Source of the DNA: Spirochaetales bacterium
GTDB lineage: Bacteria > Spirochaetota > Spirochaetia > JAIPGG01
Length of the DNA stretch: 43,410 nt
Direction of reading: 5' to 3'
Assembly (NCBI GenBank): GCA_021736255.1
Contig: JAIPGG010000012.1
Coordinates: 1-43,410 of the forward strand
The notes under the pieces were generated by a model. The model had not been told where the DNA came from and made no database searches. It saw only the letters and a program-made list of their open reading frames with translations. Numbering within the stretch: position 1 is the first letter of the stretch; each line of letters opens with the position of its first letter. Both the position numbers and the translations under genes were made by a program. Positions 1 to 43,410 of this stretch are shown piece after piece.

Positions 1-123
1 GATGCCCACTGCATCAAGGTAACGACTGACCGTGGCAAGGCCGGCACGGCCGGAAAATTGTTCGTTTGTTGTGTGAAAGTTGCTAATTTTGCTCTTGTCG
101 GCTCGGCAATTTTGGCGCACCAT
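1..123 (-). CDS. Transposase, N-terminal 41 codons (cut by window edge)
   Basis: The minus strand is open from an ATG at 123 to the first base of the window, giving 41 codons without a stop. A strong AGGAGG ribosome-binding site lies about 7 bases upstream on that strand (around 131-136), which supports real initiation. The peptide contains TNEQFSGRAGLATVSRYLD, which resembles the start of IS1380/IS4-like DDE transposases, where an 'aGl..l..yl' motif precedes the catalytic core. The DDE residues lie outside the window, so the family is a tentative call. It is transcribed away from the regulator gene that starts at 230. Another DNA-binding or hypothetical protein cannot be excluded. Confidence 0.5.
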   Translation of the reverse strand, partial: MVRQNCRADKSKISNFHTTNEQFSGRAGLATVSRYLDAVGI

Positions 124-186
124 TTATTCGCCTCCTGGGTGTTTTTGGTTATTGGTCTAACTCATTACACCACTGGGAGGTATTTT
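1..186. mobile_element. Possible end of an insertion sequence
   Basis: If the gene at 1-123 is a transposase, its upstream sequence should run into the terminal inverted repeat of the element. The stretch after the ribosome-binding site ends in CACTGGGAGG followed by a T-run (about 171-188), a plausible outer end. The other end is not in the window, so neither inverted repeat nor target duplication can be confirmed. The boundary is a guess. Confidence 0.25.
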
Positions 187-229
187 TTTCAACTAGGCAA
201 AATCGCTCAATTTAGGTAAGTATGTAATT

Positions 230-1408
230 ATGTATCGATTGTTGATCACAAGCCGGGACAGGGAGCTGATCAACTCACTCAGGGCTGTACTCCCCCCGGT
301 TGTGTATTCCAGTGTTGTATCCCGCCCGGAATATGCAGAACGCATTGTCGCAGCCCAAAAAGAACCCTTCGACTGCCTGCTCATCGACCACACGATTCAA
401 AAGAGCGATTGCGTCAAACTGATCGAGGCGGGACGCAACCAGACACATCACATTATCATCATTCTCCTGACCGAAAGCCACGAAACATCCTTTCTTGTCG
501 AGTGCACAAAGGCCGGCGCCGATACGATTCTGAATAAGCCCGTCCAATTGAGCGAACTGAAGGAAGCGGCCCACAAGCTGTTCAACAAATACCACTTCCT
601 AAAAAAACAGGCCCTCAGCGAAGAGAGCCCTCCCTTGCGGAAACTGATAGGAAGGTCCCCTCCCCTCCGGGAGATCAAATCACAGGTTGTCATCTATGCC
701 CGGGCTGAAAAAAATGTGCTCCTCACCGGCGAGAGCGGTACCGGAAAGGATGTGGTGGCCAAAACGATCCACAAGTTGTCGAGCCGCAAAAACGGCCCCT
801 ATGTACCGGAAAACTGCGGCGCCATTCCCGAAAGCCTGCTTTCTACCGAGCTCTTCGGATCAGAACGGGGCGCCTACACCGGAGCGGTCAGCAGACCCGG
901 GAGTTTCGAAGCAGCAGACGGAGGGACGCTTTTTCTCGACGAGATAGGGGAAATGGGCTACCGGTCTCAGGCAAGCTTCCTGCGGGTCCTCGAGGAGCAC
1001 ACGGTCAGACGGATCGGCGCGAGGAAAAACCGGCCCATCAATACCCGGGTAATCGCTGCAACCAATACAAATCTGAAAAGAGCGGCCGCCGCCGGACATT
1101 TCCGGCAGGACCTCTACTACCGGCTGAACACCCTCCCAATCCACATACCGCCCCTGCGCGACAGACGGGAAGATATACCCCTTCTGGCTTCATACTTTCT
1201 CGGACTGACCACAGCCGGCATCGAGGCCGGATCAGAGTTCGAGTCCGTGGCCGACCACGGGCCCGGGAAACCCTTCGGACCGGGAGTGATGGACAAACTC
1301 GTAAACTATCACTGGCCCGGCAATATTCGGGAACTTCGAAACGTAATCGACAGGGCGGTATTGATTTCCGGTGAACGGATAGAAGTCGAACACATCCGTT
1401 TCCTCTAG
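230..1408 (+). CDS. NtrC-type receiver/AAA+ protein lacking a DNA-binding domain
   Basis: This is a 392-residue sigma-54 activator-like protein. Residues 1-120 look like a response-regulator receiver with the phospho-acceptor position Asp53, Thr81 and Lys103-Pro104. The N-terminal acidic pair that binds Mg2+ is missing (LLITSRD instead of a DD pair). Residues about 138-385 are a complete sigma-54 interaction AAA+ domain: Walker A GESGTGKD, a GAYTGA version of the GAFTGA loop, Walker B GGTLFLDEIGEM, and an R-finger region with WPGNIREL near the end. The protein stops about 20 residues after WPGNIREL, so the usual Fis-type helix-turn-helix is absent. The family normally remodels sigma-54 RNA polymerase; HTH-less members act from solution. 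No sigma-54 target or partner kinase is visible nearby. The Shine-Dalgarno is weak (AGG about 13 bases upstream). Confidence 0.9.
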   Translation: MYRLLITSRDRELINSLRAVLPPVVYSSVVSRPEYAERIVAAQKEPFDCLLIDHTIQKSDCVKLIEAGRNQTHHIIIILLTESHETSFLVECTKAGADTILNKPVQLSELKEAAHKLFNKYHFLKKQALSEESPPLRKLIGRSPPLREIKSQVVIYARAEKNVLLTGESGTGKDVVAKTIHKLSSRKNGPYVPENCGAIPESLLSTELFGSERGAYTGAVSRPGSFEAADGGTLFLDEIGEMGYRSQASFLRVLEEHTVRRIGARKNRPINTRVIAATNTNLKRAAAAGHFRQDLYYRLNTLPIHIPPLRDRREDIPLLASYFLGLTTAGIEAGSEFESVADHGPGKPFGPGVMDKLVNYHWPGNIRELRNVIDRAVLISGERIEVEHIRFL

Positions 1409-1424
1409 AAGAGAGACTCTTCCA

Positions 1425-1458
1425 TCAATCAGGGAAGACGCTCAATCAGGGAAGACGC
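1425..1458. repeat. 17-bp perfect tandem duplication
   Basis: The unit TCAATCAGGGAAGACGC occurs twice head to tail (1425-1441 and 1442-1458). The right copy carries the last codons and stop of the minus-strand gene ending at 1446. The left copy is a non-coding duplicate, consistent with slippage or a small duplication at the gene end. A short GAAGAG/CTCTTC hairpin (1408-1422) lies just left of it, without a T-run. Confidence 0.85.
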
Positions 1459-1937
1459 CGCATATCATACGCCACCAGGGCAGGAACCGGATTTCCATGG
1501 AAATCCTCCGTGACCCCCGCCAGCCGGGCTACAACCAGGAGATTGTCGTTTTGCTCGACCGCCTCGGAAGAAGGGTTCCGGGAACGCCGGGCGGGAAAGA
1601 TATCCTGGTATTCCGGCCCCTGAAATTGTATAAGACAACTATACCGCTCAACCCTCTCCATACCGATCCAGTTTCCCCTTACCAGTTCCACCAGAACGGT
1701 ATAATTCTCCGGTCTGTCGTCGGCTATCGTTATCGAAGCCACCGCTCCATCGATCAAATAGAACCGTGCCGAATCGAGATCGGGATCAGGTTCAGTAATC
1801 TGCTGATCCAAATACTGCAAGTCCGCATCAAAGTTCAACACATTTTGCAGATCTTCCCATTCTGCAGCCGGCAGCAAGACCGAGACTGCCGCGAACAGCA
1901 GGATTCCAAATAACGGTTTTCCAATGAAACGAAGCAT
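1446..1937 (-). CDS. Small exported protein of unknown function
   Basis: This is a 163-residue protein starting at the ATG at 1937, chosen because GGAGGG lies about 6 bases upstream and the first residues then form a clean signal peptide (MLRFIGKPLFGILLFAAVSV followed by LLPAAE). The mature part is acidic, about 135 residues, with no cysteine pattern or motif I recognise. The open frame extends further upstream, but that extension overlaps the divergent SDR gene and looks non-coding. The gene is divergent from the SDR at 2034 and converges on the regulator at 230. Probably periplasmic or surface-exposed; function unknown. Confidence 0.7.
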   Translation of the reverse strand: MLRFIGKPLFGILLFAAVSVLLPAAEWEDLQNVLNFDADLQYLDQQITEPDPDLDSARFYLIDGAVASITIADDRPENYTVLVELVRGNWIGMERVERYSCLIQFQGPEYQDIFPARRSRNPSSEAVEQNDNLLVVARLAGVTEDFHGNPVPALVAYDMRRLP

Positions 1938-2033
1938 GATACCCTCCGACGGCCAGTTTAGCGGCCTTCTTTCATTCTTTTCTCTGGATGAAAACTCGTC
2001 AAGAGCAGATGTGTTTTTTCCGAAGATAGTACA

Positions 2034-2771
2034 GTGGAAGAACAGGGAACAAGAAGAAGAGCCCTGATTCTCGGCGGAAGCGGGGGAATCGGCCGAACGG
2101 TCGCACTTCGGCTGGCCCGGGAAGGGTACCGAATTACCATTCAGGGTGGAACAGACAAAAAAGCCCTCGAAAAAACCATCTCCGAGATGCAATCTCTGGG
2201 AGCAATAGCCGACGGCTTTCCGGCAAACGCCTCGGATCTTCACAATTACCTGGCAAAAATCGAGGAAAATCTCCCGGTAGATGTTCTTATCGTCGCCTAC
2301 GGTCCCTTCGTGATGGCCCCTCTGGAGGAAATGGATCTCAAACAATGGCGCCGGATGAGCGACCACAATTTCCTCCTGCCGGGTATCCTGGTAAGCACAG
2401 CTATTGCCCGGATGAAAAAACAGCGTTACGGGCGGATCATCCTCTTCGGGGGAACCGGAACCGAACAGATCCGGGGCTACCGGAAAACCGCCGCTTATTC
2501 TGCGGCAAAAACCGGCTTGGCGGTCCTGGTAAAATCCGCAGGTAGACAATTAGCCGGAAGCAATATAACCTGCAACATGGTCTGTCCCGGTGTGGTTGAA
2601 ACAAAGTATTACACTCACCGGGAACTGAAAAAGCGCCGCAACCAGATGCCCGGAGGACAACTGCTGGAAACAGAAGAAATTGCCGATGTTGTCTCCTATC
2701 TTTGTGCACCGGAGCGCCGCCAGATCAACGGGGCAATCATCAATATTGACAAGGGGTATATTCCGTTATAG
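2034..2771 (+). CDS. Short-chain dehydrogenase/reductase (FabG-like)
   Basis: This is a 245-residue SDR beginning at a GTG. The NAD(P)-binding glycine motif is GGSGGIG (residues about 14-20). The catalytic YxxxK is in AAYSAAKTG, and the C-terminal part has the usual 'N..CPG.v.T' stretch (NMVCPGVVETKYY). The family reduces or oxidises carbonyl/hydroxyl groups with NAD(P)H, and FabG itself acts on 3-oxoacyl-ACP. Two deviations are visible: the NNAG motif is replaced by VAYGPF, and the catalytic Ser position before YxxxK looks like Thr or Gly. The substrate is therefore unclear and it should not be called fabG. The Shine-Dalgarno is poor. No fatty-acid genes adjoin. Confidence 0.85.
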   Translation: MEEQGTRRRALILGGSGGIGRTVALRLAREGYRITIQGGTDKKALEKTISEMQSLGAIADGFPANASDLHNYLAKIEENLPVDVLIVAYGPFVMAPLEEMDLKQWRRMSDHNFLLPGILVSTAIARMKKQRYGRIILFGGTGTEQIRGYRKTAAYSAAKTGLAVLVKSAGRQLAGSNITCNMVCPGVVETKYYTHRELKKRRNQMPGGQLLETEEIADVVSYLCAPERRQINGAIINIDKGYIPL

Positions 2772-2788
2772 TGTTGTATGATACGTGT

Positions 2789-2817
2789 TTGACAATGCGG
2801 CTATGCACGCGTACTAT
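2789..2817 (+). promoter_or_regulatory. Sigma-70 type promoter for the STAS gene
   Basis: A perfect -35 box TTGACA (2789-2794) is separated by 17 bp from a -10 box TACTAT (2812-2817). The start point would be near 2824, giving a leader of about 35 nt before the ATG at 2859. The downstream gene has a good AGGAG ribosome-binding site. This is the best consensus promoter I found in the window. Confidence 0.75.
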
Positions 2818-2858
2818 ACAATGAAAGACACTAGACTCCTGACGGGAAAAGGAGCATT

Positions 2859-3410
2859 ATGAGCAACAACGAAATTGTACCTGGTTTTGATGATGAAAAA
2901 GATGACAGCTTAAAAATCAGGCTGCAAAAGATCGATAATGTTGAGGGCTGTCTCGTTCTGTACCTCACCGGTTATATTGATACGTATAACTCGAACTTTT
3001 TTCAGAAACGAGTTACCAAAGCGGTGGAAGCAGGCTACAGCAGGCTGATTTTTCACTGTGCGGGTCTCAATTACGTTTCGAGTACCGGAATCGGCTCCTT
3101 TACCGCCTTTCTCAAAGCGGTAAAACCCCGCGGTGGAGATTTGGTTCTTCTCGAGATCCAGCCGAAGGTATACGAGGTCTTCCAGCTTCTCGGTTTTTCT
3201 CAATTCTTCAACATCAAGGACAGCCTGGATGATGCTGTGGATTTTTTCGTAAAGGGAGGACAAACAGGCAGCACCGACGTGTTTCCGAAGATTTTCAAAT
3301 GTCCTATCTGCTCGAAAAAACTCAAAGCAACCAAACCGGGCCGTTTCCGCTGTTCCGAATGTAAAACCATTTTGGCTATAGATAACGCCGGCCAGGTGTT
3401 TCTCGGCTAA
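2859..3410 (+). CDS. STAS-domain protein with C-terminal zinc ribbon
   Basis: The 183-residue protein has a STAS (anti-sigma-factor antagonist) domain at residues about 18-130. The phosphorylatable-serine region reads YVSSTGIGSF (around residue 75), equivalent to the DSSGLG loop of SpoIIAA. The last 45 residues hold a CPIC...CSEC zinc ribbon (two CxxC pairs about 14 residues apart). STAS proteins act in partner-switching: the unphosphorylated form binds and sequesters an anti-sigma kinase. The zinc ribbon may add a protein or nucleic-acid contact. No RsbW-type kinase or PP2C phosphatase is adjacent. AGGAG lies 6 bases before the ATG, and a strong promoter lies upstream. Confidence 0.88.
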   Translation: MSNNEIVPGFDDEKDDSLKIRLQKIDNVEGCLVLYLTGYIDTYNSNFFQKRVTKAVEAGYSRLIFHCAGLNYVSSTGIGSFTAFLKAVKPRGGDLVLLEIQPKVYEVFQLLGFSQFFNIKDSLDDAVDFFVKGGQTGSTDVFPKIFKCPICSKKLKATKPGRFRCSECKTILAIDNAGQVFLG

Positions 3411-3427
3411 GAGAAAAGCAGGCTTCC

Positions 3428-4081
3428 ATGCGTTTCCGGTCGATTCGAGTCGATCTCGTACGACCGGAACCGGCAGAGGAAGCGGTATTCAGATCCCTGT
3501 TCCGCAAACAACCAGCAACCGTTCTCATAGTCACATCCTCTCCCATGCCGGTGAGTCAGGCTGAAATTCTCCTCCTCTCGAGCAGCTGCTTGCGGGAAAT
3601 TTCCCCTATAGACTCCCCAGGTTTGCCGGTACTGGTTTATGGGCCGGCCGAAGACCTGCCTGAGGCCTTTCAAGAGGGAGCCGGCGACTTTTTGCGGGAG
3701 CCCTGGTCGGAAATCGAGCTCATGATTCGAATCGAACGTATGGTCGATCAAAAACGTTCCTGCGGGCCCTACCGCCTCGAAGGAAATACAATGATCGGCC
3801 CGCCTCTTTTCGGCGGGAGCGGCGAACAGAGGGTTCAATTCACCCCCGCCGAAGCGGCCATCATGGCACTTCTCTTCGCCGGGCGGGAAGAGACCGTATC
3901 CCGGCACCTGATCGAGAACCTCGCTTTCTCCGGAAAAAACCCGAAGAGCAAACGCTTCGTTGATGTTCATATTGCCGGTATTCGCAAAAAACTCGCATCC
4001 GCTTACGAGAGGCCCCCGAATGGACCGGTAATTCTTACGATCAGGGGAAGCGGCTACCTTCTGCACTGTCCGAATACATAA
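3428..4081 (+). CDS. OmpR-type winged-helix protein with degenerate receiver
   Basis: A 217-residue protein. Residues about 115-215 form an OmpR/PhoB winged helix with the diagnostic stretches VDVHIAGIRKKL (recognition helix) and ILTIRGSGYLL (wing hairpin). Residues 1-110 have the length and hydrophobic rhythm of a receiver, but the phospho-acceptor Asp is not recognisable and the LKP switch Lys has become Arg (FLREPW). It is probably a phosphorylation-independent DNA-binding regulator. It starts 17 bp after the STAS gene, so the two are likely co-transcribed. No histidine kinase is nearby. The Shine-Dalgarno is weak. Confidence 0.8.
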   Translation: MRFRSIRVDLVRPEPAEEAVFRSLFRKQPATVLIVTSSPMPVSQAEILLLSSSCLREISPIDSPGLPVLVYGPAEDLPEAFQEGAGDFLREPWSEIELMIRIERMVDQKRSCGPYRLEGNTMIGPPLFGGSGEQRVQFTPAEAAIMALLFAGREETVSRHLIENLAFSGKNPKSKRFVDVHIAGIRKKLASAYERPPNGPVILTIRGSGYLLHCPNT

Positions 4082-4424
4082 TCTTTTCAAAAAGGGCTTG
4101 ACGAACGGGGAAAAGAATCCTCTGTGCGTAAGCTGTGGATAACTTGCTTTTTCTTTCCATAGCCATGGGTCGTTAAGACGCACCCTGTACAAAAAAATGC
4201 ACAGAAACTGGGGAAATCATTCCGTCTACTTGTAATTCCTTGCAATATAAGCATTTAACTCTTTATGCCCTACATATGTTAGTCTGATCCGGCGAAGAAA
4301 AGGAAAAAAAGCGAAGAAACCCGGAAAAGACACCTTTACAAAGAGAAAAAACCTCCTTGTGGACAAACTGTTAATGAATTGATACTTGCAGCGGGGTAGG
4401 CTCGGTGTTACGATATATGGTGAT
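4082..4424. other. Intergenic region with DnaA-box-like 9-mers
   Basis: About 340 bp without a convincing gene. It contains TGTGGATAA (4134-4142), which is a perfect DnaA box on the minus strand. Near-matches with one mismatch each are TGTGCGTAA (4123-4131) and TGTGGACAA (4358-4366), all in the same orientation. The stretch from about 4210 to 4385 is AT-rich and purine-rich. A weak promoter (TTGCAG, 17 bp, TACGAT; 4386-4414) sits before the next gene. No dnaA or dnaN gene is in the window, so an origin cannot be claimed. A DnaA-responsive promoter or titration site is possible. Confidence 0.45.
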
Positions 4425-5471
4425 GTGAAATCTTTTCCACGTATCATCCTGCGCTACCTCCTGACTGTCGCTGTTCTCGAGGGATTTCTGCTCGGATTCG
4501 GCCGAATCGCTGATACCGAGCTGGAATACTTTTTCACATACATTCTTCCCGTCTCTTTACCGGTTGTTCTGCTTATCGGGGCAGTCTTTGCTCATTTTCC
4601 CTTTGCAAGCGGACGCAGCCGGGAAGGCGCCGCCTCTCCGATCCTGGTTTTTCTGCTTACCGCAGGCGCACTGTTGCTCTCTCTCGAATACCTCGACTAC
4701 CGGCAGGCAGCCGAGCATCAAAACGCCCCTGAACCCGCCGCACAGCCGGCGGACCCTGAACCGGTGATACGCTGGACAGGACCGGAAAGCTTTGTCTATT
4801 CACTCCCCGGCGAAGGAGAATACCGCAGGCACCGTTTCAGAATCAGCGAAGAAGGGCTCGAGCAGGCAGGGACCCCCGCGCCATCCGAGCCCGAACTCTC
4901 CGGACCGGGATCTTCCAGCCAGGCCACAGCTACCGGCGGAATGAGAGTGCTCTTTCCCGAACCGGTTTTGCGCATCGGCGAGGACGCCGCCTTTCTCGGA
5001 AGCCTGGTTTTCCGGTACCAGGAGAATCCCCTGCAGGCAGAGACCCTGTTCATGTTGATCACCATTGCACTCTTTGCAGCATCGCTCCACCTTCTCAGCC
5101 GTATATCGAAATGGCCGCTTTTCAACCTCATCCTTGCCGTCCTGCTGGTCAGGTATATTCCAGCCTTCGAACGGCTGATACAGGGAACCGGTTTCCGTGA
5201 TCAGCTGCAGGATATTCTGAGTATTGATCTGGAGGGGACCCTCACCCTTCTACTTGCCGGAACAGCGGCGATACTCTTTTTGGTAATCGACATTGCCTCA
5301 GCAGGCCGGGAAGCCCGGACAGACAGATCCGGTCCGAATACTCCTGCGAGAACCAGCTACGGAAACAGGCGAGGCAGCCAAGAGCCTCGGAAACCAACCG
5401 GTCGGCGGCAGAATACGAACGGTGAATACGGCGGCAGCGAAGCCGACCTTCAGGCTTTCAGGACGAGGTAA
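4425..5471 (+). CDS. Membrane protein of unknown function
   Basis: About 348 residues if the GTG at 4425 is used. A TTG at 4386 would add 13 residues, but the 4425 start gives a clean hydrophobic N-terminus (KSFPRIILRYLLTVAVLEGF). Hydrophobic stretches suggest two or three helices near residues 8-75, another in the first 100 residues, and two or three around 205-300. A Pro/Ala/Glu-rich segment sits between the halves. The C-terminal 50 residues are polar, Arg-rich and probably cytoplasmic. I recognise no family. It ends 2 bp before the next membrane protein, so the two are co-transcribed and may form a complex. Confidence 0.75.
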   Translation: MKSFPRIILRYLLTVAVLEGFLLGFGRIADTELEYFFTYILPVSLPVVLLIGAVFAHFPFASGRSREGAASPILVFLLTAGALLLSLEYLDYRQAAEHQNAPEPAAQPADPEPVIRWTGPESFVYSLPGEGEYRRHRFRISEEGLEQAGTPAPSEPELSGPGSSSQATATGGMRVLFPEPVLRIGEDAAFLGSLVFRYQENPLQAETLFMLITIALFAASLHLLSRISKWPLFNLILAVLLVRYIPAFERLIQGTGFRDQLQDILSIDLEGTLTLLLAGTAAILFLVIDIASAGREARTDRSGPNTPARTSYGNRRGSQEPRKPTGRRQNTNGEYGGSEADLQAFRTR

Positions 5472-5473
5472 CT

Positions 5474-7594
5474 ATGAAACGGGCATTTCCGACCCTTTTG
5501 CTGTGGCTGATCGCGAGTGTTCTCCTCTTTTTTGCCGTCATTTTTTTGATGACCTACCTGGGAGACGGAGAACCGGAGACCGTACCGGTACTCGGACCGC
5601 TTTTGGAAAAGGCTTCCTCGGCCGTCCAGGGACTCCCGGCCGGAACCGGGGCTTACCAATACGAACTTCATTCTGTTCACCCCTCCCTGCGAAGCGGCTT
5701 TCTGTTCGACCGGAGTCTCGGGAAACTATTCGAGATCCTCCCGGCGGTTTTGCTGGTGGTACTGCCGCTCGGTTTGAGTGTTTTCCTGGCAGAACGAAGA
5801 AAGGGGACCCGTGCCGCCTCACGTTCGACCGGAGGGGCCGGAGCGGAAACCGGGCAGACCATTGGCCGGGCCGTCTTGATCGCCGCCGTTCTTGCCACCG
5901 TTTTTTACGTAAGCGGGCGGGAATGGCTCGTCTCCGGGGCTCTCGAACGGCAGGAGGACCGCATCTTTCGGACCCGAAGGGCCGAAATGATCGTCGAAAA
6001 AGCCCGCACCATGGCCCCTGACCAGGAAGAGCTCGACATGGCACGCTTTGAATACACAGAGCTCCTGCCGGGAGGCGAGTGGATCGAGGTGGAGACCGGG
6101 CAGACCGGAGAAACAGAGCAAACAGAACAAACCACCCCTGCCGGCCAAAACGCAGAAGCCCCCCAAGCAGAGCAGAATCCCCAGGCCGGCGAAGGCACCC
6201 AGGCCTCCACGTCTACCCAGGCCGAGACCGGCGAAGAGACCCCCGCCGGGGAAGACACCCAGGCCTCCACGTCTACCCAGGCCGGGGAAGACACCCAGGC
6301 CGAGCCCGGAAAAGAAACCCCCGCCGGCGAAGGCACCCCCCCCGGGGAGCCGGGTTTCGACGCCCCGGAGCTTTTACACCTCGCCCGGCAGGCCCTGACT
6401 TCCGGCTCTTATCCCCAGGCCCGCTACTACGCCCTCCTTGCACAGCGGATGGCCGACCGGCCGGCCCAGCACAAGGAAGCACAGACAATCGCAGAAAGAG
6501 CGGCCGAGCTCACCCCCACCCGGCAGGCCCTGAACGCGCTCGACCGGGAATACGCCGCCAAACTCAACGCCAGAACCCTTCTCGAACGGGGACGCCCCCT
6601 CGAGGCATATTACGCCTTTCGCCGCTTTCCCGATGACCGAGATGTCCTCCCCTTCCTCCGGGAAGCAGAAGAATCCTTTCTGGAGTACGGCTTTTTTCAG
6701 GAAACTATGCAGGATGCTGTTCGGGCGGCCGGCGACTGGGCGAGACGGGAGGTGGTATTCACCAATACCCCACAGGAATTGATCTACCTCGGCAATCTCA
6801 CCAAAACCGGGAGGGGCTGGTACGCCCGGGATGTGTCGATCCTCCAATTCGACGGCGAAGGAGAGATCGCAGGCAAAATCAGCGCCGAATACGCCCACAT
6901 ACCGGCCCGGAAGAACAGTTTGCCCGAGGCAGAGAACCAGAGGGCCCAGGGCCAGGCCGCAACAGAGCAGGCCAACGGCGCCCCTGCGGCAGAGGACCGG
7001 ACGGCCGCAGACCAGGCCGGCACAGAGAGAGGTGCCGGACTTCCGCTTCAGCTCTACTGCGTAGCAGCAGAGGACCCCGACCTCCGCTTCGAGCCGGTCC
7101 GCAGCCAGGGCAGACAGTCCTCCTCTCTCGCGCCGGCTGAATCGGTTTTTACGCTTTACAACCGGCCGGAGGAACTCGCCGGCCTCTCCCGCCTTCAGGC
7201 GGGGCTTCAAACGGCCCCCCTCTCCACCCTCTGGAACCTTCGAAAGTCAATTGACCGGCTCGGCTACCGCCATGAGCCGGTGTACACCGAATTGTTCCGA
7301 AGGCTCAGCGGCAGTTTCGGGTTCTTTCTTCTCGCCCTCTTTTTACCCAATATCGCGATGCGCCTGGCCCCGCACAGAAAAACAATCCTTCTTATCGGAG
7401 GATTGCTCCTCGTCTTTCCCATTGTTTGGATCCTCGGCGCCTATTCAAGCGTATTCTCGGCCCTCGGCGAAATATTTTTCGGCAAGTGGGGACCCTTTTG
7501 GGGGATTGCAGCCTTTATCGGAATCCAGGCCCTCCTTGCTTTTCTTGCCGTCGTACGGATCATCTCCGCAGGAAAAGCATACCGTACCTCCTGA
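5474..7594 (+). CDS. Large membrane protein with TPR-like core and Gln/Glu/Thr repeats
   Basis: A 706-residue protein. Predicted helices are near residues 7-28, 87-105 and 132-147, then three at about 607-630, 640-665 and 675-698. A low-complexity segment (about residues 208-293; Glu, Gln, Thr, Ala, Gly) contains the repeated unit TQASTSTQA. After it come helical residues with a TPR-like look (ELLHLARQALTSGSYPQARYY), and a second low-complexity patch lies at about 482-522. The middle part is probably extracytoplasmic. No enzymatic motif is seen. Its stop overlaps the start of the J-domain gene (TGATG), which suggests translational coupling. Confidence 0.75.
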   Translation: MKRAFPTLLLWLIASVLLFFAVIFLMTYLGDGEPETVPVLGPLLEKASSAVQGLPAGTGAYQYELHSVHPSLRSGFLFDRSLGKLFEILPAVLLVVLPLGLSVFLAERRKGTRAASRSTGGAGAETGQTIGRAVLIAAVLATVFYVSGREWLVSGALERQEDRIFRTRRAEMIVEKARTMAPDQEELDMARFEYTELLPGGEWIEVETGQTGETEQTEQTTPAGQNAEAPQAEQNPQAGEGTQASTSTQAETGEETPAGEDTQASTSTQAGEDTQAEPGKETPAGEGTPPGEPGFDAPELLHLARQALTSGSYPQARYYALLAQRMADRPAQHKEAQTIAERAAELTPTRQALNALDREYAAKLNARTLLERGRPLEAYYAFRRFPDDRDVLPFLREAEESFLEYGFFQETMQDAVRAAGDWARREVVFTNTPQELIYLGNLTKTGRGWYARDVSILQFDGEGEIAGKISAEYAHIPARKNSLPEAENQRAQGQAATEQANGAPAAEDRTAADQAGTERGAGLPLQLYCVAAEDPDLRFEPVRSQGRQSSSLAPAESVFTLYNRPEELAGLSRLQAGLQTAPLSTLWNLRKSIDRLGYRHEPVYTELFRRLSGSFGFFLLALFLPNIAMRLAPHRKTILLIGGLLLVFPIVWILGAYSSVFSALGEIFFGKWGPFWGIAAFIGIQALLAFLAVVRIISAGKAYRTS
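6195..6284 (+). repeat. 60-bp-period direct repeats inside the membrane protein gene
   Basis: A block CACCCAGGCCTCCACGTCTA with its flanks recurs exactly 60 bp apart (about 6196-6224 and 6256-6284). It encodes TQASTSTQA twice, and a partial third unit (GGGGAAGACACCCAGGCC) follows. The period is 20 codons, so copy-number change keeps the frame. Confidence 0.85.
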
Positions 7595-8496
7595 TGCGCA
7601 GATTCAAATACTGGGGAAAAATCATCGGTCTTGCCGCCGGCTTCGCCGTTGCCCGTATCTTCGGTGCAGCGCTCGGCCTGGTGATCGGACACATTATTGA
7701 CCAGCTCCTGTTCGAGTACCGATTTCGCAAAAGCGCCCGCGCCTTCTTTGCCGACCCCTCACTGAACGAGCTCCCCGAAGACTTTCAGCGGGCCGCCGTT
7801 TTTTCCCTTGCCGCCGCAGCGGCTCTGAAACACAGCGGCAACCCGACCCTGATACAGATCGAACAACTCTGTGCCGCCATAGGCGACGAACTGATGATGG
7901 GAAAACGCGAGGCCTACCGCCTGAATCTCCTTGTCGAACTGGCCCTGGAACACGCCGCCCCTGCCGGGCAGGCCGAGGCTGGAAGCGCAAAAGGTAGTGG
8001 TGCACAGACTGAGGCCGGGGGTGGTGCGGCTGAGGCTGGAGGTAGTGCCGGGGTCGAAGGCGGGGCCGGGCAGCGAGAACGATTCATCGAGGCCGCAGGC
8101 AGGCACATCCGCCGGCAATTGAGCGAAAGAGAACAGGAGATCCTTTTCAAGGTGATCTCACAGGCCTGTCCCGGCTGCAAGGGGGACAAGAAGGACCTTC
8201 GCGGCTTTGTCCGGAAGCTGGCGGAGGCTGCCGGAATCGATCTAAACCGGAACCGCGCCCTTATCGGCGGGGGCGGAAGCTACGTTCGTGCATGCAGACT
8301 GCTTGGAGTAAAACCCGACAGCTCCCTCCAAGAGATCAAGCAGGTATACCGGAGCCTTGCCCGGGATTTTCATCCAGACAATGCCGGCGTTCTCGAACCC
8401 GAACAGCAGGATACCTCGGCCCAGGCCTTCATCCGCATCCGGGAAGCCTACGAGACGATTTTGCAGTATCATCGGGGAGAAACGCTGGGGGATTAG
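7594..8496 (+). CDS. DjlA-like membrane J-domain co-chaperone
   Basis: A 300-residue protein with the DjlA layout. A Gly/Ala-rich transmembrane segment (about residues 8-33) is followed by a helical TerB-like central region (about 40-120 and 162-225) and a C-terminal J domain (about 232-295) with the HPD triad at 260-262 (DFHPDN). The J domain would stimulate DnaK ATPase at the inner face of the membrane. Between the two halves of the central region lies an Ala/Gly/Glu low-complexity insert (about 122-160), which is not a usual part of this family. Start ATG 7594 overlaps the upstream stop. The gene converges on murA. Confidence 0.85.
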   Translation: MRRFKYWGKIIGLAAGFAVARIFGAALGLVIGHIIDQLLFEYRFRKSARAFFADPSLNELPEDFQRAAVFSLAAAAALKHSGNPTLIQIEQLCAAIGDELMMGKREAYRLNLLVELALEHAAPAGQAEAGSAKGSGAQTEAGGGAAEAGGSAGVEGGAGQRERFIEAAGRHIRRQLSEREQEILFKVISQACPGCKGDKKDLRGFVRKLAEAAGIDLNRNRALIGGGGSYVRACRLLGVKPDSSLQEIKQVYRSLARDFHPDNAGVLEPEQQDTSAQAFIRIREAYETILQYHRGETLGD

Positions 8497-8569
8497 TTGC
8501 TGTCGCTCGGCCGGCTGCAGCGGCCAGCCCGCCACCGGCGACACCGGCAGCGGCAACGCCAACGGCAGC

Positions 8570-8589
8570 GGCCGGCAAGAACGCCGGCC
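8570..8589. terminator. GC-rich stem-loop between convergent genes
   Basis: GGCCGGC (8570-8576) pairs perfectly with GCCGGCC (8583-8589) around a 6-nt loop. It ends exactly at the murA stop codon, between two convergent genes. There is no long T-run on either side, so it may be a weak or factor-assisted bidirectional terminator. The rest of the spacer (8497-8569) is imperfect CCGGCAGCGGC-type repeats. Confidence 0.35.
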
Positions 8590-9885
8590 TTACACCGGCA
8601 GCCGCTTGATCCGCGCGCCGAGAGCCTTCAGGCGCCCGGTAAGGTCTTCGTAGCCGCGTTCGATCTGGTAGACATTGCGGATAATGCTCTTGCCCTCCGC
8701 GCCCATGGCGGCAAGAAGCATGGCCATTCCCGCCCGGACATCCGGAGAGACCAGGTCGTCGCCCTTCAGACGGGAGGGTCCCGACACCACCGCACGGTGG
8801 GGATCGCAGAGGATGATCCTGGCCCCCATGGAAATCAGCTTGTCCACGAAAAACATCCGGGATTCGAACATCTTCTCGTAGATAAGCACCGTTCCCTCCA
8901 CCTGGGTTGCCATCACCAGGATGATACTCGTGAGGTCCGGCGGAAAACCCGGCCAGGGCGCGTCGTCGATCTTCGGAATCATACCGCCGATATCGGGAAA
9001 CACCTTCAGCTCCTGTCCGGCGGGAACAAAAATCGTGCTCCCGTCGGCCTCCCAGTGTATTCCGAGTTTCCCGTATGCGATCTTGACCATCCTGAGGTCC
9101 CGGGGTGCGGCATCCTGGATTTCCAGTTCTCCCCGGGTAACAGCGGCAAGACCGAGGAAGGAGCCCACCTCCATGTAGTCGGGGCCGATGCGGAAGGAGG
9201 CGCCGTGAAGCCTTTTTACCCCCTGGATTCGCAGGATATTCGAGCCGATGCCGGAAATCTTTGCTCCCATCGAATTGAGGAGCCGGCACAGGTCCTGGAT
9301 GTGCGGTTCGGAGGCGGCATTCTGGATTACCGTCTGCCCCTCGGCAAGTACCGCCGCCATCAGAGCATTCTCGGTGGCCGTAACCGAGGTTTCGTCGAGA
9401 AAGATGTCTTCACCGACGAGCTTGTTCGCAGTGAGCTTGAACTGCCCGTCGATCTCGACCCGGGCGCCCAGGTCGGAAAGCGCAAGAAAGTGGGTGTCGA
9501 GCCTGCGTCTGCCGATCACATCGCCGCCGGGAGGGGGAAGAACAGCCTTGCCCGTCCGGGTCAGGAGAGGACCGGCAAAGAGAATCGAGGCCCGCACATT
9601 CTTTCCCTGTTCGGCGGGGACCTCGCTGCTGGTAATGTTCGTTGTGGTAATCCGGTAGGAATCGTGACCGGTCTTTTCGACCTTCACCCCCAGATCACCC
9701 ATGATGTCCAGCATCACGTGGACATCCTCGATATCGGGGATATTCGAGAGTTCAACCGGTTCATCGGTAAGCAGACAGGCAGCTATGCACGGCAGAGCCG
9801 CATTCTTGTTTCCATGGGCACGAACCTTTCCCTTCACGGGAAAGCTGCCCTCGATCTCGTATCGCAGGTCCTCGCAGTCTTCCAT
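8590..9885 (-). CDS. murA: UDP-N-acetylglucosamine 1-carboxyvinyltransferase (Asp-type)
   Basis: MurA transfers enolpyruvate from PEP to UDP-GlcNAc, the first committed step of peptidoglycan synthesis, in the cytoplasm. The 431-residue protein (ATG 9885; a GTG at 9906 would add 7 residues) has the N-terminal NKNAALP motif and the two-fold beta-alpha domain pattern throughout. The catalytic loop reads [11 protein letters not shown]: the usual Cys115 is replaced by Asp. Asp-type MurA enzymes are known from mycobacteria, chlamydiae and Borrelia and are intrinsically insensitive to fosfomycin. The gene follows the MNT/HEPN relic, and its 5' 50 or so bases are duplicated upstream. Confidence 0.93.
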
Positions 9886-9927
9886 ATAGGATGACTCTAC
9901 CCTCACCAGGCCCGGTCGTCAATCGGT
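9837..9927. repeat. 91-bp direct repeat, copy 1 (murA 5' end)
   Basis: This segment holds the first 16 or so codons of murA, its leader and the last three codons (ACC GAT TGA, read on the minus strand) of the reading frame upstream. It is identical over 91 bp to 10403-10493. Together the two copies bracket the MNT/HEPN segment 9928-10402. Confidence 0.95.
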
Positions 9928-10088
9928 GTATGATTGAAAGGCTCTCATCAAATCATCCCACGTCTGCAGATGTGCAAGAATTTCGGAGTGAATCGCTTCA
10001 AACATTTCATTTTTATACAAATGACTGAGCTCGTTTCTCCAGTCGATCATTTTAAGAGCTGTTTCACATTTTTCAGGCGCTCTTCCAT
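9919..10088 (-). pseudogene. HEPN toxin gene (HI0074-type) with internal deletion
   Basis: From an ATG at 10088, overlapping the end of the MNT gene, the minus strand reads MEERLKNVKQLLK and then a stop. That is a typical HEPN beginning. Immediately after, in another frame, an ATG overlapping this stop opens MIDWRNELSHLYKNEMF and continues to the TGA at 9919. This second piece is the C-terminal helix pair of nucleotidyltransferase-substrate-binding (HEPN) proteins and retains the Rx4H RNase motif (RNELSH). Only about 56 of the family's roughly 130-150 residues remain, so an internal deletion of roughly 75-90 codons with a frame change is inferred. The final codons and stop come from repeat copy 1. 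Confidence 0.75.
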
Positions 10089-10348
10089 ACCTCGGACTCC
10101 TGCAGAGCCGTCTGTTCGAACTCCGAATCTACTTGCTCAAAATTGATGATGTCGACTTTCCAGGGAATAAGGCTTTCTTCGATCTGTTCGAGAATACTGT
10201 GTTTTACTTCAGTGAAGGTCCTCTTATCCAACCCTTTGATACCGATATCAAAATCAGCTGCCCACCTGAAGTCGCCGGACACCCTCGAGCCGAACAGAAA
10301 AACAGTACATTCCCGATCGGCAAGCTCACGAAGCACGAGCTTTTTCAA
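10073..10348 (-). CDS. MNT-family minimal nucleotidyltransferase (antitoxin-like)
   Basis: The frame encodes a MNT protein: GSRVSGDFRWAADFDIGI contains the GSx...DxD nucleotidyltransferase motif, and the third acidic position is in VDIINFEQ. MntA-type proteins neutralise their HEPN partner by AMPylating it, so this is the antitoxin half of a type VII-like pair. The natural start is uncertain. The TTG at 10348 is one option, but family-like residues (KPDPKYEKKYYEL) continue upstream to a CTG at 10390, which has GGGAG about 8 bases before it. No ATG or GTG is available, so the 5' end may have been lost at the junction with repeat copy 2. Its partner HEPN gene is broken. Confidence 0.7.
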   Translation of the reverse strand: MKKLVLRELADRECTVFLFGSRVSGDFRWAADFDIGIKGLDKRTFTEVKHSILEQIEESLIPWKVDIINFEQVDSEFEQTALQESEVWKSA

Positions 10349-10402
10349 CAGTTCATAGTATTTCTTTTCGTATTTCGGATCCGGTTTCAGTGTAAATACT
10401 CC

Positions 10403-10493
10403 CGGGAAAGCTGCCCTCGATCTCGTATCGCAGGTCCTCGCAGTCTTCCATATAGGATGACTCTACCCTCACCAGGCCCGGTCGTCAATCGGT
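10403..10493. repeat. 91-bp direct repeat, copy 2 (murA 5' fragment)
   Basis: Identical to 9837-9927. This copy holds the stop codon of the lipoprotein gene (10485), the ancestral murA leader and a murA start fragment that runs out after EIEGSFP, where the MNT segment begins at about 10402. It shows that murA once directly followed the lipoprotein gene. Confidence 0.95.
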
Positions 10494-11750
10494 AGTCTTC
10501 TGAAGAAGAAGAAAGTACTGGCGGCCCTCGAAGGGGTTGTCGTCGAGCTTGATAGCGATTTGGCGCAGACGGCTTTGGCCGTCTTTACAGACAAGACGCA
10601 CCTGAAATGTGCTGACCGCGCCGGGGCCGAATCGCTCGGGAAAGGGGTTTTCTAAGATCCGGGGAAAGAGCACGTCGATGACATCGGATAAATCGCTGCA
10701 AATCCACTGTGTATCCGCCTCTGATTCTTCCGGTATAGGCGCAAATACCCGGACAACCGCTTCCTCGAGCGGAAGATCTTCGGCCGCTTCTTCTGCGGCA
10801 TAGCTCAAAAAACCGCGTGTTCCCTGCCGGACCAGGATTTCCCTGCAGGTATCGAGAAAATTGTTGAGACTCCGGACAATGTTGACCGTCGAGCGTTCAC
10901 TCATCCGCTCGTCCGCATAGCCGTACCACATCAGGTAGGTCTCGAACCCGACATCCTCTTCGAAAATGCGGCGGAAAACAATCAGGTCTTGAAGCCCGTC
11001 GGCGTCGATGTCGCGAATAGTGTAGTGAGCCGTGTTCGAAAGCTCCAACCCGAAGGTTGCCGGGCCTCCGGTACCCGGGTATACCAGCCAGAACAACCGG
11101 GAGCCCTTCGATGAGGAGAACTCCAGATCCACGACGACAGGATACTCCCCCTCCCCCGCAAGGCGGCGGAGAGCATACCGTTCGAGCACCTTTCCCGAAC
11201 CGGCATCTATCAGCGAAGCAGGGTGAACTCCACCATCATCCCGCCGGTACATCGGAAACAAGCGAACCGGCACCCTTTTCTCGTCTTCGCTGCCGACCCG
11301 GGAATAGTCGCTGAAGACCAAAAAACGCCGGAGCTCCTCGAACTCGGAGGGAATCAGGAGAAAGACCGCATCCTCGTCACCGTCCGCATCCAGGTCAGCC
11401 CGAAGAGACATTTCCATACCCCGTTCCAACACCGGCATCCAGCCGGGAGGAAGGGCTTTCTTCAAGGCTGCACGGAAGGGCACCACAGCCCCGTCTGCAG
11501 GGGAAACCTGTCCAATCGATGAATCGGAATCCTTCCCCTCGGGGGATGCTTGCTGCCCGTCGACCCTAGTTCCGGAGGCTGCTTCCCGGGAATCTGCGTC
11601 CTGACCTTTTGTTTCCGGAGTTTTTACTCCTCCGGTTCCCGCACAGCCGGAGAAAAAGCCGAGCAGGAGCAGGACCGCCGCTGCCGCAGCGAGGATCGGC
11701 CTCGGCCGGGGGTGTTTTTGCTTAAGTTCTTTCAAAGCAGTGCTTTGCAT
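10485..11750 (-). CDS. Lipoprotein with FG-GAP-like Asp-rich motifs
   Basis: A 421-residue protein from ATG 11750, preceded by a GGGAAGGGG stretch. A hydrophobic signal (ILAAAAAVLLLLGFFSGC) ends in a lipobox Cys, and a polar Ser/Asp/Glu linker of about 60 residues follows. The body has two calcium-loop-like motifs, DLDADGDEDAVF and DIDADGLQDLIVF, as in FG-GAP/VCBS repeats, suggesting a propeller-like or beta-rich exported domain. Function unknown. It is divergent from the aspartate kinase gene. Its stop codon lies within repeat copy 2, so it was once directly followed by murA. Confidence 0.8.
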   Translation of the reverse strand: MQSTALKELKQKHPRPRPILAAAAAVLLLLGFFSGCAGTGGVKTPETKGQDADSREAASGTRVDGQQASPEGKDSDSSIGQVSPADGAVVPFRAALKKALPPGWMPVLERGMEMSLRADLDADGDEDAVFLLIPSEFEELRRFLVFSDYSRVGSEDEKRVPVRLFPMYRRDDGGVHPASLIDAGSGKVLERYALRRLAGEGEYPVVVDLEFSSSKGSRLFWLVYPGTGGPATFGLELSNTAHYTIRDIDADGLQDLIVFRRIFEEDVGFETYLMWYGYADERMSERSTVNIVRSLNNFLDTCREILVRQGTRGFLSYAAEEAAEDLPLEEAVVRVFAPIPEESEADTQWICSDLSDVIDVLFPRILENPFPERFGPGAVSTFQVRLVCKDGQSRLRQIAIKLDDNPFEGRQYFLLLQKTTD

Positions 11751-11793
11751 TCCCCTTCCCCTTTGCTGATATAGTAACAATACGCCGGGGGTT

Positions 11794-11820
11794 TTGCCAT
11801 TACTTTTTTTTGTGTATAAA
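11794..11820 (+). promoter_or_regulatory. Candidate promoter of the aspartate kinase gene
   Basis: TTGCCA (11794-11799) and an extended -10 TGTGTATAAA (TATAAA at 11815-11820) are 15 bp apart. The expected start point, about 11827, falls at the ATG at 11828, and there is no Shine-Dalgarno. The message may be leaderless. The short spacer makes this tentative. Confidence 0.4.
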
Positions 11821-11827
11821 TGAGCCT

Positions 11828-13207
11828 ATGAAGGTCATGAAATTCGGCGGCAGCTCGCTGAAAGATCCCGAGCGGATCCGCAATGTAGCTGCCATTGTCC
11901 AAAAAGAAGAGGAAACGGGGCCGGTAGCGGTAGTGCTTTCGGCCATGCAGGGGATTACCGACAGCCTGATCGGAGCAGCCAAAAGCGCCGAAGCAGGCGA
12001 TCCGAGTTACCGGTCGAACCTTTCGGACATGAGAGAGCGGGTTCTAAAAACGGCGACAGAGCTCGTAGGCCGGGGCGAGGTTACCGAATCGCTCGAGGTG
12101 ATGCTCGACGAACTCGAGGAGATCCTGCACGGGATAGAACTGGTCCGGGAATGCTCGCCGCGAAGCCTCGATCTGGTTCAGAGCTTCGGTGAACGGATGA
12201 ATTGTACGGTGGTGGCCGCGCTGCTCTCTGCAGAGGGATCTCCTGCGGTTATGACGGATGCCCGCGAGCTCGTGCGGACCGACGACAACCACCTCTCGGC
12301 GAATGTTGATTTCGAAATCACCTACCGTCAGATCGAGGAAAAGCTCGGAAGCTACGAAGCGGCCGGAGAAATCCCGGTCATTACCGGCTTTATCGGATCG
12401 ACGAATGAGGGAGTGACCACAACACTCGGCAGGAACGGTTCGGATTACAGCGCTTCGATCATGGGCGCGGGTCTGCGGGCCGAGGCGATCGAGATCTGGA
12501 CCGACGTGGACGGAGTGATGAGCGCCGACCCCCGGATCGTCCCAAACGCCTTCGTGGTTCCCGAGGTCAGCTTCGAAGAAGCCATGGAACTCTCCTACTT
12601 CGGGGCCAAGGTCATTCATCCCTATACCATGATTCCTGCAGTAGACCGCACTATCCCCGTCTGGATCAGAAACACCCTCAACCCCGAAGCCCCGGGCACC
12701 CGAATAGCCAAAGACGCCGCGAAAAGCGAAAAGCCCATAACCGGCATCGCCAGCATCGACGGAGCGGCCCTGATCAATGTCCAGGGCGGGGGCATGGTGG
12801 GAATGCCGGGAGTAGCCTCAAAGGTGTTCTCGATCATGGCCGAATGCAAGGCAAACATCATCATGATCTCTCAGGCCTCCTCCGAGCACTCGATCTGCAT
12901 GGTATTGCGGGAATCGGAGACCGAGCGGGCCCTCCATGCTTTGCGGGAAGGCCTGAGGGAGGAAGTACGGGCGAAGAAGATCCAGAACTTCGAACTCATC
13001 CGGGATCTGGAGATCGTCTCCATCATCGGCGACAAGATGCGGGGAACCCCGGGCATCTCCGGGAGACTTTTCAAGAGCCTTGGAGACAACGAAATCAATG
13101 TCCTCGCCATCGCCCAGGGATCCTCCGAGAGGAACATCTCTTTCGTCGTTCAGACGGCACAGCGAGAAGACACGCTGAAAACCGTTCACCAGGCCTTTCT
13201 GGAATAG
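11828..13207 (+). CDS. lysC: Aspartate kinase, monofunctional, two ACT domains
   Basis: Aspartate kinase phosphorylates L-aspartate, the first step to lysine, threonine and methionine. The 459-residue protein starts MKVMKFGGSSLKD with the KFGGSS kinase motif. It has the class features VQSFGERM, TGFIGS, GRNGSDYSA and WTDVDGVMSADPR, and ends in two ACT domains (about residues 305-459) that normally bind the feedback amino acid. Length fits E. coli LysC-type or the N-terminal part of ThrA; no homoserine dehydrogenase domain is attached. ATG 11828 is chosen because the kinase motif begins immediately. It lies 45 bp before threonine synthase, so a threonine-branch role and threonine feedback are likely. 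Whether lysC or thrA is the best symbol is uncertain. Confidence 0.92.
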   Translation: MKVMKFGGSSLKDPERIRNVAAIVQKEEETGPVAVVLSAMQGITDSLIGAAKSAEAGDPSYRSNLSDMRERVLKTATELVGRGEVTESLEVMLDELEEILHGIELVRECSPRSLDLVQSFGERMNCTVVAALLSAEGSPAVMTDARELVRTDDNHLSANVDFEITYRQIEEKLGSYEAAGEIPVITGFIGSTNEGVTTTLGRNGSDYSASIMGAGLRAEAIEIWTDVDGVMSADPRIVPNAFVVPEVSFEEAMELSYFGAKVIHPYTMIPAVDRTIPVWIRNTLNPEAPGTRIAKDAAKSEKPITGIASIDGAALINVQGGGMVGMPGVASKVFSIMAECKANIIMISQASSEHSICMVLRESETERALHALREGLREEVRAKKIQNFELIRDLEIVSIIGDKMRGTPGISGRLFKSLGDNEINVLAIAQGSSERNISFVVQTAQREDTLKTVHQAFLE

Positions 13208-13228
13208 CGCCGGAACGAGTACCGGCGC
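13207..13228 (+). other. GC stem-loop in the kinase-synthase spacer
   Basis: GCGCCGG (13207-13213) pairs with CCGGCGC (13222-13228) around an 8-nt loop, beginning at the last base of the aspartate kinase stop codon. No T-run follows, so it is more likely a processing or stability element than a terminator. The thrC ribosome-binding site (GGAG) lies about 15-20 nt downstream. Confidence 0.4.
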
Positions 13229-13252
13229 CGATAACATGAACAGGAGCATGCG

Positions 13253-14809
13253 ATGAGGTTTCGAAGCACCCGCGACCAGGCACCAGCTGCAGACGGCACC
13301 AGCTTTCGCGAGGCAATCTTCCAGGGCCTGGCCCCCGACGGCGGCCTGTATCACCCCACCTCGGTCCCCGATCTGAGCCGCGTATACCAAGAGATCGGGC
13401 CGGAAACATCCTTTGTCGAGCTTGCCGCCGAGATGACCGCCGCCCTCTTTCCCGAAGAGTTCGGACGGCAGGGCGCCCGGGAAATCTGCGAAGAGGCCTT
13501 TCCATTCGAACCGGCCGTCCGGAAGGTAAGCGAGGACATCTACATCCTCGAGCTCTTTCACGGCCCCTCCTGCGCCTTCAAAGACTTCGGCGCCTCGTTT
13601 TTGGCCACCAGCATGGAATACTTTCTCGAACATCCGGCCGCGGGCACTTCATCCGCCGCCGGCTCCGCCTCATCCTCCGAAAGCGGCCATGCCGTCATCC
13701 TGACGGCAACCTCCGGCGACACCGGCAGCGCCGTAGCCCGCGCCTTCTACGGGAAGGACAACATCGACGTCGTGATCCTCTACCCCTCCGGCCGGGTCAG
13801 CCCGCTCCAGGAACAGCAGCTGACCACCCTCGGCGGCAACATCACCGCCCTGGAGGTGAAGGGAAACTTCGACGACTGCCAGCGGATGGTCAAACAGGCC
13901 TTTACCGACCCAGAACTCCGGAAAAGGCTGCCGCTTACATCGGCCAACTCGATCAACCTCGGCCGGCTGATTCCCCAGGCGTACTACTACATCTACGGCT
14001 GGACCCGGCCGGCGGACCTTCGGGCAATCTGCGTCCCCTCCGGCAATTTCGGGAACCTCACCGCGGGCATCTACGCTTGGACCTGGGGCCTTCCGGTAAG
14101 CCGCTTCATTGCCGCAACCAACGCCAACGATGTTGTACCCGAGTACCTGATGAGCGGGGACTACTCCCCCCGACCCTCCCGGCAGACCCTCTCCAACGCC
14201 ATGGACGTGGGCGATCCCAGCAATTTCGAACGGATGCTCGCCGTATTCGGCGGCGATTCAAAGGCAATGGCCGAACTCATCCGCGGCGAGGCCGTGAGCG
14301 ACGAGGAGACCCTCCAAACCATCGCCCGGGTCCGGAAGGACTACGGCATCTTCCTGGACCCGCACACCGCAGTGGGTTTTCTGGCAGCAGAGCGATACCT
14401 GGAGAGCTGCCGGTCCGCGGCAGGCTCGAGCTCGGACTCGGCAGACGGCGGGCCAGTGGGGCGCGGCCGGGGTTCTGGGGGAGCCGGCGGCGACCGGCAG
14501 GCGGCAGGATCGAGCTCGGACTCGGCAGACGGCGGGCCAGAGGGGCGCGGCCGGGGTCCTGCGGGAGCCGGCGGCGGGCCGGAAGCGGCCGGCCCGAACC
14601 CTGTCACGGGCGGCACCGACGCCGGCCCCGTCCTGGTCCTTTCGACCGCCCACCCCGGCAAGTTCACCGAGACCGTCGAAAAGGCCACCGGAGAGAAGCC
14701 CGAACTCCCCGAGCGCCTGGCAAAGGTCCTGGACCTGCCGAAGCAGGCGATCCCGGTAGAGAACACCCTCGAGGCGCTCCGCAGCCTCTTGCTGGAGCGC
14801 TACGGATGA
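13253..14809 (+). CDS. thrC: Threonine synthase with low-complexity inserts
   Basis: ThrC converts O-phosphohomoserine to threonine using PLP in the cytoplasm. The 518-residue protein has the PLP lysine in SCAFKDFGA (Lys110), the phosphate loop TATSGDTGSA, and SGNFGNLTAG. The C-terminus HTAVGFLAAERYL...VLSTAHPGKF is typical of the yeast/E. coli-type enzyme. Two inserts interrupt the fold: a short Ser/Ala one (about 128-145) and a 70-residue Gly/Ser/Asp/Arg one (about 388-458), which sits between the penultimate helix and the LSTAHPGKF strand. GGAG lies 7 bases before ATG 13253. It is downstream of aspartate kinase in one operon. Confidence 0.93.
   Translation: MRFRSTRDQAPAADGTSFREAIFQGLAPDGGLYHPTSVPDLSRVYQEIGPETSFVELAAEMTAALFPEEFGRQGAREICEEAFPFEPAVRKVSEDIYILELFHGPSCAFKDFGASFLATSMEYFLEHPAAGTSSAAGSASSSESGHAVILTATSGDTGSAVARAFYGKDNIDVVILYPSGRVSPLQEQQLTTLGGNITALEVKGNFDDCQRMVKQAFTDPELRKRLPLTSANSINLGRLIPQAYYYIYGWTRPADLRAICVPSGNFGNLTAGIYAWTWGLPVSRFIAATNANDVVPEYLMSGDYSPRPSRQTLSNAMDVGDPSNFERMLAVFGGDSKAMAELIRGEAVSDEETLQTIARVRKDYGIFLDPHTAVGFLAAERYLESCRSAAGSSSDSADGGPVGRGRGSGGAGGDRQAAGSSSDSADGGPEGRGRGPAGAGGGPEAAGPNPVTGGTDAGPVLVLSTAHPGKFTETVEKATGEKPELPERLAKVLDLPKQAIPVENTLEALRSLLLERYG
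14417..14584 (+). repeat. 84-bp tandem duplication inside thrC
   Basis: Two near-identical 84-bp units (14417-14500 and 14501-14584) differ at only a handful of bases. Each encodes AAGSSSDSADGGP followed by GRGRG and Gly/Ala residues. The length is 28 codons, so the frame is kept. The low divergence suggests recent expansion. Confidence 0.9.
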
Positions 14810-14961
14810 AAGTGCCGGCTCACATCATCCGGATAAGCCGCCTGCCTGCAGCAGCGCAGCCTCTAAAGGCGCCGGCCGGAGCTCTGACGGCTGCTGGTCC
14901 TAGGGCCGGGGGCAACGCCCGGGGCTCCCTCGCGGGCACCGTCGGAGGCGGAGGCTTATGA
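14806..14961 (+). CDS. Possible 51-residue coupled small ORF
   Basis: An ATG overlaps the thrC stop (ATGA at 14806-14809), with GGAG about 8 bases upstream. The frame runs 51 codons and its TGA overlaps the galE ATG (ATGA at 14958-14961). The product is basic at the N-terminus (MKVPAHIIRISRL) and then Ala/Gly/Pro-rich. The double overlap is what a translationally coupled gene would show. The composition, however, matches the low-complexity DNA of the region, and galE has its own GGAGGCGGAGG. It may be a spacer that happens to be open. Confidence 0.35.
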   Translation: MKVPAHIIRISRLPAAAQPLKAPAGALTAAGPRAGGNARGSLAGTVGGGGL

Positions 14962-16277
14962 ACACACTGGTTATCGGCGGAGCGGGATACATCGGGTCTC
15001 ATGTGGTTTTAGCCCTCCTCGAGGCGGGACACCGTGTCCGGGTATTCGACAACCTTTCCACAGGCAGAGAGGAGAACCTTCAGCAGGAAGCTGAGTTCTT
15101 TCGGGGAGACATTATGGATCCTGCAGGGCTGCAGGCGGCGATGGAAGAGCCGTTCGGAGCAGCCACCGGCGGAGAACAGGCTGCAGGCGGGCGCGGCGCA
15201 GGCGCAGCAGCGGCAGGCCCAACAGGCGCAGGCGCAGCAGGCTCGGCAGGCTCGGCAGGCAACTCCCGGACCTCGGCGCAGCACTCGGGGGCGCCGGCAG
15301 CCGGGGCAACCCCGGCAGGCGGGCGCGGCGCCGAGGACGGGGGAACCGGAACGCAGGCGGTCATTCACCTGGCGGCCCTCAAGGCGGCAGGCGAATCCAT
15401 GGAAAAACCCGGCGAGTATGCCAGGCAGAACATCATGGGCACGGTGAACATCCTCGAGGCGATGGCCGCCGCAGGCACGAAGCTCATGGTCTTCTCCTCC
15501 TCGGCGGCGGTTTACGGCAATCCAGAATACCTGCCGATCGACGAGGAACATCCGGCGGAGCCGGAAAACTTCTACGGCTTCACCAAGCTCGAGATCGAGC
15601 GGATCCTGGCCTGGTACCTGCGCCTCAAGGGCATCCGCTACGCCGCTCTGCGCTACTTCAACGCCGCAGGCTACGACCCCGCAGGGCGCATTACCGGGCT
15701 CGAGCGGCAGCCGCAGAACCTACTGCCGGTGATCATGGAGTGTGCCGCAGGCCGCCGCAGAGAAGTGCAGATCTTCGGGAACGATTACGATACCCCCGAC
15801 GGCACCGGAGTGCGCGACTATGTGCACGTAAGCGACCTGGCCGCAGCCCACCTTTCCGCGCTGGAGCTGATCGCCGGGTCCGGCCCGCAGGCAGCCGGCT
15901 CTGGAGTAGGAAACCGCCCGCAGGCGGCGGGCTCACGCCCGGAATCAGACGGCGAAACGAGCCCTGGCACCCTGGCGAACCCCTCGGACGCGGGGAGATC
16001 GGCCGGCGAGGGTGAAACCGAAAGCCTCACACTCAACCTCGGCAGCGGAAAGGGCTTCTCGGTGATGGAGGTGCTCGAAGCCGCACGCCGGATCAGCGGC
16101 CGGCCCATCCCCGCCCGGGTAACCGGCAGGCGCCCTGGAGACCCGGCCAAACTGATGGCCGCCTCCGCCCGGGCCCGGGAAATTCTGGGCTGGAGCCCCC
16201 GCTGCAGCGACCTGGATACGCTGGTGGAGACGACGTGGAGAGTCTACAAAGCGGCAAACCCTGCCGGTTCAGGTTGA
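14958..16277 (+). CDS. galE: UDP-glucose 4-epimerase with two low-complexity inserts
   Basis: GalE interconverts UDP-glucose and UDP-galactose (or the GlcNAc forms) with bound NAD. The protein has the NAD motif GGAGYIGSH at the N-terminus, the catalytic Ser in VFSSSAAVYG, the YxxxK in NFYGFTK (Tyr206, Lys210), and the GalE-specific GTGVRDYVHVSDLA. At 439 residues it is about 100 longer than usual. The excess is two Ala/Gly/Pro-rich inserts: about residues 65-132, just before the IHLAALKA strand, and about 307-354, before the LNLGSGKG loop. A strong purine-rich ribosome-binding site precedes the ATG. It supplies sugar donors to the downstream glycosyltransferase genes. Confidence 0.93.
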   Translation: MNTLVIGGAGYIGSHVVLALLEAGHRVRVFDNLSTGREENLQQEAEFFRGDIMDPAGLQAAMEEPFGAATGGEQAAGGRGAGAAAAGPTGAGAAGSAGSAGNSRTSAQHSGAPAAGATPAGGRGAEDGGTGTQAVIHLAALKAAGESMEKPGEYARQNIMGTVNILEAMAAAGTKLMVFSSSAAVYGNPEYLPIDEEHPAEPENFYGFTKLEIERILAWYLRLKGIRYAALRYFNAAGYDPAGRITGLERQPQNLLPVIMECAAGRRREVQIFGNDYDTPDGTGVRDYVHVSDLAAAHLSALELIAGSGPQAAGSGVGNRPQAAGSRPESDGETSPGTLANPSDAGRSAGEGETESLTLNLGSGKGFSVMEVLEAARRISGRPIPARVTGRRPGDPAKLMAASARAREILGWSPRCSDLDTLVETTWRVYKAANPAGSG

Positions 16278-16327
16278 ACAAAAAGGGCGGGGTGAAGTCA
16301 TTGGTCAACTGGGAAAAGGAACGAAAG

Positions 16328-17146
16328 ATGCCGAAAGTTAGTGTAATAACGACTGTTTACAATGGAGAACCCTATTTCGAGCGGGCTTTACCGTCAATTC
16401 AAAATCAAACGTACAACGATTTCGAATATGTGCTGGTGAATGACGGATCCTCAGACAGCACCGGAAAGCTTCTAGAACAGACCGCTCAAAATGATTCCAG
16501 ATTACGAGTTTTTCACACAGAACGCCTTGGAAGGACGAAAGCTCTTAATTATGCCCTGCAGCAAGCAAGTGGAGAGTATATTATTCAACAGGACTTTGAC
16601 GACCTGAGCTACCCAGAGCGTATCAAGAAACAGGCAGCGTTTCTCGATCAACATCCCGAAGTCGGCTTAGTAGGAACATATTATGTTCTCGACGATCGTC
16701 GAAGAAACGAAAAATATATTCGCAAGTTTCCAGAAACTCACGAGGAATTATTGCGGGCAATGGCAAAATCAATCCCCTTTGCTCACACCATGGTTGCTTA
16801 CCGAAAAGAAGCTATGAAAGAGGTAGGCTATTATGTTGAAGCCGATGATTTCGAAGATTACCGAACATGGATCAATATGGGCAAACTCGGATGGCAATTT
16901 GCTACTATTCCAGAAGTACTCGGAGAACACGTCGTTTTCGAAGAAAGCTTCTGGCACAGGACATATTCATATAAAGAAAGGCAAAAGAATCTGGCTAATG
17001 TACAACATCTCGCTATAAAAGAACTAGATCTTCCTTTTTGGATGGCCATTTATCCATTCGGGAGAAAAATCTACTTATCAATTCCGAACCGGCTGAAAAG
17101 GTTTGTAAGACGGCGCATAGTGAAAACGAACGAAGAAGACATCTGA
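16328..17146 (+). CDS. Family-2 glycosyltransferase
   Basis: A 272-residue GT-A enzyme from ATG 16328 (AAGGA 7 bases upstream; the longer open frame overlaps galE and is rejected). It begins MPKVSVITTVYNGEPYFERA, has the nucleotide-binding VNDGSSDST and the acidic metal site QQDFDDLSYPERI, and later the acceptor-side 'ADDFEDYRTW'. It should transfer a sugar from a nucleotide-sugar to a growing surface glycan at the cytoplasmic face. There is no transmembrane segment. Base composition drops abruptly to AT-rich immediately after galE, suggesting transfer of this gene and the next. Confidence 0.9.
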   Translation: MPKVSVITTVYNGEPYFERALPSIQNQTYNDFEYVLVNDGSSDSTGKLLEQTAQNDSRLRVFHTERLGRTKALNYALQQASGEYIIQQDFDDLSYPERIKKQAAFLDQHPEVGLVGTYYVLDDRRRNEKYIRKFPETHEELLRAMAKSIPFAHTMVAYRKEAMKEVGYYVEADDFEDYRTWINMGKLGWQFATIPEVLGEHVVFEESFWHRTYSYKERQKNLANVQHLAIKELDLPFWMAIYPFGRKIYLSIPNRLKRFVRRRIVKTNEEDI

Positions 17147-17291
17147 TACCAATTTCTTTCTTATCATCCAGATCCCCAACGGAGTACTCGACTTCCCAAA
17201 ACCAACCAGTCCAGACAGCCAACATGGTGAACTCTTTACTCATGATATATACTTATACAGGTATGATTGAATCCACAAAAAGGATATGTAT

Positions 17292-18821
17292 ATGAAGAGA
17301 ATTGCTCGGCTCAGATCTCTTGGCCTTCTCGGATTGTTCCTGGGTCTTCTGATTATCGGCAGCTGTACAACAAACCGGGAAAGCCCTGTTTCAAGTTTGA
17401 ATGAAGGTGCTTCTGTAAAAAATACATCCGGAATATCAACAACCGAAAACGTAGTAAAAAAAGGCTCTGCTTTTGGATTGCTGCAAAAAGGCCTCTCCTA
17501 CCAAAACGAGCAAATTGAGCGATTCGAAAAATCCCTAAAGAACAATATGAAACTGCGGTCTTCTCTCCCGCAATGGGTAGAGGACAATGCTTTCGACACA
17601 GCAGATACTGTTTCAGCCGCCTGGTGGGAGTTTTCAGAGGAAAATGCTACGGATGCTCTGCAAAATGCAATTGATTCCGGTGCGGGCGTTGTAATCGTCC
17701 CGAATATGGGAACTCCCTGGTATATAGATCCTATTTATCTACAATCGAACCAGGAGATTATTTTTGAACAAGGCACTGTAGTCATGGCCAGAGCGGGAGG
17801 CTTTTTAGAGAGAGAGGCACGTCTGTTTCGGGCCCAGGGTGTGAAAAATCTCGTTCTGCGCGGCTATGACGCAAAACTAAAAATGAGAAAGCGTGAATAT
17901 CGGAAACCTCCCTATGAGATTTCCGAATTCAGGCATGCGTTGTCTTTACATGGAGTGAAAAATGTCAAGATACTGGGTCTGACTATCGCATCTTCGGGGG
18001 GAGATGGTATTTACGTTGGCAGCGGCAAACAGGGATATTGTGAAAACGTACACATACGGGATGTAGTATGCAATGATCATTACCGGCAAGGGATAAGTGT
18101 CATAAATGTCGAGAACCTGTTTATTGAAAACTCAACTCTCAAGAATACCAGCGGAACACTTCCTCAGGCAGGAATAGATTTCGAACCGAATCACTGGCCT
18201 GAACGATTGGATTATTGTTTAATGCGGAATGTGGATATTCGGGATAATATGGGTCATGGGCTGCTAATTTTTCTTCACACCCGCTGGGAGAAATCTGATC
18301 CCATTTCAATTGTCATAGAAAACTCAAAAATGCAAAATAATCAATTGTTTCCCGTTTGGATAGGTGGTCTGCAAAATGGTGCTTCCGGAAACGTTATCTT
18401 CGCAGCCAACAGGATGAGTTCTTTCCCTGTAACATCGGAGGATGATGATTTCTCGGTAGATTTCCTTTCAGCTCCTGTTCAGAACATTCCTCCCGTAGCT
18501 AACCCGGGGGGACCGTACAGTATTGACCTTCGTGAACCGGACATGACAATACAACTCGACGGATCAAGCTCCCATGATCCGGACAATGTCGGTGGTATTA
18601 TCGAATGGGCATGGGACCTCGACAATGATGACACCTATACAGATGCTCGGTGGGACAAACCGGTTATACACCGCTCTGAACTGATGGAGTATGTTGCCGC
18701 GAACAGCTTAGAGGATTCTTCCCGGATAGTTTTGCCGGTCTCTCTTCGAGTTCTCGACGATGACTATACCTGGTCACAGCCAATGCAGACCGAAATTGCC
18801 ATCAGCGGTATGCAGGATTAG
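17292..18821 (+). CDS. Lipoprotein with beta-helix and PKD-like domain
   Basis: A 509-residue exported protein. ATG 17292 is preferred because AAAAAGG lies 8 bases upstream; an in-frame ATG at 17286 is too close. The signal ends LGLLIIGSC, a lipobox. Residues about 100-390 carry right-handed parallel beta-helix patterns (repeated 'NV.I.g..i', 'NLFIENSTLKNTSG', 'NVDIRDNMGHGLLI'), as in pectate-lyase-like polysaccharide-binding or -cleaving proteins. Residues about 400-505 resemble a PKD/Ig-like domain (PVANPGGPYSIDL...LDGSSSHDPD...WAWDLDND). It may process or bind the glycan made by neighbouring genes. Catalytic residues cannot be assigned. Confidence 0.78.
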   Translation: MKRIARLRSLGLLGLFLGLLIIGSCTTNRESPVSSLNEGASVKNTSGISTTENVVKKGSAFGLLQKGLSYQNEQIERFEKSLKNNMKLRSSLPQWVEDNAFDTADTVSAAWWEFSEENATDALQNAIDSGAGVVIVPNMGTPWYIDPIYLQSNQEIIFEQGTVVMARAGGFLEREARLFRAQGVKNLVLRGYDAKLKMRKREYRKPPYEISEFRHALSLHGVKNVKILGLTIASSGGDGIYVGSGKQGYCENVHIRDVVCNDHYRQGISVINVENLFIENSTLKNTSGTLPQAGIDFEPNHWPERLDYCLMRNVDIRDNMGHGLLIFLHTRWEKSDPISIVIENSKMQNNQLFPVWIGGLQNGASGNVIFAANRMSSFPVTSEDDDFSVDFLSAPVQNIPPVANPGGPYSIDLREPDMTIQLDGSSSHDPDNVGGIIEWAWDLDNDDTYTDARWDKPVIHRSELMEYVAANSLEDSSRIVLPVSLRVLDDDYTWSQPMQTEIAISGMQD

Positions 18822-18832
18822 CTGGCTCTCAC

Positions 18833-20131
18833 TCACCCAGCCACCCCCGCAACATACCGGCGCAGGTTCTTCTTGCCGTCGGCGGTGCGGAAGGGGTTGC
18901 CGCGGTTTTTGAGGTACTTGCGGTAGGCCTTGCAGGCCCGGTAGTAGCCGTCGGGGCCGCGGTAGGAGGAGGAGAGGTCGCAGCGGTAGAGCTCGAGGAG
19001 GAGGGGAAACTCTTCCGAATCGAGGACCCGCTCGCTGCGGAAGAGGGGCAGCCGGTCGATGGCCGCAGGCATCATGTGGTTGCGCACGAGGTAGTAGACC
19101 TGTTCGCGCGTTTGATTCGAGAAGCCGAGGCGGGAGAGGAAGCGGCCGGCCGTCTTTGCTCCCAGCTCCGCGTGATGGTCGAAGCGGCGGCCTTCCACCT
19201 CGGAGGCATCGGCTTTTCCGATGTCGTGCAAAAGCAGGCCGAGAGAGAGGATGAGTTCGGGCCGCTTTCGGTAGCGGAGGGTCTCGAGGGTGTGGGTCCA
19301 GACATCGCCCTCGGGGTGATACTCCTTCGAGTGTTCGACCGGGTACATGGCGGCGAGTTCGGGCCAGTGGCGCTCGATAAAGCCGCTGCGCTTGAGCACC
19401 TCCAGACCGATCCAGGGCCGCTCGCCGGTGAGGATGCGGACCAGAAGCGCGCGCTGGAGGACGGCGGGGTAGTCATCTTTCAAGCCGGCGACATCCTCGG
19501 AAAAAGCTGGTCCGAGCAGATCGTACTGACGAAGGATCGCCGCATCCGCATCTTCCTCTTCACTTACCGAATACCGGGAGAGAAGCACGGACTCGCTGAG
19601 GTTTCGGGTATCCGAAGCAGTCTGTGAGTGCCCCGGGGCCGCCTTCGCCTTTTCCTTGCGGCTGCGCAGGGCACGGAGCTTTACATCGTGGAGAAAGGGA
19701 TAAAAACCCCGCCGGTCGATGAACCGGCCGTCGGCAGGGCGATAGAGAAACTGCAGATAGGCAGGTAAAAGCGGGGAAAACCATTCTTCGGCATCATCAA
19801 CCAGAGAAACGATGGCTGAACCCTCTGCAAGACTCACCACCGCATCGATTTCGTCAACGCCGGGAAAAGCGATCTCCTCCACCGTCCGGGCCAGGCTGAC
19901 CAGATCGCCTATGACCACCAGATGATAGACCGCTTCTCCGCTTTCAGCCGGCATCCCCTCTCGATGAAAGGCAAGATCACGCTCGCTGCGGCGCAGCAGG
20001 TAGCGGTCCATCGCCTCCGGGCCGGCCAGAAAGACAGGCATGCCCGCATCTTCGAGGAGACCGATAAAGTGATCGAGACGTATCAGCTTCGTGCTCGCGG
20101 CTGCGTTCGGATTGTTGTTGTGGCCGTTCAT
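18833..20131 (-). CDS. HD-domain protein related to CCA-adding/poly(A) polymerases
   Basis: A 432-residue protein from ATG 20131 (AAAGGA about 9 bases upstream). Residues about 230-390 match the neck and HD part of tRNA nucleotidyltransferases: GLEVLKRSGFIERHWPELAAMYPV, EGDVWTHTLETL, LLHDIGKAD and FDHHAELGAKTAGRFL. The N-terminal head, where the family has a GG(S/T)xR and DxD catalytic signature, reads VFLAGPEAMDRYLLRRSERDLAF, so the nucleotidyltransferase site looks lost. The intact HD motif suggests phosphohydrolase or phosphodiesterase activity. A role in tRNA CCA addition is unlikely. It lies 28 bp downstream of the DUF4954 gene, in the same operon. Confidence 0.82.
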   Translation of the reverse strand: MNGHNNNPNAAASTKLIRLDHFIGLLEDAGMPVFLAGPEAMDRYLLRRSERDLAFHREGMPAESGEAVYHLVVIGDLVSLARTVEEIAFPGVDEIDAVVSLAEGSAIVSLVDDAEEWFSPLLPAYLQFLYRPADGRFIDRRGFYPFLHDVKLRALRSRKEKAKAAPGHSQTASDTRNLSESVLLSRYSVSEEEDADAAILRQYDLLGPAFSEDVAGLKDDYPAVLQRALLVRILTGERPWIGLEVLKRSGFIERHWPELAAMYPVEHSKEYHPEGDVWTHTLETLRYRKRPELILSLGLLLHDIGKADASEVEGRRFDHHAELGAKTAGRFLSRLGFSNQTREQVYYLVRNHMMPAAIDRLPLFRSERVLDSEEFPLLLELYRCDLSSSYRGPDGYYRACKAYRKYLKNRGNPFRTADGKKNLRRYVAGVAG

Positions 20132-20159
20132 AGCGTGGTCCTTTCATCGACATATCGAT

Positions 20160-22337
20160 TTAAACCCCGTCTCCGTTTTCCTCTTCGCAACGGCGGGCAT
20201 ATTCGCTCTGTTCTTTCCGGTAGGCCTTGAAATCGAGGACCACCGGATCCTGTTCGATTCCCGGATGCACCTCTCGGTAATCATCGAAAACGGCGGTACC
20301 GAGCTTTTCGTCTTTTTTCCGTGAGGAGATGATGAGCCCTTCCAGCTGTTCCAGGAGGGCGGGATATCCTGCGAGGTCGGCGTGGAGGTTGGTGCTTCTG
20401 TTCGTCTGAGCGGAGGCCGCGGGTTCTCGGTCGTTCGCAGATTCGGGGCACCCCGCCGATTCCCCTTCGAGGACCGAGACACAGCGGTACCACGCCAGGT
20501 ACATCTCGTAGGCGGCAACGGCGCGTTTGCGGTCCTTCTCGGTGATGTAGTTGGCCCCCATCCCCTCGACCTCTCCCGGTCCGTAGATCGCATCGTCGGG
20601 AATAACCTGGCTGCCGGTCTTCTCTGCAGCTGCCTCCCCTGCCGCCTGGAGGCGCTCGGCGGCATCGCGTACAAGGGCGGCGATGTCCTCCCTGAGGAAG
20701 CCGGGATCGAAATCCGCCGCCTCTTTAACGCCGGGCGAGGATGAAACCCCGTGCGCGGCTGTTCGCTCTGCAAACTTCATCCGGCCCCGCCAGAGGGCAT
20801 AGAGGTTGGCCTTGAGCATCCAGGCGGGGATCAGGCGGTTTGTTCCGGGAGGAAGGGGCGAGCCGGGGGCGGCGGCTCCCGGGGCTGCCTGCAGGCTGTC
20901 GGAATCCGCCGCGTCTGCCGCGTCTGCGCCGGAGGCCGGCGACCGGGCCCTGCCTGCCTCGCCGGCCGTTCCCGCGGCAGCCTGCGGGGCGGGGTCTGCA
21001 ATCAGGCTGAAGGGGAAAGCCAACCGCTGCGGACGGGCGACCACCCCGGTGGCGATCACCGAATAGGGCGAGCGCGAGTAGTCTGCGGGGAACTTGACCG
21101 CCGAATCGAGGCCGAAAAACATCCCCTCGCCCGGGCGGATCTCCTGGTCGGGTAAGCGGGAGGTGTGATTCGATCCCACATTCGCCCCGTACCCCAGGGT
21201 GCCGCGGCCTGCAGGCCAGAGCGCTGCAATAAGCAGGGACTGATGATGAAAGCCGACCAGCGGACCGGTGAGCGAGGCCGTGACCTCTCCCTCGCCGATC
21301 ACCGTTTTAAAACCGAGGATGCTCTCGGTGATTTTCGCATGCCGCTCGGCTTCGGCCCCGCGGTAAAGCAGGCTCCGGTCTACCAGGGCCCCCGAATCAA
21401 CTGCCGCATGACCCTCGAGAATCGAGAAGCGGACGATCGATCCCGCTCCCACCGAAGTATCCGGACCGAGCAGGCAGCTGTCGCACACCTCGGCCGCGCC
21501 GATGACCGCCACCCCCGGCCCGAGATAGGAGGCGGCAACAATTCCCGCCGACTCGATGCGGGCACCGGCGCCGACGACTGAGAGGTCCCAGCGCAGCTTC
21601 CCGACTAGACCTGCAACGGTCTTCCGATACTCTTCGAGGTCGGCCCTGGCCTTCAGGCCCGAACGCTCGAGAATAAGCTTCGACGCCGCAGGAAAGGCCA
21701 GACCTGCGGCAAGGGGAATCTCCCGTCCGCCGGTCTCGGCCCCCGGCGAGATTACGATGCCGTTCCCGTAGGCTGTTTCCCCCTCGACCTGCGATCCCCC
21801 AGCGCCCAGGCCGTCGCCTGCAGGAACACCTGCCGTCTCGCCGGCTCCTTCGGAATCACCATCTCCGCCTGCCTGATCGAGCTGCTCCGCCTGGCCGCCG
21901 GAAGCGACACTCGAACCACGGGCTGCCGCAGCCGGGGCGCCCCCGCCGCTCACCCTGCTGAACACGACCTCGGCCCCCGACTCGAGGAGGACATCAGAGA
22001 GGACAGAGGAGGCGATCCGCACCCGCCCGAGATAACAGCGGCCGTCGAAGAAGGAGCCCCAGATTCCCTCCGGGCTGAAGTCCTCTGCGGCGAAGACACG
22101 GCTCCAGTCGGGGCAGTGGCTGCCCTGGGTTTTGAGGCGGTCGATCTCTTCGGTGGTGAGGGGCCGGTAGGAAGGCGCGGCCCCAGAGGCGGAGCCTGCA
22201 GGTTTCCCGCCCTCAGACACTGCGGCTTTCAAGCGGCTCACATGCCGGAGAAGAGGCGAGTCGAGTAGGTGCTCTTGGAATTGGTTGTGCGCCTTGCCGG
22301 ATGAAAGGTCCGATTCAGCGCCGTAGGCGGGTTCCAC
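20160..22337 (-). CDS. DUF4954-type left-handed beta-helix protein
   Basis: A 725-residue protein starting at GTG 22337 with GGAGG about 5 bases upstream. The centre (about 95-125 and 245-440) has hexapeptide repeats of the left-handed beta-helix type (SVVGAGARIESAGIVAAS, YLGPGVAVIG) and the conserved stretch GYGANVGSNHTSRLPDQE. This is the pattern of DUF4954, a family I know from spirochaetes and Bacteroidetes that resembles UDP-GlcNAc acyl/uridyl transferases. The catalytic role is unknown. Two low-complexity inserts (about 130-188 and 448-499) interrupt it. The last 200 residues are helical. It is probably co-transcribed with the HD-domain gene. Confidence 0.85.
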   Translation of the reverse strand: MEPAYGAESDLSSGKAHNQFQEHLLDSPLLRHVSRLKAAVSEGGKPAGSASGAAPSYRPLTTEEIDRLKTQGSHCPDWSRVFAAEDFSPEGIWGSFFDGRCYLGRVRIASSVLSDVLLESGAEVVFSRVSGGGAPAAAARGSSVASGGQAEQLDQAGGDGDSEGAGETAGVPAGDGLGAGGSQVEGETAYGNGIVISPGAETGGREIPLAAGLAFPAASKLILERSGLKARADLEEYRKTVAGLVGKLRWDLSVVGAGARIESAGIVAASYLGPGVAVIGAAEVCDSCLLGPDTSVGAGSIVRFSILEGHAAVDSGALVDRSLLYRGAEAERHAKITESILGFKTVIGEGEVTASLTGPLVGFHHQSLLIAALWPAGRGTLGYGANVGSNHTSRLPDQEIRPGEGMFFGLDSAVKFPADYSRSPYSVIATGVVARPQRLAFPFSLIADPAPQAAAGTAGEAGRARSPASGADAADAADSDSLQAAPGAAAPGSPLPPGTNRLIPAWMLKANLYALWRGRMKFAERTAAHGVSSSPGVKEAADFDPGFLREDIAALVRDAAERLQAAGEAAAEKTGSQVIPDDAIYGPGEVEGMGANYITEKDRKRAVAAYEMYLAWYRCVSVLEGESAGCPESANDREPAASAQTNRSTNLHADLAGYPALLEQLEGLIISSRKKDEKLGTAVFDDYREVHPGIEQDPVVLDFKAYRKEQSEYARRCEEENGDGV

Positions 22338-22365
22338 GATGACCTCCGGAAGAAGTGCTTATTTC

Positions 22366-22374
22366 AATATAGCA
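22366..22374 (-). promoter_or_regulatory. Extended -10 promoter for the DUF4954 operon
   Basis: On the minus strand the sequence reads TGCTATATT (22374 to 22366), matching TGnTATAAT at all but one position. The start point would be near 22359, about 22 nt before the GTG. No good -35 box is visible, as is common for extended -10 promoters. Confidence 0.45.
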
Positions 22375-22408
22375 AATTCCGGAAGTTTTTACCACATGGA
22401 GGGAGATC

Positions 22409-23599
22409 TTATTTTTTGATTAGGTCCAGATAGGTTTTTATGACATTTTTTTCATCGAAAACCGATTCTGCAAGCAAGCGTGACTGTTTTCCCATCTCCG
22501 CTCGTTCTTCCGGGGTAAGCCTGGCCATACGCTCCATCGCACCGGCAAGGGTGGATACGTCTCGAACAGGAACGAGAAAACCGTTCTTTCCTTCCCGAAC
22601 AGTCTCGCGGCAACCGATCCAGTCGGTAGTAATGATCGGTTTGCCGGCCGCCAGGGCTTCAAGCAGAACACGGGGAATTCCTTCCCGGTAATAGGAGGGA
22701 AAGACGACCACATCATGATTTTCGAGATAAGGACGTACGTCCGAAGCGGTACCGAGATATTCTACGACCCCTTCCTTTTTCCATGCATTCACCTCATCAG
22801 CATGGACAGCCGAGGGATTGGAATCACTTGCCGGACCGAGGATCGAGAAGGCCAGGTTGTCCGCCGCGGGAACGCCCCCGGTTTCAAAACCACCCCCATT
22901 GTTTTCACCTGATGAGCTCTTGAGTCTGCGCGCTGCTTCAACGTAATCCCGGGCTCCCTTTTCAACCAGTAGCCGGGAGAAATAGAGGAACCGGCAGGTT
23001 ACATCTTCATCATTCTCCGGCCCACGGGTTCTCCCCGCTGCTCGGGATGATGGCCGAAATGCCTGCAGATCCACACCGGACCCCGGCGTCACCATACACT
23101 TCGTTTTCTCCACCAACCCCTCGGAAACCAACTGATCCCGGTCGTCGGTATTGTGGAATACAACTGCAGAAGCGACCCTCAATGGCTTTCGATATAAAAG
23201 GCGTATTATCGAGGAAACGAGATTCCTGCTTCCGAATGCAGAACCAAGGCCGTTCACCGTTGGGATGACTCTGGCCCCGTGGCGATAGGCCGCGCGAACG
23301 GCATATACGTTCGGCTTCACGGTAAACGACAGGAGCACATCCGGCCGGAGCCTCTTCATCATGACACCGTATTCCCGAAACAGCCGCAGATCGTTGATAA
23401 TACTCATCCCGTCTCGCTGGAGGTGCCTGGTCTCGATTATCTCGAACTCGCCGGCAAGTTCATCCCAGAACAGGTCGCGGGGCGCGGTCAGGACGAGCCG
23501 CATACCTTGTTTCACGATGCTTCGCATCAGGTTCAACCGAAAATTATACAGCGACCACGAGGTATTTGCAGCTATAAGCACAACTGGTTGTTTGTTCAT
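22409..23599 (-). CDS. GT4-family glycosyltransferase
   Basis: A 396-residue GT-B enzyme. The N-terminal domain begins VVLIAANTSWSLYNFRLNL, a start typical of capsular/O-antigen transferases, with PTVNGLGSAF and FHNTDDRDQL typical of the group. The C-terminal donor domain has the EX7E motif in YREGIPRVLLEALAAGKPI. It should add a sugar to a lipid-linked oligosaccharide in the cytoplasm. A short Ser/Asn/Gly-rich insert lies at about 228-247. It is the last gene of the long minus-strand glycan locus, 10 bp after the preceding transferase. Confidence 0.9.
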   Translation of the reverse strand: MNKQPVVLIAANTSWSLYNFRLNLMRSIVKQGMRLVLTAPRDLFWDELAGEFEIIETRHLQRDGMSIINDLRLFREYGVMMKRLRPDVLLSFTVKPNVYAVRAAYRHGARVIPTVNGLGSAFGSRNLVSSIIRLLYRKPLRVASAVVFHNTDDRDQLVSEGLVEKTKCMVTPGSGVDLQAFRPSSRAAGRTRGPENDEDVTCRFLYFSRLLVEKGARDYVEAARRLKSSSGENNGGGFETGGVPAADNLAFSILGPASDSNPSAVHADEVNAWKKEGVVEYLGTASDVRPYLENHDVVVFPSYYREGIPRVLLEALAAGKPIITTDWIGCRETVREGKNGFLVPVRDVSTLAGAMERMARLTPEERAEMGKQSRLLAESVFDEKNVIKTYLDLIKK

Positions 23600-23609
23600 C
23601 TGGTTTCCG

Positions 23610-24794
23610 TTACTTGTATTTCAAAACGAACTGGATGGTGTCGATCCACCGTTCCAGAACAATCTCAGGGGAAAAGGCGCGCATCATGTGGGCCTTTCCT
23701 CTTCGTCCCATGGAATCCCGCTCTTCGATAGAGAAATCCATCATTCGTTCCATGGCTCCTGCCAGGGATTCTGGATCCTTCGGCGGTACCAAGAATCCCG
23801 TCTTCTCCTCCAGCACGATCTCGGGAACACCTCCCACCGCGGTAGAAACAACCGGCAGCCCTGCCGCCTGGGCCTCCATAACGCTGTTGGGAAGCCCCTC
23901 CCAGGCAGAAGAAAACACAAAGGCATCGGCAGAGGCAAGATACGGACCGATCTCGTCCTTGCCCCCGAGGAACTGCAAATATTGCCCGAGCCCCAGCTCT
24001 TCAGCACGACGGTGAATACGATCAGATTCCGACCCGTCTCCCACAGAGAGCACCCGGAAGGAGAGTCTCCTGTAAGAAGATGCGACCGATTGTCCCTTTG
24101 CAGGACCTCCTCTTTCCGCCGATTGCCCTTCCCTGTCGGCAAGGAGCCTGACCGCTGCAAGGAGGGTGTCGTAGTCCTTGGCAGGGGTGATCCGGGCAAC
24201 GATCAGCCAGGTAAACACCCCACTCTTTCCCTCCGCGCGGAGAGAACCGGAAACAGCAGGCTCGGGCTCTTCCCCCGGGATTTCAACCGCATTCGGAATG
24301 ACATGAAGACGGTCCAAAGCAAGGATATCACGTTCCAGCAGGGCATCAGCTACAATATTCGAGTTGACAACACAGGCTGCATCCCGTTCACGGGTACGGC
24401 GAAAGATCTGCTCCCGGCGGGGACTGCCCATGTTTATACTGCGTACCGAGCTGATGTGCCTGCCTCCAAGACCGAGAAAGCGAAGAAACCGGCCTGCGAT
24501 GGTGGCATGGAACATAAAGCTCACCGTTACATCGGGTCGATATCCAACAGCGAGGAAAATCAAGCGGAGAAATCCAAGAGGCAGGAGCAGGCCCGAAAAC
24601 CCTATTACCCGGATGTCGTGCCCTTTTTCCCGGGCCCGAGTTCCCATGATGCCCAGAGGGGTAAAGGAGACGATGCGGCACCGCCACCCCCGGCGGGCGG
24701 CCTCACTGCTGAGAGCGATAATCTGCTTGTCCGCACCGCCCCGGCCGACGGTGGAACTCAAAATCAGAATTTTCGGTTGTTGTACTTCACTCAT
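23610..24794 (-). CDS. GT4-family glycosyltransferase
   Basis: A 394-residue GT-B enzyme. The glycine-rich N-terminal loop is STVGRGGADKQI. The donor-binding C-terminal domain contains EGLPNSVMEAQAAGLPVV (EX7E) and TGFLVPPKD. The central linker holds a small Glu/Gly/Ser-rich insert (about residues 226-240). The substrate cannot be read from sequence. Adjacent, co-directional transferases at 22409 and 29203 indicate a multi-sugar repeat unit. It starts 12 bp after the deacetylase-like gene. Confidence 0.9.
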   Translation of the reverse strand: MSEVQQPKILILSSTVGRGGADKQIIALSSEAARRGWRCRIVSFTPLGIMGTRAREKGHDIRVIGFSGLLLPLGFLRLIFLAVGYRPDVTVSFMFHATIAGRFLRFLGLGGRHISSVRSINMGSPRREQIFRRTRERDAACVVNSNIVADALLERDILALDRLHVIPNAVEIPGEEPEPAVSGSLRAEGKSGVFTWLIVARITPAKDYDTLLAAVRLLADREGQSAERGGPAKGQSVASSYRRLSFRVLSVGDGSESDRIHRRAEELGLGQYLQFLGGKDEIGPYLASADAFVFSSAWEGLPNSVMEAQAAGLPVVSTAVGGVPEIVLEEKTGFLVPPKDPESLAGAMERMMDFSIEERDSMGRRGKAHMMRAFSPEIVLERWIDTIQFVLKYK

Positions 24795-24806
24795 ACCAGT
24801 ACAGCT

Positions 24807-25535
24807 CTATGGTTGCAGCCGTTTCTCGAACGACCGGTAATACAGTTTTCGAAAGATCCGGTCGAAAGGTCCAATCCCCCGCCGGACAGTGGCAAAATCT
24901 TCGATCCGGGCCACCGAACTATGATTTTCCGTCAGAAACCTTTCTAATCCGGTGAAATCACTGGCGGCCATGGTCGAGGGATGGTAACAGATCGTCCACA
25001 CCCCGAAGGGCATACTCCTCGGCCGCCAGAACTGCTGGGGAATCCAGAGGAAGCCGTAGTCAAGATACGGTCTAAGAGCAATTCCGTCGCTGATGGTGGA
25101 AATGGAGGTCTCTTCCGAAAGGATATTCAGGGTCGTCCGATCGAATGTGTGAGAAGGGGCAACCCAAGTGGTAGGATGAATACCCTGAGCGGTTATAAGA
25201 TTCCACCCCTTCCGGATCTTCTCCCGCTGAATCTCCGCCGGCAACCCGGCAAATTCGGACTTGGTCCCGATGCCGAGCATGCCTCCATGCTCCGTTTCAT
25301 AATGATGCTGATAGCCGTGCATGGCAACCGCCCAGCCCCGGCCGGCCCATTCCCGGACCCTGTCCCAAAAGGCCGGATCGGGGTCATCAAACTGCAGTTT
25401 CGGATCCTGGTTCTCCGGCACCACGGCGACAATCGGGGAAACACCGAACCGGTCAAGCAGCTCTTCCATCCTGGTCCAGTTTTCCTGGTGCATCGCAGGA
25501 CAGGCATCATCCAGACGAATCAGATAACGGGCCAT
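24807..25535 (-). CDS. DUF2334/NodB-like polysaccharide deacetylase
   Basis: A 242-residue protein. It opens with MARYLIRLDDACP, which supplies the acidic metal ligand pair seen in NodB-fold and DUF2334 proteins. HGYQHH (around residue 73) supplies the His ligands, and WVAPSHTFD and the later ICYHPS fit the remaining barrel motifs. The likely role is removal of N- or O-acetyl groups from a sugar, probably on a lipid-linked or nucleotide sugar since there is no signal peptide. It lies inside the glycan locus between a glycosyltransferase and a methyltransferase. Confidence 0.82.
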   Translation of the reverse strand: MARYLIRLDDACPAMHQENWTRMEELLDRFGVSPIVAVVPENQDPKLQFDDPDPAFWDRVREWAGRGWAVAMHGYQHHYETEHGGMLGIGTKSEFAGLPAEIQREKIRKGWNLITAQGIHPTTWVAPSHTFDRTTLNILSEETSISTISDGIALRPYLDYGFLWIPQQFWRPRSMPFGVWTICYHPSTMAASDFTGLERFLTENHSSVARIEDFATVRRGIGPFDRIFRKLYYRSFEKRLQP

Positions 25536-25564
25536 TTCACTTCACCTTCCACCTCTCCATCAGC

Positions 25565-26134
25565 TTACGAGCGGGAAAACAGGAGAAACTCCCGATTTTT
25601 CAACTCCGGTAAAGACAATCGGTCGTGAAGGGTATACGCCTTCGGTATGAGCTCTTCGAATCGATGGTAACGGGGATACCCTGAAACGGAAGGGTCGAGT
25701 TGATCCACCACGATCGAATCGGCCTGCTTCTCGGCCAGACCGCATAAAAGCGAATGCAGCCTCTCCTCGGTCAGATTGTGCAGCCAGTTGACCATGATCA
25801 CGATCCCCGCCTTCGGAGGAATGTACGGCAGATGGTTTCCGTCTGATGCCAGAAAATCCGGGTTCGGATATTTTTTTCTTGCCGCCTGTATCGCCCCCTC
25901 GTCGATGTCAATACCGATCATCCGATCTGCCTGCAGGCGGGAAAGCACATCCCCCAGCCCGCAGCCGATCTCTACGGCAAGGGTATAGGGCCCGTGCTCA
26001 TTTAGCCAGCTGACCAAAAGCGGTTTATACGCCCTGCAGTAATACCCGCTCTTGATATGCCAGGTGTCGAAATTATGGATTGTATATAATCTGCGGTTAT
26101 GCAGGTACTCGAGGAAACAACGAACAATGTTCAT
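25565..26134 (-). CDS. Class I SAM-dependent methyltransferase
   Basis: A 189-residue protein. The SAM-binding motif I is AVEIGCGLGDVL, followed by the acidic motif GIDIDEGAI and IVIMVNWLHNL at the motif-IV position. ATG 26134 is chosen because it overlaps the upstream stop as ATGA; a GTG further upstream would overlap asnB more. The substrate is unknown; sugar O-methylation or modification of the uronic-acid unit would fit the locus. No tail or membrane segment is visible. Confidence 0.85.
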   Translation of the reverse strand: MNIVRCFLEYLHNRRLYTIHNFDTWHIKSGYYCRAYKPLLVSWLNEHGPYTLAVEIGCGLGDVLSRLQADRMIGIDIDEGAIQAARKKYPNPDFLASDGNHLPYIPPKAGIVIMVNWLHNLTEERLHSLLCGLAEKQADSIVVDQLDPSVSGYPRYHRFEELIPKAYTLHDRLSLPELKNREFLLFSRS

Positions 26135-27987
26135 GCGGCCATTATGCTCCTGTACCACAGTTCACAGCTGAGCAAAGAAAAAAGTTTTCTTCCGTTTCGT
26201 GCACGACCTGCCTGGTGATCCTGATAGATCCGGTCTATTCCCTCTCGCTCCAACACCCCGTCCCGAACGAGACGGGACTCGGAAAGAACCTCGAGAAAAT
26301 AGGCGGAAAGATCTTCCCGGAACCAGCGGTCGAGGGGAAGACCGAAGCCCTGCTTTGTTCTGTCAATAATCGAATCGGGAAGGTGATTTCGGGCTATACG
26401 TTTGAGTAGATATTTCAGCGTTCCCTCCCGATATTTCAACTCCACCGGCAACCGGGTTACCTGCTCCACCAAAAGGTGATCGAGAAATGGCGATCGAGTC
26501 TCGAGACTGTGGGCCATGCTCATTCGGTCGGCCTTGACCAGGAGGTCCTCGGGAAGATAGGTGCGGTAGTCGTGCTCCATCATGGCATCGATGAACTCCT
26601 CTGCCTCGAACTCTTCTCGCGGGCTCCCCGGCACTTCTGTGGTTCGGGAGTCGAACAAAGAGGAAAGCTCGGAACGAGAATAATCGACAATTCGAAAAAT
26701 GCTCCCTGCTTCCAGAGACCGGCCGAGTCCATAGCGGAGTCTACGAACAAGACTTATCCGGGCATCGGAGGCAGGCACCGCCTTCGCGGCAGCGAGTCCG
26801 GCCCTGCGCAAAATAGCGGGAAAGGCCTGCAGCCGCCGTACAATTATTTCCGCCTTGTACTTCTCGTATCCGAAAAAGAGCTCATCTCCACCATCCCCGT
26901 TCAGGGCGACCGTGACATCCGCCCTGGTGTGTTTCGACAGGTAGTACAGCGGGACCAGGGAAGGGTCGCCCACCGGTTCATCGAGATGGCGGGTCACTTC
27001 CTCGAGCACCGAGACGATGTCCGGATCGATCACATACTCGTGGTGGTCGGTACCATAGCGCTCTGCCACCTGCCTGGCAAAGGGAAGCTCGTTGTAATCC
27101 TCCTCGCCAAAGCCGATCGAAAAGGTCTTCAGCTTCGAGCTGTGCCGGGCCGCCAGAGCCACCACCATTCCCGAGTCGATTCCCCCGCTCAACATGAATC
27201 CCAAAGGAACATCGCTGATAAGGCGCTTTCGAACGGCATCCGACAAGCCTTGTTCTACAGAATGAACCAGTTCGGACTCAGTGGCCTCGATCTTCGGATC
27301 ATAGGAGACCTGCCAATACCGCCGCTTCTCGATAAACCGCCGCCGCTCAAGGGAATAGGTGTAAATATGGGCGGGAGGCACCTTGTTAATATCATGAAAG
27401 ACGGTTTGCAGCCCATTCCGGTTGTAATTTGCCGCAAAGGTATGGAAAAACCGCTCTTGGTGGAGCCGGGGCACGGCAGTCCCTTCAGCAAAGATACTTT
27501 TGACCGTTGAGCCGAAGACCAGTCTACCTCCGCCTTCAAAATAGTACAGTGGTTTCTGTCCGATCCGGTCCCGTACCAGATGGAGAAACCCCTTCCGAAG
27601 ATCGGATAGAACGAAGGAGAACATTCCCTCGAGCCGCTCCACAAAACCTATTCCGTACTGCCGGTATGCCTTGAGGAGCACCTCCGTGTCCGAATTCGAT
27701 CGAAAGGAGTGGCCCAGGGAGGAGAGTTCCTCCCGCAACTCGAGGAAGTTATAGACCTCCCCGTTATACACGACAACGAGCTCCCCATCCTCGAAGGGCT
27801 GTGCGCCCTTGTCCGAGGTATCGAGAATAGAAAGCCTGGTATGTACCAGGTTCAAGACTGAGCTGCCGGCCGAATACGAGCGAAACCCCCAGGCATCCGG
27901 GCCTCGGTGGTTCAAAACCTGTTTAACCTGCTCTGCTGTTTGTTGCTGCAGCTTATTCGAGGAGACACTGCCCCAGATGCCGCACAT
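26131..27987 (-). CDS. asnB: Asparagine synthetase-like glutamine amidotransferase
   Basis: A 618-residue protein. It has the N-terminal glutaminase domain with nucleophile Cys2 (MCGIWG), NHRGPD and YNGEVYNF. The synthetase domain has the PPi loop LSGGIDSG and the late SLETRSPFLD motif. Classic AsnB makes asparagine from aspartate and glutamine. Members located in O-antigen loci (for example WbpS) are believed to amidate uronic acids. The position here, among uronic-acid and glycosyltransferase genes, favours sugar amidation, but an ordinary asparagine role cannot be excluded. ATG 27987 lies 3 bp after the preceding stop. Confidence 0.88.
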   Translation of the reverse strand: MCGIWGSVSSNKLQQQTAEQVKQVLNHRGPDAWGFRSYSAGSSVLNLVHTRLSILDTSDKGAQPFEDGELVVVYNGEVYNFLELREELSSLGHSFRSNSDTEVLLKAYRQYGIGFVERLEGMFSFVLSDLRKGFLHLVRDRIGQKPLYYFEGGGRLVFGSTVKSIFAEGTAVPRLHQERFFHTFAANYNRNGLQTVFHDINKVPPAHIYTYSLERRRFIEKRRYWQVSYDPKIEATESELVHSVEQGLSDAVRKRLISDVPLGFMLSGGIDSGMVVALAARHSSKLKTFSIGFGEEDYNELPFARQVAERYGTDHHEYVIDPDIVSVLEEVTRHLDEPVGDPSLVPLYYLSKHTRADVTVALNGDGGDELFFGYEKYKAEIIVRRLQAFPAILRRAGLAAAKAVPASDARISLVRRLRYGLGRSLEAGSIFRIVDYSRSELSSLFDSRTTEVPGSPREEFEAEEFIDAMMEHDYRTYLPEDLLVKADRMSMAHSLETRSPFLDHLLVEQVTRLPVELKYREGTLKYLLKRIARNHLPDSIIDRTKQGFGLPLDRWFREDLSAYFLEVLSESRLVRDGVLEREGIDRIYQDHQAGRARNGRKLFSLLSCELWYRSIMAA

Positions 27988-27990
27988 AAC

Positions 27991-29190
27991 CTAGCTTTTC
28001 ACCTTTTCTTTCGAACGTTGAAGGGCCGGAAGGATGGTCAAAAACAAGAGGGTAAGCGGCACTCTCCACCTAGCAGCCCCTCCTGCATTTTTGGTTACCG
28101 CGCCATAACCAACGGCAACAAAGAGGATGGTAAAAACCACCAGCTTCAAGCAGGTGTTCGAGCGATAGGTCTTCCAGTTGACGATCAGAGAGCGGATAAA
28201 CAGGATCAGTATTGTCCAGGCCTGCAGGAACACCCCGGCCACGAAGGGCCCATGCAGACTCCAAGGCATCGGAGAAAAGAGAAAGTAAAAGGCCTGAACC
28301 GGCAGGTAAAAAATCAAATGCCAACCAGCAGAAGGCCACAAAGCCATAAGATATTCTGAACCACCACCACTGCGATAAACAACCCATCTTTCAAACTGAG
28401 CCGGATCAAGTACTTCACCACCCAAGTAATGAACATAGACATACCAGAGGCTGAACAGAACACCACCAAGCACCAAGACGGTTAGGGATACAGAAACCAG
28501 TCGCACTCGCGGACGGAACTGTTTATTCGCAAGGATGATGTAATAGAGTATGAATATACCCAGAAACCCGACCTGCTCAGTCCGTAAATAGAAGGAAAGA
28601 ACAATCCAGATGCCAAGCGGCAGAATAAGAATACCTCGCTTTTCAGTCATCAAGCGGAGAGTCGCACTCACCAACAAAAGGGCAAGGATAATCGTTACCG
28701 CAGATCTGCCGACCTCAATGCTGTACCGCAAAAACGTGGGCCACAGAAGGATGATCAGGGCCGTTCCAATACCCATTCTCCTTTGAAATATTTTCTTGAA
28801 AATAATCGAAAGGGGATACAAACAGAGAACAGCAATAAGACTCGAAACAAAACGGACTAGCCAATACCCTTCTTCTCCAAAAACGGTAACAATCCATCCC
28901 GGGTATATAAAGGTATAAAAGGGGACATTAAAGTCAACAAATTGCAGAATAGTCTTCGAATCGGATTCAAGTATTTTTCCGAAAAAGAAAAAATAGTCCT
29001 GATAATCATCGATATCCGCTTCCCCGAAGATTCGCGTTTCTTCATGGATATAGATAAGCAGCATTCGGGCGATAATACCGGCAGCTACAGCAAAGAAATA
29101 CTTTCCATCTTCATATTTTATTGCCCAGAGAAGAACGGCAAAAAAGAAGAGCTGTATTAATACATTTATTAACAACGGTGCTTGATACAC
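27991..29190 (-). CDS. Polytopic membrane protein, glycan polymerase or GT-C like
   Basis: A 399-residue protein with about 9-11 predicted transmembrane helices, starting at GTG 29190 (AGGAG 7 bases upstream). After the first two helices an extracytoplasmic acidic loop reads GEADIDDYQDYFFFF, the position where GT-C glycosyltransferases keep acidic catalytic residues. A long periplasmic stretch sits near residues 255-300. In this locus it may be the repeat-unit polymerase (Wzy-like) or a GT-C transferase using a lipid-linked donor. No other polymerase or flippase is visible in the window. Family assignment is only by topology. Confidence 0.72.
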   Translation of the reverse strand: MYQAPLLINVLIQLFFFAVLLWAIKYEDGKYFFAVAAGIIARMLLIYIHEETRIFGEADIDDYQDYFFFFGKILESDSKTILQFVDFNVPFYTFIYPGWIVTVFGEEGYWLVRFVSSLIAVLCLYPLSIIFKKIFQRRMGIGTALIILLWPTFLRYSIEVGRSAVTIILALLLVSATLRLMTEKRGILILPLGIWIVLSFYLRTEQVGFLGIFILYYIILANKQFRPRVRLVSVSLTVLVLGGVLFSLWYVYVHYLGGEVLDPAQFERWVVYRSGGGSEYLMALWPSAGWHLIFYLPVQAFYFLFSPMPWSLHGPFVAGVFLQAWTILILFIRSLIVNWKTYRSNTCLKLVVFTILFVAVGYGAVTKNAGGAARWRVPLTLLFLTILPALQRSKEKVKS

Positions 29191-29202
29191 TGTTAGCTCC
29201 TG

Positions 29203-30375
29203 TTATAAAGATAGGATGTCACGAGTTTCTCGAGCCGCATCTTTCCAGGTACGGGGAGAAGGAGCAGTATCGTAGCTTTTCTTGTAAAGGTCAAGATTTT
29301 CAAGAAAATCGACAAACTTTCTGCCGAGTAGATTTGGATCATCCATTTCTTCTTGATTAACAAGCACACCGATATTCAAATTTTCTACATACTCGTTACC
29401 GAAAGACCTGGTAGTAAATATCGGAAGTTTTGCCGCTCGATATTCGAGTAATTTCAGCGTTGATTTTTCAACTTTTTTACTTCGTTTTATTCCAGCTAAT
29501 GATATTGCCGCATCCATCCGTTCATAAAACGAAGGCAGATCGAGATAATCAATTCCCGGATAGAAGGTAAAATGTTCATTCTCTTTCAGCTTCTGATAAA
29601 GTATTGAAGAGTAGACATTCGGCCCCGCTATTTCAAAATGAACAGGCACCCCCTTCTCTAAAACCGCCGTGTAGAGATCAATGATCTTCTCATGCCCGTC
29701 CCAAGGGGTAAAAGTTCCCACAAACACTACATGAATTACTTCAGTACGAACCGTTCGAGCTGCTTGCCGGACAAAGTGGGTCCCACACCCATTGTAAACG
29801 GTGTGAAACCTCGATTCGTCTTGAATATTCGAATACCGCCGAGCAAGTGTTTTCGAAAGGTTCTTGGAAACACTGATCACTCCGGTGGCTCGTTTGATGT
29901 GTAAGCGTTCGACAAACATTCTCAGAGTATAGGCCAATCTCCTTTTGGGTCCGGTGCGATACCCAAGATGATAATCCTCCCGGGCCGTACCGTTCATTTC
30001 CACAAATACTCGATGCCGGCGAAATGAAAGTGCCGTCAATAACAACACTCCGAAATTCGACTGCCGAATATACACCTGCGTTCTCCTGTGAAAAAGAAAA
30101 AAGAAAAAAAGATAAAGATCAAACAGGAGTTTGCCTGCACTCGAAAACCTCGAAAAGCGAACCGCAGTCCAGTGAAAAGCAAGTGACGACCGGTACGGCA
30201 GATCGTTTTTCGCAAGAAGAACAAATACCTGCATCTTTGGTGCTTTTGGTAGCAGCGACAACTCGTTTAAAAGCTCAATATAATGTATTGCCGGGCCCCA
30301 TGAATATGATGAGTCGATAAAAGAGACGGCGACAAGTTCATGCCGCAATTTATAATTGGATTGTTCTCGAACCAT
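29203..30375 (-). CDS. GT4-like glycosyltransferase
   Basis: A 390-residue GT-B-like protein. The N-terminal half has VSFIDSSYSWGPAIHYIELL and a hydrophobic patch near residues 85-95. VISVSKNLSKTLARRY and TVYNGCGTHF mark the domain junction. The donor domain has VVFVGTFTPWDG and an EX7E motif (EKSTLKLLEYRAAKLPIF). The Shine-Dalgarno is poor. It follows the ABC-transporter ATPase gene by 11 bp, so it probably shares that transcript. Confidence 0.85.
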   Translation of the reverse strand: MVREQSNYKLRHELVAVSFIDSSYSWGPAIHYIELLNELSLLPKAPKMQVFVLLAKNDLPYRSSLAFHWTAVRFSRFSSAGKLLFDLYLFFFFLFHRRTQVYIRQSNFGVLLLTALSFRRHRVFVEMNGTAREDYHLGYRTGPKRRLAYTLRMFVERLHIKRATGVISVSKNLSKTLARRYSNIQDESRFHTVYNGCGTHFVRQAARTVRTEVIHVVFVGTFTPWDGHEKIIDLYTAVLEKGVPVHFEIAGPNVYSSILYQKLKENEHFTFYPGIDYLDLPSFYERMDAAISLAGIKRSKKVEKSTLKLLEYRAAKLPIFTTRSFGNEYVENLNIGVLVNQEEMDDPNLLGRKFVDFLENLDLYKKSYDTAPSPRTWKDAARETRDILSL

Positions 30376-30386
30376 TGGACTATTCG

Positions 30387-31139
30387 CTACTCGCTGATTC
30401 CTGTTTGGGCATTCAGATAATGCAGAATTTCTTCCCGATATTGCAAAAAACGATCACCGGTGTAGTGTCGCTCTTCACCGAGATCGATCTCTTCCCGGTA
30501 GACAATCCGGGCAGGCCGCTTACTCATAACATAGACGGTATCTGCAAGATACACTGCCTCTAGAACACTGTGAGTAACAAACAAAACCGATTTCTGAAAC
30601 CCTTCCAGGATACGATGAAGCTCCTGCTGCATATACTTTCTTGTCTGGGCATCAAGCGCCCCAAACGGTTCATCCATTAGGAGTATGTCCGGATCATAAG
30701 CAAGGGCCCTGGCAATGCCTACACGCTGCTTCATTCCTCCCGAAAGGCGAAGGGGATACTCATTAGCAAAATCCTCGAGTCCAACCTTTTCAAGATAGAA
30801 CATTGCCCTATCCAACCGTTCAGCTTTTTCCAAATTCAAAAGGCCGCTTTCTACATTTCCCAGTACTGTTTTCCAGGGAAAAAGGGCATACTCCTGAAAG
30901 ACGAAGCCTACGTGTTTGCCCGGTTTAGCTTGATCCATATCCATTACTTGAATGTTCCCGCTTGAAGGAAAATCGAAGCCGGCAACCAAGGAAAGAAAAG
31001 TGGATTTCCCACAGCCTGAGGGCCCCAAGAACACAGCAAACTCTCCTGGCTGAACAGTAAGATTGATATCTTCTAGAACACCAAGCTCGCCAAAGTTTTT
31101 TGTTACATTCGTGCAAACAACACTCACGTTATTCCCCAT
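30387..31139 (-). CDS. NitT/TauT-type ABC importer ATPase
   Basis: A 250-residue ATPase of the SsuB/TauB group. Walker A is GPSGCGKS (about 39-46), the Q-loop is FQEYALFPW, the signature is LSGGMKQR, Walker B is ILLMDEPFGALD, and the H-loop His is in FVTHSVLEA. It energises the two permeases encoded immediately upstream and overlaps the second permease gene by 16 bp. Substrates of this group include sulfonates, nitrate, taurine and pyrimidine precursors; the actual ligand cannot be told. Confidence 0.93.
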   Translation of the reverse strand: MGNNVSVVCTNVTKNFGELGVLEDINLTVQPGEFAVFLGPSGCGKSTFLSLVAGFDFPSSGNIQVMDMDQAKPGKHVGFVFQEYALFPWKTVLGNVESGLLNLEKAERLDRAMFYLEKVGLEDFANEYPLRLSGGMKQRVGIARALAYDPDILLMDEPFGALDAQTRKYMQQELHRILEGFQKSVLFVTHSVLEAVYLADTVYVMSKRPARIVYREEIDLGEERHYTGDRFLQYREEILHYLNAQTGISE

Positions 31140-31825
31140 TTTCGAACTGTTTTCCTCTCAATAGATGCAATGATGAACCGGTTGAGGAGGTATCCTAGAA
31201 GTCCAATAAAGGCAAGTGTATACAAAAGCATCCCGAGGTTATAGAACTTTCTCGAAGCAAAAGCCAGATAACCCAGGCCTCCCGTAGCCGCCCCAAGCAT
31301 TTCCGCTCCAACAAGTGCTCGCCAGGAATAGGCAATGCCGAGTTTCCATCCAACCAGTATACCGTTGAACGATGCAGGCACCGCTATGCGCAGCAGCATA
31401 TGCAGTCTTCCATAATTCATTACGGAAGCAGCTCGAAAATATACCTGTGGAACATTGTCGAATCCTTCGAGGGTATTAAACACAACAGCAAAAAAGGAAC
31501 CGAGAAATATTGCAATAATAATACTCTGTTCATTTATTCCAATAATTATCAACAACAACGGAACCCAAGCTATTGTTGGAATAGACATAAGAAAACTCAA
31601 CAAAGGCTTTACCGCAGTACGAATGTAGATATTCATGCCAAGAATTACAGCAAGGGTCGTCCCCACAATGATCGAAATGATATAGCCGGTCATCATTCTA
31701 TAAAGACTGAGCCCTATATGGGAAAACACTGTTTTCGGAACAATGTTAAAGAATAGGCCTGAAGCAATTAATATACCGAAAGCAACAAGAGCCGTGACCT
31801 CGCGGCTCATCACTATCTTATTCAT
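31124..31825 (-). CDS. NitT/TauT-type ABC importer permease 2
   Basis: About 233 residues from ATG 31825, 2 bp after the preceding stop (an upstream GTG at 31846 would add 7). Five or six transmembrane helices are seen. The coupling-helix (EAA) region is FRAASVMNYGRLHMLLRIAVPASFNGILVG, written here only to mark residues about 138-167. LVGAEMLGAATGGLGYL is the conserved SsuC/TauC-type C-terminal segment. It pairs with the related but clearly different permease encoded just upstream, so the membrane part is probably a heterodimer. Confidence 0.88.
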   Translation of the reverse strand: MNKIVMSREVTALVAFGILIASGLFFNIVPKTVFSHIGLSLYRMMTGYIISIIVGTTLAVILGMNIYIRTAVKPLLSFLMSIPTIAWVPLLLIIIGINEQSIIIAIFLGSFFAVVFNTLEGFDNVPQVYFRAASVMNYGRLHMLLRIAVPASFNGILVGWKLGIAYSWRALVGAEMLGAATGGLGYLAFASRKFYNLGMLLYTLAFIGLLGYLLNRFIIASIERKTVRKWGIT

Positions 31826-31827
31826 TT

Positions 31828-32604
31828 TCAACTTACCATACCCCACCGCTTTACCGTTGTTCGTTCGAGAGTAACACCAACCAAGAATTCGATAACAAGA
31901 TAGGCAATCCCTGACAGAAGGATACCTGAAAACATAACTTCGACATTCAATAATTCCCTGGCGTCAAAGATTAAGTATCCCAAACCATACATCGTAGCGG
32001 CAATCATTTCCACTGCAATAATTGTCCGCCATGTTCTCGCAAAGGCAAGTTTAATTCCTACTACCAGAAAACGCATAATTCCAGGCACCAGGATTCTCCA
32101 TGTAGTTTCAGATGGAGAATATTCAAGAAGTTTGCCAAGCTTTATCAGGTCAGTATCGATCTCCCGAAAGCCGTAAAGAGACTGGTACATAACCGGGAAA
32201 AAAGAGGTCAGCACCCCGACCGACAGGATCACCCGATCTCCAAAGCCCATAAGAATAATAAAAAGGGGTGCCCAACTGATCCCAGGGATACTCATAAAAA
32301 AAGAAACAACATCCTCGATAAACTCAGTTTTCCGACGTGCATGCACAGCCAAAGCGGCAAGAAAGCCAAGAACCGTACCTGCAGCAACCGCTATAAACAA
32401 ACGATACAATGAGGAACCGACATGTGACATCAGCGATGGAATTTCCGGGACCATTAAAACCAGAGCGCGTGGCCCGGGAATAAGCGATGTGTTGATCATC
32501 CCCCCAGAAGCGGCCGCCTGCCAAACGGCGACAAGGCCGGTAATAAAAGCCAAGGGTAAAACGAACCGCAAAACCGGGCCTACCGATTTGTTACCACTTT
32601 GCAT
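31828..32604 (-). CDS. NitT/TauT-type ABC importer permease 1
   Basis: A 258-residue BPD-transport permease. Its ATG overlaps the stop of the binding-protein gene (TGATG), with GGAGGA just upstream. Six helices are likely. The SsuC-like segments FFMSIPGISWAPLFI and AVEMIAATMYGLGYLI are present. It shares a common plan with permease 2 (SIPxIxWxPL, E-M-x-xAxxxGLGYL) but differs widely elsewhere, indicating an old duplication. It should form the translocation path with permease 2. Confidence 0.88.
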   Translation of the reverse strand: MQSGNKSVGPVLRFVLPLAFITGLVAVWQAAASGGMINTSLIPGPRALVLMVPEIPSLMSHVGSSLYRLFIAVAAGTVLGFLAALAVHARRKTEFIEDVVSFFMSIPGISWAPLFIILMGFGDRVILSVGVLTSFFPVMYQSLYGFREIDTDLIKLGKLLEYSPSETTWRILVPGIMRFLVVGIKLAFARTWRTIIAVEMIAATMYGLGYLIFDARELLNVEVMFSGILLSGIAYLVIEFLVGVTLERTTVKRWGMVS

Positions 32605-33572
32605 CAATCCTCCATCGCATCTTCGATGACACTATGATCAAAACGAAACCCTGGCACTTCGTCTATTTTCCCCTGGGAAACAAGAAACTCTGCAGTGGCG
32701 GTAAGCTCTTTCCGCATAGCTTCAGGGGCAAAATCTATTTGAAAATTGATCCGCTCAAAAATTAGAGCAAAGGCATCAGCAGATACTTTCAAACCCCGTT
32801 TTTCTGCAGCCGATGCGGCCAACTCGGCAGCTTTTTGGGGATTATTCCGAATCATATCGGCCTTGGTAAGATGAGCCCGTAAAAACTTTACCAGTTTATC
32901 TCGGTTCTTTTCTAAATAATCAATCGTTGTATGGATGGAAACAGGGGTCTGTGCTACATCACCATAACTCTTAAGCGGTTTAGCAATTCCCTGAGATTCA
33001 GCAATTTCACCAGTAGGTGCCCACACCGTAAAAGCCTCTATCTGCCCGCTTTTTAAGGCTGCAATCATATCTTCAGTTTTCAAGTTAATCCATTCATAAT
33101 CATTCCATGAAAAATCTTGTTGCGATTCAAAATACTTGCGTAGCACATACTCAGCTCCCGAACCAAAGCGCGTTCCTACAGTTTTGCCTTTCAAGTCCTT
33201 CCAGTTTGTATATTTAGAATCCGCTCTGATCATGGTGGAATACCGGTTTCCGCGCTGCACCGTCCCTATAATTACCACCTTCTCACCAAGAGCACCGAAC
33301 AAGGCAACCGACTTCGAATCAGATCCGACATTGACATCGATATTCCCACTGATAAGCGCTTCGTTATTCTCGGTTCCGGAACTAAATATCGTGTGTTCGA
33401 CTGCTATCTCCTGTTCCCCGAAAAAATCATGGCCTTCCAAAAGAAACTCACCAGGATAATATTGACCTCCATACCGGAGTTTCGCAGAATCAGAACCCGA
33501 ACAAGCAAGAAGACCGATAATTAGAAATCCGCTCAACACTACACCGAATAATAAACGCAGGAAAGAATTCAT
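32604..33572 (-). CDS. ABC importer substrate-binding lipoprotein (SsuA/TauA/NMT1-like)
   Basis: A 322-residue lipoprotein. The signal ends IIGLLACSGS, with the lipobox Cys at about 24. The mature part follows the NMT1/SsuA plan: LRYGGQYYPGEFLLEGHDFF at the start, EALISGNIDVNVGSDSKSVAL, NWKDLKGKTVGTRFGSG and IAALKSGQIEAFTVWAPT. It would capture a small ligand in the periplasm and pass it to the two permeases. An AGGGGG ribosome-binding site lies about 9 bases before the ATG. The operon promoter and a putative LysR site lie just upstream. Confidence 0.9.
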   Translation of the reverse strand: MNSFLRLLFGVVLSGFLIIGLLACSGSDSAKLRYGGQYYPGEFLLEGHDFFGEQEIAVEHTIFSSGTENNEALISGNIDVNVGSDSKSVALFGALGEKVVIIGTVQRGNRYSTMIRADSKYTNWKDLKGKTVGTRFGSGAEYVLRKYFESQQDFSWNDYEWINLKTEDMIAALKSGQIEAFTVWAPTGEIAESQGIAKPLKSYGDVAQTPVSIHTTIDYLEKNRDKLVKFLRAHLTKADMIRNNPQKAAELAASAAEKRGLKVSADAFALIFERINFQIDFAPEAMRKELTATAEFLVSQGKIDEVPGFRFDHSVIEDAMED

Positions 33573-33605
33573 TAGTTATTCCCCCTAAAACTCAAATCTC
33601 TAGCA

Positions 33606-33611
33606 AGTATA
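33606..33611 (-). promoter_or_regulatory. -10 box of the importer operon
   Basis: Minus-strand TATACT (33611 to 33606) would place the start point near 33599, 27 nt before the ATG of the binding-protein gene. The -35 position has no good TTGACA match, as expected for a promoter that depends on an activator. Confidence 0.5.
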
Positions 33612-33626
33612 GCGCTGAACAAGAGG

Positions 33627-34484
33627 TTAATGGAAATGATTATTTTGCATAGAACCGGGCAAACTATGCAGCATTTCGATTATTGCCTCTATGACAGAGG
33701 TGTCTTTTCTATCTTTTCGATACAAAACAGAAATATCTCTCAGAAAGGAAATCTCTGTGTCGAAATGTGTGGATTCCGGAAGCTGTGTACGTTCCAATTC
33801 ACTGGAGGGAATAAAAACCGCAAGTGGATATTTCGAGGCTAACTCAAGCTTGTCGGCATAGCTACCCACCTCGCCTACCACCTCGTAGGTAATATGCTGA
33901 TCTTGGAGATATCGTTTTACTTCTCCATGTAAACCGGAAGCAGGATCATCAATAACAAGGGGTAGCGGTCTTTGTTTCGGGTCGACAGCATCATTGAACA
34001 GCAATATAACTTTTTCGCGCCGAATCACCTGTGCAATGACGTCTTCAGGCAAAACAAAGGGAACTCCGCCGACTACAGCAATATCCGCTTTCTGTTCCAA
34101 AAGAGCGGTAACAGCCTCTGCAGAAGAAGTGGTTCTTAGGGATGGTCGCAAATCATTATCAAAGCAATACGACAGGATAGCATCAAGATACAGTCTATCG
34201 GCGACAGCACTCAAATTTATTGTTAGACCTAATTCCGCATTTAAACTTCTTTGCAATTCTTCGTATTCCCGCAACACAGAAGAGCAAAATCTGTAAAAAG
34301 CTTCTCCATAGCGAGTAAAGGAAAAGCCCCCACGATAATGATAGAGATCCCGATCGAGCTCGTCCTGCAAGCGAGCAAGCCGATGGCTTACGGTAGATTG
34401 TCCTAAATGGACACTTTCTGCTACTTCAGTAATATTTCGAGTAACAAAAAGCGCTGAGTAAATTTTAATATCAGTAATGTCCAT
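33627..34484 (-). CDS. LysR-type transcriptional regulator
   Basis: A 285-residue protein. The N-terminal winged helix-turn-helix (about residues 1-62) reads ITEVAESVHLGQSTVSHRLA with the usual LxRxG-type end (ELDRDLYHYRGG). The rest is a periplasmic-binding-like effector domain. It lies directly upstream of, and in the same direction as, the importer operon, with 54 bp between them. The inverted repeat at 33646-33670 in its 3' end is a candidate site for controlling the importer. The inducer is probably the transported compound or a product of the glycan pathway. Confidence 0.9.
   Translation of the reverse strand: MDITDIKIYSALFVTRNITEVAESVHLGQSTVSHRLARLQDELDRDLYHYRGGFSFTRYGEAFYRFCSSVLREYEELQRSLNAELGLTINLSAVADRLYLDAILSYCFDNDLRPSLRTTSSAEAVTALLEQKADIAVVGGVPFVLPEDVIAQVIRREKVILLFNDAVDPKQRPLPLVIDDPASGLHGEVKRYLQDQHITYEVVGEVGSYADKLELASKYPLAVFIPSSELERTQLPESTHFDTEISFLRDISVLYRKDRKDTSVIEAIIEMLHSLPGSMQNNHFH
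33646..33670. promoter_or_regulatory. Inverted repeat, likely LysR-regulator binding site
   Basis: TGCATAG (33646-33652) and CTATGCA (33664-33670) form a perfect 7-bp inverted repeat with an 11-bp spacer. LysR-type regulators typically recognise interrupted dyads of this kind (T-N11-A) centred near -65. Here the centre is about -59 from the start point predicted for the importer operon. The site lies inside the last codons of the LysR gene itself. A terminator is less likely because no T-run follows on the minus strand. Confidence 0.55.
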
Positions 34485-34517
34485 AATTACGATTGCAGGC
34501 AGAAGATTCCGAAAAAA

Positions 34518-35576
34518 TTACGTGACCAAATTTCCCTCTTTATAAAACACCTGGTCCATATAGCGAATCATTCGACGGCCATAATCTACTCGATCTTGAT
34601 ACGCTTTTACCTGTTCCGGCATAATTTCTTCGAGAGCTAATTGTATCGATAGATATGGCTCTATTAAATCATTTTGATAAATAAAAGTAGAAACCCGGGT
34701 GTTTATTTCTATAAGACGTCCACCCTTGAACTGAATGCCAGAGTTGTATTCAAGTGGGATTTCCTCCACAATTCGACGGCATGCCCGCTCGATATGGGGC
34801 CGATGGACTAACTCACCGGTCATGATCACCCCGGCACGGGTCTGCTCGCGTGTTTTGGTCGTAACTATAAGCAGTTCCCGATTCCTCGAGAGTACCATAG
34901 CATCAATTTCTTCTCCATCTACATATTCCATAAGGAGAAAATCCGGAAAATCCGGTTCATTTTGAAAAATTTTGATGAACTCATCCATGGAAATATATAC
35001 ATTGTCCGGTTTGTAATTCATCAACAAATCTCTCCGGCTAATGCTGTCGTCGATAATGCGAAATCCCCGGCTCCCTTTCGACACATGAGGTTTGAAGGCC
35101 ACCCTCTTATTGGGATAACCCAATTCTTTTGCTCCCTGTACAAATTCATCTAAATTTTTGGGCACTCGATATTCAGGAACTGGAACTTCCTCGATGTTTT
35201 CGAAATTTTTATACAATCGATATTTATTTTCGGAAATCTCAACCGCCTCAGGAGGAGAAACGATCACTTTCACCCCCAGAGATTCTATTGTTTCACGATG
35301 CTTTGCAACAATAGGAACTTCCATCGACGAAACACAAAAGAAAACATCCGGTTTTTCTTTTGTAATAATTTCCTGGATTCTGTCCAAGTACGCAGAATCT
35401 GCAGCAGCCGGTATTGAATAAAACCGGTCGACCATAAACCGGCCGATAGAATCCTCGTTCATGTCCACCCCAATCAATCGAATGGAACGATCTTGCACTT
35501 CATCCCGCAGATACCGAAGAAAGGTAGAAGCCCCCGGACAGCCGACTGCTGTTACAAGAACGGTTATATCTCTCAT
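34518..35576 (-). CDS. ATP-grasp ligase (CarB/PylC-like)
   Basis: A 352-residue protein. The N-terminal pre-ATP-grasp domain begins VLVTAVGCPGASTFLRYL. The ATP-grasp region has VAFKPHVSKGSRGF (nucleotide loop), FLLMEYVDGEEIDAMVL and the metal-binding GGRLIEINTRVSTFIY. ATP-grasp enzymes join a carboxylate to an amine or thiol through an acyl-phosphate. The start overlaps the deacetylase stop (ATGA), so the two are translationally coupled. The pair suggests deacetylation of an amino sugar followed by attachment of an amino acid or another carboxylate. The exact reaction is inference. Confidence 0.88.
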   Translation of the reverse strand: MRDITVLVTAVGCPGASTFLRYLRDEVQDRSIRLIGVDMNEDSIGRFMVDRFYSIPAAADSAYLDRIQEIITKEKPDVFFCVSSMEVPIVAKHRETIESLGVKVIVSPPEAVEISENKYRLYKNFENIEEVPVPEYRVPKNLDEFVQGAKELGYPNKRVAFKPHVSKGSRGFRIIDDSISRRDLLMNYKPDNVYISMDEFIKIFQNEPDFPDFLLMEYVDGEEIDAMVLSRNRELLIVTTKTREQTRAGVIMTGELVHRPHIERACRRIVEEIPLEYNSGIQFKGGRLIEINTRVSTFIYQNDLIEPYLSIQLALEEIMPEQVKAYQDRVDYGRRMIRYMDQVFYKEGNLVT

Positions 35577-36244
35577 AGCAGCTCCTCTTCATGCACAACC
35601 CAACGTATTACCGTAAATGCCTCAGCATAGCCGCGAGCGGCCTGATAACCTCGAAAACCAGCCCATGATTTTAAATAATCGGGATCGCTGTACTTTCTAC
35701 CTTCTTGAGAACGATAACAGCGAATAGCATCAAGTTTGGTTTCAAATTCCTTTCGAGACAGCATAACCATGTAATCCGCTCGAAAACTGATACTGTTCCA
35801 GGGAAGCTCATAAGCAAGAATTTTCCGGTTCTTGAATGCCCGAATCCCTTCTTCATGTATTACATGATGATCCTGATGAACATCATCCTCGGAAGGCAGA
35901 AATACTAAATCCGGATCAACAATAGACCGTAGCTTGATCATTTCCTCGAGTATTTCTTGACGATGATAACTGAAACGCCGTACCGGATAATCATAAACAG
36001 ACAAGTGTTCTTTCGCTATTCCAAGAGTTGCGGTGGCTTTTTGAACTTCCAAAGAGAGAACATCCTCCGGAAAACCTTTCGGGACCGATTCCCTGGCAAT
36101 AGAAAAAGCAGCGTACCAGACCTTCCACCCCGAAGAAAGAAGACGAACAATCGTCCCACCGCAGCCGAACTCACCATCATCAGTGTGAGGTGCAAGGATT
36201 AATGCGTTTTTTTTGGTAGATTGTTGTTCGAAATTACTGTTCAT
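35573..36244 (-). CDS. PIG-L/LmbE-type zinc N-deacetylase
   Basis: A 223-residue protein from ATG 36244 (AAAGG 6 bases upstream), overlapping the aminotransferase end by 11 bp. The metal site reads APHTDDGEFGCGGT, a variant of the usual PHPDDE, and HQDHH supplies the later His ligands. Members remove N-acetyl groups from GlcNAc-containing substrates. In this locus the diacetamido-uronic acid made by the neighbouring enzymes is a plausible substrate. No signal peptide is seen, so it is cytoplasmic. Confidence 0.88.
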   Translation of the reverse strand: MNSNFEQQSTKKNALILAPHTDDGEFGCGGTIVRLLSSGWKVWYAAFSIARESVPKGFPEDVLSLEVQKATATLGIAKEHLSVYDYPVRRFSYHRQEILEEMIKLRSIVDPDLVFLPSEDDVHQDHHVIHEEGIRAFKNRKILAYELPWNSISFRADYMVMLSRKEFETKLDAIRCYRSQEGRKYSDPDYLKSWAGFRGYQAARGYAEAFTVIRWVVHEEELL

Positions 36245-37346
36245 GTGTGCCTTTTTGTATAACATCAGCTACATACTCTACATCAGCCTTCTGTAAAAAA
36301 GAATGCATGGGAAGAGAAAAGCATTCCCTGCTCGCCTGTTCTGCTACAGGGCACGAAGGGGGCGGCAAAAGAGTGCCGTCGGATGCCGTCGACCGAAAGG
36401 CATCCTGTTCATGCAAAGATTTTGGATAATACACAGCAGTTGGGATATCCCTCTCTTTGAGGACTTGCTGAAGGTGATCCCTTTGTTTTGAACGCACGGT
36501 GTACTGTGCCCAGACCGATTTGTTGTGAGAGAGAACAGGGGGAACAGACACTAAACCGTCGAGAAGCTCTGCATACCACCCGGCAACCCGACGCTTTTGT
36601 TCCATCTCTTCATCAAAATGGCGAAGTTTTACCTGCAGTACAGCAGCTTGCACCGTATCCAGCCTTCCATTTATCCCGACTCGAGCATAATCATATTTTT
36701 TTCGCTGCCCGTGGTTTCGAATCATTGTAATGCGTTCTGCAAGCTCTTTATCATAGGTAAAAACCGCTCCCCCGTCTCCATAACAGCCGAGGGGCTTTGC
36801 AGGAAAAAAGGAAGTAGCAGCAATCTTGGTGAGAGCACCTGATTTTTTCCCTTTGTATTCGGCACCGAAGGATTGTGCAGCATCCTCGAACACCCACAGC
36901 CCATGACGAGTGGCAACTTGTTCAATGCTGTCGATATCAGCAGGCTGGCCGAACAGGGAAACAGGTATAATCCCCACGGTTCTATCGGTGATAAGCGTTT
37001 CTATCTGTTCCGGGTCGATATTAAATGTGTCAGCTTTTATGTCCGCGAATACCGGCGTTCCTCCCAAAAGGGCAATCGTTTCGGCAGTCGAAATAAAGGT
37101 ATACGTTGGAACGATCACCTCATCTTTCGGCTGAAGATCAAGAGCCATGAGTCCGAGCAAGAGCGCATCGGTGCCGGAAGAACAGGTAAGTGCATGAGAA
37201 ACTCCGAGGTATTCAGCCAACTGTTCTTCGAGTTCCTTTACCTCCGGTCCGTTAATAAAGCGAGTAGAGGCAAGCACATCCGAAACCGCATTGTCGATTT
37301 CTGTTTTATGTGCCGCGTATTGGGCTTTTAAATCAATAAACTGCAT
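36234..37346 (-). CDS. wbpE: DegT/DnrJ/EryC1 sugar aminotransferase (WbpE-like)
   Basis: A 370-residue PLP enzyme. The start MQFIDLKAQYAAHKTEID, SSGTDALLLGL, FEDAAQSFGAEYKGKKSG and the PLP-lysine segment SFFPAKPLGCYGDGG match WbpE/WlbC. These enzymes transfer an amino group from glutamate to UDP-2-acetamido-3-keto-glucuronic acid to give the 3-amino sugar. It is placed 24 bp after the WbpB-like oxidoreductase, which makes that keto sugar. The symbol is given by pathway context. Confidence 0.9.
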   Translation of the reverse strand: MQFIDLKAQYAAHKTEIDNAVSDVLASTRFINGPEVKELEEQLAEYLGVSHALTCSSGTDALLLGLMALDLQPKDEVIVPTYTFISTAETIALLGGTPVFADIKADTFNIDPEQIETLITDRTVGIIPVSLFGQPADIDSIEQVATRHGLWVFEDAAQSFGAEYKGKKSGALTKIAATSFFPAKPLGCYGDGGAVFTYDKELAERITMIRNHGQRKKYDYARVGINGRLDTVQAAVLQVKLRHFDEEMEQKRRVAGWYAELLDGLVSVPPVLSHNKSVWAQYTVRSKQRDHLQQVLKERDIPTAVYYPKSLHEQDAFRSTASDGTLLPPPSCPVAEQASRECFSLPMHSFLQKADVEYVADVIQKGTHEQ

Positions 37347-37370
37347 AGGTTTGTCCTTGTATTCTTTGTT

Positions 37371-38318
37371 TTAGAAAGAAAGCTTCTCCATGAGTGCTAT
37401 TCCGTCAAGCACCTCTTGATACGTGGGAAACATGTCGTACCGTTTTTCCATTAGATATCTATAGAGCTCTTCGTGTCCACGTTTGTGTGCATTGTCGGCA
37501 GTAAAGTCTATATCCGGTGGTTCTATACCTTCCACATCGAAAAAATCAAACTGACTCAGGTTTTGGCCTGAGGCCCGGATTGTTCCTTTTTCCGCTATTA
37601 TAACGAGTTCGGTTGCATAATTTTTCCTGTAGGTACTGACGGTAGCGTTTAGAGAACCTACTGTACCGCTTTCAAACTTACAGACTGCAGAAACCGAATC
37701 ATGCACTTCCAGATTACGAAGATCTCCGCTCAATCCCTTTGCTTCACGAATCGGGCCAAAAAAGTAAAGCAGCATATCGACATAATGGCTTGCCTGGGTA
37801 AAAAGCACACCACCGTCGATATCCAGCGTACCATGCCAACCAATTTGAAAGTACTCATCATTGCGGTTCCAAAAGACATTTATTGCAAACTGATAAATCT
37901 TCCCGAGCCGACCCTGATCGAGAATGTTATGCAGGTAATCGATGAGCGGATTATATCGATTTTGGTAGACCGGCAGTAAAGAGATCCCACGTTCTTGTGC
38001 CGCCTTGTACATCTTTACCGTTTCGCGGACTGTTAATGAAACCGGCTTCTCACAGAGAATGGTGGAAACTCCATCTACTCTAGTAGCCTGAACTACGTGT
38101 TCAGGATGAAGGCCTGAGGGTGTAGTTACCGCAAGCACATCGATTTCCCGTAAGTCTTCGATCGATTCGACAGCTTGAACGCCGAACTCATCAGCAAGCT
38201 CGTTCGCTCGCACATTATCGCTATCACAAACGGCAGTAAGCTCGATACCTTTCGTTTTTTGGATTGCTTCGATGTGCCGGCGAGCAATACGTCCGCATCC
38301 GATAATTCCTGCCTTCAT
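37371..38318 (-). CDS. wbpB: Gfo/Idh-family sugar oxidoreductase (WbpB/WlbA-like)
   Basis: A 315-residue NAD-dependent enzyme. The nucleotide motif is GIIGCGRIARRHIEAI, CEKPVSLT holds the catalytic Lys, and QNRYNPL, VFWNRNDEYF, WHGTLDIDGGVL and TQASHYVDML match the WlbA signature. It oxidises C3 of UDP-GlcNAcA to the 3-keto sugar. ATG 38318 overlaps the acetyltransferase stop (ATGA), showing coupled translation. Confidence 0.9.
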   Translation of the reverse strand: MKAGIIGCGRIARRHIEAIQKTKGIELTAVCDSDNVRANELADEFGVQAVESIEDLREIDVLAVTTPSGLHPEHVVQATRVDGVSTILCEKPVSLTVRETVKMYKAAQERGISLLPVYQNRYNPLIDYLHNILDQGRLGKIYQFAINVFWNRNDEYFQIGWHGTLDIDGGVLFTQASHYVDMLLYFFGPIREAKGLSGDLRNLEVHDSVSAVCKFESGTVGSLNATVSTYRKNYATELVIIAEKGTIRASGQNLSQFDFFDVEGIEPPDIDFTADNAHKRGHEELYRYLMEKRYDMFPTYQEVLDGIALMEKLSF

Positions 38319-38884
38319 ATATATAATACTCCTTCCTTTTCAGTATAGGTTTTTCCACATTCCGGACATATCCAGTTTCCCGCTTCACGCTCTTCGAGGC
38401 GAACACCACATTCACAAACCCAGCCCGACCAACGAGCAGGCACTCCCATCATAATTGCATAATCAGGAACATCTGAGGTAACAACAGCTCCAGCGGCAAT
38501 CATGGAATACTGACCTATTGTATTCCCACAGACAACCGTAGCATTCGCACCAATGGTAGCTCCCTGCTTTACCCGGGTATCGAGAAACTCGTTTTTTCGC
38601 TCCACATAGGCCCGTGGGTTAATAACATTGGTGAATACCATAGAAGGTCCGCAAAACACATCGTCCTCGAGAACAACACCTTTATAAATCGAAACGTTGT
38701 TTTGTACTTTACAGCCATTTCCAATCGTTACCGACGGACCGATCATCACGTTCTGTCCGATTACACACTGCTTACCGATTACGGAACCGGTAAGAATATG
38801 ACTAAAATGCCAAACCTTGCTTCCCTTTCCTATCGAAACCCCGTCATCTACATAAGAACTTTCATGAACAAAAAACTCATTCAT
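38315..38884 (-). CDS. wbpD: Sugar N-acetyltransferase (WbpD/WlbB-like) with zinc-ribbon tail
   Basis: A 189-residue left-handed beta-helix acetyltransferase: repeats such as GSVIGKQCVIGQNVMIGPSV, and the NVINPRAY and GATIGANATVVCG segments typical of the WbpD group, which acetylates the 3-amino group of UDP-GlcNAc(3NH2)A with acetyl-CoA. After GVPARWSGWV the protein ends in a CECG...CPEC segment (two Cys pairs, about residues 155-178) that looks like a small zinc ribbon. The start overlaps the dehydrogenase stop (TAATG). Confidence 0.9.
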   Translation of the reverse strand: MNEFFVHESSYVDDGVSIGKGSKVWHFSHILTGSVIGKQCVIGQNVMIGPSVTIGNGCKVQNNVSIYKGVVLEDDVFCGPSMVFTNVINPRAYVERKNEFLDTRVKQGATIGANATVVCGNTIGQYSMIAAGAVVTSDVPDYAIMMGVPARWSGWVCECGVRLEEREAGNWICPECGKTYTEKEGVLYI

Positions 38885-40176
38885 TATAGCGCCTCATCCA
38901 CAAAATCAGGATCGAGAATTCGCTTGATGTCGAATACCACCGTTTCCGGCCGGCCGCCGTTTTTCAGGGCAGCCAGATCGAGCTCTGCAAACTCCCGGTG
39001 GGAGACCGCCGCAACGATCGCGTCGTAGCCGGCTCCCGCTGCCGATTCTTCCGCCCTCGCCGAAGGCAGCCCGGGAAGCAGGTCGATCCCGTACTCCCGC
39101 TTTACCTCCTCCGGGTCGGCCCAGGGGTCGTAAACATCCACCTTTACCCCGAAGGACTCGAGCTCTGAAACCACATCCACCACCCGGGTGTTCCTGATGT
39201 CGGGGCAGTTCTCCTTGAAGGTAATGCCGAGGACCAGGGCCCTGGCGCTTCCCACCCGGTGGCCCTTGCCGATCATGAGCTTTACCACCCTGCTTGCAAC
39301 GTAGACGCCCATCCCGTCGTTGAGCTTTCGCCCGGCCAGGATAATGGCTGGCTCGTAGCCAGTCTCCTTGGCCTTTTGGGCCAGGTAGTAGGGGTCGATG
39401 CCGATGCAGTGGCCGCCCACAAGGCCGGGGGAAAAGGGCAGAAAGTTCCACTTGGTCCCGGCCGCCTGCAGGACCGCCTTGGTGTCGATGCCGAGCCTGC
39501 CGAAGATGACCGCCAGCTCGTTCACGAAGGCGATGTTGATGTCCCGCTGGGAGTTCTCGATTACCTTGGCGGCCTCCGCCACCTTGATGCTCGGTGCCGG
39601 GTGGGTGCCGGCGGTAATAATCGATCGGTAGAGCTCATCGACCGTTCGGGCAGCCTCGGGGGTGGAACCGCTTGTTACCTTGGGAATCGTTGCAAGGCGG
39701 TGTTTTTTGTCCCCCGGATTGATCCGCTCAGGGCTGTAGCCGCAGAAAAAGTCCCGGTTGAAGGCAAGCCCGCTCTCTGCCTCCAATACCGGAACGCACT
39801 CCTCCTCGGTAGCCCCGGGATAGACGGTGGACTCGTAGATCACAATGTCTCCGGAAGAGAGGGCGCGGCCCACTGTCCTGCTTGCAGCAAGGAGGGGGCC
39901 GAGATCGGGCATCTGGTGCCGGTCGAGGGGGGTGGGAACGGTAACGATGTAGCGCTCTGCCTGCTCGAGGTCTGCCGGGTCCGAGCTGAAGCTCAAGCGG
40001 TCCGCTTCAGCGAGCTCATCCGGGGAAACCTCCAGGGTGTGATCGCGGCCGGCCTCGAGCTCTGCGATTCGCCCCGGATTTATGTCAAAGCCTATGGTAC
40101 GGTATTTTTTGCCGAATTCGACCGCCAGGGGGAGGCCGACATATCCCAGGCCGATAACGGCGATAGTTTTATCCAT
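38884..40176 (-). CDS. UDP-N-acetyl-hexosamine 6-dehydrogenase (WbpA/TviB/WbpO group)
   Basis: A 430-residue NAD-dependent dehydrogenase. It has the N-terminal GLGYVGLPLAVEF, YESTVYPGATEEECVP, GYSPERINPGDKKHRL and the catalytic-Cys motif GGHCIGIDPYYL. It oxidises C6 of a UDP-HexNAc to the uronic acid, which starts the pathway completed by the three downstream genes. The SPERINPGDKKH stretch is closer to TviB/WbpO than to WbpA as I know them, so GlcNAc versus GalNAc specificity is open. Codon and base use are much more GC-rich than in its neighbours. Confidence 0.92.
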   Translation of the reverse strand: MDKTIAVIGLGYVGLPLAVEFGKKYRTIGFDINPGRIAELEAGRDHTLEVSPDELAEADRLSFSSDPADLEQAERYIVTVPTPLDRHQMPDLGPLLAASRTVGRALSSGDIVIYESTVYPGATEEECVPVLEAESGLAFNRDFFCGYSPERINPGDKKHRLATIPKVTSGSTPEAARTVDELYRSIITAGTHPAPSIKVAEAAKVIENSQRDINIAFVNELAVIFGRLGIDTKAVLQAAGTKWNFLPFSPGLVGGHCIGIDPYYLAQKAKETGYEPAIILAGRKLNDGMGVYVASRVVKLMIGKGHRVGSARALVLGITFKENCPDIRNTRVVDVVSELESFGVKVDVYDPWADPEEVKREYGIDLLPGLPSARAEESAAGAGYDAIVAAVSHREFAELDLAALKNGGRPETVVFDIKRILDPDFVDEAL

Positions 40177-40182
40177 GAGCGC

Positions 40183-41670
40183 TTAACCTTTCTGCGATTC
40201 GAATTCTTTGAGCGTCAGTATATCAGAGCGGACAGTTGGTTTCCAATCCTTCAGATCGAAACATTCCGTTTTCTTTAGCGGTTGCACAATACCATGAGCG
40301 GCTTCCCAGCACTGGGCATACCGCGAATGATACCGGAGGATTTGAGGGATCCCGCTCAGGGACTCCCGCTCAAGGTAATCAAACAAGAACGAGAGAAACA
40401 CAACAACGAAATGACGGCGGTTGTCGACAAGTATCGGTTTGTTTTTCATCTCGAGGCTTCGCACCAGAAGATCTTCGCTTTCAGCTCTAGGAAGCGCAGG
40501 AAGGAAAACCAGGTGCAGATTTGTGTTCTCATTGCACAATCGAATTATATTTGAATTCCAGGCAGAAACCGAGACTCGCGAAAACAAACTGAGGGGGAGA
40601 AACACGAACCTGGGCTTACCTTTTATTTTTAGATTCTCGAGACACTGGAAAACCGATTCAGCATCGAGGCTTCCGCTTTCGAGAAAACGTGCATCAAAAA
40701 CCATAGAAGAATCGGCATCACCCTTCTCCCAAATAATATTAATATTATGAAAACGAGTAATCCGTGTGAACTCCTGCAATCCACCCAAGCCGATCATTCG
40801 ACAATGAATCGCGGAACTAGGCGGCGTTTCTGCAGACTTACTCCTCTCTTCCACATTATCCAAGGATCCTGCGCTGTCTGATAGATAGAGATCGGTATAA
40901 CGGAGAAAACGGAACAGCCCGTCATTATCCCGGATATACAAAACCCGTTGCCGGTTGTGATACAGCTCCCGGAGCACCTCAACCGCCTTTGGAGAGATGG
41001 TGCGCCCTACACAGAGAATCGGAGCATTCTGCTCGAAGAGGATGCTGTATGTCGATTCTACCGTTCCCAGAACCCTGGCGTTCCCGCCTACATCCACCTG
41101 ATAATCATAAATGTCATCGAGGATGATGCCCTTGCAACTCAGATTCGTTTTTTCGAAAACCGACTGTGCCTCCATCTCTATATAGTCCCGCACGCTTCCG
41201 AGATAAAGGCACGAAAGTGAGGGCAGACTCGCTCCCGTTTTTTTTCTGACCCTGCGATCTGCAGTATGAACAAAAAGAATACGAACAAAGAGCATCCCCG
41301 CAAAGGTGATGAAGTACTCGGAAAAGATCATGATTACGGGAATCCGGGTAGCGGGAATCGGAGAAAAGAAACGGAGCAGGACAAGGATGATGCTCGGAAC
41401 CATATTCTGAAACAGGATAGCCTCGATATCCCGAAGACGAATACTCGTCAGATTGAATGAGTACATCTCGAAGAGCACGTTGTTTATAAGCCGGATCAGG
41501 ATAACATAGGGCAGCATGTACATGAGCAGGTCGATCCGGTAGAGAAAATCGTGAAGCTGCGCCCGGATAATCCAAGCAAAAAAGAGCGAGAGTGCAATAA
41601 CCGGTATATCGGCCAAGAGTAAATTGATGTTTTGCCTGGCAACCCATCTGAACATGGAACGTTTACCCAT
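40183..41670 (-). CDS. WbpM/FlaA1-like membrane protein without a recognisable dehydratase domain
   Basis: A 495-residue protein. Four N-terminal helices (about 14-39, 48-70, 90-106, 112-133) and the following region (KGIILDDIYDYQ, ARVLGTVEST) match the membrane part and the CoA-binding-like Rossmann domain of WbpM/CapD polysaccharide dehydratases. The remaining 250 residues lack the TGxxGxxG and YxxxK motifs that define the catalytic SDR domain. It is therefore either a decayed WbpM or a separate regulatory/scaffold protein. It overlaps the upstream transferase gene by 8 bp. Confidence 0.72.
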   Translation of the reverse strand: MGKRSMFRWVARQNINLLLADIPVIALSLFFAWIIRAQLHDFLYRIDLLMYMLPYVILIRLINNVLFEMYSFNLTSIRLRDIEAILFQNMVPSIILVLLRFFSPIPATRIPVIMIFSEYFITFAGMLFVRILFVHTADRRVRKKTGASLPSLSCLYLGSVRDYIEMEAQSVFEKTNLSCKGIILDDIYDYQVDVGGNARVLGTVESTYSILFEQNAPILCVGRTISPKAVEVLRELYHNRQRVLYIRDNDGLFRFLRYTDLYLSDSAGSLDNVEERSKSAETPPSSAIHCRMIGLGGLQEFTRITRFHNINIIWEKGDADSSMVFDARFLESGSLDAESVFQCLENLKIKGKPRFVFLPLSLFSRVSVSAWNSNIIRLCNENTNLHLVFLPALPRAESEDLLVRSLEMKNKPILVDNRRHFVVVFLSFLFDYLERESLSGIPQILRYHSRYAQCWEAAHGIVQPLKKTECFDLKDWKPTVRSDILTLKEFESQKG

Positions 41671-42865
41671 AAAAAACCTGCCGAATCACGGATTTCCTCG
41701 AATCAAAACTGCCGGCCCGGCTAAACAACCGGAACACACGATTACTCACCGAATTGTAATAATCAGATTCTTCTTTGAGAAGAAGCAGGTACTCTACCGC
41801 TTCAGCGATGTCCGATTTCTTTTCCACCACAAACCCGATATCCTCACGGAGGATAAGGTCTCCTATCTCAGATGCCTGCGGTCCAAAAAACAGCAGTGGT
41901 TTTGCGCCGGCCAGATAACTGTAGATTTTCGAGGGAAGAATATCCCCTACACTTTCGAAGCGCTGGGCGATCAAGTAAACCGAAGCCTTAGCCAGAACCC
42001 GCTTGTGTTCTTCACGGCTGGTGTAGCCGGTAAACTCGACGCGGCGTTCTCCTGCCTCTTCGAAAATCCGCTTTACTTCCGGCGTTCGCTCTCCGCCTCC
42101 AACAAAGCGGTAGGAAATATCGGCAATACCTTTCATATTTTTGACGAACCGGCCGAACTGGGTAAAATCATGGGCCAGTCCCATATTTCCCGAATACAAT
42201 AGCAAAAAGGGATCAGGATCAAAAAGGGGTCTGGGATTGCCGGTTTTATCCGAAGAAATCACTGATGATACTCCGGCCCAGTTTTCCATGATTTTTATTT
42301 TCTCGTTGCGAATCAGATACCGCTTTTGAATTTTTTCTTTCATATAATCCCCGATAACGATGATTCTATCAGACAGGTTTAATGTCTTGCGACCTACGCT
42401 GTGCAGCCGTCTGGCCAGCCAGGGCTTGCGAACCAACCCCAGATCGAAGAGAATATCCGGGTAGAGGTCCTCGATGTACTGAGCAATCCGGACGCGTTTG
42501 AACAGTCCGGCCATCACCACCACAAAACCGATTAGAGGGGGGCTTGTCATCGAGACGATCAGGTCCTGCCTGCCGGAAAAGAGCACATACCAGAACACAA
42601 GAAAATAATACGAGGAATAATCGAGCAGGCGAAACACAAAGTTGCCTTTCCCGAAATTGAAGGTTGGAAAGCGGATGATCTTTACCCCTTTGTACGATTG
42701 GGCAAATCTCGCAGCCTTCTTCCCATCCCCTGAATATCTGGAAGTCCCGCAAACAACCGTCACCTCATGTCCTTGTTTTGCCAGGTAGGTCGTCAGATCA
42801 CCGAGAAGCTGGGCAACTGCGGAAAAATCAGGGTAAAAAAGAAACTGTACAAAGGTTATTTTCAT
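41663..42865 (-). CDS. GT4-family glycosyltransferase (WbuB-like)
   Basis: A 400-residue GT-B enzyme from ATG 42865, whose ATGA overlaps the upstream stop; a longer open frame from 43147 overlaps the epimerase gene and is rejected. It begins [20 protein letters not shown], contains [12 protein letters not shown] and ENWAGV, and its donor domain ends [20 protein letters not shown], the arrangement seen in WbuB/fucosaminyl-type transferases. It adds one sugar of the repeat unit. Confidence 0.9.
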
Positions 42866-43410
42866 ATCTTTCGGTAATCCCGGTACCAGCTGACAAACCG
42901 CCGCACCCCTTCCCGAATGCCGGTGGCAGGGCGGTAGCCCATATCCCGTTCGAGGGCGCTGGTGTCCGCCCAGGTCTCTGCCACGTCTCCCATCTGCATG
43001 GGAAGGAACTCCTTCTCGGCCTCGATGCCGAGCTCCTCCTCCACGGCGGCGATAAAGTCCATCAGGTCCACTGGCGAACCGTTTCCGATGTTGTAGAGCC
43101 GGTAGGGAACGCTCGATGATGCAGGATCGGGGGCAGCCGGGTCCCAACCGGAATCGGGGGAGGCGGGCTTGTCTATCACCCGGATAATGCCCTCCACGAT
43201 GTCGTCGATGTAGGTAAAGTCCCGCTTCATCTTGCCGTGGTTGAAGACCTGGATGGGCCTTCCCTCGAGCATGGCCCGGGTAAAGAGGAACAGGGCCATA
43301 TCCGGCCTGCCCCAGGGCCCGTAGACGGTAAAGAAGCGGAGGCCGGTGGTCCGGATGCCGAAAAGCCCTGCGTAGGAGTGGGCCATGAGCTCGTTCGCGC
43401 GCTTGGTGGC
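42862..43410 (-). CDS. NAD-dependent nucleotide-sugar epimerase (UDP-glucuronate 4-epimerase-like), C-terminal part
   Basis: The frame is open to the window edge and starts inside the gene: [18 protein letters not shown] immediately follows where the catalytic YxxxK would be (the K in ATK is probably that of YxxSK-type motifs). [33 protein letters not shown] and the C-terminus [21 protein letters not shown] match CapI/WbnF-type epimerases, which convert UDP-GlcA to UDP-GalA. A short Pro/Asp/Ser insert lies near residues 75-90 of the visible part. It overlaps the next gene as ATGA and heads the visible locus. Confidence 0.9.

Follow-up and report, generated by a model that had tools for sequence, protein, structure and literature searches.

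The lipoprotein-murA junction and its insert

The stretch of DNA analysed here (the window; 43,410 nucleotides of contig JAIPGG010000012.1 from a Spirochaetales bacterium) carries a gene for a putative lipoprotein followed on the same strand by murA. Between them lies an insert, X, with a gene for a minimal nucleotidyltransferase (MNT) and the remnant of a HEPN gene, enclosed by two copies of a direct repeat, R (Table 1).

Table 1. Features at the lipoprotein-murA junction (positions of the window)
Feature	Position	Strand	Basis and remarks
Upstream host gene, putative lipoprotein, intact	10485..11780	-	ORF; ends in R2; same gene adjoins murA in relatives; GC 0.573
Repeat copy R2 (lipoprotein-proximal)	10403..10493	-	Repeat comparison; terminal lipoprotein codons, leader, murA start codons
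Insert X, 475 bp	9928..10402	-	GC 0.438; flank GC about 0.57-0.60
GGAG, Shine-Dalgarno-like, bases 1-4 of insert X	10399..10402	-	Read from sequence
MNT (MntA-like), frame from CTG 10390	10073..10390	-	PF18765 and PF01909 over cut-off
HEPN (HepT, PF08780) remnant	9919..10088	-	Profile match; comparison with intact homologue L045
Repeat copy R1 (murA-proximal)	9837..9927	-	Repeat comparison; includes functional murA start
murA, intact, 438 aa from GTG	8590..9906	-	TIGR01072 506 bits (cut-off 392.7); GC 0.595

When the window was compared with itself, the two copies of R proved 100% identical over 91 bp; their starts are 566 bp apart and 475 bp lie between them. On the minus strand each copy runs from the end of the lipoprotein gene (ACC GAT TGA) through the leader to approximately the first 23 codons of murA. 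R2 closes the lipoprotein gene and R1 opens murA; both flanking reading frames are whole, so the insertion disrupted neither gene. The lipoprotein itself gave weak FG-GAP-like matches and no others. An initial annotation of this DNA had reported the identical 91-bp repeat as well as the ACC GAT TGA stop in both copies, and was right on both points.

Among direct repeats of at least 20 bp, R is the longest in the window (the runner-up measures 31 bp). It is also the longest local repeat in 1.74 Mb of the organism's own genome, if tandem repeats and duplicated gene pairs are set aside; all longer local repeats there come from a single pair of paralogous stretches. A chance origin of R is excluded. 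No further copy of R or of the insert was found elsewhere in the assembly (an 82%-complete genome). Promoter matches within R are weak and too near the murA start for interpretation. The paralogous pair (L191, G000:C38, ~1650-5100) has a spacing of 1844 bp and exact blocks of up to 126 bp, and is probably a recent gene duplication. A 31-bp exact repeat at 14426-14456 and 14510-14540 of the window lies inside a threonine-synthase-like gene, in a low-complexity stretch rich in Ser and Gly.

The MNT frame matches PF18765 with 37.5 bits and PF01909 with 28.3 bits (each above the cut-off), and its score against the MntA model NF047752 is 33.5 bits, under the cut-off of 60. The catalytic motif GSX10DXD is intact (GSRVSGDFRWAADFD). 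The frame contains no ATG, GTG or TTG until an internal TTG at 10348; CTG 10390 is located eight bases behind the GGAG and aligns to the ATG of homologue L046, and is the likely start as far as can be read from the sequence. MNT homologues are patchy in their distribution (72 of 395 genomes of the class at E<=0.001). The best of them, in genome G016, shares 56% identity, and a wider search of the phylum gave none closer. No donor of the insert was matched in the own genome, plasmids, phages or viral contigs.

The HEPN gene is broken. Its 5' part (ATG 10088, first codons MEERLK, ~20 nt) stands in the usual overlap with MNT, as in L045, where an intact HEPN of 137 aa scores 73.5 bits with PF08780. 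Relative to this homologue ~250 bp are gone and the frame is shifted, the junction being at about 10069/10068. What follows is the C-terminal third, which retains RNELSHLY (RX4HXY) and covers positions 79-121 of the 126 of PF08780; its 21.8 bits fall short of the cut-off (31.8), and its frame enters R1 and terminates at the TGA of the lipoprotein gene. The toxin is thus very likely dead, to judge from its reading frame, and from the ~250-bp deletion we infer that the insert is an inactive relic. The 475 bp had been described as an MNT gene plus a HEPN gene, a tiny toxin-antitoxin unit. The MNT frame with its motif stands, but MNT is without a usual start, and HEPN, out of frame and with ~250 bp missing, does not fit a working unit. 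Truncated PF08780 fragments also occur in several genomes of the phylum (e.g., G557:C334, G508:C84, G046:C36), one fragment (profile positions 79-125) being almost identical in extent to the remnant in the window.

Insert X begins at the ribosome-binding site of MNT, 12 nt ahead of its start codon, and stops at the final HEPN codons, a near-exact fit to the operon. Its ends have neither terminal inverted repeats nor shared junction bases (the longest common end word is 6 bp), and it carries no mobility gene; no transposase is among its genes.

Gene order in related genomes

In 26 related loci (18 genomes and 8 loci from a second collection, possibly with some organisms counted twice), a homologue of the lipoprotein gene lies directly ahead of murA in the same orientation, the gap measuring 23-204 bp and containing no MNT. 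These relatives belong to the same class, none being nearer, with MurA identities of 74-75% at best, and the comparison concerns gene order, not the 91 bp itself. At this class distance the order without the module, and hence the empty site, looks ancestral. The initial annotation had held that murA once followed the lipoprotein gene directly and had proposed to inspect the junction in relatives. The adjacency without MNT in the 26 loci agrees with this; the comparison is one at class distance, with a gap of variable length. The further claim that the extra DNA arrived together with a 91-bp duplication is supported by the R-X-R structure, the intact host genes and the 26 relatives with the empty order, and insertion with duplication can be regarded as well supported.

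A probable single insertion event and its alternatives

We infer, with a probability of about 0.6, that one illegitimate event placed part of a foreign MNT/HEPN operon between the two host genes and left the 91 bp of target sequence on either side of it. The low GC content of the insert, the patchy distribution of MNT homologues and insert ends that have no inverted repeats or common sequence are in favour of this reading. Most likely, an intermediate of replication or repair at the junction would have switched template to MNT/HEPN DNA, or captured its end. With a template switch, synthesis would exit at one end of R, copy the MNT/HEPN DNA and resume 91 bp upstream of the exit point; alternatively, also in a single step, the fragment may have been captured at a break whose staggered ends were 91 nt long. 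As the duplication takes in the 3' end of the lipoprotein gene together with the beginning of the essential murA, each gene would have kept a complete copy, and the cell would have survived. The identity of the R copies suggests that the event, or a conversion between the copies, was recent. A recent event combined with a broken HEPN would in turn suggest that the cargo was damaged beforehand or during insertion. Later on, the insert could be lost cleanly via recombination between the R copies. A search of the 82%-complete genome for Ku found none, which speaks against classical bacterial end joining, and the same genome yielded no reverse transcriptase for an RNA route. The close match of insert boundaries to gene boundaries is unexpected under random DNA capture and counts against this explanation.

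The same end structure would be produced by homologous integration, in which a circle, or transforming DNA in which X was already joined to a copy of R, underwent Campbell-type or inter-chromatid exchange with the R of the chromosome. In that case the 91 bp would have served as the homology and would not be a duplication made by repair; their length should suffice for RecA-dependent exchange. Furthermore, transformation of Streptococcus pneumoniae with DNA of which parts recur in the chromosome yields duplications (PMC3784515), where, as at the murA site, incoming DNA duplicates host sequence and the essential gene is preserved. However, the pneumococcal tandem duplications are mostly about 100-900 kb in size and make use of repeats (PMC3784515), whereas here 91 bp surround 475 bp of foreign-looking DNA. 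Moreover, an earlier molecule with X already attached to the host's own R would be required, which moves the problem back by one step, and R-X was not found elsewhere in the genome, in plasmids or in viral contigs. We therefore consider this route possible but doubtful.

An assembly artefact, i.e., a graph error that duplicated R or drew X from another organism or strain, deserves attention in a draft genome of 133 contigs and 81.8% completeness, the more so as the GC content of the insert is unlike that of its flanks. Yet 8 of the 12 pairs of overlapping contig ends share 139 bp, which indicates a final k of ~139, and 91 is absent among the observed overlap lengths. As the repeat is shorter than such a word, single words should span each R copy with its flanks, including both R/X junctions. 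The lipoprotein and murA frames are also whole on either side. Judged from the assembly, an artefact is unlikely.

The module could also be old at this site, the second R having arisen afterwards by local duplication or gene conversion; the decayed HEPN is what one would expect of an aged insert. This sequence of events is very improbable, as the 91-bp identity includes non-coding positions and points to youth or recent conversion, the module is absent here in the class-distance relatives, and a later duplication would have had to bring the stop codon of the lipoprotein gene precisely to the other end of X.

Ordinary IS and transposon target duplications commonly measure about 2-14 bp, and the initial annotation was correct that the present one exceeds them. 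An IS element or transposon does not fit the 91-bp duplication and the lack of a transposase and terminal inverted repeats, and an integron cassette seems not to fit an R that is confined to this site in the assembly and made of host gene ends, with no array.

The source cited for the insertion of restriction-modification units with long target duplication is reportedly Nobusato et al. 2000 (Gene 259:99). In the passages concerned, such units are described as inserted with a long, variable target duplication of ~100 bp and as unlinked to mobile elements (PMC3874152, PMC1643837, PMC3031569). As far as these descriptions go, the murA site shares with them an addiction-type two-gene unit, the absence of a linked mobile element, target repeats of ~100 bp and a syntenic locus, and differs in that its cargo is a broken MNT/HEPN toxin-antitoxin module and its empty site is known from distant relatives only. 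The host-target repeat on both sides, expected to be tens to hundreds of bp long, is here 91 bp with 100% identity, and the addiction-type insert, albeit degenerate, is without mobility gene or terminal inverted repeats. We would class the murA site as another instance of this rare pattern, with a toxin-antitoxin cargo; it offers no evidence of a novel type of mobile element. The initial annotation had spoken of an unusual insertion route: the long duplication stands, but a precedent already has a name, 'insertion with long target duplication', in the parts of the literature cited (PMC1643837, PMC3874152).

With regard to its genes, the insert resembles type VII HepT/MntA systems (PF08780 class I), in which MNT is followed by an overlapping HEPN, as in L045, with GSX10DXD and RX4HXY motifs (PMC7641770). 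The MNT has its GSX10DXD motif; unlike in type VII systems, the HEPN is not full-length, having lost roughly two thirds of its length together with the frame, and the MNT start is probably CTG. The relevant part of PMC2701414 describes MNT-HEPN pairs inserted at loci that are otherwise syntenic, in Thermus thermophilus HB8 (lysine operon) and Deinococcus radiodurans. As here, the pair is present in one genome and missing at the syntenic place of a relative; in contrast to the 91 bp at the murA site, that part of the paper mentions no flanking duplication.

Bracketing repeats at other toxin loci

Direct repeats of at least 30 bp on both sides were found at 6 of 58 other MNT/HEPN loci (L061 and L302 counted once), at 5 of 30 loci of the PIN toxin control and in 6 of 642 control windows drawn from core loci and the own genome. 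Accessory toxin genes thus often stand between such brackets, which are mostly dispersed repeats and are not peculiar to MNT/HEPN. The search for repeats flanking MNT/HEPN pairs that the initial annotation had suggested found brackets, but no excess over PIN. Bracketing specific to MNT/HEPN is therefore rejected, and an insertion route of their own is not supported. At L054, L063, L070, L283 and L286 the brackets resemble dispersed repeats, hairpins or paralogues.

One of the bracketed loci comes nearer to the murA site than the rest. At L061 (G236:C1:639990-643250; positions 1033-1377 and 2430-2845 of the locus), a HEPN-MNT pair has an intact amino-acid ABC permease gene on one side and, on the other, a 315-bp duplicate of that gene's 3' end (96% identity). 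G236 is a single-contig genome, and in the related G276 (L306) the permease gene is intact at the matching locus. Together with the close operon fit of insert X, this arrangement speaks for a dedicated small cassette, integron-like or with its own transposase acting in trans, in which a long duplication would be a programmed part of MNT/HEPN insertion. Such a cassette is nevertheless very unlikely, given the lack of inverted repeats, of an array and of any other R-type bracket in 1.74 Mb of the own genome; moreover, brackets are equally common at PIN toxins, and the G236/G276 case is ambiguous, with multi-copy elements nearby. These elements, of ~60 bp, occur in both G236 and G276 and suggest a cassette array nearby.

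For the murA site, a single illegitimate insertion remains the preferred reading. A broader proposition, to which we give little credence, is that MNT/HEPN and other toxin-antitoxin pairs travel as cassettes of coding sequence alone, via a general insertion route that leaves long target duplications. If so, such cassettes would settle at the borders of essential genes without breaking them, the murA site being a recent and the G236 permease site an older case. Toxin-antitoxin modules can reach chromosomes with no mobile element in sight, and long target duplications are among the few traces that such events can leave. The murA site is a clear toxin-antitoxin example, in which the duplication would have kept the essential gene alive; it also illustrates a bias, in that at essential gene borders only border-duplicating insertions can survive. 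A single relic in a draft genome does not by itself establish the mechanism.

Two further repeats were noted at toxin genes. In the organism's own genome (L335/L197, G000:C44), a dispersed intergenic repeat of ~72 bp is present in three copies at ~3889, 6114 and 7044, two of which bracket a PIN toxin gene. At L283 (G531), a HEPN-MNT pair directly follows a uvrC-like gene, and a 36-bp hairpin-forming repeat is found at the end of this gene and again past the module (1389-1423 and 2215-2250).
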